A stretch of 64,000 nucleotides of DNA from Trametes villosa (taxonomy: Eukaryota; Basidiomycota; Agaricomycetes; Polyporales; Polyporaceae). The translations under genes and the position numbers were made by a program. Below, piece after piece: positions 1-64,000 of the stretch. Positions within the stretch are counted from its first letter, which is position 1. Each line of letters opens with the position of its first letter. Under the pieces are notes generated by a model. It was not told where the DNA came from. It was given only the letters and a program-made list of their open reading frames with translations, and searched no databases. The stretch is from assembly GCA_002964805.2 (NCBI GenBank), contig PUDQ02000018.1, positions 1 through 64,000 on the forward strand. Direction: 5' to 3'.

Positions 1-2
1 CG

Positions 3-515
3 AAGGAAGATCTCTTCAAGTTCAATTCGAAGTTCTTCGACTTATGCGTCAGAGCAAGAATCAACGACGATCACGCTCAACAAACCCTGTACAAGACCAA
101 GCTACCACAGTACTTCCGCACCAAGCTAGTCCTCATATACCCCGCTCCCACCACGATGCACGAACTCATTGACAGAGTTATACACATCGAGAGGGGATGG
201 AGGACAAACCGCGAAGTGGACGACTATCAAGGTCTAAAGACCAACTTCAAGAAACGAGGGGACAATCCGAAAGTTCGCGCAATCAACACCAACACACGAA
301 TGGATCCGAAGACTCGACAACAACTCCTGAAGGAGAACAAATGCTTCTACTGTCGAGAGCCCGGACATCGTGCAGCGAACTGCCCCAAGAAGAAAGGTTC
401 TACCACCAAGACACGTGCTATCAAGGAAGACGAATCGGACGATGCCGAAGAAATGGAAATCGGTGTCGTAGCCCTAGGAGATAACGATGACGAAGAAGAC
501 GGCTTGGATTTTTAG
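3..515 (+). CDS. gag: Gag polyprotein, C-terminal part (partial)
   Basis: The frame is open from the window edge to a TAG at 513-515, so this is the C-terminal 170 residues of Gag. Upstream residues resemble a retrotransposon gag/capsid domain (basic and aromatic, with a PQYFRTKLVL-like stretch). Near the end is a CCHC zinc knuckle, CFYCREPGHRAANC (about nt 342-383), expected to bind the element RNA during packaging. The last part is acidic. Gag structural proteins form the cytoplasmic virus-like particle in which reverse transcription occurs. The stop is preceded by a GATTTTTAG run, and the pol frame (-1) is open from 491, so the two frames overlap by 25 bases. Confidence 0.9.
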   Translation, partial: KEDLFKFNSKFFDLCVRARINDDHAQQTLYKTKLPQYFRTKLVLIYPAPTTMHELIDRVIHIERGWRTNREVDDYQGLKTNFKKRGDNPKVRAINTNTRMDPKTRQQLLKENKCFYCREPGHRAANCPKKKGSTTKTRAIKEDESDDAEEMEIGVVALGDNDDEEDGLDF

Positions 516-3500
516 GAGGACGAACGGACCCGGCGCCCGTCTCGTCCTGTAGCTGGGACTACACCATCTCATTTGTAACTATCGGCCAGCAGCGCAGAAA
601 TGCATACCTGCTATCCGGATATGTTGAGTGTGGACCCAAAGTCGTCGGAATCCGAGCCCTATTCGACTCAGGCGCGGATGCAACAATCCTCAACCGTCGC
701 ATCGTCAATCAATATAATCTCCCTACGGTCAAACTACCAAAACCAATCCGATTCCGAAACGCGGATGACAGCATTAACACCATTGGAGAGGTCACCCACC
801 GAGTGGAATCCAACTTCGTGGTCCGAGGACACGAACTACCCACGAACTTCTACGTCGCCGACCTAGGACGGGACAACGCCATTCTAGGCATTCCATGGAT
901 CCGACGATACAATCCAAAGGTCAATTGGAACTCGGGACATTTCGAGTTTGACCCGAAGATTATCAAGAAACAACAACTCCGTCGAGAATACCAGCAACAT
1001 CACGACCCCCCACCAGGAGTCCCAATGTGGGGACTACCACGAACGACAACAGCAGACCCAGAAGGGGTCCATCAATTCATCAGGAGAACCTCGGAAGATC
1101 TAGAAGACGACGATACCTGGAACGTCCAGGCCAATACGATCTTGAGTTCTCTCAAACAACAATCCAAAGACCTCACTATCGGACGAGCAACAATGTCAAC
1201 TAATCTAGCAATCAAGGCACACGAAGGGCAAAAGGTCAAGACACTCGAAGAACTACTGCCAGAATATTTGTTAGACCTACGAGACGTTTTTGACAAAAAA
1301 TCCGCGGAGCGCATGCCCATTACAAGACCATGGGACCATGACATCAAGCTAAAAGCAGAATTTGTACCCCGCGACTGCAAGATTATTCCATTATCCCCAG
1401 CAGAACGAGGAGAACTCGACAAGTTTGTGGACGAAAACCTCGCCAAAGGATATATACGACCCTCCAAATCACCAATGGCATCACCATTCTTCTTCGTCAA
1501 AAAGAAGGATGGCTCACTACGACCGGTCCAAGACTACCGATACCTCAATGATGGAACGATCAAGGACGCAGGACCTCTACCACTCATATCCGACCTATTT
1601 GACAAGCTAGGCGGAGCGAAATACTTTACCAAACTCGACGTTCGAGCAGGATACAACAATGTCCGCATCAAGGAAGGCGATCAATGGAAGGCAGCGTTCA
1701 AAACCCCTCGAGGACTGTTCGAACCAACAGTTATGTTCTTTGGACTCTGCAATGCTCCCGCAACCTTCCAAACCATGATGAACGCCATCTTCCACGACTA
1801 CCTATCAGAAGGATGGCTAGTAATCTATATGGACGACATCCTACTCTTCTCCGACAACCTCGAAGATCTACGCAAACACACGCGGCTAGTAATCGAACGA
1901 CTATGCGACAACGATCTATACCTCAAGGCAGAGAAATGCGAGTTTGAAGTTCAACGGGTAGAATTCCTAGGAGCAATCGTGTCGCCAGGACAAGTATCAA
2001 TGGACCCAGTCAAGCTCGACGGACTAAAGGACTGGCCTACTCCAACGACAGTCAAACAGGTCCAAAGCTTCCTAGGATTTGCGAACTTCTACCGGAGGTT
2101 CATACGAGGATTCGCCGACCTAGCAAGACCCCTGAACGACTTAACTCGGAAGGATAACCCATGGAAGTGGACCCCCGCATGCGAACAAGCATTCCAAGAC
2201 ATCAAGAAGCGCTTCATCGAGGAGCCTATTCTGCTTCAACCGGACGCATCAAAACCATTCCAAATCGAGTGCGACGCGTCCAAAGTCGCCACCGGGGCGG
2301 TGTTGAGGCAAAAAGGGGAGGAAGGGATATGGCACCCCTGTGCATATCTATCAAAATCCTTTACCGAAACCGAACGCAACTACCAGATCTACGACCGCGA
2401 ACTCCTTGCCATCATCCGAGCACTGGAAACATGGAGACACTACATCGAGGGCGCCAAACAACCCGTAGAAATCCTGTCAGATCACAAGAACTTGACATAT
2501 TGGCGCAGTGCTAGAAAACTCAACCGAAGACAAGCACGATGGAGCAACTTCTTATCCGAATTCAACTACGTCATCAGACATCTACCAGGAAAAAGCCTGG
2601 TCCAAGCCGACGCTCTATCCAGAAGACCAGACCACGACCCAGGAGACCACGATAACGAAGAAGTCACTATGATCCCGGGAGATCTATTCGCCAAGGCAGT
2701 CCACGTTGACCTCCAGGAATTAATCCGCAGCACCACTTCTCGTGACAAATCAGTCATGGACTCAACCAATGGAGCATGGCACCTCAAGAAGGAACCTATC
2801 TTTGGAACCAAGACCGACTGGCGCATGGACGACGGCATTGTTCTCTTCAAAGGGAAAGTCTATGTCCCACCCGAAGATAATATCCGCCGAGAAGTAGTCC
2901 GCCTACACCACGAACCAGCGGTCATGGGACACCCCGGAATCCAAAAAACCTTCGAACTTGTCAGCCGAGAATACTGGTGGCCAGGCATGCGACACTTCAT
3001 CACCCAATACGTCAAAGGATGCGCAACATGCCAAACCGCTAAAGTCAACACACATCCCACCAAACCCGGAATAATGCCTATTCCACACAGCGGATCAACA
3101 AGGCCGTTCGGCACGATAACAATGGACTACGTCACCGGACTCCCTTTATCCAACGGATTCGACGCAATTCAAGTGGTTGTCGACCACGACGAATCCAAGG
3201 CTATTGTTCTCTCGGAATGTACAAAGGAAACCAACGCCATGGACACCGCACATCTTCTCGTGAGAGATGTGTACTCCCGATTTGGACTTCCGGACCGCAT
3301 CATATCCGACCGAGGCCCGCAATTCATCTCACACGCATACCAAGAAATGAATAAACTCCTCGGGATTGGCCAATCGCTCAGCACGTCTCACCACCCTCAA
3401 ACCGACGGACAATCAGAACGGACCATTCAAGAAATCGAAGTCGCACTGCGGATCTATTGTGGGAACTACCCCGACACGTGGAGCACCCTCTTGCCACAAT

Positions 3501-4159
3501 TTGAATTCGCGCACAATCACCGGACTCATTCAGTCACTGGGAAAAGCCCCTTCGAACTTCTGATGGGATATCAACCACGAGCTATAGGCACCGTACACCC
3601 TAAGCCCAAGCACCCCAGCACGGAAGAACGATTGAATCACCTCAAGGAACTCCGAGAAAACGCCATCGCCTCCCACGCAAAGGCCGCCGCCGCCATGGCC
3701 AAGAGACAGGCAGCAGGCAATGTGACCTTCCAGAAGGGAGATAAGGTGTTCCTCGAATCCACGAACCTCAAGTTGCCCTATCCCAACCGGAAACTCGCAC
3801 CAAAACGAGAAGGTCCCTTTGTCATCGACGAAGTCATGGGACCTACCACCGTGAAACTCCGACTCCCAAAGGCATGGAAGATTCATCCAGTATTTCACAC
3901 CGCCTTGATCACGCACTACCGAACCACCCCAGAACACGGTCCGAATTACGTGTCACCACCACCGGACACAATTGACGGAGAGGAAGAGTGGGAAATCGAA
4001 GCAATTATCAATCACAGGAAGCCAGCCCGTGGAGGAATCCAGTACCTAGTCACATGGAAAGGCCGTCCGCAGCACGAGAACGAGTGGTTACGTGAGAAAG
4101 ATCTCAAACACGCACAAGCAACTCTTCAACGCTACAAAAGGCTGCACAAGATGGCCTGA
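491..4159 (+). CDS. pol: Pol polyprotein (PR-RT-RNase H-integrase-chromodomain), read by -1 shift from gag
   Basis: This frame is open from 491 and has no ATG of its own near the start, which fits expression as a Gag-Pol fusion after a -1 shift. Domains in order: aspartic protease with LFDSGADAT (about nt 658-684); reverse transcriptase with the KKKDGSLRPVQDYRYLN region and the catalytic YMDD box (about 1829-1840); RNase H with ECDASK and YDRELLAI; integrase with an HHCC zinc domain (HHEP...HPG, CATCQ) and a DDE core (MDYVTGLP, SDRGPQF, then DGQSERTIQEIE); a GPF/Y-like KREGPFVIDEV; and a chromodomain ending in YLVTWKGRPQHENEWL. Key catalytic residues appear intact, so the enzyme set may be functional. 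The stop is at 4157-4159. Confidence 0.93.
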   Translation, partial: RRRRLGFLGGRTDPAPVSSCSWDYTISFVTIGQQRRNAYLLSGYVECGPKVVGIRALFDSGADATILNRRIVNQYNLPTVKLPKPIRFRNADDSINTIGEVTHRVESNFVVRGHELPTNFYVADLGRDNAILGIPWIRRYNPKVNWNSGHFEFDPKIIKKQQLRREYQQHHDPPPGVPMWGLPRTTTADPEGVHQFIRRTSEDLEDDDTWNVQANTILSSLKQQSKDLTIGRATMSTNLAIKAHEGQKVKTLEELLPEYLLDLRDVFDKKSAERMPITRPWDHDIKLKAEFVPRDCKIIPLSPAERGELDKFVDENLAKGYIRPSKSPMASPFFFVKKKDGSLRPVQDYRYLNDGTIKDAGPLPLISDLFDKLGGAKYFTKLDVRAGYNNVRIKEGDQWKAAFKTPRGLFEPTVMFFGLCNAPATFQTMMNAIFHDYLSEGWLVIYMDDILLFSDNLEDLRKHTRLVIERLCDNDLYLKAEKCEFEVQRVEFLGAIVSPGQVSMDPVKLDGLKDWPTPTTVKQVQSFLGFANFYRRFIRGFADLARPLNDLTRKDNPWKWTPACEQAFQDIKKRFIEEPILLQPDASKPFQIECDASKVATGAVLRQKGEEGIWHPCAYLSKSFTETERNYQIYDRELLAIIRALETWRHYIEGAKQPVEILSDHKNLTYWRSARKLNRRQARWSNFLSEFNYVIRHLPGKSLVQADALSRRPDHDPGDHDNEEVTMIPGDLFAKAVHVDLQELIRSTTSRDKSVMDSTNGAWHLKKEPIFGTKTDWRMDDGIVLFKGKVYVPPEDNIRREVVRLHHEPAVMGHPGIQKTFELVSREYWWPGMRHFITQYVKGCATCQTAKVNTHPTKPGIMPIPHSGSTRPFGTITMDYVTGLPLSNGFDAIQVVVDHDESKAIVLSECTKETNAMDTAHLLVRDVYSRFGLPDRIISDRGPQFISHAYQEMNKLLGIGQSLSTSHHPQTDGQSERTIQEIEVALRIYCGNYPDTWSTLLPQFEFAHNHRTHSVTGKSPFELLMGYQPRAIGTVHPKPKHPSTEERLNHLKELRENAIASHAKAAAAMAKRQAAGNVTFQKGDKVFLESTNLKLPYPNRKLAPKREGPFVIDEVMGPTTVKLRLPKAWKIHPVFHTALITHYRTTPEHGPNYVSPPPDTIDGEEEWEIEAIINHRKPARGGIQYLVTWKGRPQHENEWLREKDLKHAQATLQRYKRLHKMA

Positions 4160-4241
4160 AGTCCCCAGACCCTGCCCACTCTGGATTCTCTCAATCCCCT
4201 CGCACTACTCCTCCTCGACTTCGACAGCCTCAGCTTCGACA

Positions 4242-5738
4242 ATGGCCCGCAACCACCGCTCTCGCCGCCAACACCGCACTCGCTCCTCGAACTCCCCCTC
4301 TCCGATCAATCGACTCCAAGCCCCCATCCTGGGACGCCTCGTCCCTCCTGCACCCTCCTTTGTGAAGGGGGTGAACCCGACCTACGACCACCTCCCTCGC
4401 CTCCCCACTGCGTCCTATTCCAATGGGACTCTGCCCGACCGGCTCGGGTGGACTCTCCTCCACCCCGATCTCCAGGCGATTACCAATCAACGCCTCGTCT
4501 CGCTCCCCGGAACACGTCACTGGGTCGACGTGTACCGGATGTGCGGCGACGTCCTTCCCGCTCTCCGCCACATGGACAACTACGTCCAGAACCATCCGGA
4601 CCCCCAGGAGATCGTTTTCCTCAGGCAGGCGAACGTCTCCTACACCGCCGCCTTCAGCAGGGTCATCCAGATCGCCGAGGTCGCCCTCAACCAAGTCGCC
4701 CTCTACCCCGCTCTGGGCATGATCGAAGATCTGCTTCCCCGCCGCCGCGCCGGATGGAACGCCCCACAGCCTAACCCCACTCACGACGGACCCGCCCGCA
4801 TCGACTGCATGCTGGGCACCAACGGTAGCCGCGACCCCCTCTACAAGATCACGGAGGACACCACGAGGTGGGGAGTCCCCAACGGCAACTGGGAAAGTTG
4901 GGACGACAACAAGGAGAACGAGCCCCCTATCGCGGACTTCTCCGAGGTGCAAGTCTCCACTCCTGAACCCCCCAGCTCGTCGACGAGCTCCTCCTCAGAG
5001 TGGCACGACGTGAGGCAAGCCCTCGAAGACCGACTCACGTCCCCGGTCCCCGAATCCGTTCACACTCCCCCCATCTCAACGCCTTCTCTCCTCGAACCGC
5101 CCACTCGCAACTCATCCCCCGAATACATCCCTCTCTCGCCTACCTCATCGTCAATGCCCAGCCTGGAAACCGACGACTCCTACATGGACGACCCCGATAC
5201 CGACGCCCTCGTCGCCTACATCGCTCCCATCCCCGGGAGTACTCGCGCATTCATCAGGACGGTTTGGCCAGAAGAGAAGCCTATTCATCCCTCGGAGTTC
5301 AGCGACGTCAACCGCCTCGCCGCGATTCCCACCGCCCTCTTACCCCCTCTCCAACGCGCTATGATAGCTGCATTCCGCGTCCAGACCGGCTACTACATCC
5401 CCGACGCCGACCTACACATGCCCTTCGCCACCCTCCGCTATGTCGCCTCATCCATCGCCAAAGAGGTGGACCCTCACTACCCAGGCCTCGACATGACCAG
5501 CGACAGGAATGCGAAGGCCAAGGTCTACGCCATTCGCGTCCCTATCGACAGCATGCGCGAACCGGGAGGATGGAAAGATTTTGAAGCGGATTTGGCCACT
5601 GCAGCATCGACCTCGTCAATCCTACCCACTCCTGCTTCGGCCCAAATCCCCACTCCCCCGAAGCTTCCTGAACCGCCGAAGCTCCCGGAGTTCGTCGTCC
5701 GCCGGCGCAAGGCCTTTACCGACACCATGACGGACTAG
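4242..5738 (+). CDS. Additional retrotransposon ORF downstream of pol, function unknown
   Basis: A 498-residue ORF begins with an ATG 82 bases after the pol stop and ends 37 bases before the 3' LTR. Its frame is open back to about 4092, overlapping the end of pol in the +1 frame, so a frameshift fusion is also possible. The N-terminus is very basic (RSRRQHRTR), a predicted globular part follows, then a Ser/Pro/acidic disordered middle (about residues 210-320), another globular part, and a basic C-terminus after PPKLPEPPKLPE repeats. There is no signal peptide, membrane segment or zinc motif, so it does not look like an envelope protein despite the env-like position. I do not recognise the family. 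The intact frame over 1.5 kb suggests coding use. Confidence 0.7.
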   Translation: MARNHRSRRQHRTRSSNSPSPINRLQAPILGRLVPPAPSFVKGVNPTYDHLPRLPTASYSNGTLPDRLGWTLLHPDLQAITNQRLVSLPGTRHWVDVYRMCGDVLPALRHMDNYVQNHPDPQEIVFLRQANVSYTAAFSRVIQIAEVALNQVALYPALGMIEDLLPRRRAGWNAPQPNPTHDGPARIDCMLGTNGSRDPLYKITEDTTRWGVPNGNWESWDDNKENEPPIADFSEVQVSTPEPPSSSTSSSSEWHDVRQALEDRLTSPVPESVHTPPISTPSLLEPPTRNSSPEYIPLSPTSSSMPSLETDDSYMDDPDTDALVAYIAPIPGSTRAFIRTVWPEEKPIHPSEFSDVNRLAAIPTALLPPLQRAMIAAFRVQTGYYIPDADLHMPFATLRYVASSIAKEVDPHYPGLDMTSDRNAKAKVYAIRVPIDSMREPGGWKDFEADLATAASTSSILPTPASAQIPTPPKLPEPPKLPEFVVRRRKAFTDTMTD

Positions 5739-5761
5739 GCGTTGACCTGGAAGGTCAACCT

Positions 5762-5772
5762 AAAGGGGGGGG
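5762..5772 (+). other. Polypurine tract
   Basis: AAAGGGGGGGG lies three bases before the LTR. This is the expected plus-strand primer site for reverse transcription of an LTR element. Confidence 0.85.
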
Positions 5773-5811
5773 TAGTGTTACAATTTCATCCTCGGTTCCT
5801 AATACGGCCAA

Positions 5812-5936
5812 TGACTCGACCTGACTCACTCTGACTCAGCCTCTATATTTAGTCCATATGACTCGTCCTGACTCCTCATGACTCATCCTGACTGCGGTGT
5901 ACTATACTTAGCCCAGACCTGACTCATACTGACTGC
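5812..5936 (+). promoter_or_regulatory. Array of TGACTC (Gcn4/AP-1-like) sites in LTR U3
   Basis: Four perfect TGACTCA sites lie at 5822-5828, 5832-5838, 5879-5885 and 5920-5926. TGACTCG or TGACTCC variants lie at 5812, 5859 and 5869, and TGACTGC at 5889 and 5930. A further TGACTCA is at 6157-6163, downstream of the TATA box. TGACTCA is the recognised site of Gcn4/AP-1 bZIP activators. The array sits 60-190 bases upstream of the TATA box, where U3 enhancers are expected. Control by starvation or stress bZIP factors is inference. Confidence 0.6.
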
Positions 5937-5998
5937 GGACGTGCTGCAGCAGTGCTGCGCTTTACTGCGGATCTGCTGCGCAGATCCTTCCCCCACAG

Positions 5999-6006
5999 TA
6001 TATAAG
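5999..6006 (+). promoter_or_regulatory. LTR TATA box
   Basis: TATATAAG lies just downstream of the TGACTC array and a GC-rich hairpin. It is the probable core promoter for the element transcript. Confidence 0.6.
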
Positions 6007-6217
6007 GACCCCCTCTCTCCCTCTCTTTTCCCCAGTTTCGATCTCCTGTTTCATCCTGTAACAACTCATACTCTTGACTCCTCAATCTACTTGTTATTTA
6101 TAACCCTTTGAGTGCGCTCGAACGCCACTTCAAGTGTTATCTTAACACAGAGCGGCTGACTCAAATACACTATGGCTGACGCACGCCGGGCGTAGCAGGA
6201 GCAACAACAACGTAACA

Positions 6218-7899
6218 CTGGCGATTGTGGGTATGTTATTTGTGTTTCAATTGGTTGGTTCTTGTGGGTCGCAGGATTATCAACGCCAACAGTGCTACTC
6301 CTGTACGATGCACTGCTCTGCATGGACAAGGAAGCTCAATACGTCTGGCGGTCGACGAAGGCTCCGTCAGGCCGAAGGATATCGCGAATTCTGTACACAT
6401 ACAACAGGTACCTACCTTTGCTATGGAACATCCTGGAAATTGAGGTGATGTCGTCTGTTTCGGACACTGCAAGTGTCATTTCTCGATCATGAAGTACATG
6501 TCGCTGAATCCAGTGCCCCATGCAGACGTAAATATTTGTCTGCGTAACATCCACGACGCGCATTCACGACGTCCCACCTCTGTCCAGCTGTACCGAAACC
6601 GCCTGGCTCACAACTCTTATGCAGTATCTGAGCATGATTGGGCCAGCTGGTGAGTTAGTTTGCTGTTCGCTGTGCTTGAGATATCATACTCGTAGAGCCG
6701 CTAACGCATTGCGCATGGAAGCGGTTACCACCTTGAGGGTCTATGCACTTTCGCGAAGGAATAAAATTGTCACTGCGGCAACACTGCTACTGAGTCTTGG
6801 CCCGTTCCTCATCAATACGGTTCGTGATCACACTCCCACAACCTGTCTACCATGCTGATACATACGACCGCAGGCTACATTATTCCGACTCGAGATCGCG
6901 AATCTCCCGCCACCGCAAAACTGTTCGTTGTCCTATGCCGCTACAAGTACAGCACAATATATCGGGTGTGTTGTGTCTCCGCCATGAATATGCGACTGAG
7001 ACTGATCGCCGGAGTTGCGTAGGCGTAAGTCTCGGACTGTTCAGGTTAAACGATTAACGCATGACGCATTCTTTGAGCAGTCACTGTCATCGCAAGGACT
7101 ACGGCGATTCTCGCAGAAACACTGGCCATGATCGTAACCTGGCGCCGCACCCGTAGCGCCAACCAGCGGTCGGCACCTCCACTACCGCGATCCTCTCTAG
7201 AGCAAGCTCTGTGGGAAAATGGTGCGCTCGCCTTGAATATGATGATGCACGCTTGCGGACTAACCACCTACTCGGCACAGGAAATGTCTACTTCTGGTAC
7301 GGCTTCCTCCTCGCCTGGGCTGCCGTTGGTGGCCGCTGACGTATGTCATGCACATTGCACAGCATACTTGTGTCTATGAACACAGTCGATACCATTCTAT
7401 CTATGCTCTCGGTGAGTGTCCGCTCAGTCCCATTCCTGTCTTGTAGTAGCAATTCTTAACTCTTCATACACAGATTGCGGCGCAGCCCGGAGGAGCGAGC
7501 TACATCCTCGACTTCCTGGACCCGTAAGGTCATTTCCCGTGTCACAAAACGTCGAGCTTACGACATTGGCCCGCGCTTTGCAGCATCAGCTCGATATTGA
7601 GCAGTCGCTTCTTACTCGCGCTCTACGAGACCAACGCCATGCTAGAACGGGGCGGCACAACCGTCGAGCCGACCACCCTCAACTTCAGCCCCAGGACGGA
7701 CCGCACCGGCGCCGACTCGCATGGGCACTCGGGGTTCCTCGACTCTATGGCCAGCCCAATCCGGACCTTTCCCGACGGCGATGTAGGCTCGCTGGACTTC
7801 GACTCAGATCTCCCAGAACCACAGCCAGTCATGGTGGAGGCGAATTCGGAAGACCAGGCGGAGGTGTTGTCCCGATCTCCGGAGTCGCCAGGCCAGTAA
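6218..7899 (+). pseudogene. DUF6533 multipass membrane protein gene, 5' end lost to the LTR insertion
   Basis: Starting 13 bases after the LTR end, a multi-exon gene can be followed. The residual exon 6218-6230 (LAIV) ends in a GTATGT donor. The next exon at 6275 encodes the DUF6533 signature LLLYDALLCMDKEAQYVW and YNRYLPLLW. Later exons encode TLRVYALSRRNK (about 6733), LAETLAMIVTWRRT (about 7109), GNVYF, ILDFLDP and SSRFLLALYETNAM (about 7600). The stop is at 7897-7899. This order (TM1 with the D..L..D/E motif, RVYAL helix, late SRFLL helix, polar tail) is typical of the large basidiomycete DUF6533/DUF6534 family of seven-helix-like membrane proteins of unknown function. No start codon remains between the LTR and exon 2. 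Some middle introns (6970-7080, 7230-7400) are uncertain, and the region around 6970-7030 may hold a frame defect. The call of a disrupted gene is strong; the family call is good. Confidence 0.7.
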
Positions 7900-8343
7900 G
7901 GCTGCAGAGCAGGCGCATTGACGGTTTTCATTTGCTACTCCACTTCCTTCTTCGGAGTGAAACATTCTTGAGATTTTGACACGTCCTAGTCCTAGAGCCG
8001 CTCCCTCTCCGTGTATCGCTGCCTTGAAGTGTATGTAGTATGTGCCTGATCGTGCTTCGGTTCAAGCTTCTTGTGGTTTTGTATTCGTGTATAGTTAGAT
8101 TCTCTTGCTCTATTTGACTGGTGCTAGCAAAATCTAATATCTGAGGCTTCAAGAACCGAGCCACCTAAACACCAAAGGGTGATAGGTGTCGGAGGAGAGA
8201 GAGCTGTTCACAGTCGAAGCTGTCCGAACTTACTCGGACTCCGGAGAGCCACAGATGCCCATAGGCGCCTGCGTCACGGCGCCTGAAAACGACATTAATA
8301 TCATGCGCCTCCCGCGCGATCCGCGAGCCTGTCCACTCCCTCC
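7900..8343. other. Intergenic 444 bp
   Basis: 3' flank of the DUF6533 remnant and promoter of the PA-TM-RING gene. No gene, repeat or clear motif was seen. Confidence 0.5.
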
Positions 8344-9844
8344 ATGATCAATCTCCTGCTGCTCCTCCTTTTCTTCTCTCCAGGCCTCGTTCACGGCCAC
8401 GGCACCAGCTGGCTGCGCAGGTTCACCCCCGGTTCGCGCGACGACGGCAGCTGGCTGTGGAGCTGGGCATGGGCCTCCGACGGCACCGTCTCCGTCGTCG
8501 ACCGCTCGCCGCCCATCACCTTCCCCGCGCGCCCAGCGTCCTTCGGCGCGGAGCTCACGGACCCGCTGCTGGGCTATGTGATCCCGCTGTCGGCGTTCAT
8601 GGCGCCGTGCCCGCACGACCCGGACAACTCGACGGCGCACAAGTATCCGTTCGAGGCGGACCCTGTCTTTGGGTGCCCGGAGCTCTGTGCGATCGGGGAC
8701 AGGGAGCGGGAGCCGACGGATACGTGGATTGCGCTGGTGCAGAGGGGAGGGTGCCCGTTTGTTGAGAAGGCGAGGCAGGCGCAGAGACTGGGAGCGAGAG
8801 CGGTCGTTGTGGGTGGTGATCGGGACAACCCCGACGCTCTCCTGAATATGTTCAGTGAAAGTACGTATTCCAAACGACATAACTATGAAGTTCGGTCATT
8901 GAAGAAAGTCTCTCAGGGGATGCGTCTGACGTGACCATTGCCGCGACATACATCAAGTACTGGGATTATGTCCAGTTGTCATCCATGATCGCGGTTTCTA
9001 ACACGACACACTCCGGACTCAAGACCCTCTCACTCCTGCTTAACACCGAATACTCCGCATGGGAGTGGTACTCGTACGTCCGAGCCTTGCACCGTCTCTA
9101 CATGTCTCTGATATCCGCTTCCACTAGGCCTATTATCACGTTTATCATAATCCTCCTATTGCCCTCCCTCCTCACCTTCATCACCCTCCTCATCCATCGC
9201 ATCCGTGCAGCACGTGCTGCGCAGCGCGACCGAGCCCCCGAAAGCGTCGTCCACAACCTCCCCTGGCGCGTCTGGACGGGTACCGGCTGGGAGAAGCATG
9301 AGCCGCCCTCTGGCCCTGCGGAGCCGTCCGTCGCGGCCGCAGCTGCGTCCGACCAGGACCTCGAGCGCGGCCCGGACTCGGACACCCCGAACGCGTCGAC
9401 GTCGCACGATGCGCCGCTACCGGCGTGGGTAGAGGAGCAAATGGAGTGCGCGATTTGCCTGGAGATGTTCGCGAAGGGCGATCGCGTGCGCGTGCTGCCG
9501 TGTTACCACCTCTTCCATATCGCAGAGATCGACGAGTGGCTCATCAACAAGAAGAAACTGGTATGTTTGCGTGAGCGGCCTGCTTGGTGGGGTGACACTA
9601 AATTTTATTTCCGCAGTGCCCGATTTGCAAGGCGGATGTCACGCAGCCCAGAGGACCGCCTCAGGAGCATCATTCGGACGAGCAACCCGCTGAAGAGCAC
9701 TTCAGCTCGGAGCACCCAGCCTCTTCGCCTGTGACCTCTCGTTCTCCGTCGACCGTCCCGGAACCTACCGAGCGGACCCCGCTCCTGCAAAGTCCGCCGG
9801 AACGACCGTCATCCGAGAGTACCTCGCTGCAGTCAGCCTCATAA
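8344..9844 (+). CDS. PA-TM-RING-type membrane protein, probable E3 ubiquitin ligase
   Basis: Three exons (8344-8860, 8917-9560, 9617-9844) join in frame to 462 residues. An N-terminal signal peptide ([20 protein letters not shown]) is followed by a protease-associated-like lumenal domain with [21 protein letters not shown] single membrane helix follows ([20 protein letters not shown], about nt 9130-9190), then a RING-like domain (CAICLEMF...LPCYHLFH...CPICKADV) and a Ser/Pro-rich acidic tail. This architecture matches the RNF13/RNF167 PA-TM-RING family of endosomal or vacuolar membrane ubiquitin ligases. The second intron falls between the RING halves, directly before CPIC. The residue expected to be the sixth zinc ligand (Cys of HxxC) is Glu ([10 protein letters not shown]), so the RING is non-canonical. 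The ATG is the first in frame and gives a convincing signal peptide. Confidence 0.85.
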
Positions 9845-10497
9845 CCCCCTTTCGGACATCGCACCATCACTACCGCCCCCCTCCCTGCCAACTTCACGAC
9901 TCCCTTCACGAACTCTATGACGTATACCACGGTCCCCAGTCTTGGGACCGCCCGCACTACGATACGTCGCCCTCTATTGGAACTTATTACTCCTTCAACG
10001 CGGTCGCTGCTGTACCACTACTCATTCCGCCGCCGCAGTCATGTATCAAGGTTAACATTAACGTAAATGTAACAACGCCCCTTCGAATATTCACGAGCAT
10101 ATACGAGATTCTCGCTTCGATGTATGTGGCTCCTTGCAGTGGGCATGTTCCCGGTAACGGCGATATTCCTTGTAGGCTCGAGGGGCATAGAGCGCCGGCT
10201 GTTCCGCCGCGACGTCAGGGGAAGGCTGCCCTAGTTCTATCTCGCCTTACAAAGTCAGCCTCGCACTTCAGTTTGGTAGCCTCGTGGCGACGTCCTACCA
10301 GCTGCTACAGGTGACATGCTCTAGATTGGACACCGACTGGACAGCGCGTCAGCCTCCCACTGCCAGCCTCCCGCCTCCCGCGAGATCGGCACTGTATCCC
10401 AACGAGCCCGATGGGCCCGACGGCCGATAAGCTCTGTACCGTACAGCTACAGCAGTGGTGGTAAGTGATCGAACGACGCAGCGGAATGCCAGCCTGT
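9845..10497. other. Intergenic, 3' flank of PA-TM-RING gene
   Basis: No gene seen. From about 10341 there are degenerate TCAGCCTCCC-like segments resembling the left edge of the structured repeat that starts near 10498. Confidence 0.4.
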
Positions 10498-10790
10498 GCC
10501 AGCCTCCCGCCGCTCCGGGGATCAATACCTCGCAAGAGCGACATCTGCTCCTCATTCCCGTCTTCCACCCTCTGAGACCGAAGATGGGTGGTCCATTCTA
10601 CAAGACGACGGGTCTTATCGTCCAGCAAGAGGACGAACATAAAGGTGCGTCTCGAGGGAGGAGCTTCGGCTCTGGCGCATACCTTTTCGTGGTCCTCGGG
10701 ATAAGTACCCTCTGTGCGCTGCCTCTGCCTGGGGTAGCGCGCAGGTGGGGAAACCAAAATGCGCTTTCTGCTTCTTTTTTTGCGTTTGGT
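10498..10790 (+). repeat. Structured dispersed repeat, copy 1
   Basis: This segment matches 46501-46797 (same strand) and 59205-59508 (opposite strand). Hairpins in order: CGCTC/GAGCG (10511-10515 with 10536-10540); CCACCC/GGGTGG (10565-10570 with 10586-10591); AAGAC/GTCTT (10602-10606 with 10612-10616); TCGTCC/GGACGA (10618-10623 with 10631-10636); GAGC-TTCG-GCTC (10661-10672); and GTGCGCTGCC/GGTAGCGCGC (10714-10723 with 10733-10742). A conserved GGTGGGGAAACC block and a seven-T run (10775-10781) follow. The copies differ by indels around 10641 that break any reading frame, so it is not protein coding. It lies between the 3' ends of two convergent genes. A SINE-like retroposon or a non-coding RNA gene family are the main options. 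Confidence 0.8.
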
Positions 10791-11001
10791 ACATAGTGTA
10801 GAGAGAAAGCTGGCTTGGGAATCTGATAGTGCTATATAATCATATGAGCAAGCTCCTATTGAAGGTGTACCGGTACAGACATACCGGGCGCGCATGCAAG
10901 ATGTCGGGCTTAGTGACATATGGTACCGATTGTATCGTCTTCGAATGAAGCGACGGGCCTGCATACGGGTGCGGTACACCACCGTTTAGTTGCTTTGTTA
11001 T

Positions 11002-13299
11002 TCAGGCCATGTCTTCATCCTCCATGTCCGCGTCGCTGTCCTCGTCACTAGAGTCGTCGTGGCCCGGACCAAACGCACTGATCTCGAAGACGTCCCCGTC
11101 ACCTTCTGTCCGCAAGATTCTAGAGCAGACGATCAGATGTTCGCACTCTAGAGGGTGAGTCTAAGCAAACGGACGTACTGGTCAAAGAGCGCGATCGCCT
11201 GCTGGTCGTCCTCGTCCTCGTCCACAGGGCCGTCGATGATGCCCATCGCGCGCAGCAGGAGTGCGCGCGAGTTCGGATCCGAAGCTGGTACCGCGCGCAC
11301 GTCCTGCGGGGTGAGTGGCAAGGGTTCAGTGGAGGGCGAGGCGAATGTCGGGCTATGAAGGCGGATGAAGCGCTCGATTCCCGCGGAAAGTAGGTAGGGG
11401 CGGTCGGGGTGGATGAGCGCGGTGTTCACGATGGAGTCGTGTCCTGGAATAATGCCATCAGAAGGGAGGAGGGAAGAGATGAGAAGGGCTGAATATACCT
11501 GTCATACGAGCGTGTGGGACGGAAAGCTCAACCGGGACGTATCGCGGACTGAGGTAGGACTCGGCATATGCTATCCCACATTGTCAGCCCGACCTCAGGT
11601 AGATAGTAGTTCACCGGAAGGCACGTACCAATTTCGCCCGGCCGCGCTTCCGTGTCCCAAATGTGGTGGTTGATCACCCTTCGCTGTTCGCGGAGCGCAG
11701 ACTCGTCGGGGATCTTCCACAGGTACGTTCGGAAGTCGTCGGATCCGTGGGCGTAATAGCTGTCCTGGTCTGAGCCAAAGCCGCCAAAACTTCCATGCTA
11801 GAAAGCACAGTTCAGCGCGAAGCCACTGCGGCACGGAACGGTTGAAATCCGGACCTTCATCGTGCAGCTATTGCACCACGTTCGTTCCCCCGGGAGGACG
11901 GTGGATCCATCGGGTCTATAGCGCCCGCTGAACATCGCAATCGGGTATGGGTCGTCGAGGGTGTAGAGAGTCGGGTAGTGGTGCTGGTATGAGGGCATTT
12001 AGAGCAGAGCAATGATCGCACTTTGGCACGTACGAGCATCGTAAGAGCCATTTTACGCCCTAGGCAACGAGTTGTAGGATTAGACATGGCAATTTAGCAA
12101 ACACCTACCTTCTCGATCAAATGTCAAGCTGCTCGTCTCCGGTCTAGCCATGCTTGCATGACCCTGCTTTGTGATCGCTGTGACATACTAAGCCATGTTA
12201 GTCGTCGCAAACGGGCGCGCTAGCCGACCTACTTTCAGCACGATTCCCTTGCGTTGGCGCTGCGAGGCGGGCCCGAATGCCATCCGAACGTCCCGCAGGC
12301 ATACAATCCCCTGGGTGTCGCTTGTGGTGAAGAGCTGTGTCATCGTAGGATGATACTGGACGTGCGAGAACGGAGCAATCTGCTGCAGTGTCCCTTGGGC
12401 GCGAGTGCGGCGTGCGTCAGCCCGCATATCGTGCAGGATGATGCGACCATCCTCGCTGAGGGGAGTGAGACCGGTAGGTATCAAGCGGGCTGGATGAGAT
12501 AACTCACGAAGCACTCAGGAAGACGGGATCTTGTTCAGGATGACAAGAGATCGCACGAATACTATCCTAGGGGGTGTTAGAGCGCGCTTTATGCTCAATA
12601 CAAGCAGCGCATACATCATGCTGTGTGTCGTTGGCAGACGGAGAGGTCGATGGTCGACTCGCGCTCGCCATAGGGGAAGTCAAGTGTGAAAGATCATATT
12701 GGAATATGTCAGCCCTGGTATCGCCTCTGAAACATGGTCAGTTAAAACCGGGTCAGCTTCGTTCTTTCTACGTTGCTTACGAGTATAGGTATTGTCCAGA
12801 GGCCGAGAAAGCGAGGGTGAACACATTAGACTGACGAAGTGCATGTGCCCTTAGTAAAAGTTACTGAGCAGCACACCGTGGGTTGTCATACTCACCCGGG
12901 GCCCTGTGAACCTCCACGAGGGTTCTGAGAGTCCTTCCTGGTCGAAGTCCCATAACTGAACGTACGGATCTAGGAAGCAGAGCGATTCAACACATGAGAT
13001 GACTCTAGGATGAATTTCTGCACACCATCCCCGGCACTCGCGAGCCATCGTCCGTTTTTGGAGATGGTCAGCGCATTGACACAGGAAGTATGGCCGAGCA
13101 ACTTCCTACACGGAAACATAATTTGTTCAGCGTGACTGCCGCGTGCTGACCGCCGGTCGCTCAACTTCGAGTACGGGAGGCCGTCGGCAAGCAATGTGTC
13201 GACCGCCGTCCGTTTGGACGATATACAGGCCAATTTCTTCATGGACTCATGCGGATCCCAGAGACGAGACTTTTTAGGAGGGGGCTCGGACGAGGTCAT
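11002..13299 (-). CDS. WD40-repeat protein, DCAF5-like CUL4-DDB1 substrate receptor
   Basis: A multi-exon gene starts at 13299 (MTSSEPPPKKSRLWDP). It reads through WD40 repeats: LLGHTSCVNALTISKNGRWLASAGD, then VQLWDFDQ, NVFTLAFSASGQYLYS, a repeat with LSASEDGRIILHDMRAD, YHPTMTQLFTTSDTQGIVCLRDVR, HGSDDFRTYLWKIP and ALIHPDRPYLLSAGIERFIRL. It ends in an acidic tail EDSDADMEDEDMA. The N-terminal placement of the GHxxCVNAL repeat and the later gap between repeats resemble DCAF5/WDTC1-type DDB1-CUL4 associated factors. The LHDMR segment could serve as a DDB1-contacting WDxR-like box. The last intron is best placed at 11120-11178, giving FDQILRTEG across the junction; without it the frame stops early. 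The specific substrate is unknown, and DCAF assignment is family-level inference. Confidence 0.75.
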
Positions 13300-13897
13300 G
13301 TTGAACGGTATTGTGTGTTACCGCTTGGTGTAGCTCTACGCGAGAGAATTGTGGTGATCACCGGACATGGGTACGTCCAAAATTCATCTTCTAACTGAGC
13401 GAAGATCGGAGGGTGCAGAGTTCCCAAGTGGAAGATGCGAGTATATGCGCTCTTCGAGAGACCCAGAGAACGAGGGTGTCTCAGCCTTGAAGCTTGAGTC
13501 GAGAAGATGGTGGTACGGCGGAGAGTTCACCGCGACCGGCGTCAACGACTGGTGCTGTCCACGCTCGCATTACTTACATCTCTTACTCCGACCACCACGA
13601 ACAGCAAGTACTACAGCCACCTCGGTTATCCCTCGTCCAACACTCTGCGCATATACCGCGTGCTCGAATCCTCAGCGCGACGACGTACATATGCGCCCCT
13701 TCAACTAGGTAGGACAAGGTAAGCCGCGGGGCCAGGAGTGGCTGGCATTTGCCAGCCCATCTAGGTATGGAGGCTGCTCGATTTGATAGTGCGACAACCC
13801 ACCCCTCGCGCTACTCTTACAGCTACGGTCTACCTGTCCAACTAGCAGAAAAACCCACACCATCGCAAACTATCTAGCACTACACTTGCACTGTACG
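13300..13897. other. Divergent promoter region between WD40 and SDR genes
   Basis: About 600 bp without a credible gene. Short frames here show no conserved motif or splice pattern. Confidence 0.5.
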
Positions 13898-14728
13898 ATG
13901 TCGCCCTTCATCCTAATCTCGCCCGCCACGCGCGGTCTCTCTCTCGCGCTCGTCCGCCACTACCTGCAGTCTACGTCTCTGCCAGTTGTCGGCACCTACA
14001 GGCCTCAACCACCTTCTTCTGCTGAACAGCCCCGGACGCCAGACTCGGTGCGCGAGCACATCCTGCGCCCCCTCAAGGGCGTCGACCCCGCCCGCCTGCG
14101 CGTCCTCCCGCTCGACTTCACCTCGGAGGAGAGCATCGCCACCGCCGCGGACACCCTCGCAGGCCTATTCTCCAACGACCCAGAGTCATACATCCGCGTC
14201 GCGTTCTTCCTCGCGGGGGTGTTGCATCCCGAGCGGCAGCCGGGCGACCTCACGCTCGAGAACATCGCGGAGACGTTCAACCTCAACGTCATCGCGCACC
14301 TGCTCCTTATCAAGCACTTCGCGCGCTTCCTCCCGCCCGCCTCTGCCTCCACCTCTGCTGGCGGGGCGAAGAATGACGGCAACGACGCGCTCGCGAAGTG
14401 GGTCCACGTCTCCGCGCGCGTCGGCTCGATCTCGGACAATGCGCTCGGCGGCTGGTACTCGTACCGCGCGTCCAAGGCCGCGCTCAACCAGGTCATCCGC
14501 ACGTTCGACCTCCACCTGCAGGCGCGCAAGATCCCCGCGATCAGCATCGGGGTGCACCCTGGGACGGTGAAGACCGATCTGAGCAAGCCGTTCTGGAGCG
14601 GGGTCAAGCCCGGGAAGCTGTTCGAGCCCGCGTATGCTGCAGAGCGGCTCGCGGAGGTCGTTAAGGGGCTTGGGAAGTCCCAGCGTGGCAGGGTGTGGGA
14701 CTGGAAGGGCGAGGAAGTGAAGCCCTAG
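13898..14728 (+). CDS. Short-chain dehydrogenase/reductase, C-factor-like
   Basis: An intronless 276-residue protein. It starts at the ATG at 13898, which gives MSPFILISPATRGLSLALV as the first beta-alpha unit; the usual TGxxxGxG dinucleotide motif appears as SPATRGLS. Then come the LPLDFTSEESI region, FFLAGVLHPERQ in the NNAG-like position, NVIAHLLLIKHF, the catalytic Ser in VHVSARVGSIS and the catalytic Tyr/Lys in YSYRASKAALNQ. IGVHPGTVKTDLSKPFW closes the nucleotide site. The length, the HPGTVxTDLS motif and the YSYRxSKAALN motif match fungal members of the CsgA/C-factor-like SDR group, which use NAD(P)(H) on unknown substrates. It is cytosolic, with no targeting signal. The lack of introns is unusual beside its neighbours. 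Confidence 0.88.
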   Translation: MSPFILISPATRGLSLALVRHYLQSTSLPVVGTYRPQPPSSAEQPRTPDSVREHILRPLKGVDPARLRVLPLDFTSEESIATAADTLAGLFSNDPESYIRVAFFLAGVLHPERQPGDLTLENIAETFNLNVIAHLLLIKHFARFLPPASASTSAGGAKNDGNDALAKWVHVSARVGSISDNALGGWYSYRASKAALNQVIRTFDLHLQARKIPAISIGVHPGTVKTDLSKPFWSGVKPGKLFEPAYAAERLAEVVKGLGKSQRGRVWDWKGEEVKP

Positions 14729-15056
14729 GCTCCGTAACGGTATTAGTGGTGCTGCGTGTATGCGACGTGACGCTGCTCCGGGCAGTCAATCTGAACCGTC
14801 TTGCTCAAGTGACGTGCTTGCAGAGGTCTGTTCGACGATCCAACCGCTTTAGCGAAGATGTGTGCACACACTGAGATCATGCAAGGATCCGGACCGTAGG
14901 CGTCCGCTAGTTATACAAGTGTAGGTAAAGTAGTAAATCCGTGTGCCTCTGGCCCGCAACCACCCCGAAACCTACCAGCGCCAGCACAAACCACAACGTG
15001 GGTCTGCCAGCGCACCCAGGAACTGCCAGCGATGACTGCAACCGTGAGCAGTGCAA
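14729..15056. other. Convergent intergenic region
   Basis: 3' flanks of the SDR and heme oxygenase genes; nothing else seen. Confidence 0.5.
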
Positions 15057-16211
15057 TCATGCGTGATTGGCTCCGAAGAGGCCAGCCAGCCACTCCTGGA
15101 ACCGGTCCAGCTTGTACAGGCCCCGCTCCCCAGTAAAGCCGCCGACGACCAGAGCAAAGTGCGTGAGAGACAGCGCAACGACGAGGGCGATGACGGATGA
15201 CAGGCTGACGAGCGGCTCGTCGGATGGCGGCTGTGACGCCTGGAATACAACCTTGGGCTCGTGCGAAAGATCGGTCGCAAGGGGCGTCGGGGGCGAAGAC
15301 TCAACCGGCGAGTGCAGCGGGGAATCGATCTCGACATCCGAAGAGCTCGAGCTCGTCGTCGAAGGCGGCTGCAGTGCGTCAAAGATGGCGGTGTTGTAAT
15401 CGAACGCGAGCTGCGCCTCGTCGAGGATGGAAGCTAATTCACAGGAGCACAGGTACGTCAGCGCAAAAGCCCGGGCGTCCACGCGCACAGCACGTCACCT
15501 TTGAGGTCCGCGTTGTCGCCAACGCCCGCGTTCATCCCGTCGCGGTACCACTCCTTGATCTTCTTCAGGTCGCCCATCGTGCCCGACGACGTCCCGCTCG
15601 CGCCGCCGAGCGGGCGGAACTCGTAGAAGCTCACGCCCGCGCCGTCCTCGAGCCCGTACGCCTTCACGATGCGCCGCCGGATGAACTGCCCGCCGCTGAG
15701 GTCGCCGAGGTAGCGCACGTACGCGTGCGCGAGGAGCCGAGACGGGTCCGGGCCCGCCGCGAGTTCCTGGATCCGCGAGACGTACTGCGTGAGCGCGGTG
15801 GGCGGCGCCGCCTGCAGCGTGGTGTGCAGCGGGTGCGTCTTCCAGGAGGACTCGGGCACGCCGAGGAGGTAGCTGATGTCGGCGGAGATGTTCGCGGTGC
15901 GCGCGAAGAGGCCCGGGTTGTGCGTAGGGGCGAGCACGGGGTGTGTGGCGTGCTGCTCGAGCGCACGCTCAAACGCACTATGAACGCCGCGCGCTCTTTC
16001 AGGAGTGGAGCTACGCGATGTGGGGATGCACTCACTCGTAGACGTGGTAAATCATCATGAGAAAGCGGACATATTCCTCCTTGTCGAGCTCTCCGCGGGC
16101 GAGCCACTTCGCGCCTTGGCTGTGTTCGGCGCGCTCGTGCGCTTCAGAGGTGCCCTTGCGGAGGATGTCCGCGACGGGAAGAGAAAGGTCTACAATCGAT
16201 GCGGAGGCCAT
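15057..16211 (-). CDS. Heme oxygenase, C-terminally membrane anchored
   Basis: The start at 16211 gives MASASIVDLSLPVADILRKG followed by TSEAHERAEHSQ, which contains the proximal heme-ligand His region. The second exon carries the family signature LLAHAYVRYLGDLSGGQFIR and the downstream FYEFRPLGG and WYRDGMNAGVGDN blocks. After a Ser/Pro-rich linker the protein ends with a hydrophobic helix (VIALVVALSLTHFALVVGGF) and a short tail, the arrangement of ER tail-anchored HO-1/Hmx1 enzymes. The reaction is O2- and electron-dependent cleavage of heme to biliverdin, Fe(II) and CO. Introns lie near 15440-15500 and 15950-16040. Family assignment is secure; a role in iron recycling or in sensing through bilins is inference. 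Confidence 0.93.
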
Positions 16212-16979
16212 GGCGGGGGAGAACGGCTAGCGTCGAGGCGTTGCGAGGGAGGCAAGGAGGGATGCGGGGCAAGAGCAGGGCGCAGCCGGGGTAGTAGTGT
16301 GTTTATATGTCAGAATTACACCTCCGCAGGAGGCGGTGACCCGTGTACAACCTAGACTAGGACGAGGAAGCCCGAGGAGCCGGAGATGGGGAAGACTTTC
16401 AGAGGGCGACGAGGAGAGGTTAACTGCAGGAAAGAGCACGCAACGCCTCCTGCCCTGATCACACCATTTTTATCTTATCTGATAACACCGCCCGGGCTTT
16501 CCCGCCAACGCAGATCAATTAGCCTTGCGCTTGGCTCTTGCCACAACTCTCAGGCTGCTGCTGGTCAACTCACTGACTCTGTAGCTCCGACACATCCCTC
16601 AAAACATGGCAGACGATGTTCATATTCATAGACAGGTACATACGACATGGGATGCGGAGACGGTGACGAGGCCAAGTGAGCGCTGACTTCTAAATACGGT
16701 ACGGAATATCCACGGACTTCTTTGTGCGAACGGACGAGGACCGGTGGGGAGAAGACGAAGGTACGTAAGATACAGACGACGGATTGCCATAAAACACACA
16801 GGGGATGCCACGCACTACAGAATGCGAAAATAACGTAGGTCACACTACAGCGTATGCGCTGTGTGGAATAAAATACTGATGAAGGACCACGTCCGACGAA
16901 GATGGAGTGAGAAACCAAGGAGACTGCGAAGACGGATGCCATGATGACGCGCACAGGAAAGGCGGGTACGCAGGTGCAC
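16212..16979. other. Intergenic 768 bp
   Basis: Promoter of heme oxygenase and 3' flank of the CCCH gene (both on the minus strand). No further gene was recognised. Confidence 0.45.
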
Positions 16980-18746
16980 TCAAGGCATCTCCGCGGCGAA
17001 CAGCTGTGGGAGGATATGAGCGCAAAGGACTCGCGCCTTAGCAGCGCCACGCACCTTCGCCACGCCAGCGTCCGGACCATGCATGGGCGTCGGTGGTGTT
17101 GACAGAGGCCGTACAACAGGGCGTGCCGCCCACAAGCCGTCGGCATGGTACATCGCGGCAGGCGGCTCGCGCTCGAGAAGCGTGCTGCCATCCACAACGC
17201 GGTGCGGAGAGTACGCGTGGGACAGCGCGAGAGGTTGCGCGACAGTCGTCACGAGTGTGAGGCTGTTCTTGGCACGGTGTGCGGCGCTTGGAGTTGGCGT
17301 AGGGTGCGTGGTTGGGGTGGACGACATGGGCAGAGGACCGGGTAGCGCCGGCAGCGCGAACGCCTGAAGCGGAGACACGAAGGGGTACATGACTGGATAT
17401 GGGACCAGCACAGGGGAGATTGGGGAGATTGGGCTAAACAGGGGAGGATCCGGATAGCCGAAGACACACTCGTCCTCGCCTAAGTGGCCATATGTCAACA
17501 TCGACACGGGGGGACAATTGGTAGGGACTTACTCGGATCTGGATGAGAGTATTTGCAGTCGACGCCCTCTGCGCAATGTCCCCTCAGGAAGCTCTCACAA
17601 ACTTCGCCTAAACATACGAATTAGCGAATTGCGAGTAACGTCACGAACAATAGGGCGCGTACGTTTTCCTCCCAGCGTGACCCCGCCACCGACGACTCGC
17701 CAAGTAACGGGGAAGAAGTTCCGCTTCGAGTCCTCCGCCGTCGCCGACGTGCAAGACGGTGCTTCAGACGTCGCCACCGTGCTCGGGGAGATCTCGCCTT
17801 GCACACTTGAGTCCGCTGCGCTTTCTGCCTCACCCTCCGACATGGCTTCGGCGGGCACCGGCAGGCCGGTCGGTATCCGACCGTCTTCGGGGAGTTCGTG
17901 CAGGCTGCGAGACATTGTCAGTGGCGCATATGACCAGAATACAAGCGAGGTTCTCACAAGTTGCATCTGTCGCCCTTGATGCACCCTGTGGGCTCTGCGA
18001 AGAAGCGGCAGGGTTTTGCTACGCGGCGTGTTCGCATCAGACGTTCGGTACGCACTTCCACATAGAACACCACTCACTGCGGAAGAACTGGTTTCTCTTC
18101 TGAGCGCGGTGTGGGGTCAAAACGGTAGGTCGCCCGAGCTGCAGACCGTCCGTCCTTCGCAGCGAGGATTGCACACGTCTGTCCGAAGAACTAGACCCAT
18201 CGTTGTGCGCGGTCGGAGTAGGAGAATCAGGCATCGACGCGGTCGTCGGCGTCGTCGGTGGCGCGGGAGGGAGGTTGAGAAGGAGGCTCTTCGCAGTGTC
18301 GACGGAGAGACGCCACTTCTCGACGTGCGACGCTTGAGGGGGAGTGCGAGATGGACGCCGGGGGCGGTCGGCGCGCGACTCCCGGAGTTGTGCATCAGCC
18401 CTGACCTGATGCATCTTCGCCGGAACCGGGGGTTCGACGTATAGCGGTTCGTTGTAGAGGAAGGGGTTGTACGGCTGGTAGAGTGACTGGGCGACGGCGG
18501 AGTAGTGAGGGAAGAGGGGGAGCTGGGTCACCGGTGAGGGGGCCGGCGTGACGTGCAGGTAGGAGCAGTCGTCTCCGAAGCGACACCTCCCGAGCGGGAA
18601 GTTACGGCAGAGCTTCGCTGCAGTCGGCGTCAGCGGGCGTATAGGATGTCAGGCGTGGAGGGGGACTCACTGCGATACTTGGGGTTCCGCTGGTTCTGCC
18701 TCTCGCCGTTGGCCATCTGGCCGAATGGAGCGCGTTCAGCGTTCAT
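16980..18746 (-). CDS. CCCH-type zinc-finger protein with two fingers
   Basis: The first exon from 18746 encodes MNAERAPFGQMANGERQNQR. After an intron the second exon carries a CCCH finger, LCRNFPLGRCRFGDDCSYLH (C-x7-C-x5-C-x3-H). A long Pro/Ser/Thr-rich middle follows. A second finger, CESFLRGHCAEGVDCKYSH with the same spacing, begins right after an intron ending near 17610. The C-terminal 150 residues are Pro-rich and end AAEMP. Tandem but widely separated CCCH fingers in a low-complexity protein are typical of RNA-binding regulators of mRNA stability or processing, so a nuclear or cytoplasmic RNA-binding role is inferred. Introns near 17880-18060 and 17470-17520 were placed by splice sites only. 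The orthologue is not recognised. Confidence 0.75.
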
Positions 18747-20251
18747 GGTGGTGTCTGAAGAAGAGGGGGAAGGGGGAACGATCAGTTCTTCGCGCGTACT
18801 TATCACAGGACAAGAGCTGTGGGCGCAATCTCACCTGCAGGCTGAAATCCGATGATTTATTGTGTTGCGTCCGCTCAGCTGAGATCGGAGACGCCCGAGG
18901 TGCCACTGCAGCAAGAGGGTCTGCGGCACGACGACACACGAGATGCAGCAGCGGCAGCGGCAGCCCCAATGTTTTGTCAGAGAGCTACGTCAAGCAGGGA
19001 CGCCCTCGCAGGGCCATCTCCCCAAGCACTGCTTATAAGCGGGCTGCGAGGGCTGCTGAAAGGCACCGCGCGCGCGTCTGGTGTGAGCGGCGCTGAACCA
19101 AGAGGGCGAACAATGTCTGTATCGGCTTAGTCATCCTCGAGCCTGTTCAGATTCGAGCAGGGCCTTTTGTCCCGCGCAGGCGTCGCCCGGAAAGATGGGC
19201 GGAGAAGAGGCGATCGAAGATGGCCGTAACAATAAGAGCGTGCGGGCGTGCGGCACGACGGCGTTTCTCGCTGCACGAGAGCGAGCACGTTTCAGAAGAC
19301 AATTGCGTTGCGCGCGGCGGTTCTGATGCGTGCCCGGCTTTCTAGCGTGCGATGCCACTCGATGCGGGCTGCGGGGGAATGGGCTTGTTGGAGGAGTGGT
19401 GGAAAGAGGACGGGGTGATTGACTCGGCGCACAAGAACGCGCTACCTAAAACGGGAAAGATGGTTCCTCGCGACGCCACGACTCGGAGGCGCTTGCATCT
19501 CCGTGTGATTTCGCTGCTCTCTGCTCCCGACCTCCACCTTCGTTTTGCTGTTCAAAGCTTGCATTCAGACTCCTTGATCTCTGCACTCTTCAAATACCTA
19601 CTGTTTTGCCACTGGTTACCCTCGGATGGAAAGCGCGCGGGTTTGCAGAGCCACCCATTCAATTTGGAGGACGGAACGTCTTCCCGGCGGGCATCCATAA
19701 TATCCGCACGTACCACCCAGCTACGACGTCGCTGTTCTTCACACACGAAATCTGACAGATATACGCTCGCTCAGGCAGCGTGACGGTTCTCGATGGGAGC
19801 AGTCCCTCTTCATGAACACGTTTCCTGCGTAAATACTCTTCGGATCTATTGCTACTCGTGCTCTTTACGCACAGCTTCCACGGCTACGAGCCACGCCTGC
19901 CTCCGCAAACATCGCGTCCATCTGAGGCTGTACTACATTTCTAACGGTCACGCGTAAGGTCAGGTCGACGTCAGAGGTAAAGCAAGAAAACGTGTTGCTC
20001 GGCGTCCATGCTCGCCTACGCTCGTGCGCGCTCCGTTTATTACTTCACAATTGTGTAAGTCAACCCACGGCTTGTACTGAACCGAAGCACGGGCTAGCGC
20101 GGGATGCCTGCTGTTGTGGAGCCCTCGGAAGAGGAAGCGGATGACGAGTGTACATGCGCCCAGGATGACCGGTCCGAGGGTCCTTCGGTGGAACGTGCAG
20201 CGCACGGCGCAGCATACCTGATCCTTCCCTCCATCATCCTGACGCGGTAGT
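18747..20251. other. Intergenic 1.5 kb
   Basis: Upstream of the CCCH gene (minus) and of the small gene at 20451 (plus). Frames here lack conserved motifs. A gene could be hidden, but I cannot support one. Confidence 0.35.
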
Positions 20252-20347
20252 AGGTGGCGCCCGCCTGCGATCCTACAATTGCACCCACTACAAGCATACA
20301 GGTGGCGCCCGCCTGCGATCCTACAATTGCACCCACTACAAGCATAC
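20252..20347. repeat. Perfect 48-bp tandem duplication
   Basis: Units 20252-20299 and 20300-20347 are identical and begin AGGTGGCGCCCGCCTGCGAT. The array ends about 100 bp upstream of the start codon at 20451, in the promoter or 5' UTR. The unit length is a multiple of three, but no gene is supported here. Confidence 0.9.
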
Positions 20348-20450
20348 CTCACGCGGTAATGTTCTACAGTATCGATATTCCGGTTCGAGCATAGCTGATG
20401 TTCTGTGAACCTTAGCCCAGTGTCCGTCGCTTCACCTGAGCTGTCCAAAC

Positions 20451-20969
20451 ATGTCTTTGCGCGCCACGGTTCACCCAGTCCAGCTGGACCCCAACTCGCT
20501 GTACATCTCCACCATACCCCTCCTGGCCACCGCATTCCACTGGGCGCTCATACACGTCGATCAGCACGGGGTCGCCACCCGCCACCAGTGGGCCGCCACC
20601 ACCCCGGATCCACAGGGCCCAGAAGCGTACGTCGAGCACGCTATGCCGCACGGCCCGATGTCCAAGGTTGAGAAGGAGCACATCCTCGCCTACTTCAAGA
20701 TCTCGCGGTACAATCCCGTGGACGTCGCGGACCTTCGACGCGTCTGCGCATCCGTGTTCCCCAGTAGCTATTTGACGGCGCAGGGCAATCGACGCGGGGG
20801 CATCACCGCGCGGGCCTGGATTACGCGCATTCTCAGCGAGCTACTGGGCCCAGACCGTGCGCAGGAGATCGTGGAACAGGTTAAGAAGCACAGTACGACG
20901 TGTTCCAACACGTTCGCGACCGACTTCTTGTTCCAGAGGCCGTACGAGATACAATTGTACACATTGTGA
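20451..20969 (+). CDS. Hypothetical protein, 172 residues
   Basis: A single-exon ORF with good coding character (strong third-position C/G bias), starting at the ATG of MSLRATVHPVQLDPNSLY. It has a hydrophobic strand FHWALIHVDQHG near residue 28, a YNPVDVADLRRVCASVF segment and a conserved-looking RRGGITARAWITRILSELLG block near residue 110. There is no signal peptide or membrane helix. The WALIHVD strand followed by a GxTxRxW block is reminiscent of small fungal DUF7770-like proteins, but I am not sure of that. No function is proposed. Confidence 0.6.
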   Translation: MSLRATVHPVQLDPNSLYISTIPLLATAFHWALIHVDQHGVATRHQWAATTPDPQGPEAYVEHAMPHGPMSKVEKEHILAYFKISRYNPVDVADLRRVCASVFPSSYLTAQGNRRGGITARAWITRILSELLGPDRAQEIVEQVKKHSTTCSNTFATDFLFQRPYEIQLYTL

Positions 20970-21277
20970 TCGGGTACGGAATCTTCTTGTGGTGATGTTC
21001 CTTTGAGTACCACACTGAAATGCGCCCTCTTTTGCAGGCTTCTCACAGATTCTTCGCCCCTGCATCTCACTCCCCGAGGATACCACCCCAGACATTAGCA
21101 TACCATGCACTACGCCACTACCCACCCGAAAAGTACGGTGCAGTATCCCTCTCCCCGCTATCATGACATCGCTACGCTCTCCTATATGATACCTCGGACT
21201 GTCTCGCACGGGTATATCTGTACACATATCCAATACATTCGCAATACTGCTCCTTATGTATCCAATCCATCCCTCGC
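20970..21277. other. Convergent intergenic region
   Basis: 3' flanks of the hypothetical and gelsolin genes; nothing else seen. Confidence 0.5.
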
Positions 21278-22727
21278 TCATGCACCGATCGCGCTCAAGA
21301 ACGCGTCCGTCTCCTGCCCCTCCCGCATCTTGACGATCTGCGTCGCATAGGCCGCCCGCCCCGCGCCCTGCTTGTGCTTGTACAAATACCACTGGCCGTA
21401 CTGCAGCGCGAGGCGGCGCTCCGTGAGCGACGCGCTCCCGCCGACCCAGACGTACACGGCCGGCGCGGTTTGGCTCGCACTGTCGTCGAAGACGAAGGCG
21501 TCCGAGGGGGAGAGCGTGGAGAATGTCGGGGGCGAAACCTCCTCGAAGGTGACTTCACCGCTTGCGTCGGAGAGGCGGAAGAGCGCTGTCTCGGAGGAGG
21601 CGGGGGCTTGCAGGGTGTCCGGCACGACTGTTAGGCCTAGCGCGGTCAGGAAGATGCCCGCGCCTTCTCCATGCTCGTCTATCGTGGTACACAGTCAGTA
21701 TGAGGTCCCGACACTTCTTAGCTGTGATGGAGATGGCCTACCGTAGACCGTCGTCTTCGACTGCCCGCCCCGCTCCTCCGCAAGAGACCTGACAAAATCC
21801 GCAGCCTTGAAGCGCACCTTGCCCGGGCTCTCGCGCGTGTTGAACTGCCAGATCTGCTCGCCCGTGTCGAGCACGTACACGTTCCCCTGCGTGACGCTCG
21901 CGCCCTCGTCGCGCACCTCGCGCACCTGCAGCTGCGCGGTGGCGCGCCCGGGGATCTGCGTCGCGCTGATGCGGTAGAGCCGTCGGGTGTTGTCGGGGGG
22001 AGGGGCGGAGACGTGGTGGAAGCCGGAGGCGACGCCGCCGTGAAGGGAGATGAAGCGCGGGAAGTAGGAGAGGAAGCGGGGGGATTCGTATGATTGGATC
22101 TCGCGGTATTGGACGGGCTTGCCACCCAGATCTGTCACGTAGTTGAGCGAAGGAACGGTTTAGAGATGAAAAAAGGATAGCGTACGGTCGTCGAGTTCTA
22201 CCGTCTTGTAGGCAGCTGTTCCTGCCTCGTCCTGGCTCGTTTCGGCGCCCAGCCAGAAATGCAGGTCGTAGAGCAAATCCTCGGAGTCCTCATCCTTCTT
22301 GTAGGTCTGTCGCAGCAGGTCGGTGTTAGCGGGTCCTGTGCATGCGCTGAGAGCTGAATTCTTTGGCACTTACATGGAGGACGATGTACGAATCTCCGTC
22401 GTAGAAATGGCCATAGTGGGATTTCGGCCATTCCTTGACAGTGAATTGCTCGATCCGCCACACTTGCACTCCTGGAGATATTCCAGAACCTTCCCATGCG
22501 ATCTCCTTGTCTCCGGCGTGCTCCCTGACCTGTTTCTCAAGCTACATCGAGAACGACGTGAGCATGTCTCGAGCGTAATGTGCGGGCACTTGGATGATTC
22601 GAGGCCTGTTGATGGTATGTCCACTCACGTCGGAACCGAGAAGCGCAATATTCGAGTCCTCGATGTTATACTTCGTAGGCCTCGTTAAAAACGGCCCGCC
22701 ATGGTCAGATCCAGCAGCGTCCGACAT
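21278..22727 (-). CDS. Severin/gelsolin-like actin-binding protein
   Basis: A multi-exon minus-strand gene starts at 22727 ([20 protein letters not shown]) and ends AFLSAIGA. Three gelsolin repeats are visible. G1 has [18 protein letters not shown] and [12 protein letters not shown]...LHFWLG. G2 has [19 protein letters not shown] then [13 protein letters not shown]3 has [17 protein letters not shown] then [20 protein letters not shown]. Three repeats correspond to the severin/fragmin/CapG class, which caps barbed ends and can sever F-actin in a calcium-dependent manner in the cytoplasm. The SxxFxSYFP and FHHV portions of G2 correspond to the F-actin side-binding region of the family. Introns near 21680-21740, 22130-22180 and 22370-22530 were placed by eye. 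Confidence 0.88.
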
Positions 22728-23071
22728 CGTAGAAAGAGACAAGCTTGTTACCAGAGACGCGATCGCGCAGCGGAGCCTCGATGATCGGGCCGGGGGAGCG
22801 TCTTCGACAGTGCGGGGTCGGTGAAGAGATTAGATTAGATCCTCCCGCAAGGGTACCTCCCCGTTATCTTATCTATGGCGGGGGAGGCATGCGAGTTGGC
22901 GTATGCAATTCGACCCGCTCACTCAGCACGATGCTATACTTGTCCCTTGTCGCAATTCAAACTCTCACTGCCTCGCAGACAGGCATTTCAACCTTGAAAG
23001 CTTGACGTGGCCTATCTTCCTCTCGACCTCCGTGAACGCGACACCTGCAGAGGATACTAGTACTCGTCAAG
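22728..23071. other. Divergent promoter, gelsolin / aldo-keto reductase
   Basis: 344 bp between two divergent start codons. A short GATTAGATTAGATCC repeat lies at about 22828-22842. No other motif was recognised. Confidence 0.4.
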
Positions 23072-24529
23072 ATGCCGTTTGGGACGGTCGAGCTGAACGA
23101 TGGCAATAAGGTGCTTATCCTCGCACGTTGAGTGAAGAGACGCGTACTGAGGCGAGCGGCTCATGGTAGATGCCATTCATTGCGTTTGGAACGGGGTCGA
23201 AGTGGAAGGGTCAAGTACGTACCCATCAACGCTTTCCCCAGGAGCTCGTGAGGCGGCGGTTTAACCGAAGCTATCCGTTAGGATGTCACGGACTACGTGA
23301 TTCAGGCTATCGAGACGGGGTTCTCGCACCTCGATACCGCACAATGTATGCGTTCACAAGTCATACGCTTACTTGTTCTGCTCACGCGAATAATGTAGGG
23401 TACGGAACGGAGGACAGCGTCGGGCGAGCCATTCACGATAGCGCCCTTGACCGCTCGGAGCTCTACATCACGACCAAGTGGTCTGGTCTCACTACCATCC
23501 CGGAGGCCATTGACAATAGCCTCAACAAGGTACGGAAGCTCTATGCTAGCATCTGACCTGTGCTAAACTTTACGCGCAAATGTGCAGCTCGGGTTGAAAC
23601 AAGTCGACCTTTACCTGATCCACAACCCGAATGCTGTTCAAGACCTGGAGCAGGACTGGCGTGCATTCGAGAAGATCAAGGAGACAGGCCTATCGAAGTG
23701 CGTCGCACCTCCATTATCACGAGACTAGGCCTCTAAACTGGTGTCTTCTCCCTCTAGGAGCATCGGCGTCAGCAACTTCACTCTACCGTTGCTGGAGAAG
23801 TTGATCAAGATTGCCAAGGTCAAGCCCGCGGTCAACCAGGTATGCTTGCTCTTGCGCAACTCTCCGACGGTTCGTCTAACCGGTCGAGTAGATTCTCTTC
23901 CACCCGTACAACTACGCGCAGAACAAGGAGCTGCTCGAGTTCAGCGCGAAGCACGGTATCATTACCGAGGCCTACAGCAGCCTTCAGTGAGTGGCCAATG
24001 TCACCAAGACGCATGCTGGGTACTTACTGCCTCCAACACAGGCCCATCATTAAATACGCCGGCGGTCCCGTGGACAAGCCTGTCAAGGCGGCTGCCAAAC
24101 GCCTGAATGCTAGCCCAGTACAAGTTCTTCTGGCGTGGGTCAAGAGCAAGGGTGTTGCTATTGTGACGTGCGTCCGCCCATTCCCACCTTTGACGAGAAG
24201 TATACTCAAAAGAAGACCCGCATATAGGACGAGCTCTACCAAGGAACACCTGGAGGAGTACTTGGCCGTTGCCGACCTACGTGAGTTGTCGCAACACCAC
24301 GATCCCTGGAGGGATGCTCACAACTCATGTCACAGCCGAGCTGACCGATGAGGAGATCGCCGCGATAGACGAGGCTGGCGCGAAGGGACCCCCGAGCGCC
24401 GTTGCGACCAGTATTTCGACTGTGAAGAACAACCTCCACCGCAACAGGTACATCCTCGCGCCGGCGCTGTTGTTCCAACTTGGGTGCTTCCTGTTCGTTA
24501 TGATGAGGTCGGGACCGGTTGTGGCATAA
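23072..24529 (+). CDS. Aldo-keto reductase with C-terminal hydrophobic segment
   Basis: The gene has many short exons. The first encodes MPFGTVELNDGNK; the next give PFIAFGTGSKWKGQ, then TDYVIQAIETGFSHLDTAQ, GYGTEDSVGRAI, YITTKWSG, KQVDLYLIHNP, SIGVSNFTLPLLEKL, FHPYNYAQNKELLEF and LLAWVKSKGVAIVT. The catalytic tetrad of the AKR family is visible: Asp in HLDTA, Tyr in GYGTE, Lys in TTKW and His in LIHNP. The enzyme would reduce aldehydes or ketones with NADPH on a TIM barrel. The last exon extends past the usual end into ILAPALLFQLGCFLFVMMR, a likely tail-anchor membrane helix. Intron positions follow GT-AG sites that keep the barrel sequence continuous. Confidence 0.85.
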
Positions 24530-24939
24530 GTATACCTCGGTCGGATTCTGCGTTTCGTGTCTCTCTCCTCGTGTAGGGGCTGTCCCCCTAGGTGCTGTAA
24601 TAGGATGCCTTGGACGCACGTCTCCGTGCTCTATTCGCCGTTCATTAAGTTAGCGTAAATATGCCCTGAAGCCGACGTCATTACGCCGTCAGGAACGCAG
24701 AGCAGGCCTCGGCGGGATTTGCGCGTCTATCAGACAAGTCAGGGGCGGCGGCTGAGCGGAAGCAGAGAAGACCTCCGAGCGCGTTGTCTCCAGCACAACC
24801 TCTCGCAGCACACTCTCGCATACATATCCACCACCCGACAATGCCCTGCGGTCTGCTTTGACTCCGGTCAACCTGCTCACTTCTTGGCGAACATCATCAC
24901 CCGCGTCAGAACCACCCCCAGCCGAGACGCTAGCGCACC
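24530..24939. other. Intergenic 410 bp
   Basis: 3' flank of the aldo-keto reductase and promoter of the BTB gene; no feature recognised. Confidence 0.45.
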
Positions 24940-26920
24940 ATGGATCACGACGACCACCCCGCGCTCCCGCCCGACAGCCCGCTGAACTCCTTCCTGAACG
25001 ATGGCATGCTGCTGCTCTCGATGCCCGGCCCGCGCCTGCCCTCGCGCGACCCGACGTACTACATCAACGACGGGAACAGCGTGCTGCTCGTCGAGCACAC
25101 GCTCTTCAAAGTGCACCGCTCGGTGCTCACGAAGGACAAGTCCGCGTTCGAGACGATGTTCCAGCTCTCGGGCGAGACAGACTCGGCGCGGAGCGACTCG
25201 AGCGCGACCGCCGCGCAGGAGGGCGAGAGCGACGACGACCCGATCAGGCTGCAGGGCGATACCGCGGACGAGTTCCGTGCGCTCTTGTGGGCTCTATATG
25301 CGCTGTGAGTGTCCACCCAGCATTCTCCGTACCTTGGCGGGAGCGTTCCCTCTATCGTATATTGCGGATACTGCGCGTTAGAGACGGGCTGTACTGGCAG
25401 TTGGCAAGTCGGTCGGCTTGGTGCGTCTGTCAGCGTTGACTACGGACAGTGCTTGGACGCCGCACACGGTACATGGAAGATAGTCTCGTCACCAGACGTC
25501 ATAGGGGGGTGCAGGGGAACGAGATAGGGCCCACCTATAACGTCTGGCGATATTTGTACAGAGGGTAGGGGGAGGGGGGGGGGTCACGCCCGCCCGCTCG
25601 CTCGCGCCCAGCCACGCTGAACTCGCCCCTTCAAAGCTCAGCGTACGCCGGCTTATCCAGTGCGCGCGGCCTTATTTTGTAACGGAGAAATGCTCTCGCA
25701 CTGCAGGCCTTTCTTTCGTGCGCCCTCAGACCTTACGAATTCGCATATAGGCGGCTCGCGCAAACTCACAAACAGAAAAACGGTTTCCTCGTATGAACTC
25801 TGCGCGCGTCTCGCTCACTCGCCGCTATACGGCCCCTGAAAATCAAAGACACCTTGGGCCTGATGCGCGGGGTATTGGGCGGATGTGGAGTGAGAGCCGT
25901 GCGGTCGAAGGGGGTCCCCTGCTCTTCCTCCTGCCGGTCCCGTTGCCCCGTTGTGGAAGCATAGCGAGGACCCCGTGATATTACGGCTGGTGACGAGACT
26001 ACATGGAAGTACAGGTAGTTCCACCAAACCTTACAGCTCTGTGTGCCATGCCTGTTTTGAACTACAATGCTGACCCAACGAACAGGCCGCATGAGCTTAC
26101 CACCGCGATGTCCGGAGAAGCGGATTGCACCCAACTCGTCAACCTCGTCCGAATCACCCACAAGTACCAGTTCCGCAACATCATGACTTGGGCGCTCTCC
26201 GCGCTGCACCACTACTACACGCGTCCAGGCGCGTTCGACGACATGCTCACCACCGTGGCCTCCCCCGCACCCGGCGCCCCCACCCTCCCCATGACCCCCG
26301 CGCCCTCTCCCGCGCACCCGCCTACGCTCATGCAGATCACCGAGCTCGCAGCCCTTTGCGAGCGCGCAGACCTCCTCGAGTGCGCGATCGCGCGCTGGAA
26401 GCGGCTCATCGGCGAGGGCCGCGACCTCGCGCTCGCGCTGGCCGTCGGGGAGCGCTTCAGCCTGCGGCCCGTCGTCGGGCTCGCGTACCACGCGCTCATG
26501 CTGCGCGGGAAGGCGGCGTGGGACGCGGAGCGCGCGCTGACGCGGGCGCAGCGCGTGCGGCTGCTCGCGGGCTTCTACGGGCTGACGAAGCTGTGGGAGG
26601 CGCTGCCGGGGCAGCCACCGCCGCTCACGCATGGTGCACGGTGCACGAGCCAGCAGCGGTGCACGAAGGCGTTCGGGACGCTCTGGCGGATGGTGCTCGA
26701 GACGGGGACGAAGGTGATGCCGGGGCTGCAGAAGGAGGATTTACTGGGGAAGATTATGCTCGCGGAGAGTGTGATGAAGGCGATGGTGGGCGGGGAGATT
26801 CCGAGCCAGGGCTTCTTGGAGGGCATCCCGCATTGCAGGGAGAGCGCGCTGGTGGCGACGACGATGCGCATGCGGGAGATCAAAGAGTCGCTGGCGGACT
26901 ACTTCTCGGATGATTTCTAG
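24940..26920 (+). CDS. BTB/POZ domain protein
   Basis: Two exons, 24940-25304 and 26086-26920, join in frame to 399 residues. The N-terminal part is a BTB domain typical of Agaricomycetes (NSVLLVEHTLFKVHRSVLTKDKS...FETMF, then ADEFRALLWALYALP). The C-terminal 270 residues are mostly helical (LVNLVRITHKYQFRNIMTWAL, AALCERADLLECAIARW). Proteins of this kind are expanded in mushroom-forming fungi; the BTB fold mediates dimerisation and sometimes CUL3 binding. The partner and pathway are unknown. The intron of 781 bp is more than ten times longer than most introns in this window. Confidence 0.82.
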
Positions 26921-27246
26921 GGGGTCCGTCCTCGTTTATGTTTCCCATTGTCGTTATGCTGGTTCGTGACATGCCTACGGAGACTGTTTATGTATTCGGG
27001 CTGGATTAGACACTTGTATGTTCGTGTACTCATACCCTCTTCGAGCCAATGTATTATTCATATACCCGTGCGCGCAAGTGGGATAGGTACCTGATGTATT
27101 CCAAGCTCCGATATCAAGTACTAACGTACAACAGCGAAGAGTCCAAGTTCCAATCTACATGTAGGTCATTTATATTCGTTACAGTCAGAATTGTCCATTC
27201 GTCATAGCATCGATAATCGTGTGGACGCGGCGCCGCCCGGAATCAT
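26921..27246. other. Convergent intergenic region
   Basis: 3' flanks of the BTB and protease genes; nothing else seen. Confidence 0.5.
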
Positions 27247-28850
27247 TCAGTTGGTCTCAGCCGTCGTGAATGGGGTCGTCGCGAGGCCGACCTGGCTATT
27301 ACCGGTGTCGTACACACTGTAGAAGCGCTGCAGGAACGCAAACCCGTCTGCAAGCCAACCCGTCAGTACACCATCGGACGCGCATGAAACGAGACTAGTC
27401 CACGCACTGATGAAGTCGAGCCCCTGCCCGCTCTGGCTACCGAGGTCAGACGCAACGAGGTAGATCTTGCCGTCCTCGCCGCCAATGGTCGAGTTGAGCG
27501 CGCGCGGCCAGATCTGTGCGTTCGCGGTGAGCTCGAACGTCGTGCCGCCGATCGTGAAGAACAGCGACTGCAGGCTGTTGAACTGCTGCTCGGTGAGCGT
27601 GAGCAGCCCGGTCGCGCTGTCGAGCGTCGCGCCCGTCGCGCGCTGGTACGTCTGGAACGCGTCGGTCGCGAGCAGGAGCAGCGTCGTGCCGGTGTCGACG
27701 ATGCCCGCGGAGCCGGAGAGGAGGGTGGTGCCCTCGCCGTAGGAGAGCTCCTGGTCGATGCCCCAGTATGCGGACGCGGGCGAGGTCGAGGTGATCGGAG
27801 TGAAGGTCACGTCGCCGGTGATCCTGAGTCGTTGTCAGAGTGTGCATGAGTGTTAGAGAAGGAGCTAGTAACGTACTTGCTCGTGTCGACGCCGCCGAAG
27901 GTGAGCTCGCCGTTGAGGGCACCGCTGTCCGTGGTGGGCTGGTAGAAGATGCCGATGGAGTCGTTCTGGATGGAACCCTGCGAGAACAGGTTGTCCGTCA
28001 CAGTCGGCACAGGCGTGTTGCCCCCGACGGTGCCCTCGGTGAGGTCGACGGGCCCGATGCCGAGGATGCCGTCGACGTCCTGGAAGCCCTGCGCCTGAGA
28101 CGCGACGCCGATGCTCTGGCTCTGGATCACGAGCTCCTCCGAGAGCGTCACGGTGTCGGTGACTATATCGGCGGTCGCCATTAGCAACGTGCGCAGGAGT
28201 GCATATGGAGCAGGCACGGGTGGAGCAACTCACACTCGGAGCCGGAGAAGGAGCCGGAGCCGTAGCTGACGCTCTGTAGTGGAAGAGCGGGGCCATGAGA
28301 ATCAGGGCGCCCCACAGCACGCTAGAAGACCGGACTGACGACTTTCTGGCCAGTGCTCTTGCTCGTGCTGGTCTGCTTGTAGGCCTTGCCGGCGCCGACC
28401 CAGGTGTTGGAGCTGCCTGTGGGTATGTCGTCAATAACGTCCGATTGTCAGGAGAGAATACATCAAGGGCTTACCAGTGTCGATGAGGAGCGTGTAGTCG
28501 GTGGCCGGGGAGCCAACACCGACAGACGCGGTGTAGGTGACACCCGCGTCGGTCACGTCGACACCTCCACCAGGCGTAGAGGTCGGCGGGGTGGTCCCGG
28601 TACCGCCAGAGCTACCCCCGGTGCCAGTGCCGGTGCCAGTACCAGAGCCTCCGCCATGGCCGTGCTCGCCGTGGCGACCGTGGTGGTGGCGACGCCTACG
28701 CAGCTCATGGAAGGCAGCAGGACCGTGGGGGTTGATCCCCTGGATGATCTTCTCCGCTCTGGCCCTGTCGCGGGCGAGGATGTCCTTCGCATGGCGGCCC
28801 GCAACACGGGACACGAAGGGGAGTGAGCGAGATGCAGCGAAGCTGGACAT
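27247..28850 (-). CDS. Pepsin-type (A1) aspartic protease
   Basis: A multi-exon gene on the minus strand. Both catalytic motifs are present: TLLIDTG joined by splicing to SSNTWVGAGKAY, and later GIVDTGTTLLLLATDAF. Other A1 landmarks are DVDGILGIGPVDLTEGT, ELTFGGVDTSK, YWGIDQELSYG and the C-terminal FLQRFYSVYDTGNSQVGLA. It resembles polyporopepsin-like acid proteases of Agaricomycetes. Between residues about 53 and 90 there is a His/Arg then Gly/Thr-rich linker. The chosen ATG lies about 70 bases downstream of a TATATAA (28917-28923, minus strand). From this start no hydrophobic signal peptide is visible, which is odd for the family; an upstream exon or an alternative location is possible. Confidence 0.85.
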
Positions 28851-30496
28851 GTTGTGTATGGAAGATGGCGAGGTGGTTTGTGTGGTGATGGCGAATCCGG
28901 GCGAGAGGGGGAGGGGTTATATACGGCGACGCGGTAGGCACGCGCCAAAAGCAGCCTAGATGTGGTGAGGGGGGAGCTGGAGGCGGTGGGTACCGTCGGA
29001 TGTCATGATCGCGACTCCAGGAATAGCGCGAGCATGACCGCAATGGAAGCCGCGTCAGATACAGATACAGCTGCTTCTCCGGCGGTTCGGTGGCCAGGCT
29101 CAGTGGGCGTCCGTGATAGGACGAAGGCGGGCATGTCCTGACATGACGCGATCCGAGCAGACCAGCGCAACGGTGCGGCACAGCAGCGCCCAGCAGGGTG
29201 CGAGAGTCGCCCGGGGGTGGCTAGTCCAGCCCCAAGGGCAACAGCGTTGTGGCGGAGAATAGAAGCTGCGCAGGCTAGAAGAGGTGGGGGCGGGCACAGT
29301 TGACGCAGTCGGGTCCGCACAGGTGCCCTCGCGAGGGCCGAGCCAGGGCCGTAGAGTTGCGAAGGCGCGGGGTAGGCGGGCAGTGCGGGGCGAGAAAGAT
29401 AAGCCATTCGTGGCAGCAGCAGCTCAGCGACTCCGCGGACGGGCTCCGTCATATTTCCACCATGTTGCGAACATGCCTCTTTCAGTACCGCACCTGAGCG
29501 CTATAAATAACGCACCGCATGTTCGTGGTCTTCTCCGCAGCGCCCTGCTAGGTGATATGATCCGCAGTGGAACGAGAAGCTCAGGTACGATCGTATGTCG
29601 GAGAATGCCCAATAAGCAGCTTACCTCCCGACTATGACAAGTAGACCTTCCACGCCTCCGGCCCGGCTTCGAAAACACAACAACCGTGTCCCACTCCATC
29701 CTGCGCCGTTGCATCATGAGAAGCTTGGAAGACAGACGGCATCCAGGGATACCAGCCTCGCAGCGGCGTTGACTGCATATTACCGTCACAGCAACCAGCA
29801 GGGACCACTCTGGACATGGCATTTTCTGGCGGCCTCCAAGGCACATGTGCCATGCATACGATGGTTTGCGAGATACCCACAGCCTGTCTCCGGATTCCTG
29901 TAAATGCATCAGGCGGCGTTTTCAGTCTGGGTGCAATGTCAACCGCATCCCGTTAGACGGTCACAGGTTCAGCTGGTCTAGCGAAGAACTTACGAGGTGA
30001 CGCGTTGAACGCAACTTATCACTGTTATCGAACGCTTGAAGGTGCGATTCTGCGTTCCTCGTGACGGCGTTAGCGATGGCGTAACGTTCCAAGATCGACA
30101 CCAGAGACGTGCCTGGGAGAAGCGGGAAGCAGACGCACCAAACTCTCCCTAATCTGCGGGGCTTAGGAGGATGTCTGTTTGTCGAGGAAGCCTTCAGGAA
30201 CCACGAGCAGATTCTGCTAGAGGGCTCGAGCAATAATCTTGGGAAGAGGCCTTCATGACTAGAAGATACATAATGTTGAAAGGCGGTATCCTGCATGATA
30301 TACAGTGTCCTATGCCCGGAAGGTTAGGTTAGAATCAGTGTGTACGATGCGGCCCGCTACCACTCACAGGTATGAATAGATGTCCATCCACAGACTCTGG
30401 AAGGGAATCGAAGCAAGACACCGTCCAAGTCCAGCCCGCCTTCACGAGACAGACATTCGAGACAGAACACAGTCCTCAACGATAGCACGAAGTGAT
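28851..30496. other. Intergenic 1.65 kb
   Basis: Holds the protease promoter (TATA at 28917-28923). Frames on both strands (for example around 29424-29909 and 29961-30296) lack recognisable domains or consistent splice structure, so no gene is called. Confidence 0.35.
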
Positions 30497-31870
30497 TCAC
30501 CAAAACTTCACCCTTTGCAGCTGCTTCACCGCGGACCTGAACGACACGACCCGCCTGTGCCTCCCATTCGCCCGCCGATCAAGACTCGATCCCAGGGTAG
30601 GCGTTATCGACGCATCTCCATCCGCCGGGTGCCCGACGCTCTCCTGGCGCGCGGCCCAGCATCCCTGCAGCCCCAACACGCGCTCGAGCCAGTCCGCCTT
30701 CGCCTCCTCGAAGCCATACACCGAGCGCGCGCGTCGAGGGAGATAGAGGAACCGCTCGTCGGAGGCGCGCGCCAGCGCCTCGAAGACGCGCATCACGTCA
30801 CCGTCCCCGCGCTCGTCCATGCAGCAGGAGCAATAGAAGTCGGCGAACTCGGTCGGCGGCGGCTGGATGGCGAAGAGCGCGAGCGCGGGGGAGGATGGGA
30901 CGATCCTGTCCCACGTCACTTTGGTGGCTTTGTGCAGGGAAGGACCCTCGCGGATGGGCGCGTGCTGAGGTGCGAGAGGGTGCGCGAGGTGCGCGAGGGA
31001 AAGCCGGCGGGACAGGGGGCGAGAGGTACGGAGGGTGGACGGAGCTTCCGCCGAAGATATTGGAGGTGAGTCGGCCGCGATGGGCCACACTTCGATCGAC
31101 AGGTCCACGATCCCGCGCTCAGCGCATTCCGCATGCACGATCTCCGTCATGCGCTTGCTCCCCCAGAAGTCAAGTACGGAGATACGCAGATGGGTCAGAG
31201 AAGGTGCCAATTCATTGATGAGGGTATGTTCGGCCTGAGTGCCTCGCCCGAGGCCTTGAAAGGCGCAGGCGAGGTGTAACCGACGCAAAGTTGGAATCGA
31301 GGGCCATAGCGCGTCTTCACTAGCGGGAGCGACTGTGACTCCCGCATTGTTAGGCGCGTCGTCGCCGAGTTCGACGAAGACAGACGGTGGCTGAGAAAGC
31401 TGATGTGGGGTGCAGCGACCGCGGATCGTCAGCTCGGTTAGGCAAGGGTAGTGAACACGAAGCGCCGAAGACAGAATCGCCACGCTATCCATGGGGGATT
31501 CCAGGGATATTATCGCGAGGGTCTTCAACGTCGGCGCTGTGCATCGCAAGATGCTGCGAAGTACTCCTGGCCATGTGGAAGGCATGTCAAGCCAGACATG
31601 GTCGTATGCGAGCAAGGCAGAGCGGGTGCTGACGAATAAATGGAGGACCGGGCGAGGAGGTGGGCCTGCGACGGGCGGTTGGGAGTATAGATGCTTAGCA
31701 AAAGCAGCTGCTTGTGCGTGCCCGTAAATCGCCAGAGAGTTCCATTGATATGGGTATGAGAGCTGCCGGACATCCCGGGAGACGAGGGCGAGAGATCGGC
31801 CGGCGGACCCGTCGTCAGTGCATGCGAACTGAAAAATGAGCATCTGTATTTCGAGAGGACATGCTTCCAT
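30497..31870 (-). CDS. F-box-like protein (basidiomycete type)
   Basis: A single open frame of 457 residues from an ATG at 31870. The N-terminus MEACPLEIQMLIFQFACTDD...SLALVSRDVRQLSYPYQW is an F-box-like motif (PxEI..IF, then L.LVS+....YPYQW), which would bind Skp1 in SCF ubiquitin ligases. The rest contains leucine-rich helical segments (LKTLAIISLESP, PTLRRLHLACAFQGL, LTHLRISVLDFWG) like degenerate LRRs used for substrate contact. Very many paralogues of this type exist in mushroom genomes. The substrate is unknown. An upstream in-frame extension exists but lacks F-box sequence, so the internal ATG was chosen. Confidence 0.75.
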   Translation of the reverse strand: MEACPLEIQMLIFQFACTDDGSAGRSLALVSRDVRQLSYPYQWNSLAIYGHAQAAAFAKHLYSQPPVAGPPPRPVLHLFVSTRSALLAYDHVWLDMPSTWPGVLRSILRCTAPTLKTLAIISLESPMDSVAILSSALRVHYPCLTELTIRGRCTPHQLSQPPSVFVELGDDAPNNAGVTVAPASEDALWPSIPTLRRLHLACAFQGLGRGTQAEHTLINELAPSLTHLRISVLDFWGSKRMTEIVHAECAERGIVDLSIEVWPIAADSPPISSAEAPSTLRTSRPLSRRLSLAHLAHPLAPQHAPIREGPSLHKATKVTWDRIVPSSPALALFAIQPPPTEFADFYCSCCMDERGDGDVMRVFEALARASDERFLYLPRRARSVYGFEEAKADWLERVLGLQGCWAARQESVGHPADGDASITPTLGSSLDRRANGRHRRVVSFRSAVKQLQRVKFW

Positions 31871-32389
31871 CTCTGTATGCGGCCCACATGTCAGCGATAT
31901 CCACGTCGTCACGGCGCGTAGGCAAAGCGGCATATGCCTACCGGCAGTAGGATACAGGGAGCTTGGTGACTGTGTAAGAACTTAGAGTTTGGTGTCGTGA
32001 GTTAGGATCAAGCCTGGATCACGTATGCACTCCCTCAGCAAACCAGTAGTAGTCCAGTTGCGATCAACAGCCCAGAGAACCACTCGAAGACAGCAGAGAT
32101 GGTGGAGGCAAAGGCGCGGTCATGGTGGTACTGTACTTGGGTGTGGCTGCGCTGTGCTGCCTCAGCCTGTGCTTAAGACGCCGGACCGGCATTTTCCGTG
32201 ATGGCCGGGTAGCAACTACTGCCTGCTGCGGGGGGACGCTGGTCTGTAACTTTCCCTCCTCATCCAACGCTCACCTGGTTGTGCTTGTTTTCTGGTCACG
32301 GCTTCGGGTGATTACTACTACGACGTCTCTTCTCATGCTTGTCTAGTGCTGTCCTTGCTGCTATATACTTTCGTACAGCTATTCTGCCA
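31871..32389. other. Divergent promoter, F-box / DHHC genes
   Basis: About 520 bp between divergent start codons; no repeat or clear motif. Confidence 0.4.
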
Positions 32390-33970
32390 ATGCCTCGAGA
32401 CGACACTCAGACGCCTCTTCTGGACTTGCGGCTTCCTTCGCCTCCGCGGCTTCGTAAACCTGACGATGACGACATTCTGGACGGCGAAGCGATTCGTCGA
32501 CGATGGTTTCACTTCGTACCGCTCTTTGGTGAGTACAGGTCATTCCTCGGACTGAGTTACCTATTCACCGACACCGTGCGCAGTTGCACTCATCATGATG
32601 ATTGCCCCCCACCCCTCGCTCATTGTTATATTCGTGAACTACTACTACCGCGTGCACGACGCACCACTACGCGGCTTCGCGCACATGCTCGTCGTCTATA
32701 CGCTCACCTTCCTCGCCATCTCCTCCCTCATTGTTGTACTCGCACGCGACCCGGGCCCGGTCACTGGTGACAAGGCCCACGGAGAGGAAGCGGGTGGCCG
32801 CGACGACGAAGAGGGCGAGAGCTTCCTGGACGCGCTGCTGGCGCCGCCGGAGGGCGAGGAGGCGCATGGGCCGGGGCGGTGGTGTAAGAAGTGTGCTGCG
32901 CCCAAACCCGAGCGCGCACACCACTGCGGGACGTGCGGGAGATGCGTGCTGAAAATGGGTGCGTGGTACTCCAGCTAGTCAATAGTTCTGTACGTACTGA
33001 ACGCCGCTATGCATCGGTTTTTGGGACGCGTTTGCAGACCACCACTGCATGTGGCTTGGCCATAAATGCATTGTAAGTAGGCGAATAATTTAACGGCCAC
33101 TCGTCCCCAAGGATCAGTGAAAATGGAAACACCGTCGCCACAGCTGTCTGATACACGTACTTGACAGGGTCACCGGACGCACGCGTCGTTCGTGCATTTC
33201 CTCTTTTGCGTCACCGCGCTCGCGGCATATGTCGCCATCCTGTGCACGACTGTGGTCTATTGGGCGTTTACCCATCCCCTCTCAATAGTGAGCCCCAGGT
33301 CTCCCCCCTCCGTGTCTCTGTATCTTCCCTGACTCCTACACCCGCTCTGCTCGTCGAAATGTAGGACGAGAACACGCCGATCCATGCCATCTCACTGGCG
33401 TTGTACGGGATGATCATTGGCATGGTCATCGGCTCGTTCCTCGGCTACCACCTATACCTCATCACGTCTGTATCTCGTGCTGTGTCTGCTACGCTCTCGC
33501 CGAGGTTGACTCTCCGATCTAGGACTAATCAAACGACGCTCGAGTCCTTGTCTCCCTTCTGGCTACTACGACACATGCCTCCACTGCCCGACAACGCCGA
33601 CTCGCGTAGGCTCTCAAACCCCCCTCTAGAGCACGAGCTATCATTCGAACAGCGGATGCTGGTACGTGACGCCCACCGCCACATACGGCTGTACGATATT
33701 GGCTGGCGAAGCAACTGGGCCCAAGTGTTTGGCTGGTCGAGGCCGTGGGGATGGCTTTATCGCTTGGCGATTGGGGGCGGCTGGTACGTACCTCGATCTA
33801 CTTATCTTGGGAGTGAATCTGACCGTCGTTCTTCGCCGTGCCATCGCCGGGGGCTTGACGTGCGGTTTGTCAGCACGGGCGACGGGCGCACCTTCCCCCG
33901 CAATCCTCGATCCGACGAGATGCTGTCTCGGCTCGCCGCTGGGCTCGTGAGTGCGGACAAGGACCGCTAA
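32390..33970 (+). CDS. DHHC palmitoyltransferase
   Basis: The start at 32390 gives MPRDDTQTPLLDLRLP. After a short intron the second exon carries two membrane helices (ALIMMIAPHPSLIVIFVNYY and LVVYTLTFLAISSLIVVLA). It then enters the cysteine-rich domain WCKKCAAPKPERAHHCGTCGRCV, joined by splicing to the catalytic DHHCMWLGHKCIGHRTH. Two more helices follow (FVHFLFCVTALAAYVAILCT, ALYGMIIGMVIGSFLGYHLY). The typical C-terminal GDGRTFPRNPRSDEML box closes the protein. DHHC enzymes attach palmitate to cysteines of membrane proteins, mostly at the Golgi, ER or vacuole. Introns: near 32527, 32956, 33073 and 33290; one near 33783 is uncertain because the frame stays open through it. Confidence 0.88.
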
Positions 33971-35003
33971 CGCCCCCTGGTTTGCCGCACAGGCTCGCTC
34001 GGAGTCGCTAGCCACAGCTACTTGTATACCCTTACATACTGATGAATCAGATACCCCCATTTAGCTTCCGCGTCTCGTACCCGGGGCGGCAGAAGGCGGT
34101 GCCATGTTTGAGTCCGTTGTTGAGCCCTTGGTGAGTTCCGTTTCTGGTCGTGTCTTTGGTGGACAGGTGGTCGCTTAGGATGGTGGGATGGAGGCGCAGT
34201 TCGGTGAGAAGGGTGCTTTGTTGGGTGGGACGATAGCTGAGTAAGTGGCTTGGACGATGCCGTCCTCAACCGTCGCGCGGTGCTAGCTGGTTGCGCCCCG
34301 GCCCCGAGTGGGACAGTCACAGGGACTGCAGGACTTCCTCTGGTGTGTAAGCCCGCTGCATGCCCTGACTCCTGAGATACGAACTGAGAAGGAAGCGTCT
34401 TTGTGCCCTAGAATCAGAACGGCACTGATCTATTCTCGCGGGGCGGCCACACGTTCGTATGGGAAACGTGTAGTCTCCGGACGGCGGGTACCGCGCAAGC
34501 AGGACGCCGCGCAGAGCGTCTGGAACCCGCGGGCTAATCGATGTGCATCCAAGGCTTGCCCATCACAGGAGTCACCGCAGCGGGCGGTGGACGCAGTACG
34601 GGCCCCTGTCGTCATCGCACTGTCTTCCCGCCGGCTGAGGGGAGCAGGTTGTCTTCTCTGTCCGCCAGGCGGGCTGAGAAGGCTGCCGGGGTGCTATGTT
34701 TTGTCGCGCGCGAAGGCGGGCGGGCCTTCGGCGGACGGCACCTACGCAAACGAGCTGCGGGCGGCGGTCAAGTGATGATCGCTGGCTTGGGAGGTGGAGG
34801 AGGTCCGGGCACGTTGAGCGCGTTTCCGGTAAGCAGGAACGAAGGCGTCGCTTATGTAAGCTGACGCTGCCCATCGTCCCTCCAGGTCCCAGTCCGCGCC
34901 CGGGTCCTCCTGCCACCGCCGCCGTTGTACTGCCGTATATATACTACCCGCCGTGCAATGTATCCCTCTCCACCGACTCTGCTCTGCTCGCCCATCGTCT
35001 CCA
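33971..35003. other. Intergenic 1.03 kb
   Basis: 3' flank of the DHHC gene and promoter of EGT1. GTATATATAC at 34935-34944 lies about 60 bases before the EGT1 ATG and is a possible TATA box. No gene was recognised. Confidence 0.45.
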
Positions 35004-38000
35004 ATGGCCTCCAGCGCTGCCCCTGCCGTTAATATCCTCGACCTCCGTGCTCGCGCTCAGGAGGTCCCCGCCGCCGATCACTCCATCCGCGATGACATCG
35101 CCGCGGGCCTCTCGCAACCTGTCGGGCAGAAGTGGCTGCCCACCATGCTCCTGTACGACGAGCGCGGCCTGCGCATATACGACGAAATCACCACCGATGC
35201 GCCCGAATATTACCTCTTCTCCGCGGAGGAAGAGATCCTGAAGAACAAGGCGGACGACATCGTGAAGGTCATGCACGCCGCGGTCTCAGATGGAGGCCCG
35301 GCTGAGGAGGTCGTGGTCGAACTTGGCGCTGGGTGAGTTTGGGTTTTACCTCAGCGCGCGCACTTCTCTGCTCGCTACGCGCGACGCGTTCATGACGCGC
35401 AGACTACTATGCCCTTAACGAGCTTCGCGCTCGGAGCCTATCTGGAGCGTGGATCTCGCGTACCACTTCTCTGCGACCCGCCTTCCTCTCCCACCCTCGT
35501 CCACGACCCAGACGTAATCCATCGTCACGTGTAGAGAGACATTGATAGGACTTATCGCCCCCGGAGTGCCGTTGCTCGACCGTCTGTGCCGCGCATATAA
35601 TAGGGCAGCCTTCTGACTGTTCTTCGTAGCGCACTACGGAAGACGTCTCTCATCCTAAGTGTACTCTCGCGCCAGGTCCCCAAACCCTCCGCATCACCCT
35701 CGATCAGCTACTACGCTCTCGATCTCGAGAAGCGCGAACTCGAACGTACCCTCGACGAACTCAGCAAGTCAGAAGTCGGTGCCGAAATGAAGGGCAAGGT
35801 GTCTGCAAACGGTCTCTGTGGAACGTACGACGACGGGCTCAAGTTCATCGCGGAAGGCGGCCTCGAAGGCCGCAACGCGCTCAACAAGCTCGACACAGCG
35901 GTCTCGGAGAAGTACTCTGTAGACCGCGTCGGGCGGGACGCGTCTCCAGACTCGGGCTCGTCGCGGAGCCGCTCAGACGGGACAGAGGCAACGCCACCCT
36001 CGACCCCCGGCGCGCACCAGCCGATGCACATCATGTTCCTTGGCTCCTCTCTGGGCAATTTCACGCGCGGCGAGGACGCGGCGTTCCTCAAATCTCTCCC
36101 TCTCCGCGCGGGCTCGGGCGACACGCTCCTGCTCGGGCTGGACCACGACAACGACCCGCGGAAGATCGAGCTCGCGTACAACGACCCCAAGGGCATCACG
36201 CGCAACTTCATCATGAACGGGCTCGCGTGCGCCGGCAGGGCGCTCGGCGACGAACACTTGTTCGCGCAGGACAAGTGGGAGTACGTCGGCCGGTGCAACG
36301 AAGAACTCCGTATGTGTGGCCCGTGACTCGAGGCGGGGGCTCGTGCTGATCGTGCGGGCCGCAGGGCGTCATGAGGCGTACTATAAGTCGACGTGCGATC
36401 AAACCGTAGTCGACCCGGCTACGCAGACGCACTTCCCTTTCGTAAAGGACGAGCTTGTCCGAGTCGAGGTTTCGTACAAGGTTGGTCGATGACGCCCCTT
36501 GGCACGTATACCCGCTGAACCCTCCCCACAGTTCTCAGAGCGCGACGCCTACACCCTATTTGCCGAGGCCGGCCTTCGTCCGGTTCATCGGTGGACAGAT
36601 AGCGCCTCTCAGTACTCGCTATGGCTCCTCGAGCGTCCGAAGTTTACCTTCCCTCTCTTGAAGTCCCCGGTTGAGAACGGCGTTAAGCGGTCGTCGTTCT
36701 CCCTCCCGACTGTGGAGGAATGGCAGCATATGTGGGCGGCTTGGGACTTCATCACGCGCGAGATGATCCCTCCGTCAATGCTGTTCCAGAAGCCCATCGA
36801 CCTCCGTCATATCTGCTTGTTCTACTGCGGGCATATACCTACGTTCTTGTCCATCCACCTCGCGCGTCTGCTGAAGGAGCCTGATACCGAGCCTATCGAG
36901 TTCAAGGTGCGTACAGTACGCGGCTCCTGCAGAACTCGCATTGATTTCATTCAAACAGTACATCTTCGAGGTAATTGACCACCGCTCTGTCCGCGACAAG
37001 CTTTATACTCACAACAGTGTTACAGCGTGGAATCGACCCTATTGTCGACGACCCCACGCAGTGCCACGTAAGTACACTGTGAACTCTGTTCGATACAGTT
37101 ACTGATCGTCTATTGGTGCAGCCCCATTCCGAAGTGCCTCAACGCGATGAGGACTGGCCTTCACTGTCCAGCATTATGCAGTTCCAGTCTCGCGTGCGCG
37201 AGCGCGTCATGAACCTATACCGCGACATCGACTCCGGAAAGGTCACGCTGACTCGCAAAATCGCGCGGGTGCTCTTCATGACGCTCGAGCATGAGGCGTT
37301 CCACGCTGAGGTATGCTTGCCCATGCGTGGGGTAGATCGGTCGCTGATGGAGTTTCAGACGCTCCTCTACATGCTCCTTCAACGCGCGGGCACGGGCACC
37401 ATCCCGCCCAACGGCTTCGTCGCACCCGTTTGGGACGTCCTTGCGGAGTCTTGGAACACCCACCCCGAGCCTGCAACCGAGACCGTCACGCTCGGTCCGG
37501 AAGAGATCACGCTCGGCCACGACGACGACGAAGCAGACGACGACTCGACGGAGGTACTCGACCACGCGTTCGGCTGGGACAACGAGCACCCGGAGCGCAA
37601 GGTGCACGTCGGTCAGTTCAAGATCGAGTGGCGCCCGGTCACGAACGGGCAGTTCTACGACTTCTATACGGGCGGCGGCAAGGAGAACCACAAGGTGCAG
37701 TTCCCGAAGAGCTGGGTCGAGATCGACGGGAAGGTCTTCGTAAGTCCCATCCGTCGCTGGTATGGGTTGTTCGCCCGTGTTCACCGCGAGCGATAGGTGC
37801 GTACGCTGCACGGGCCCGTGCCGATCAAGATCGCGCGCAATTGGCCGCTCATCACCTCGTTCGACAACCTGTCGACGTATGCGAGCGTGAAGGGCGGGCG
37901 CATCCCGACCGAGCCGGAGCTCAGACTGTTCTATGACAAGTTCGCGTCCGGGTACGAGGGCGGGGCGAACGTCGGGTTCAGGAACTGGCACCCCATCCCG

Positions 38001-38449
38001 TAAGTGTTACGTTCGGTCCTTCTGAGGATGAGTTCTGAAATGGAGGGGAATTTGCAGCGCGACGTCGGGGGGCCCCAAGGATGGTGGGAGGGGCCACAAC
38101 GGGGGCGTCTGGGAGTGGACGTCGACCGTGCTCGAGAAGCACGACGGCTTCATCCCTTCGAAGCTCTACCCCGGGTACGTTCATTCGGATCCATTCATCG
38201 GTACAGTCCGTTCTCATGACGAGCCGCTGCAGATACTCGACGGACTTCTTTGATGACCACCACCAGGTTGTCGTAAGTGACACATACTGTCTGCGCTTTA
38301 GGACAGTCTCTGACATACTGGTGATGGCATAGATTGGTGGTTCGTATGCCACCATTCCGCGCCTGGCAGACAGGCGCACGCTGCGCAACTATTACCAGCA
38401 CAACTACCCCTACGCGTGGGCTGGTGCTCGTATTGCTTACGACTTGTAA
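35004..38449 (+). CDS. EGT1: Ergothioneine biosynthesis protein 1 (Egt1)
   Basis: A large multi-exon gene with the three-part fungal Egt1 layout. First is an EgtD-type SAM-dependent histidine N-methyltransferase (LPTMLLYDERGLRIYDEITTDAPEYY, VVELGAG spliced to ALRKTS, MFLGSSLGNF, LLGLDHDNDP). Second is a DinB-like domain with likely iron-binding histidines (LRHICLFYCGH, and HEAFHAE of HxxxHxE form). Third is an FGE-sulfatase domain (HPERKVHVGQFKIEWRPVTN, RIPTEPELRLFY, GFRNWHP, NGGVWEWTSTVL, ending NYPYAWAGARIAYDL). It makes hercynine from histidine, then joins it to cysteine as the sulfoxide, the precursor of the antioxidant ergothioneine, in the cytosol. Intron 1 (35333-35629) is 297 bp, long for this window. 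The last step (Egt2 lyase) is not encoded nearby. Confidence 0.95.
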
Positions 38450-38772
38450 GGTACTCCTCATGCTTGTACCATTTATCGTGGTCCGTGTATCATCACCATG
38501 TAGCAAGAAATGTACTATAGTCGAGAATATACGCATTGCTATCATGTCTCTGCTTGGTGTGAACCGTTATGCATGATGATGTCCATGTCATCCTCTCAGG
38601 TAGTCTCAAGTTCGCTCGGGCTTGGTCATTCACAACGATCACCTGTGTAAGCAAAGCAGCCACTGACATAGTGCGATCACTCCGGGAATCATTGTGAAGG
38701 GGTATACCATAGGGCTACAACGCGTCAAATCCAAGAACAAATACAATGCTACAAGTCTATCCCACCGGTGCT
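38450..38772. other. Convergent intergenic region
   Basis: 3' flanks of EGT1 and of the hypothetical gene at 38773; nothing else seen. Confidence 0.5.
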
Positions 38773-39466
38773 TTACCAACGTCCTGAGGAGGGCCACTGC
38801 ATGGTTGGTGTGGTGCTGGAGCCCGCGCTTGCATTCCGGATGTTCGCCAGAGCGGCTGCTGTGGCTGCACCTGCACGGAGCTGCGGGGTGACGGTCTCCG
38901 ATCTGTTCGTGTAACGCGCGCTGTTCAGCGCGGTCTCGGTCGCAGTGCTGCCCCTGGGTGCACCCGTCGAGAGATCCATCATGCTGCGCAGGATATCGTC
39001 CACGTTCTCGCTCGACGGCGTGGGGTCATCCAGAGCGACCGACGCGTCTTTGACCGCGGTCTGCTCAAAGAGCTCCTCCTCTTCGAGCTGCTTTACGGCT
39101 GCGCGGAGGTTGTTCATGACTTGCCCGAACATGACTGTCCGTGGTGCCTGATCAGCATCGAAGTGGGTAGTAGAGTTGCTGAATGAACGTACGGGTCTCC
39201 TCCTCGCGCGAGAGTTTCTGGCGCAGAGGGCGCTGATGGACAAGAGGATCTCTGTTCGCCTCCTCCTCTTCTGGCCGTGGCCTGTTGATCCCGACCATCT
39301 CCTCGCACTTGCGGATGAACTCGCCCTCGGATAGCTCGGAGTCCGCGAAGTCCGTCTCGTCCGGACCGTAGTCTGTCCCGATCGAGCTCGAGGGCGAGGG
39401 CGCCCGCATGATGGTGGGCACATATGGCAGATCGGCGGGGTGTACGATGTATTGCTGGCTCGGCAT
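38773..39466 (-). CDS. Hypothetical 211-residue protein divergent from RNR1
   Basis: Two exons (39466-39193 and 39134-38773) separated by a 58-bp intron give 211 residues in frame. The N-terminal half is polar and acidic (IGTDYGPDETDFADSELSEG) and leads to EGEFIRKCEEMVGI. The junction reads EETLMFGQVMNNLRAAVKQL, continuing into EEEELFEQTAVKD, an amphipathic helix probably able to form a coiled coil. The C-terminal part is Ala/Thr/Ser-rich and disordered. I do not recognise the family. It shares a 279-bp divergent promoter with RNR1 that carries three ACGCGT sites, so G1/S-phase expression is a fair inference. Confidence 0.6.
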
Positions 39467-39530
39467 GGTGGTGGAAGTGGCAGAGAAAGGTGTGCGGGGA
39501 GAGTTTCCGACAGAATTACGGAACGATAAG

Positions 39531-39579
39531 ACGCGTGGCTAATGACGCGACGCGTAAAATACAGGCACAAACAACGCGT
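39531..39579. promoter_or_regulatory. MluI cell-cycle box cluster in shared RNR1 promoter
   Basis: Perfect ACGCGT boxes lie at 39531-39536, 39550-39555 and 39574-39579. ACGCGT is the MBF (Mbp1/Swi6) site that drives G1/S expression of ribonucleotide reductase in fungi. The boxes sit midway between the divergent starts at 39466 and 39746. Confidence 0.75.
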
Positions 39580-39634
39580 CCGTTGAAAAACCGTCGCGTG
39601 CGTCTTTGTCAGCAGCTGATACACGCCTCCGTAA

Positions 39635-39640
39635 TTATAA
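39635..39640 (+). promoter_or_regulatory. Possible RNR1 TATA-like element
   Basis: TTATAA about 105 bases before the RNR1 ATG, between the MCB cluster and the gene; weak evidence. Confidence 0.3.
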
Positions 39641-39745
39641 GAGGCTCGCGTCGCGTCTCGCCCTCTCTTCTCTGCGTACCACCACCTCCCCCGCACTCCC
39701 CTTCCCTTCTCGGCCACTCTACTCTTCACCCACACGATCACAGAG

Positions 39746-42700
39746 ATGGCCTTCGTCTTCAAGCGAGGTAAGCACACGTCCCGTTCTGTGGCGACGCGTC
39801 GGAACTGACCTCAACACGCCCCTCCTCGCAGACGGGTAAGTCGCGTCATGACGCGTCGCGACGCGTTTCATTACGCGATTCTCACGGCCTTCTGTCCTAC
39901 AGTCGTAAAGAGCGAGTGCAGTTCGACAAGGTATGTCATCGTTCGCGTATTCCGAACCACGGGCCTCATTGGTTCTCCAGATTACGGCGCGGATAGCCAA
40001 GCTCTGCTATGGTCTTGACAAGGATCATGTCGATCCCATTGGGTATGTGGTGTGCCCTGCCACCCCCGGAGTACTTCGTACTCATCTCTCGTAGCATCAC
40101 GCAGAAGGTCATTGCCGGCGTGTATCCCGGCGTGACGACGGTCGAGCTTGACGTGAGCATCATCTCATTCAAGATTGGCCCTGTTGCTTAAGTGGTATCG
40201 TATAGAACTTGGCCGCGGAAACTGCCGCCTACCTCACAACAGCGCACCCCGATTATGCTATCCTCGCTGCGCGCATTGCTGTATCAAATCTCCACAAAGA
40301 GACCAAGAAGAGTTTCTCGGCTGTCATCAGCGACTTGTACAATTATGGTGCGCTATTTTTCGACATTGGCGTGCTGGTATTGACGTCTTTGGCAGTGAAC
40401 CCCAAGAACGGACGCCCTGCGGGCATGATCTCCAAGGAGACCTACGAGGTGGTCCAGAAGCACGCCGAGGTCCTTGATTCCGCCATCATCTACGACCGGG
40501 ACTTCAACTACAACTTGTGAGCTTCGTCGGGCGTTCGTCTGCAATTGTCTCTAACCGCTTCGTCACAGCTTTGGCTTCAAAACTCTGGAGCGGTCATATC
40601 TCTTGAAGATCAACGGCCGTGTCGCTGAGCGGCCACAGCATTTGATCATGCGTGTGGCTGTTGGCATTCACGGAGAGGACATCGACCGCGTCGTCGAGAC
40701 ATACCACCTCATGTCCGAGCGGTACTTCACCCACGCGTCGCCAACTCTCTTCAACGCCGGAACGCCCAACCCTCAGCTTAGCTCGTGCTTCCTCGTGTCC
40801 ATGAAGGATGACTCCATTGAGGGCATCTACTCGACACTGAAGGACTGCGCGATGATCAGTAAGACGGCTGGCGGTATCGGAATCAACATCCACAACATTC
40901 GGGCTACGGGGTGAGTGGTTTGGCTTCTGATAGTCTTGTAGCGCTATCTTACGCCTTCGTAGCTCCTACATTGCAGGAACCAACGGTTACTCGAACGGCA
41001 TCGTGCCCATGCTCCGTGTCTACGATGCGACTGCTCGTTACGTCGATCAGGGAGGCAACAAGCGGCCCGGCGCGTTCGCCATCTACCTCGAGCCCTGGCA
41101 CGCCGATGTGTTCGAGTTCATCGACCTGCGCAAGAACCACGGAAAGGAGGAAGTCCGTGCTCGCGACCTCTTCTACGCTCTCTGGATACCCGATCTTTTG
41201 TGAGTTCTTCGCTTTACGTTGCAGCACTACTGGGGCTCATGCCTTCGTAGCATGAAGCGTGTCGAGAGCGGCGGCAAGTGGTCGCTGTTCTGCCCCAACG
41301 AGGCACCAGGCCTCCACGAGGTCTGGGGAGAGGAGTTCGAGAGGCTGTACGAGCAGTACGAGCGCGAGGGTCGTGCCATGAAGACCATCGAGGCGCAGAA
41401 GCTCTGGTATGCCATCCTGGAGGCGCAGATCGAGACCGGTGGCCCCTTCATGCTATACAAGGATGCGTGCAATGGTAAGCAAAATTACAATGTTTAGCTA
41501 ATACAATCTGACCCGCTCTCTTCAGCCAAGTCGAATCAGCAGAACCTCGGCACCATCAAGTCGTCGAACCTGTGCACGGAGATCGTCGAGTACTCGTCTC
41601 CGGATGAGACCGCCGTGTGCAACCTGGCTTCCATCGCGCTCCCCTCGTTCATCGAGGGCGGCAAGTACAACTTCCAGAAGCTCCACGATGTGACGAAAGT
41701 GGTCGCGTTCAACCTGAACCGCATCATCGACGTCAACCACTACCCGATACCGGAGGCGCAGCGTTCCAACATGCGCCATCGCCCTATCGGTGTCGGTGTG
41801 CAGGGCTTGGCCGACGCGTTCATGGCGCTCCGCATGCCCTTCGACTCCCCTGAGGCGCGCAAGCTCAACCTCCAGATCTTCGAGACCATCTACCACGCCG
41901 CGGTGGAGGCAAGTTGCGAGATGGCGCAGCAGTACGGCACCTACGAGACGTACCAGGGCAGCCCCGCGTCGCAGGGCAAGCTCCAGTTTGACCTCTGGGG
42001 TGTTACTCCTACGGACCTCTGGGACTGGGCGAGCCTGAAGGCGAAGGTTGCCCAGCACGGTCTGCGGAACTCCCTGTTGCTCGCGCCGATGCCCACTGCA
42101 TCGACCAGCCAGATCTTGGGCAACAACGAGTGCTTCGAGCCGTACACAAGGTAAGCGCCATTGGACTTAAGTGTTAGTATTGTCGCTCATAGTTTGTGCA
42201 GCAACATCTACACGCGTCGTGTCCTTGCCGGTGAGTTCCAGGTCGTGTGCCCGTGGCTGCTCCGCGAGCTTGTCGAGCTCGGCCTCTGGAACGATGACAT
42301 GAAGAACATGATCATCGCCAACAACGGCTCCATCCAGACCATCGACATCATCCCCGACGACGTCAAGGCGATCTACAAGACCGTCTGGGAGATCTCGCAG
42401 AAGAAGGTCCTCGACCTCGCCGCGGACCGCGGAGCCTTCATCTGCCAGTCGCAGTCCCTCAACGTCCACCTGCAGGCCCCCACTACGGGTCAGCTGACGA
42501 GCATGCACTTCTACGGCTGGAAGAAGGGCCTGAAGACGGGCATGTACTACCTCCGCACGCGCCCCGCCGCCCAGGCCATCAAGTTCACCGTCGACAGCTC
42601 GTTCTTGAAGAACGCCGCCAAGCCGAAGGTGAACGGCGTGAAGGCCGTCAACGGGATCAACGGCGTCAATGGTGTGAAGCCTGCGAACGGCATTGCGTCT

Positions 42701-43042
42701 GCGACCGCTTCCCCCATTGCCCCATCGACACCGAAGCGCACCGTCGGCGACGTGCAGATCAAGCAGGAGCCCGTGACGCCTTCGCTGAGCACCCCCGTCA
42801 CCAACGGTGTCGCCGCGGCGGAACCTCCATCCCCCTCCCCGGCCGCGGCCGCAGCTGTCAACGACGCTGCTCTGGCGGCAGCGACCGGTACCCTCTCCCT
42901 CGACGAGCGCACACAGAAGGCGGCGGAGGCGGACCCCGAGTTCGCCGCTGCGCTCCAGCGCCAGCGGGACCGCGAGCTCGAGCAGGCGAAGCTGATGTGC
43001 TCGATCGAGAACAAGGAGGCGTGCCTCATGTGCTCGGGCTGA
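39746..43042 (+). CDS. RNR1: Ribonucleoside-diphosphate reductase large subunit
   Basis: The alpha subunit of class Ia ribonucleotide reductase, which makes dNDPs in the cytosol together with the small Fe-tyrosyl subunit. The N-terminus [23 protein letters not shown] is assembled from exon 1 (39746-39767), a 4-base exon (39832-39835) and exon 3 (from 39903). The ATP-cone is followed by catalytic features: redox Cys in [10 protein letters not shown] and ETAVCNLAS, the radical/active-site [11 protein letters not shown] loop, [14 protein letters not shown], and [15 protein letters not shown] near the end. A Ser/Ala/Asn-rich linker ([17 protein letters not shown]) leads to the C-terminal swinging-arm cysteines CLMCSG. 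Further introns interrupt the first 1.8 kb. Three more ACGCGT boxes fall in introns 1 and 2 (39794, 39851, 39861). Confidence 0.96.
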
Positions 43043-43562
43043 GGGTGTCGCGCGCGGGGTCGTTCCGGTCGGACGTGTTGTGGTGTATCAGTTGTGTTAT
43101 GTATTGCTCTCTCATGTATCTCTCCCGCCCGCGCACTCGCACTCTCATGGCATCCATCTCCATCTCCTTGTCTACGGCTCTGTACTGTACTCTAGATCTC
43201 GCATTATGTCCTTGTGTCCCGCGTAATGAACACGTTAGATGACAAACAACTTGTGTGCATCTATGGGCGCGAAGGTTCCTGTGACCACTGAACTCAGCCG
43301 GACGCATAGTTGGTGTTGTGATGAAGCACGCGGAGAAGCAGGGGCGTCGCTGGGTAGCTGGGATGTCGAGAACACGTAGCATATATAGATATACAGAGTA
43401 AGTTACAAGGATGAAGGATACAGTATATGTTAAGTGAGAATGCAGAGGAAGTGACGAAGATCCGAGTACGAAAAGACGGGTAACAAGTGATATACAGAGG
43501 TCGTGCGTGGACATCCTGAGAGTACAATGAGGAATCAAGGACAAACATCTACACTAAAAACC
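43043..43562. other. Convergent intergenic region
   Basis: 520 bp of 3' flank of RNR1 and of the F-box gene; nothing else seen. Confidence 0.5.
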
Positions 43563-45047
43563 CTAGGTGGCGCGCAAACGTTCACCGAGCGTATCCTGCA
43601 GCTCTTGTCCATGCTCGTGGAGGAATTCGGAACAGCCTACAATCGCCACGCTCTCCAACGTCTCTGCCCGCCCTTCTTCCGCCGCCCAGTCCGTATACCT
43701 CACGCGGTCCTGGAGCGCCTCCACCAGCGCTTCACCAGAGACCCGTTGGCAGTGCCATATTGAGAGCCGAGTGAGGCTCGGCAGGCGCACCGCCCACGAC
43801 CCGCGCGGGTCGTCCGCCTCCTTCAGGTTCGCAAGCCCGAACGCGAGGCAGCGGCGGCGGTACGGCGCGAGCATCGCGACGACGCGGTCGGACATGTCCG
43901 AGCCGACGATGCGGAACTCGCGGAGGCGGTCGAGGCGGTCGAAGCACCAGCGGAAGTCCTTCGTGCGCATGTCCGCGTAGTCCATGTGCAGCACCTCCAG
44001 CGGCGGGCGGCTGCGGCGGAGGAGCGCGCGGAGGCCCATGCCCGTCGCGTGGTCGCTCCAGGGCGACTGCGAGAAGTCGTGCGCCTCGTCGTCGCTCTCG
44101 CCGTCGTCGGGCGGCGCCTGCAGCGCGACGTACGGGTCCGTGCGCAGCTCGAAGTCGACGTTCGTGTGCTCGAGGTAGAGCTCCGCGAGCGCGGGCGCGT
44201 CGAGGTGCGAGAGCAGCGCGCGCACGGAGCAGGTGCTCCGCAGGAGCAGGATGCGGAGGTTCGGGAGGCGTACCGCGTGGAGGAGCCCCGGGAGGACCGG
44301 CTCGCCCTCCTGCGGCCAGCCCGCGAAGTGGAGCGTCTCGAGGAGGGGCAGGCAGCGGAGGAAGTTGAGCATGCGCACGACGTCGGTCGAGACGTCGAGC
44401 GAGAACTCGGTGATGCAGAGGGACGTGATGGGGACGGGCTTCATCACTGACCCGAGCGGGAGCGCGTACACGGAGAGGTGCATCGAGAGCTCCGGGGGGC
44501 CATCGGAGGGGCCGTGCACGCGAAAGACGTTTGAGAAGAGCCGGTCCTCGGTGGAGTCGGAGTCGGCATTCAGACCTATGGCGGAGACGCCTTTGACGAG
44601 GACGTTGAGCTCGTCGACGAGGCACGCGCGGGTGCGGTCGAAGTCGTACTTGGAGAAGTCGAACTCTTCCTCGTGAGTTCCGGCGATGGCGCACTTCCGT
44701 AGGCGCTGCATCTGCGAGAGAACCGGGGAGAGCAAGGGGAGGATCATGTCGATCGTCCGTGCCTCGACGCGGACGTCGAAGGGAAGCGGGTCCGACTTGA
44801 ATATCCACCACGCCGCCTGATCGTGCGAGAGCGCGGTCGGGTGGTGTTCGTATAGATATATGCGCTGCCAGATGCGGGGGGAGAGGTAGGTGACGTCCCG
44901 CCAGTAGCGGCATACTTGGCCGAGGATAACTGGAGCAAGATCGTCAGAGGGGTCATCAGAACAGGAGATGAAGATGTCTATGAGAAGCTCCGGCGGGAGG
45001 TGGTGGACGGGGGAGATCCCGAGGGGACGAGGAGAGATGGCGGACAT
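43563..45047 (-). CDS. F-box/LRR-like protein
   Basis: A single open frame of 494 residues from an ATG at 45047 (MSAISPRPLGISPVHHLPPE). A clear F-box follows (HHLPPELLIDIFISCSD...VILGQVCRYWRDVTYLSPRIW), which would bind Skp1. The remainder has irregular leucine-rich repeats (LCITEFSLDVSTDV, LETLHFAGWP, LPNLRILLLRSTC, LAELYLEHTNVDF, LEVLHMDYADM, LREFRIVGSDM, LTRLSIWHC), a probable substrate-binding surface. The frame is open further upstream, but that part is not F-box-like and overlaps the probable promoter. It belongs to the large mushroom F-box family; the target is unknown. Confidence 0.85.
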   Translation of the reverse strand: MSAISPRPLGISPVHHLPPELLIDIFISCSDDPSDDLAPVILGQVCRYWRDVTYLSPRIWQRIYLYEHHPTALSHDQAAWWIFKSDPLPFDVRVEARTIDMILPLLSPVLSQMQRLRKCAIAGTHEEEFDFSKYDFDRTRACLVDELNVLVKGVSAIGLNADSDSTEDRLFSNVFRVHGPSDGPPELSMHLSVYALPLGSVMKPVPITSLCITEFSLDVSTDVVRMLNFLRCLPLLETLHFAGWPQEGEPVLPGLLHAVRLPNLRILLLRSTCSVRALLSHLDAPALAELYLEHTNVDFELRTDPYVALQAPPDDGESDDEAHDFSQSPWSDHATGMGLRALLRRSRPPLEVLHMDYADMRTKDFRWCFDRLDRLREFRIVGSDMSDRVVAMLAPYRRRCLAFGLANLKEADDPRGSWAVRLPSLTRLSIWHCQRVSGEALVEALQDRVRYTDWAAEEGRAETLESVAIVGCSEFLHEHGQELQDTLGERLRAT

Positions 45048-45472
45048 CGTGGTCGTCGCTGCCCACGACGAAGTCGGAAGTAAGGCGCGCTCCTGCAGTT
45101 GGGGCGCGCTAATTTGGAAACTCACGGCACCAGGCCCGTCCTCAGTCGCCTGAAAACACCCGACGGCCCTCACACCCTTGCGTCCGCACAACCGCCGCGA
45201 GAACAAACCACACAACATCGCATTCCTGTGGGAAACAAAGAGCGAGAGAAAGGCAGAACAGGATCACATTCGAGGGCAGACATGAGGGCAGGAGGGAAAG
45301 AGCGCCCGCCCCGTCCCGTTATGGCAGCTGACTAAGCACAGAACTGCACAGAACTGGGTGCTGGCTCTGAACTCAATTTTACCGTTCCTGCCTCCACATA
45401 CCGCCGCCAACGACGCGCCCGCCGCTCTCCCGCCCGTCCTCAAGGTAATCTCGCTCCTCCCTCGACCTCAAA
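45048..45472. other. Divergent promoter, F-box / eS19 genes
   Basis: 425 bp. A purine-rich segment (about 45235-45310) lies in the middle. No defined motif. Confidence 0.4.
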
Positions 45473-46080
45473 ATGCCGGGCGTACGTGACATCAGGTGCG
45501 TCGTCCCAGAAACTATGCCGAAATTCTGCGTGCTCACCTCGGAACAGCGCGGAGGCTTTCATCTCTGCATACGCATCCCACCTCAAGCGTTCGGGCAAGC
45601 TCGAGGTGCCCACCTGGGTGGACATTGTCAAGACTGGCTCTTTCAAGGAGCTTGCGCCCTACGACCCCGACTGGTACTACGTCCGCGCAGGTCCGTCTGG
45701 CATCTTGGTTCACAACGCAATACAAGCCTAATATATTCCCGCTCTCCCATTATCCATCTACTTCTACAGCTGCCATCGCAAGACACATCTACCTCCGGAA
45801 AGACGTCGGCGTCGGTGCTCTCATCAAGCTCCACGGCGGCCGCAACAACCGCGGCAACCGCCCCTCGCACCACGCGGACGCCTCCGCATCCGTGCAGCGC
45901 AAGATCTGCCAGTCGCTCGAGAAGATCGGCGTGCTCGAGCAGACCGACAACGGCGGCCGCCGCATCAGCCAGGACGGCCAGCGCGACCTCGACCGTATCG
46001 CGACGGCGGTAGTCGAGGCGGCGCGCGAGGAGGAGTCCGACGAGGAGGAGGAAGAGGAGGAGGAGGAGGATGAGGAGTAG
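45473..46080 (+). CDS. RPS19: 40S ribosomal protein eS19
   Basis: Three exons (45473-45495, 45548-45690, 45770-46080) give 158 residues. The splice junctions restore the conserved text: [53 protein letters not shown] joined to [18 protein letters not shown], then [35 protein letters not shown] and [17 protein letters not shown]. eS19 is part of the small-subunit head and is needed for 18S rRNA maturation. The first intron interrupts codon 8, common for ribosomal protein genes. The C-terminus carries a run of about 17 acidic residues after AAREEESDE, an extension beyond the usual family end. Confidence 0.96.
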
Positions 46081-46500
46081 ATGCGCGCCCGCCCACCCTA
46101 GGCTAGGTGATCGCGAGCGGTCCGCTCTGTGGGCCCGGGCATGCCCCCTCCCCGTGTTGTATCAACCATCCCCGCCCCCTCTGCCCCTCGTCCCGACCCG
46201 CACGGCGACCGACACGAGCGACCACGACGTATGCTACATGCCATCCAAAATTCTAGGCAGTACACTGTATCTCATCCATGGCGTTTTTTCCTTGGTGCTC
46301 TCTGAACCTGCTTTGTGCTTTCTGGTATCATTCCCTCGGTGTCTCTGAAAGAAGCGGGGCGCGTGTGGCAACGATACCCGGTCTGAACTGGACTGCATCC
46401 CCGCCTCAACGAGGCTGACGCGATCGACAGATGTACTGCTAAAGACTTTGCGGCGCGTTGTGTCGATCGAGTGCTGTGGCGTGTCTTCCACAGCCCTGTC
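46081..46500. other. Intergenic, 3' flank of eS19 gene
   Basis: No gene seen; leads directly into repeat copy 2. Confidence 0.45.
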
Positions 46501-46797
46501 AGCCTCCAGCCAGCCTCCCGCCGCCCGGGGGATAAGTGCCGTGCCCGGGCAACAAATGCTCCTCATTCCCGTCTTCCACCCTCTGAGACCGAAGATGGGT
46601 GGTACATTCTACAAGACGACGGGTCTTATCGTCCAGCAAGAGGACGAACATTAAGGTGCGTCTCGAGGGAGGAGCTTCGGCTCTGGCGCATACCTTTTCG
46701 TGGTCCTCGGGATAAGTACCCTCTGCGCATCGCCTCTACTGTTGGGGACGGTGCGCGGGTGGGGAAACCAAAATGCGCTTTCTCGTTCTCGTTTCTT
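46501..46797 (+). repeat. Structured dispersed repeat, copy 2
   Basis: Same element as 10498-10790. The 5' stem is GCCCGGG/CCCGGGC (46523-46529 with 46544-46550). The core from about 46558 to 46720 is almost identical to copy 1, including the CCACCC/GGGTGG, AAGAC/GTCTT, TCGTCC/GGACGA and GAGC-TTCG-GCTC hairpins. The variable hairpin is GCGCATCGCC with GACGGTGCGC (46725-46734 with 46747-46756, 9 of 10 paired counting G-U). The 3' tail is T-rich but lacks a run of four Ts. It lies between the 3' ends of the convergent eS19 and desaturase genes. Confidence 0.8.
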
Positions 46798-47374
46798 GTG
46801 TAGTGGCCGCGATGTAGCTAGTGTGTAATAACGATACCCTTTGGACGTACCACCACAATGCGAGAAGCGTGCTCTATACCAGTACGCTCCCTCCTGGATC
46901 CATCGCATGCAGACAACGTTCAGCCTTGCTTGCGACGGTGAGCTCACTAGCACACCACAACTTCATTGAACACACACACGCTCGCGGAGGTTCGTTCAAG
47001 ATCATTACTTGCTCTCTCTAACCTAACCTATAAACCGAGGGGACAGTCTATCTCATCAACGCCGTACAAGCGCACCACCCAGCGCGCGCCCTTCCACGGC
47101 CACCGCCGCGCGCGTCGCTGACCCGCGACATCACCGGGACGTAAGTCCCGGCAAAGGCAGCATTTTCTCGGAGGGGAGTGGGGGGCGTGCGTAGGGGTTG
47201 TGCGGCGTATATGCGTGCGTAGATAGATCCGTCGTGGCGGGCATGCCCGACTATGCGAGAACGGTAGGGGGAAGACGTGCAGCGGGTCGACGCAGCACCG
47301 AGGGGGGCGATGGTACATACAAGAGGTTGACGACGACGACAAGGCAGGGGGACGGGACGCAGACCATGGGGCGC
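46798..47374. other. Intergenic, 3' flank of desaturase gene
   Basis: About 580 bp downstream of FAD2-a; no gene or repeat seen. Confidence 0.45.
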
Positions 47375-49119
47375 CTACGCGTCCTTGTCGACGATCTCGA
47401 TGCCCGAGTCGCTCGCGGTGTTGTCCGCGAACGCGGGCTTCGTCGTCGCGAGCCCGTACGCGTTCTTGTAGAAGAGGATGTCGCCCTCGTCCTCGACGAA
47501 CTTGCACTCCTTGAACACGCGGTACACCTCCGCCCAGCCGCCCGGGCGGCCCTGCAGCTGGATGCCGTTGCGCGCGAGCAGCGCGCGGAGCGCGTCCGAC
47601 GCCTCCCACGCGTGGTAGTGCGGGATCTTCGACGAGACGTGGTGCGCGACGTGCGTCTCCGAGATGCCGTGCGTCGCGAACGCGCCGAGCCAGCCCATGA
47701 AGCCGCCGAGGTCGCCGAGGAGCGAGCGGTCCATCGTCGCGAGCGCGCCGCGCGGGAAGGTGAACTCGGACGCGCGGTAGTGGGGCAGGAGCGGGTCGGT
47801 GTGCTGGAGGAACGTGATCAGGACGAGCCAATGGTTGACCCTGATCGAATCAGCAAGTTAGCTATGGTTGTTGACATTGGGAGTTGAGCGTATTACATAC
47901 CAGAGGTAAGGGACGAGGTAGACGCGGAAGACCTCGAAGAAGCCCCATTGGGAGATCGCCATGCCGATGGCGGCCATCCAGAGCATGATACCAACGTTGG
48001 AAATGACAATCTGGCTTCGCTGGTCAGGACGGAACATGACGGAGCCGGAGTTGAAGTCTGCAGCAAATAGTCAGCGCTTGTGTAGAGTATCCGACGAACG
48101 TGCACGTACGGCTCGTGTCCTTGGGGTACCGCTGCTGGCCGGACGCGTTGAACAGGATGTACGCAGGCCAGCCGCCAATCTACAGGTGCCACAGTCCGAA
48201 TTTAGAACTGCATATGGATAAGTGGACAAAGCGTGCATATACTTACGAGGTAGCGCATGGAGCCGTAGATCGCACCAATGGGGGAGTCGCCAAGAGCCTC
48301 ATAGAGCTCGCGCTTAACCTCCTCGGTGACGCTGGAGCCAGCGAGGTTCTCCTGGGTAGGGTCGAAGGCAGGAAGGCCGAGCTGGGAGCGGGTCTTGGGG
48401 ACGAAGACCTGGTCCTGCGTCATGTGCCCGGTAGAAGCGTGGTGCTTCGCATGAGTGATGCGCCACGCGTGATAAGGTACACCGAGCCTATGCGCGTTGA
48501 ATACAAGCGTGTCCGAAGAATCAAGGGAGCAGCGGGGGCGCGAATATCACATGTCAGTCACGGTCATGACTAGCCAGGATGACTGCGGAGGGACGCGAGA
48601 CTCACGCGGAGTGGAGGATCCAGCCGACGGTGTTGTTCACGGCCTTGGACTCGGAGAAGGCCTGGTGGCCGCACTCGTGCGCGATGACCCAGAGGCCGGT
48701 GGCAAAGAGGCCGACAAAGAACGTGTAGAGGGCCCAGAGCGCGAAGCGCGCGGCGGGGTAGAGGGCCGCGTTCGGGAGGGCGATGTGCTCGGGGGTGAGG
48801 AGCGCGTCGGCGAAGCGGGTGGCCTTGTAGAAGGTGCCAATGATCGCGGCGTCCATGAAGCTGGCATGGGTGCGGGGATAAGGGTCCGATACTCGGAGAA
48901 GGGCGCGTCTGACACGTACACGTAGAGCGAGGACCTGAACGCGGACCGCTTGCTGCAGTGAGCTCTGCATTGCGATGATCTTTCAGTCTTGCAATCGGGC
49001 AGACACGAAACGAGTGCGACTCACGGGATGGCCGACAGCAGATCCTTCACCGTCAGGTCCGGGATCACGAAGGGCTTCTGCTCGACGGTCGTCCTTGCGG
49101 ACGGAGTCTTTGTCGACAT
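47375..49119 (-). CDS. Delta-12 fatty acid desaturase, copy A
   Basis: Multi-exon gene. Start at 49119: MSTKTPSARTTVEQKPFVIP, then DLTVKDLLSAIP spliced to AHCSKRSAFRSSLYV and a short exon junction into FMDAAIIGTFYKAT. The three histidine boxes that bind the di-iron centre are present: HECGHQAF, HAKHHASTGH and THVAHHVSSKIPHYHAWEA. Membrane helices lie around FALWALYTFFVGLFATGLWV and VNHWLVLITFLQHTDP. The end is DSGIEIVDKDA. This is the ER FAD2 type that converts oleate to linoleate, using electrons from cytochrome b5. The paralogue at 53556-55263 matches along the whole length. Introns at about 48960-49024, 48853-48910, 48485-48604, 48182-48245 and 47838-47903. Confidence 0.93.
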
Positions 49120-50889
49120 TTTTGCTGGATGGGGCCTCGGGGGAACGGGATAAAAGAGAGGATCGAGACGTCTACGAGACCGGGGCCGTCTAGGGAGTCT
49201 ATGGGCGGGGGGAGGGAAGAGAGGCGGGGCCAGCAAATGAACGGCCCCGGTTTTTATTGGGGAGTCCGCTTAGGCGCGGCGTTTCCCGGGGGAGGGGCCT
49301 GCACTTGCGGTGCGTTGGGGATACAGAAGCGCGCCAGACGCGCCAGCGCCCGCAATCAATTCCGCTGCCACTTTGCTCTCCCCACCGCGCTCACGTTCGC
49401 ACCCCCGCGTCTGGGACCGCGACAGCCCGTCTGGGCCGCCCCGTGCTCGTCCAGAATCGCACAGACCGCTCCCGCCAGCATAGCGAGCACCGTCTTCGAA
49501 CGCCGGGGGCGGCGTGGGGCGCCATGTACGTGGATCCAGCGCTACATCACCCCGTCTTCCCCGCACTCCGTCTCGCGCCCGCCCTGGTTCCATCATTGTG
49601 TCCCCGTCCTCGCAGATATCCACCCCGCCCGAAGACATCGCAGCTCGCACTACGCCCTTCTCGCCTTCCGGGGATACGACATCACCGCGAAAGCCCGCCC
49701 ATGGTGCAGTGCCAGCTCCGTGTCGGAGCGCGGGGCCCCGTACGCGCTTGTCGTCCCCCACAGCGGATCCCAGCAATCCTGTGATGGTGTGTGCATGCAT
49801 CTGGATTTCAGCTCTCCTCCGCGCAGGAAAGCGCACGCAACCCTTGTGAGGCAAGAAGGGACTTCCAACTCGGTGCGTAGCATCAGGATAGAGGGAACTG
49901 TCTGATAGTTGTAGGTTCGGAACCTATAGCTGGCCACGGGGTGGAAATCGTACGATGGCAAATTTGCATTCGCAATTGTGCCACTGCTGTGCCTTGCCAC
50001 AGAGACACGCACCGCGGGGAAAGCATAACATGTGCGTAATTTGAACACAGTTCTAGGAATCGTGGGCTATCTGGATAGTGCTGCACCTCAAGCCTGCATA
50101 GAGTCCGCAAGCAGCACCTTCTTACCTCTGGCGCGCGATAACGCCTCTCCGTAATGCCGCATGCATACCTCAACGGCTAGCGTTGGAACCCTCTTGCAAC
50201 CCACCTCGGAAAGAAGGATGCCGATGCATCGTGCATCAATATCACCGGTGTCAATGCAGGGGGAACGCTGCCGCTAGCACCCTCGCTTCTCGCAAGAAGC
50301 TGTCACGGCATATCGCTTCCCCCCTGCGTCCCTCGGAACCCCCGAATGTACTACAAACGTAAGTGCTCAATTACCGTGCCGTATGGTCCGGCGTTCACGT
50401 TCAGACATCTAAGGGAGGCATACGAGTGGGGACTTGAGCTTGGAACGCACCATGTGTGCATGAGAGTAGCACTTTACTATTGCACCGGGCACGACTCCCT
50501 AACTTGTTTGAACTCGAACAAACTCATGCCAGGGTCTGAAGCACACCTGTACGTACACATATCCGCGAAGGCTTCCCCGCTCGCCCCCATAACGCCCGCA
50601 ACACTTCATCTACTCCGCGTTCACCGGCCCCCTTGCAGATCCACGCCAAGCGATGCAATGTGTATGTATATATGCAACAAGATGCGAAACGTAAAGAAGA
50701 GTAGACACAACTATACAATACGATATATAGCACGACAACGTCAACAAACAGCAGATGCGCGCGTCCACAGTCCATACGGCGCCCATGCATGCGCCCACAG
50801 TATCCTACACGCGCGACAGCGGCTCTGCCCCGGAACGAAGAGCGGCGACGGCAGCGGCATCGGCGACTTGGACGGGGAAGTTCAGAGCT
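49120..50889. other. Intergenic 1.77 kb
   Basis: Promoter of desaturase A and 3' flank of the CK1-like gene (both minus strand). No coding region or repeat was recognised. Confidence 0.4.
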
Positions 50890-52888
50890 CTATGCGAGCG
50901 CGTCCAGGCGCCCCGCGAGGCCCGTCAAGAACCCAAACCCGTCCTTCGTGACCGTCCGCCCGCTCGTCCCATTGATGACCGCCCCGAACTCGGCGACGAG
51001 CCGCGCGAGCTCCTCGTTGCCCCCCGCGCGCCGCACGTCCTGCCCCAGCCGCCACAGCCGGTTCATCTTCCCCTGTCGCGTCTCCACGCCCGTCTCCGAC
51101 GCCCCACTCGTGCGCCCGCTCGCGCGGGGGCGCAGCGGCGCGACGAACACGCTCGGGTCCGCGAGCTGCTTGTGCAGCGCGTCAAGCACCGCGAAGCCCT
51201 CCTTCGTGAGCATGCGCGACCGGTTCTCCTCCATCGCGCGCGCGAACGCGCGCACCGCCGCCGCGAGCGCCGCGTTGTCCGTCGCCGCCGCGACGTCGCG
51301 CGCGACCTGCGCGAGCCGCGCCGCCTTCGTGAGCCGGCCTGCCGCGGGCCCGACTGCGCGGGCGCGGGCGTGCGCGTTCTCGTCGGGGGAGCCCTCGTCG
51401 TCGCTGACGAGGTTGATGACCTCCTTGTCCTTGCCCTTGGGCGAGGGCTTCTTGGCGGGTTTCGGGCCGTCCTTGGGCGCGGCGTTAGTGTCGCGGTTGA
51501 CGAGGTTGTCACGGACGCCGAGCACCTGCCGCTCGCCGAGCTGCATGTTCGCGAGGCCGTTGAGGACGCCCTCGAGCTCCCCGGAGTCCTTCCGAGGCGG
51601 CGCGGCCTGTACGCGGACGGTGGGCTGCAAAACGCCAGCGTTAGTTCCCCACTTCCGCACTGGTGCTATGAAGGTGCGTACCACAGGGTTTGGTGGTGGC
51701 CAGATGAACTCTGTGCTCGCCGGGAACCCGTTGTCCTCCGCAAGGAGACCGAACTCCTCGATCCAGTGCTCGTAGTCCGGCCGCTCCGCGAACTGTAACC
51801 GACGGCACGCCCTCAGGAACTCCTCGAACACTGGTGGCAGCCCGCGGCAGATGTCCTCCGGCTTTGCATTACGCTTCTCGTAGATGAGCCGGTCGTGCGC
51901 CTCCTCCGTCTTGGGCACGCCGTTCCGCGTCCAGCTCAGGCCCCCGGGCGTGAGCAGGTGGATGAGCATGAGCGCGACGGCCTCCATGTCGTCCCTCCTC
52001 GACGGCACTGCGCCTTCCTGTCAGCCTCATCCCAGTCACAGTACGCGCGAAACGGCGGGAGAAGGGGGGGAGGGAGAGGAAGGGGAACGCACCTGCGCCG
52101 CGGCAGTGCACGCGGACGGACGAGAACCAGTAGTTGCCGATGAAGTCGCGCGGGGCCTTGCTGTCGGGGATGTGGCGCCTTGTGCGCTGGTCGATGTAGA
52201 ACTTGGAGAAGCCGAAGTCGATCATGTAGATCGTCGTGTGGTGCGGCGCGCGCCCGAGCACGCAGTTCCCCAGCTGGATGTCGCGGTGCAGCACCCCGCG
52301 CGAGTGCATAAACTCCAGCCGTGCGATCTGCCAGGCCGCCCCGTGTCAGCAGTAGGCTCCAAGTTCCCCACCACAAGTGCAATGGAGGACGACCGCGGGT
52401 GGGATGGGTGGTAGGAAGGAAGGAAGGAAGGAAGGAAGGAAGGAAGGGAGGGGGACTGACCACTTGTTGGGCAATACAGCACACGCTCCGGAGGTCCCAC
52501 ACGTCTGTCGTCTTCTGGCGGTGGAGGCTGTCGAGGCTCGCGCCGAGGAGGTCGATGACGAGGTAGTCCCACGGGCCGTGCACGCCCGCGGCGTACAGCG
52601 TCGGCATGCCCGCGCCGCCCTGCAGCGCGGGGTAGAACCCGCGCTCGTACTTGTTCGTCGGGCACGCCTCGTTCACCGGCTGCAGTTTGAGCGCGACCCA
52701 TTCGTTTGTGTGGATGTGCCGCGCGCGGAAGATCGCGCCTGCGTGCCAGGGGATGCGTGAGTCTTAGTCTGGCTTGTGCTGGGGAATCTGGATGGGCGGA
52801 AGGGAGGCTCACCGGAGAAGCCGGCGCCGAGCTTGTCATGCAACTCGTAGTTGCCAATGTAGCGTGGATATTTGGGTTGGTGTGCCAT
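50890..52888 (-). CDS. Casein kinase 1-like protein kinase with long C-terminal region
   Basis: The start at 52888 gives MAHQPKYPRYIGNYELHDKL then GAGFSG as glycine loop, spliced to AIFRARHIHTNEWVALKLQP with the ATP-binding Lys. YLVIDLLGASLDSLHR is the CK1-type hinge. The catalytic loop reads GVLHRDIQLGNCVLG instead of the usual HRDIKPDNFLMG, so the loop Lys is Gln while the catalytic Asp and Asn are kept. The metal-binding DFG is present (MIDFGFSKFY), as is the CK1-typical SRRDDMEAVALMLIHLL. A 300-residue C-terminal region is Lys/Ala-rich with an acidic NLVSDDEGSPDE patch. Basidiomycetes have divergent CK1 paralogues of this kind. Activity is plausible but unproven. The gene sits between two desaturase paralogues. 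Confidence 0.82.
52414..52445. repeat. GGAA microsatellite
   Basis: Eight perfect GGAA units inside an intron of the CK1-like gene (TTCC on its coding strand, near the 3' splice side). Confidence 0.9.
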
Positions 52889-53555
52889 GGTGTAGTGGCT
52901 TTACTGCGGATAGTCTGGTGGCCGGATGCGATGTGTGGTATGCAGACCGGCTAGGTAGGGTGATAGGCCGCCGTAGTTATGAGTGCGTCTCTGATCGTGT
53001 CGCCAGAAAGCTTGTGGATTGTGGGTGACGCGGGATGGTGGACGAGACGGGTGAGACGGAGATGGGAGTGCTGGAGGCGCGTGGCGGTTCGACACGCCTC
53101 GCGTCCAAGTCCAACATGAGTGTTCACGGTCACGTGAACGTCGCGTCGCATGGCCACACGCGCGCCTTGCCTTGCGCCACACCGTGGCGTAGCGTCGCCA
53201 TCAGTGAGAAGGTCGCAGACGACATATGTTTCGTTGTGCCATCCCTTGCGCTTGTTGCGGCGGAAGTCATCGTACCACACACTGACAACGACACAGACAG
53301 ATAGACAGCTGCAGGACAGGACACGTCTCCGACCAACGACGGAAGCGAGCGGAATGCGAGGTATACGATTATGCATGCATACGGTAGTACCGAAGAGGTA
53401 TGCCTCATCATTAGGACGTTCACCGCCCGTACGCGCACTCTCTCCTGCGTGCTGTAACATACTCCCGCCCAACAGCGGGTCTAGCCTCTAGTCTCTAGCC
53501 TCTAGACTCAGCCTCTAGTGCGCCCCCAGAGCCAAAACCGCAAGCCCACGAGCCT
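52889..53555. other. Intergenic 667 bp
   Basis: Promoter of the CK1-like gene and 3' flank of desaturase B. Short TCTAG-rich direct repeats lie at about 53481-53519 just after the desaturase stop. Confidence 0.4.
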
Positions 53556-55263
53556 CTACACGTCCTTGTCCACGATCTCGATCCCCGAGTCGTCGCTCGC
53601 GCCGTCCGACGCGAACGCAGGGCGCGACGCCGCGAGCCCCTGCGCGTTCTTGTAGAACAAGATCTCGCCCTCGTCCTCCACGAACTTGCACTCCCTGAAC
53701 ACCCTGTACATCTCCGCCCACCCGCCCGGGCGGCCCTCGAGCTTGATGCCGTGCTTCTTGAGCAGCGTGCGGAGCGCGTCCGTCGCCTCCCACGCGTGGT
53801 AGTGCGGGATCTTCGACGAGACGTGGTGCGCGACGTGCGTCTCGGAGATGCCGTGCGTCGCGACCGCGCCGAGCCAGCCCATCGCGCTGCCGAGGTCGCC
53901 GAGGAGCGAGCGGTCCATCGTCGAGAGCGCGCCGCGCGGGAAGGTGAACTCGGACGCGTGGTAGTGCGGGAGGTGCGGGTCCGTGTGCTGCAGGAACGTG
54001 ATCAGGATGATCCAGTGGTTCACCCTAGCGCGGGAATGAGGTTAGACTTTTGTGGTGTGTTGGGGTAGGGAGGGGGGCGCGGGACGTACCAGAGGAAGGG
54101 CATGAGGTAGACGCGGAAGACCTCGAGGAAGCCGTAGTGCGCGATGGAGATCAGGATGGCGCCGGCCCACAGCATGATGCCGATGTTGGAGATGATGATC
54201 TGGCCGCGCTGGTCGGGGCGGAAGATGATCGCGGAGGGGTCGAAGTCTAAACGGTTGTTAGTATCAGAGCGGGCTTGCCCTGATGCGGAGATGAACGTAC
54301 GGCTCGTGCCCTTGGGGTACCTCCGCTGTCCGGACGCGTTGAACATCAGATACGCGGGGAAGCCGGCCAGCTACGGGGACAAATCCTCAGTTCCGGGAGC
54401 ATCGTGGAAGTCGAGCGTGCAAACTCACGAGGTAACGCAGGAAGAAGTAGAAGATGCCGATGGGAGTATCTCCGAGGGCCTCCAACAGTTCCTGCTTAGC
54501 CTCCTCAGTGACGCTGGAACCGGAGAGATTCTCCTTGGCGGGGTCCAGTGGCGGGAGGCCGAGCTCCGACCGGGTCCTCGGGATGTAGACCTGGTCCTGC
54601 GTCATGTGGCCGGTGGAAGCATGGTGCTTCGCATGGCTGATCCGCCACGCGTGGTACGGCATTCCAAGTCTATTCGTGTCGAAGCGAGGATATAGGCGAG
54701 TTAGAAGAACGTCAATAATAGTCACACGACGGAAAATGCTGTCCCGTACCCAGAGTGGAGAACCCAACCAACGGCGTTGTTGATAGCCTTGTAGTCCGAG
54801 AAGGCCTGGTGGCCGCACTCGTGCCCGATGATCCACAGGCCGGTGGCGAACAAGCCGGCGATGAATGTGTAGAGCGCCCAGATGGCGAAGCGCGCCGCGG
54901 GGTAGAGAGCGGGGTGCGGGAGGTTGAGGTGCTCGGGGGTAAGGAGCGCGTCTAGGAAGTAGGTGGCCTTGTAGGCGGCGCCGATGACCACGAAGTCCAT
55001 CGCGCTGGCAAGAGAAAAGATGAGATGACACGACACGCCGCAGAGAAATTTCTTCACGCACACGTAGGACGCAGACCTGAGAGTGGACCGCTCATTGCAG
55101 TGGGCACTTGACGCGTCGTCCCTCATTAGTGCACAGCTCGTCGCGTACCAAAAACTGTATGCGCTTACGGAATGGCGGAGAGCAGGTCCTTGACGGAGAG
55201 GTCTGGGATCACGACGGGCTTCTGCTCGATGGTCGTCCTCGCGGAGGAGCTTTTTGGCGACAT
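53556..55263 (-). CDS. Delta-12 fatty acid desaturase, copy B
   Basis: Paralogue of the gene at 47375-49119 with the same exon order. Start at 55263: MSPKSSSARTTIEQKPVVIP then DLSVKDLLSAIP, AHCNERSTLRSASYV, DFVVIGAAYKATYF. Histidine boxes are HECGHQAF, HAKHHASTGH and THVAHHVSSKIPHYHAWEA. The end is DSGIEIVDKDV. All catalytic features are intact, so both copies should be active oleate desaturases at the ER. Differences cluster in the N-terminal 30 residues and the helices (for example IISNIGIMLWAGAILISIAH against VISNVGIMLWMAAIGMAISQ), which may reflect different regulation or substrate tuning. Same strand as copy A and 4.4 kb away, with one kinase gene between. Confidence 0.93.
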
Positions 55264-56556
55264 GATCGCTCTAGTGGGAGACCAAGAAAGAAAGGGAGAG
55301 GCGGAGCAGAAACCGGACGTCTATAAGGACCACTGCAGTCTAGGGAGCGTCGAGGGCAATGCCAGGGAGCGAGAGAGAGGAGGAGGAGGAAGAGCTGGGA
55401 CAGCGAATGAACGGAGCCATTTTTGTTGGGGCGCCCGCTTACAGGGCTGCTAGCCGAGCGATTTGACACACGTCCCCCGCAAGCAGCTGCCAGCTGGTCC
55501 GTTGGTTCAACTAAAACTGCGCCGCCGCGCTCGCGTAGCGTCCGTTGCAGGGTGTGATTTGATCCATCTTCGCTGGCACTGGCTGTGCCCGCCTTCTTCG
55601 CACATCAATTTGCGCTGGGGTGCCTTTCTGTGCCGCCCGATTCGGACGCGGAAGGCACATCGTTGGCCAGGCTGCGCGCCCGCCGGGCGACGCGCCTTGG
55701 GGGAGTGCGAGAACGGTGAGGCCGAGAAGGCCAGGGGTCGGGGCAGCTTGGCATTTGGGGGTTGGGAGGGAGTGCATCGATCGGAAAGCGACAAGCTCTG
55801 ACAAGCTGTGGCGTTGAACACACTGCAGACGCGATCACGTGCTTTGCCCGTCACGCTCGCGTGGCACGCGCGTGGGGTAAAGTGGCGGCTCCTCCTCCCT
55901 CCAAACCGCGGCCCCAGCTCGTCTCGCACTCCCCAGACTGCTATGATCCGCCGCAAGCTGGGCAATCAACTCGACCGTCGACGCGCTCGTCAACTGAACG
56001 GGACGCCGCCCTGTCGTTTAAATCGTCTTCTTTTGTCGCGTATCCATAGCAGCTCAGCGCGGCACGGCCATAGCGACCGCTGTGGTCCTACGCGGTGAGT
56101 AGGCGGACATTAATGAGCATCCGAAGACGGCTGTACATCTCAAACCAGCGATCTATAGCAAATGTTCTGTGAGCTGTAGAGGCACATCAAAACCATGCGC
56201 CTCCATATATTAATGAGGCCTTTACGGCGATATACGCGATAACAACAAGATAGCAAAGGCACGGACTACTGTGGGTCAGGCCAAGCGGCACAAGTTGCGT
56301 GATCGACGCGGTGCGGCGCGTCGGCTAGACGCTACGCCACCCCGCACGCTGCACACGCAGCGCCCTAGCGCACTGCATGATGGATATATCCCCCTCCGCT
56401 GCTATCGCTGCGAGTTGCCGAGTGGGGCGCGGATGGCGCGCGCCGCCTGTGAAGCCCGCTTCAGCGACGACACTCCACCCCGGGCGTCGTCCACCGCCCG
56501 CCCGCGCCCTCTCAAAAGCAGGCTGGTGACTTGTGAATTCACCGAAACGACAAGCC
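55264..56556. other. Intergenic 1.29 kb
   Basis: Divergent promoters of desaturase B and the first GH30 gene. A TATATTAAT at about 56204-56212 might act for GH30-a. No gene recognised. Confidence 0.4.
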
Positions 56557-58892
56557 ATGTATGCACGACCACTTTTGACGATTTGCGCGGGGCTGGCTGT
56601 CGCCCCGGCTGTATCACAACAGATCTTCGACGTTGTGAGTGCTTTCGCGTCGTTGAGGCATCGATCGAGAACTCATACGGGCTACGTGCTACAGTGGACT
56701 ACGACTTGGGATCGGAATCAGCTGTTCAATTACGACAATCTTTTACCGAATCCAGTGAACTTCGTCGCCGGGGGAGGTGATATCGATATCTTCGTCGACG
56801 ATGGGACCGTCCTCCAGAACATGGTTGGATTTGGAGCGAGTTTAAGTACGGGTTTCCCTAGCCTATCGAGCTCATGAACTCATAGGGCTGATGCCCACAT
56901 ACAGCGGATTCCGCTGCCCTTGTATTGAACGATTTGAAGGTGAGTACGCACGCCTTATGTGCTCTAGACGGTTATATTAGGTATATGCGCAAAGACAACT
57001 TACATCGACACATGTGCAGAACCAGAACCCGAACAACTACTGGTCACTACTGGGCAAGCTGTTCGATCGTGAGCATTTCACGACTCTTGCTATCATAAGT
57101 AGATCGCGCGTACTGACCAGACGCCTTGATGTCCTCCAGCTGCCGATGGTGCGGACGCCGCAGGCCTCAGCTATATACGAGTGCCACTCGGCGCGTCCGA
57201 CTTCTCCGCGAATAGTAAGCTTGAGTTCGCCTCATATATGCGCCATCCCACTCATTCCTGGCTCACATCCAGTATACAACTTCAACGATGCCGAGGAGGA
57301 CCGGAATCTCGACCACTTCGACATCAACAAGGCGCCATCGTACCTCTTTTCCGTAATCCGGGATATCCAGGGTATCAACCCGTACCTGAAGGTACACCTT
57401 CTGCCGTGGTCTCCGGTACGTTACACTTGCGCCACCGAAGCGAAATGATGCTCATCTGCTCTGGTATAGCCCGGATGGATGAAAGACAGCGGAACGATGA
57501 AAGGCGGCAGCATGAAGTCGGGCTACACCAACGTTTGTGCGTGATTGTGCACATCGCTCGCAGGTCTCCAGCTGTAACTCACAACCATGCCCCTTGCGAC
57601 AGACGCGAAGTACCTCCTCAAGTCCCTGCAAGGCTTCCGGGACCACGGCATCTTCGCATACGCCATCGGTATCCAGGTGCGTCTCGTCCTCTCCCCACCC
57701 TTCGTGATCCCTTTAACCCCGCACGACTTCGTCAGAACGAACCAGAGCACAGCGACCCGACCTACCCCTCAACGACCATGTCCGCAAGCCAAGAAGCAGC
57801 TATCGGCCGCGCCCTGCGCACGCTCATGGACGACAACGGGTTCGGGAGCGTCCGCCTCGTCGGGTATGAGCACAACTGGGTCGACGCCGGCGACCACCCC
57901 ATCCAGCTCGTACGTCCCTCCTGTCTCCCATTCCCTCCCCCTTCCCTTCGCGACGTGAGCGAGAAAGGGAGAATAGAGAAATGCTGACGATGTGTTATGG
58001 GCGGGCAGATGGAGGACGCGGAGGGCGCGTTCGCGGGCGTCGCGTTCCACTGCTACGAGGGCGACGTCGCGCAGCAGGACACGTTCCGGCACTCGTTCCC
58101 GAACAAGGAGGTGCACCTGACGGAGTGCACGGGGATTGAGGGGAGCGACTGGTGGAGCGATATCAAGGTGAGCGGTGTTGCGTTTCGGCGTGTGGTGCAT
58201 AGTCTGACGGCGCGGAGTAGTGGTATATGGGTAACATGTGAGTCGCCCTCAACAGAACGCTCGAGGATTCTGTGACTCAATTTCTTACCACGCATCCGCA
58301 ACAGCTTCATCGGCTCAGTGAACCACGGCTCGTCGAGCGGCGCGATGTGGAACCTCGCGCTGGACGGGAACGGGAGCCCGAAGTTACCCGGCACGGCCAG
58401 CTGCAGCACTCCCTGCCGCTCAGTTGTCACCGTCAACTCGGACGGTAGCTACCAGTTCAACCAAGAGTGTGCGTCGCTATCCCGTGGTTTCCTGTAGGCA
58501 AGCACGCTGACTAGGCTCCCCATAGTCTACTCGATCGCGCACGCCAGCAAGGCGATCCTGCCGCGCGACACCAACGGGGCCTTCGCACAACGCGTCAAGT
58601 CCTCCCTCGGCAGCGGCGTCTCGGCGGATCTCCAGGTCACCGCGTATGTGACCGCGCGCACGAACTCGTCGGACTGGCGGCGGTACAGCCTCGTCGTCAT
58701 GAACTGGTGAGTCTTCAGCCTCTCTCATGCCTCCGGCCCCGTGCACTTGGCTAAACCACACAACGTAGGAACGACCAGGACAGCGGGAGCTGGAACCCAA
58801 AGCCCGTCGAAGCGCGCATCGGCTTTAGAGGGAGGGTCGCGACGTACACGTTCCCGGTCGGGGTGACGACGCTGTGGTGGTACGGCCAGTAG
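56557..58892 (+). CDS. GH30 endo-beta-1,6-glucanase-like enzyme, copy A
   Basis: Start at 56557 with a signal peptide MYARPLLTICAGLAVAPAVS cleaved before QQIFD. Many short exons then give TTWDRNQLFNYDNLLPNPVN, NMVGFGASL, NNYWSLLGKLFD, YIRVPLGASDFSA, YLFSVIRDIQGINPYLKVHL, PWSP then PGWMKDSGTM, and LLKSLQGFRDHGIFAYAIGI. The acid/base Glu is in NEPEHSDPTYP and the nucleophile Glu in HLTECTGIEGSDWW. The C-terminal beta-sandwich ends LVVMNW, then ATYTFPVGVTTLWWYGQ. This matches fungal GH30 enzymes that hydrolyse beta-1,6-glucan, secreted, for cell-wall remodelling or attack on other fungi. At least ten introns; some junctions are approximate. Confidence 0.87.
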
Positions 58893-59204
58893 ACGGGTGG
58901 ACGGGGATAGGGCGGACACGACGCTGGACGGATGGACTAAGAATGGTTTACAAGCTGCGGAACTTTGGATACTGGAGTACTGACGGACTTTCACGAACTG
59001 CGATGTATGAAACGATTTATTCCCTACATAGACGGATAGCGCCTCAACACAATATAGACTTAGACGTGGTGCTCAAAACGCGCATGCCGGAGATACTCAT
59101 TTGCCATTCATAGGGACGCGAGTCTAGCATCGTATAGAATGATATCCATGACATACTATTGGAACATGAGCGCAACGCCGCATACAGAAAGTGATCGTCA
59201 ACAC
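58893..59204. other. Intergenic, 3' flank of GH30-a
   Basis: No gene seen. Confidence 0.4.
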
Positions 59205-59508
59205 CCGCCCCCGGAACGAAAAAAGAGAAAGCGCATTTTGGTTTCCCCACCCGCGCGCCGCCCCAGAAGGCGACGAGCGAAGGGTACTCATCCCGAGGAC
59301 CACGAAAAGGTATGCGCCAGAGCCGAAGCTCCTCCCTCGAGACGCACCTTGTATGTTCGTCCTCTTGCTGGACGATAAGACCCGGCGTCTTGTAGAATGT
59401 ACCACCCATCTTCGGTCTCAGAGGGTGGAAGACGGGAATGAGGAGCAGTTGTCGCCCGAGCACGGTACTTATCCCCCGGGCGGCGGGCGGCAGGCAGGAG
59501 GCTGACAT
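59205..59508 (-). repeat. Structured dispersed repeat, copy 3
   Basis: Same element as at 10498 and 46501, in reverse orientation. On the minus strand the 5' stem is CGCCCGGG/CTCGGGCG (59475-59482 with 59453-59460, one G-U pair). The four core hairpins are present, with only the AAGAC/GTCTT loop changed by one base. The variable hairpin pairs GCTCGTCGCC with GGCGGCGCGC (59269-59278 with 59253-59262, 9 of 10 counting G-U). A six-T run on the minus strand lies at 59219-59224. It sits between two tandem GH30 genes, beside a GST-like fragment. Confidence 0.8.
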
Positions 59509-59663
59509 GCGCTGCGGTGGTCGACGTCGATCGCTTGAGAGCCGCACCCGGATAGAGCCTCTAGATCGTCAGCCGCACATGGCGTGTACGAGAACGTGGT
59601 GAGCTCGCGCGCCCAGTCGAGATTGCAACGGCGGTGGACGTCGACGCGTCTCCAGGGGCAGGA

Positions 59664-59735
59664 CGTCTTGTCGAGGTAGCGGACGATGAGGGTGGACTCC
59701 GCGAGCGCCGTCTTCGTGTTCGGGTCGTAGGTCCG
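59664..59735 (-). pseudogene. Possible glutathione S-transferase gene fragment
   Basis: About 24 residues (TYDPNTKTALAESTLIVRYL then DKT) resemble the end of the N-terminal thioredoxin-like domain of fungal GSTs, where a (S/E)S-x-x-I-x-x-YLD motif binds the gamma-glutamyl group of glutathione. The expected YP and helical domain do not follow in any frame. A short relic next to repeat copy 3 is the best reading; a chance match cannot be excluded. Confidence 0.3.
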
Positions 59736-59762
59736 TGGTGCTTGCGCCCTGCCTCCCCTCAT

Positions 59763-61089
59763 AGAGCACCTCGGTTATGCATAGGGATGACTAGGGTCGT
59801 AGGGCGGGCCTTCGACCGTGGCTCGGAATGGTTGCGACGCGTCGCGTTAGCCCGTAACGCGATCACGTGAATCTCACGCCACGACGGCATGGCTCTCGCG
59901 TGGCACTGGCATGCTGAGTCCTGTCTGAGTCTCCCACCTGCAAGGCCCCTTCGACTTCTGCGGTTTGCCGTACGGAATGCCAGAACCACTGCAGAGCTCG
60001 AAGAGCAGAGAATATGTGGTCGCGTACCTTGTTCTGCCGTGATCTCGGTGTCTATCCTCGCTTTATTTCTAACCCGGGTATATATTTGGTCATCTCCCTA
60101 CACGACGCCTCTCAGCCGGCTCCGACGCACCCATTCTCCGCTCTCCTGACATACTGGCTCGGCGAAACGACATGGATCGGCTTGGGCTGTTCTACACACG
60201 GTGATCTCTCTCGACGTCGCTGCTTCTCTGATAGTCCCATGAATGCTCGGGCAGGTGACGACACGGCTGCATTCTGCCCTGTTTGTCGAGCTCAGCGGAC
60301 ACACTCCTGACGACCATCACGATGTCGACCTTCTGGCTCCCCGTGGGCTGCGCACGCTCTTTTGGCTTTGTGACGCACCGTCGCCCTCCGTCATCGATGT
60401 CCCTGGCGCCGGAAGCGGCCTCACGCTCTCGTTGTTGGCTCGCCTTGGACGTCACTTGACGACGCTTCTCCAGCCCCGCCCATGCGCTGCCGTGCGGGCC
60501 TCTCGCGGCCCCGCCTGGCGTGCGTCGCGATAGCTCGAACTCTGTCTGCCCTGCGTATCGCCCTGTCCGTCCGCCCAACCGCCTATGATTAGACTCCTTC
60601 TAGCTTCCTCGCCGTCTTTTGTCATGCGCAGGCACGCACAAGCCCTCTTCCGGCCTCTGGCCTCTGGTCGCCCCTTCTGCTCCCCCTCCGGTGTGCGATG
60701 CGCGCGCTGGGTGCGAAATGCGGAGGCCCTGGAGCTTTGATGGTCGCCTGCCTGAACTTCTGCTCGGCCTCCGAGGCACCTTCCGGAGATCTGACGACCC
60801 GGCGCGGGAGTCGCTGTGGCCCTGAGAGTGGGACGCGACGCCGGCAGCACGCCTGCCCTTGTCGCGCGGAACATATTGCGTATGGGGTTCCGTTCTCAGG
60901 CCTGCGCACGCGGCGAGGCCTGTGTCGGAGATGAACAGCGTGAACGGGGCGTGATATATAATATACCGCGCCACGCCGCGCACAGTACGCCCCCACTGCT
61001 CCCGAACAAGCCTCCGTTTAGGTTTTGTCACGGCCGTCCTCCGAGTCGTCTCTGCGCCGCTGCCTGCCACGACTCTCCTTTACCCTGCC
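59763..61089. other. Intergenic 1.3 kb upstream of GH30-b
   Basis: No gene recognised. TATATAATATA at 60955-60965, 125 bases before the ATG at 61090, is a good TATA-box candidate for GH30-b. Confidence 0.45.
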
Positions 61090-63681
61090 ATGATCGTCCG
61101 TCTACCCGTCCTCGGTGCTCTCGCCCTCGCCGCCGCGCCCGCCGTCGGCCAGCAGATATACGACATCGTACGTGCTCGCCGACCTTCTACACGCGCATGC
61201 CGTGACACTGACGTCGACGTCCGCGGTGGCGGTACAGTGGACCACGACCTGGGACCGCGCCCAGTCCTTCCAATACACGAACCTCTCCCCCAACCCCATC
61301 AACTTCGGCTCGCCAGGAGCCATAGGCCAGGCGGACATCACTATCAACGATGAGACCCTCGCGCAGAGCATGGTCGGCTACGGCGCGACCCTCAGTACGT
61401 CCATGCATCCTGTTCTCGGTATTGCGCCCGAGGCGCACTAGGGTTCTCACTGACGCGCGCGCGCACCCAGCTGATTCGTCCGCGCTCGTCCTGAACAACC
61501 TCAAGGTGCGCTGCTCCGCGTTCTCGCGCCGTCAGATGACGCACGCGGAGCTGACATAGGGCGCGCTGCGCATGACAGAACCAGAACTCTAACAACTACT
61601 GGTCCGTGCTGAACACGCTGTTCGACCGTGAGGCGCCCCGCTCTCCGTATCGCCGTGCAGCAACTGACGCGCGCTATACCCTGTTTCCATGCAGCGACGG
61701 ACGGCGCGAACGCGGCGGGCCTGACCTACCTGCGCGTGCCACTCGGCGCGTCCGACTTCTCGGCGAGCGGTACGTCACGCACGCACGCGCGCGTCTCTTG
61801 TGAGCGTACTTGGTGCTGACGGGCGTTATGGGACACAGTGTACAGCTTCGACGACACCGCGGGGGACAACACCCTCGCGAATTTCAATATCAACAGGGCG
61901 CCGTCCTACCTCTTCTCCGTCATCAACGACATCCAGAGCGTCAACCCGTACCTCAAGGTCCACATCCTCCCCTGGTCACCTGTACGTCCTCCGAGCGCGT
62001 CGCGCGGGCGCTCGCTTATATTGACGGGTGCTCTGCGCGATGGCAGCCGGGATGGATGAAGGACAGCGGCACGATGAACGGGGGCAACTTCAACTCGGCG
62101 TTCACGAGCGTTTGTGCGTTCCATTCCTCCGGCGCTGGAGGCGAGTGTGACATACACTGGGAACTGACTGACGCGCGGGCGCGAGCGCAGACGCAAACTA
62201 CCTTCTCAAGAGCCTGCAGGGCTTCCAGAGCCACGGCATCTCCGTGTACGCCATCGGCATCCAGGTGCGCCCACCGCACCCGTGCTCGCTGGTGACACCG
62301 AGTGCGGCGCTAACGGCCTCTGCGGGGACGTAGAACGAGCCGGAGAACAGCAACCCGACGTACCCGACGTGCAAGATCAGCGCGAGCCAGGAGGCGCAGA
62401 TCGGGTCCGCGCTGCGCACGCTCATGAACGCGAACGGCTTTTCTGCCGTGCGCATCGTCGGCTACGACCACAACTGGAGCGACGCCGCGGGGTACCCCGT
62501 CCAGCTCGTGCGTCTCCTTTCTGCCATGTTGGGTGTAGGATGTGTAGAGGTTGACGCTGACTGGGACGCGCGGGGGTGCGGCAGATGGACGACGCGTCGA
62601 GCGCGTTCTCGGGCGTGGCGTTCCACTGCTACGCGGGCAACTTCACGCAGCAGGACGCGTTCCACAACGCGTTCCCGAGCAAGGAGGTGTACTTCACGGA
62701 GTGCACGGGCGAGTACGGGAGCGACTGGTGGACGGACATCAAGGTGCGCATTCACCTGCTTCCTACTTTTCCCCGTATAAGGTGTACTCATCACGCACTC
62801 CGTAGTGGTATATGGAGAATATGTGCGTTCAAGTGATGTCTTGTGTCGTTTGATGAGAGTGAACGCGGTAATGACCTATTCGCAGATTCATTGGCTCGGT
62901 GACGCACTCGTCGAGAAGCGGGCTCATGTGGAACATCGCCCTCGATGGGAACGGTAACCCGAAGCTGCCGGGCACGTCAAGCTGCGGCACACCCTGCCGC
63001 CCTGTTGTACAGGTCAACAGCGACGGGAGTTTCGTGTATCATCAAGAATGTGAGTGGCTCTCCCCGCGTATGCACGAGAATGTTAGCGTCAGACTAACGC
63101 AATCTCTCGCAGTCTTCGCCATGGCGCAGGCAGGCAAAGCGATCCTCCCGCGCGACGTAAACGGGCCATTCGGACAGCGCTTGCACGTAACCCTGGGCGG
63201 CGCGCGTGCGCAAGGCCTCATTGCGACCGCGTTCGTGACCGGACGCGTGAACCCCTCCGACTGGCAGCGCTACAGCCTCGTCGTGCTCAATTGGTGCGTC
63301 GCTCCTCTCCTCCCTATCCGCCCCTTCCCCTATCTTCTCAGAACCCAGGATGTGAATACTGATTGTGTGGAATGCAGGGACGACCGCCCGGATGGGACGT
63401 GGAACCCGACGCCGATCCAGACAACGATCGAATTCCGGGACGTGCAGGCGACGTACACCTTCCCCGTCGGCCTCACCACGCTCTGGTGGTACGCGCCAGC
63501 CCCGAGCTTCGGCGCCGCAGAGGAAGCCGAAGGAGAGCAAGAAGGGAAGCGGCCGCACGCGGCGGAAGGGAAGCAGGCGAGCGGGAAGGCGAAGGCGAAG
63601 GCGCAGGAGCCGTTCAAGGCGTGGGTCCACGCGGATATCAACGGCGAGCGGCAGCGCCCGATCGAGGTGGCGTTCCGCTGA
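61090..63681 (+). CDS. GH30 endo-beta-1,6-glucanase-like enzyme, copy B, with C-terminal extension
   Basis: Tandem paralogue of the gene at 56557. Signal peptide MIVRLPVLGALALAAAPAVG precedes QQIYD. Exons give TTWDRAQSFQYTNLSPNPIN, SMVGYGATL, NNYWSVLNTLFD, YLRVPLGASDFSAS, NPYLKVHILPWSP, PGWMKDSGTMNGGNFNSAFT and LLKSLQGFQSHGISVYAIGI. Next come the acid/base Glu in NEPENSNPTYP and the nucleophile Glu in YFTECTGEYGSDWW, then NWDDRPDGTWNPTPIQ and TYTFPVGLTTLWWY. It differs from copy A by a tail of about 60 residues after the normal LWWY end, rich in Lys/Glu/Ala (GKAKAKAQEP) and finishing PIEVAFR. A GTACGC at the LWWY codon could be a splice donor, so the tail is not certain. Secreted beta-1,6-glucan hydrolase by family. 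Confidence 0.87.
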
Positions 63682-64000
63682 GAACGCGGCAGCGCGTTGG
63701 ATGCGTGTGTGTACAGTATATACCCGTTGTACTACCTAGTAGGCTGTGTGATACATGTGTGGCCGGAATGCTGGAGACGGGTGGCCAGTATGTTGTGGGT
63801 GCGCGTTTGACTGGGTGATGATCGGCCACTGGGGATGTGTGTTTCTTGGCGTGTGTCCTGTCCCGAGTGAATGGCGTGACGCGTACGGGCGCGCTACATA
63901 TGGTCTGCAAGATTGCCAGCACATGGTGTCCATCCATAAGGCCTGCATACGTGCCAAATTGCGAACCCGAGCACTCGCAAGCTGTGTTTGCCTGTGGACG
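63682..64000. other. 3' flank of GH30-b to window end
   Basis: No gene or repeat recognised. Confidence 0.45.

Follow-up and report, generated by a model that had tools for sequence, protein, structure and literature searches.

What kind of RNA is encoded by a structured repeat that recurs within 64 kb of a fungal genome, and how might the ends of this RNA be formed? The repeat is found in the stretch of 64,000 nucleotides analyzed here (the window; contig C18:1-64000), where three copies located at 10498-10790 (+), 46501-46797 (+) and 59205-59508 (-) had been predicted to represent a single new RNA family transcribed by RNA polymerase III. The positions of the three copies were confirmed. 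A search of the window with CAAAATGCGCTTTCT, allowing up to two mismatches, returned these three copies (chance mean 0.03) and no fourth one. We then used the segment window:46530-46790 to search the genome (46.7 Mb in 140 contigs), which gave at least 40 matches (40 of 74 candidates scored), consisting of 36 full units and four matches with the 3' half alone. Searching with the RNA body alone (window:46559-46661) yielded at least 36 matches (36 of 36 candidates scored), all of which coincide by their coordinates with the 36 full units; a body without the ribozyme was not present among these 36 matches.

The alignment of the 36 copies revealed the order of the elements within a unit: motifs resembling TGTCAGCCTCC and CCAGCCTCC, preceded in many copies by an inverted GAGGCTGAC, then a TATA-like box, a spacer of variable sequence, the RNA body and the ribozyme, 3' of which conservation is lost. 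The core of about 185 bases defined by the original prediction is indeed conserved, but the conserved start of the unit lies further upstream. The repeat is a composite structured RNA, made up of a promoter-like block, an RNA of about 97 nt and a ribozyme domain of about 115 nt.

The conserved RNA body

The body extends from CTCCTCATTCCC to GGTGCGT and is almost invariant, with a mean column identity of 97% across the 36 copies, which describes conservation among paralogues of one genome. It is located at 10548..10650 (+) in copy 1, at 46559..46661 (+) in copy 2 and at 59342..59445 (-) in copy 3. The RNAs proposed to be made from it comprise positions 10554-10650 (97 nt), 46565-46661 (97 nt) and 59439-59342 (98 nt), respectively; the one of copy 1 has two predicted hairpins, and its 3' end coincides with the predicted ribozyme cut. 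In 31 copies the body ends directly at P1 of the ribozyme and in five copies 2 nt before it. The length variation noted earlier between copies (AAA, TAA or ACAA) proved to be real in the 36-copy alignment.

For the copy 2 body a minimum free energy of -33.1 kcal/mol was calculated (z -2.0 versus dinucleotide shuffles, with 6 of 200 shuffles folding at least as well). The predicted fold consists of two hairpins, the second of which closes with the final nucleotides 5' of the ribozyme. Applied to the alignment, the fold has 96.8% of the cells paired, as opposed to 39-54% when the partners are slid. In 5 of 32 distinct rows one of the pairs is G-C in place of U-A, and one such pair is reached by 312 of 500 shuffles; since most body pairs never vary, those pairs neither support nor refute the fold. 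The predicted hairpins CCACCC/GGGTGG, TCGTCC/GGACGA and GAGC-TTCG-GCTC are present in the sequence. The strands of a fourth one, AAGAC/GTCTT, exist as well, but both have other pairing partners in the best fold. That the body is nearly invariant may be due in part to gene conversion, which leaves, however, the compensated change in P4 of the ribozyme unexplained. All 36 bodies end at the cut in AAGGTGCGT, which resembles a 5' splice site; a splicing or introner reading of this stretch is weakened because it can pair inside the body in the predicted fold.

Protein coding was rejected: an ATG-led frame is located in the most conserved stretch, but the ATG is absent in 6 of the 36 copies, and one- or two-base indels are found 3' of it. 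The data support the view that the repeat is a multi-copy structured RNA conserved as RNA rather than as protein. ARAGORN detected no tRNA in the window. A guide RNA of a Fanzor/TnpB protein was rejected as well, with no PF07282 match in the genome at E 0.001, using a model of uncertain sensitivity for eukaryotic Fanzors (it matched six control genomes out of 14, all of them prokaryotic). Viral and prokaryotic sequence collections, which say little about fungi, contained no pattern match. None of all 4227 Rfam models matched the repeat, and a search of seven loci with E up to 10 resulted in one chance-level mir-2756 match outside the domain; the 3' domain could still be assigned to a published class, the fungal variant HDV-like ribozymes. 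Of the single new family originally predicted, the 3' half belongs to this known class and the 5' half of about 97 nt is still a candidate for a new RNA family.

The ribozyme domain and its class

Domains identified as HDV-like ribozymes were located at 10651..10765 (+) in copy 1, 46662..46779 (+) in copy 2 and 59230..59341 (-) in copy 3, with predicted cuts between 10650 and 10651 in copy 1 and between 59342 and 59341 in copy 3. The copy 1 domain scored 129.6 bits with CM R1, which was built from a set including this copy. In copy 2, P1 (46662-46668 with 46705-46711) is followed by the J1/2 hairpin (about 46671-46684), P2 (46685-46690 with 46774-46779), an extra nucleotide between P2 and P3 (46691), P3 (46692-46694 with 46702-46704) with its loop L3 (46695-46701), the loop E strand AGTA (46715-46718), P4 (about 46719-46763) and J4/2 with the candidate catalytic C at 46768. 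Since P1 crosses P2, the domain is a nested double pseudoknot, with the P3 and P4 hairpins in HDV order.

The ribozyme was also detected outside the window family, and domains were grouped into types named by context, the window family being type A. Comparison of the types showed P1 as CYCGRGG with CCUCGGG and, for C1/C2, as CCCGGGG with CUCCGGG, together with P2 as NCGCA with UGCGN, P3 as RCC with GGY, a variable P4 and the junction GGAARCYAR. Minimal forms have CCCGGGG with CCCCGGG and CCCAGGG with CCCUGGG as P1. The loop of 7 nt is mostly UUUUCGU, UUUCCGU or UCAUCGU.

The pairing was investigated in 57 distinct domains, a set that left out the degenerate L057 and L071. For P1, P2 and P3, 99.7% of 912 cells are paired, compared to 23-44% with slid partners. 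Three pairs within P1-P3 are changed on both sides, a number that 26 of 500 shuffles reach, and they are changed in 12 cells, which none of 500 shuffles reach. In addition, 83 domains (35 of type A and 48 others) were parsed by pattern; L091 was rejected by the parse, and L019, L057 and L071, which deviate from the pattern, were not counted. All seven P1 positions are paired in 81 of these 83 domains when the best 7-mer up to 60 nt upstream is compared with P1', and a shuffled P1' reaches 7/7 in 315 of 4150 control trials. Compensated changes in P1 were found at pair 4 (G-C to A-U, two domains) and at pair 5 (A-U to G-C, 20 domains), and P3 reads ACC/GGU in 57 domains and GCC/GGC in the other 26, without a single mixed helix. 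Since parts of P2, the lone nucleotide between P2 and P3, the length of the loop and GGAA were prescribed by the parse, these features are partly built in to the results for the 83 domains.

Both hairpins of the domain fold better than mononucleotide shuffles (z below -1.5), J1/2 in 57 of 57 domains and P4 in 54 of 57. When halves of these hairpins were exchanged among the 36 domains of type A, the mean energy rose from -26.97 to -23.26 kcal/mol for P4 and from -8.18 to -6.54 kcal/mol for J1/2; in neither case did any of 2000 permutations reach the native mean. Most pairs of ribozyme and body never vary, and the covariation counts are modest. Some copies carry damaged ribozymes, with a P1 mismatch in L020 and an insertion in the P3 loop of L019.

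Li and Breaker (2017, PMC5640933) described 230 variants of HDV ribozymes from fungi, found in 26 species. These deviate from the canonical class by C-G pairing at the cleavage site, by a loop E motif that takes the place of part of P4, and by one additional nucleotide between P2 and P3; two of them cleaved in vitro at the base of P1. In the 83 domains parsed here, position 1 of P1 is C-G in 82 and U-G in one. A canonical purine at this position (R-Y at the cleavage site) is absent, with C in 82 domains and U in one, and the domain is for this reason filed under the fungal variant only. The consensus of loop E is AGUA/GAA; the strand found is AGUA in 82 of the 83 domains and AUUA in one, and the facing GAA was required by the search pattern, which makes it no independent test. 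The extra nucleotide between P2 and P3 is U in 47 domains, G in 35 and C in one, the parse having required exactly one nucleotide there. HDV-like ribozymes of the fungal variant type carry a cytosine in J4/2 followed by N-A-A. Here, J4/2 reads C-[C/T]-A-A in 78 domains and C-[C/T]-A-G in five, its first C and first A being required by the pattern. Canonical P1.1 consists of base pairs between L3 and J1/4; by eye, U-U/A-A is possible at this place in most type A domains and is not kept as pairs in type D. Since the three published peculiarities are present, the domain was filed as a fungal variant HDV-like ribozyme, and as no Rfam model matched, membership rests on a comparison with the published text description.

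As far as that description goes, the domains share with the published variants (PMC5640933) the nested double pseudoknot, the C-G cleavage site, the loop E in P4, the extra nucleotide and the occurrence of many copies in fungal genomes. They differ in that types A-C have a J1/2 hairpin, and in that U or G is found as the extra nucleotide (C in one of 83 domains), whereas it is most commonly C in the published set. Furthermore, in the window family the ribozyme is always preceded by one and the same RNA body, which is nearly invariant and has a promoter-like block of its own. Neither Basidiomyc nor Trametes occurs as a word in the main text of PMC5640933. In large HDV-like ribozymes, as described in PMC4908430, a peripheral domain brings P1 and P2 together, and such domains speed up the ribozymes. 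The J1/2 hairpin may likewise do so here, a putative role in a ribozyme that, unlike the large ones, is of the fungal loop E variant. Taken together, the compensated changes and the diagnostic features show, at the level of sequence, a nested double pseudoknot of the fungal variant type.

The promoter-like block and a proposed route to the RNA 3' end

A promoter-like block is located upstream of each copy. In copy 1 (10487..10527, +) it contains two CAGCCT motifs (TGCCAGCCTG and GCCAGCCTCCCGCC) and the TATA-like GATCAATA (10520-10527, +). The block of copy 2 (46497..46538, +) consists of TGTCAGCCTCC at 46497-46507, CCAGCCTCC and the TATA-like GATAAGTG (46531-46538, +), with an inverted GAGGCTGAC further upstream (46411-46419). 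The one of copy 3 (59466..59507, -) has TGTCAGCCTCC from 59507 down and the TATA-like GATAAGTA (59473-59466, -). Across the family the TATA-like box is GATAAGTA in 26 of the 36 copies and a close variant in the remainder. From its end to the A of TCATTCC the distance is 26 nt in all 36 copies, with a spacer of variable sequence; two copies have TTATTCC and one has CCATTCC instead of TCATTCC. Since this spacing is fixed despite the variable spacer, we read the block as a polymerase II core promoter, which it looks like, and the motif spacing would place the 5' end of the RNA at about the A of TCATTCC.

The promoter pattern TGTCARCCTCCYNNCAGCCTCC, with up to two mismatches, has 28 matches in the genome, compared to three for the reversed control. 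Of these, 25 are at family units (25 of 36) and three upstream of related open frames on contig C33; in the 11 units without such a match the block was recognized by eye in the printed flanks. The three related frames (L062-L064, contig C33, 132-191 kb) are 211-228 aa long in the stretch covered, have a hydrophobic N-terminal half and have the TGTCAGCCTCC promoter motif in common with the RNA genes; they possibly form one regulon with them. Differences between L063 and L064 by codon position are 39, 32 and 33 (the frame not being gap-aligned), without an excess at the third position, so that coding there rests only on the open frames of 211-228 aa.

These data make it probable that each copy is a small non-coding RNA gene, the RNA 3' end of which is formed by the ribozyme. 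A promoter of the polymerase II type, with TGTCAGCCTCC-like sites, TATA-like box and initiator, would start the transcript at about the A of TCATTCC. The first 97 nt or so, nearly invariant in the alignment, are predicted to fold into a two-hairpin RNA, and the next 115 nt or so would form the HDV-like nested double pseudoknot of the fungal variant type. As expected for its class, the ribozyme would cut the transcript immediately 5' of P1 (CYCGRGG). This would release the RNA of about 97 nt and give it a precise 3' terminus carrying a 2',3'-cyclic phosphate. In the predicted fold this terminus is flush with the terminal stem, and it would be formed without polyadenylation or a T-run terminator. 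Since the body abuts the ribozyme, its end lying at the predicted cut or 2 nt 5' of it, co-transcriptional self-cleavage that makes the 3' end is the simplest reading. From the invariance over 36 copies we infer a trans-acting partner, either protein or RNA, and the copy number of this strongly conserved, undescribed RNA of about 97 nt is suggestive of either a high dose or a partner of importance.

The closest precedent found is that of the theta ribozymes of gut phages (PMC10879173). There, too, the cleavage site often adjoins a small structured RNA, a tRNA, and processing of the tRNA 3' end was proposed. Those ribozymes are found in phages, next to tRNAs, and have a minimal subgroup without P4, whereas here a fungal genome and a non-tRNA body are involved. 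In the open-access literature searched, we found no description of 3'-end formation by an HDV-like ribozyme for nuclear genes. The list of functions for genome-scattered HDV-like ribozymes is called short in the same source (PMC10879173), and the purpose of most of them is unclear. Since in 36 of 36 units a ribozyme is found here behind the same conserved RNA, and each unit has a promoter-like block of its own, forming the 3' end of a nuclear non-coding RNA is a concrete candidate role.

We regard it as unlikely that the copies are instead insertions of a SINE- or retrozyme-like mobile element that is non-autonomous and contains the HDV-like ribozyme. The family is dispersed in 36 copies, and HDV-like ribozymes are known from mobile elements such as R2 and the trypanosome L1Tc (PMC4035085, PMC3774820). 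The domains described here resemble those of R2 and L1Tc/ingi in being dispersed and genomic. The latter are, however, part of retrotransposons (for R2 at the 5' end of the element), whereas no element was found here and the conserved unit carries its ribozyme 3'-terminally, in contrast to the 5' position in R2 or L1Tc. There are four copy pairs in direct orientation, with distances of about 0.85-1.1 kb; their spacers are alike, which identifies them as duplicated blocks, and neighboring sequence is co-duplicated in several cases. Word matches between the two flanks of a copy have a mean of 7.19, compared to 6.59 in permuted pairs (reached by 0 of 200 permutations), a slight excess that could hint at an old insertion, but with wider flank windows the values are 7.67 versus 7.22-7.24 for reversed or shuffled flanks, and the offsets are inconsistent. 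Target-site duplications at fixed element ends, with consistent offsets, were not found in the flanks, and the upstream homology fades gradually and differs among subgroups. Moreover, old insertions should decay evenly, whereas almost no variation is seen in the body and the changes in the ribozyme hairpins are compensated pairwise.

We consider it rather improbable that the ribozyme acts in cis, that is, that it lies in an untranslated region or intron and controls the RNA of a neighboring gene, with the body as a leader. The 5' splice-site-like AAGGTGCGT directly 5' of the ribozyme would fit such a role, and relatives of the ribozyme (the C56 array and type D, see below) adjoin splice-like signals in some cases. 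The open frames up to 1.5 kb on each side, however, differ among the copies in similarity and orientation, on which grounds a leader or 3' UTR of a gene family was rejected, and the copies have their own promoter block, with a TGTCARCCTCCYNNCAGCCTCC-type match in 25 of 36, recognition by eye in the others and the 26-nt spacing in 36 of 36.

The runs of 7 and 6 T behind window copies 1 and 3, from which polymerase III transcription with T-run termination had been predicted, are peculiar to these copies: in the 60 nt after the element the longest run is 2-4 T in 30 of the 36 copies, 5 in four, and 6 and 7 in one each, the latter two being window copies 3 and 1 (printed flanks). A polymerase III small RNA is very improbable, since runs of at least six T follow 2 of 36 copies only (at least five in 6 of 36) and the TATA-like box with initiator, like the promoter motif common to open frames, suggests polymerase II, even though type 3 promoters of polymerase III may also have a TATA element.

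The ribozyme in other genomic contexts

To return to the proposed gene with a ribozyme-formed 3' end, the same ribozyme was found elsewhere in the genome. The pattern GGGGAAACCAAAATGCG, with up to one mismatch, has 61 genome matches (control 0), and a P2-P3-P1' pattern with up to three mismatches has 159 (control 1), about the first 100 of which were located on the contigs. The ribozyme type occurs in at least four contexts besides the window family. Type B, on contig C1 at about 8.3-8.8 Mb, carries a few hundred nt of short repeats 5' of the domain, and the promoter motif of the window family is present in the members read. Its loci are located at 8.33-8.78 Mb (L037-L040, L049-L052 and L065-L071) and have a repeat body with CTTCAAGAYGACG-like motifs; three type B genes lie within about 6.5 kb in L052. 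An interpretation of L037-L040 as accidental fusions was rejected, as they belong to another type of gene that has the promoter motif in common with the window family. In type C, the domain follows other long bodies on C3, C24, C34, C55 and further contigs, and the promoter motif or its inverted form is found about 0.75-0.8 kb upstream in some.

A tandem array on contig C56 (L073, G000:C56:660000-668500) contains at least nine HDV-like domains, several of which are spaced by about 0.3-0.4 kb; GTGCCTCAAG repeats as well as splice-like signals are located in between. Five more pattern matches just upstream of it, at C56:657765-659166, suggest a second similar array. Type D is a minimal HDV-like form of about 80 nt without the J1/2 hairpin and is dispersed on C1 and C3 (L076-L077, L079-L086 and L052:7245-7330). 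Nine of 11 type D loci have a conserved GGCAGAGGYTGGGGTAT stretch, and GTACGT-like splice signals are located near several.

Since the ribozyme and, in several cases, the promoter motif are joined to other RNA bodies, the combination of promoter, body and ribozyme looks like a gene format. We tentatively suggest a class of polymerase II non-coding RNA genes in which a built-in HDV-like ribozyme replaces polyadenylation, with 36 genes for one 97-nt RNA and further types that share the ribozyme. If so, this wood-decay fungus would have a co-regulated, ribozyme-processed non-coding transcriptome centered on an undescribed abundant small RNA, and other gene types, such as repeat-bearing and tandem-array transcripts, would share the ribozyme and several of them the promoter motif.

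Further features were observed in the window and the flanks of the copies. Open frames upstream of two of the copies, L009 and L013, have about 68% of residues in common over 240 aa and look, by eye, like glutathione S-transferase genes; a short stretch similar to them is located upstream of window copy 3, possibly at 59520-59700 (-). The window encodes an F-box protein at 43563-45218, the closest relative of which is from Trametes versicolor (84% identical residues, query coverage 90%), making a Trametes-like polypore the host. Near the window start a Ty3/gypsy-type retroelement (803-5738), which has no link to the RNA family, contains a frame with RT, RNase H, integrase and chromodomain (803-4159) and a second frame (4092-5738) without a Pfam match. 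A perfect 48-bp unit is present in two tandem copies at 20252-20347.
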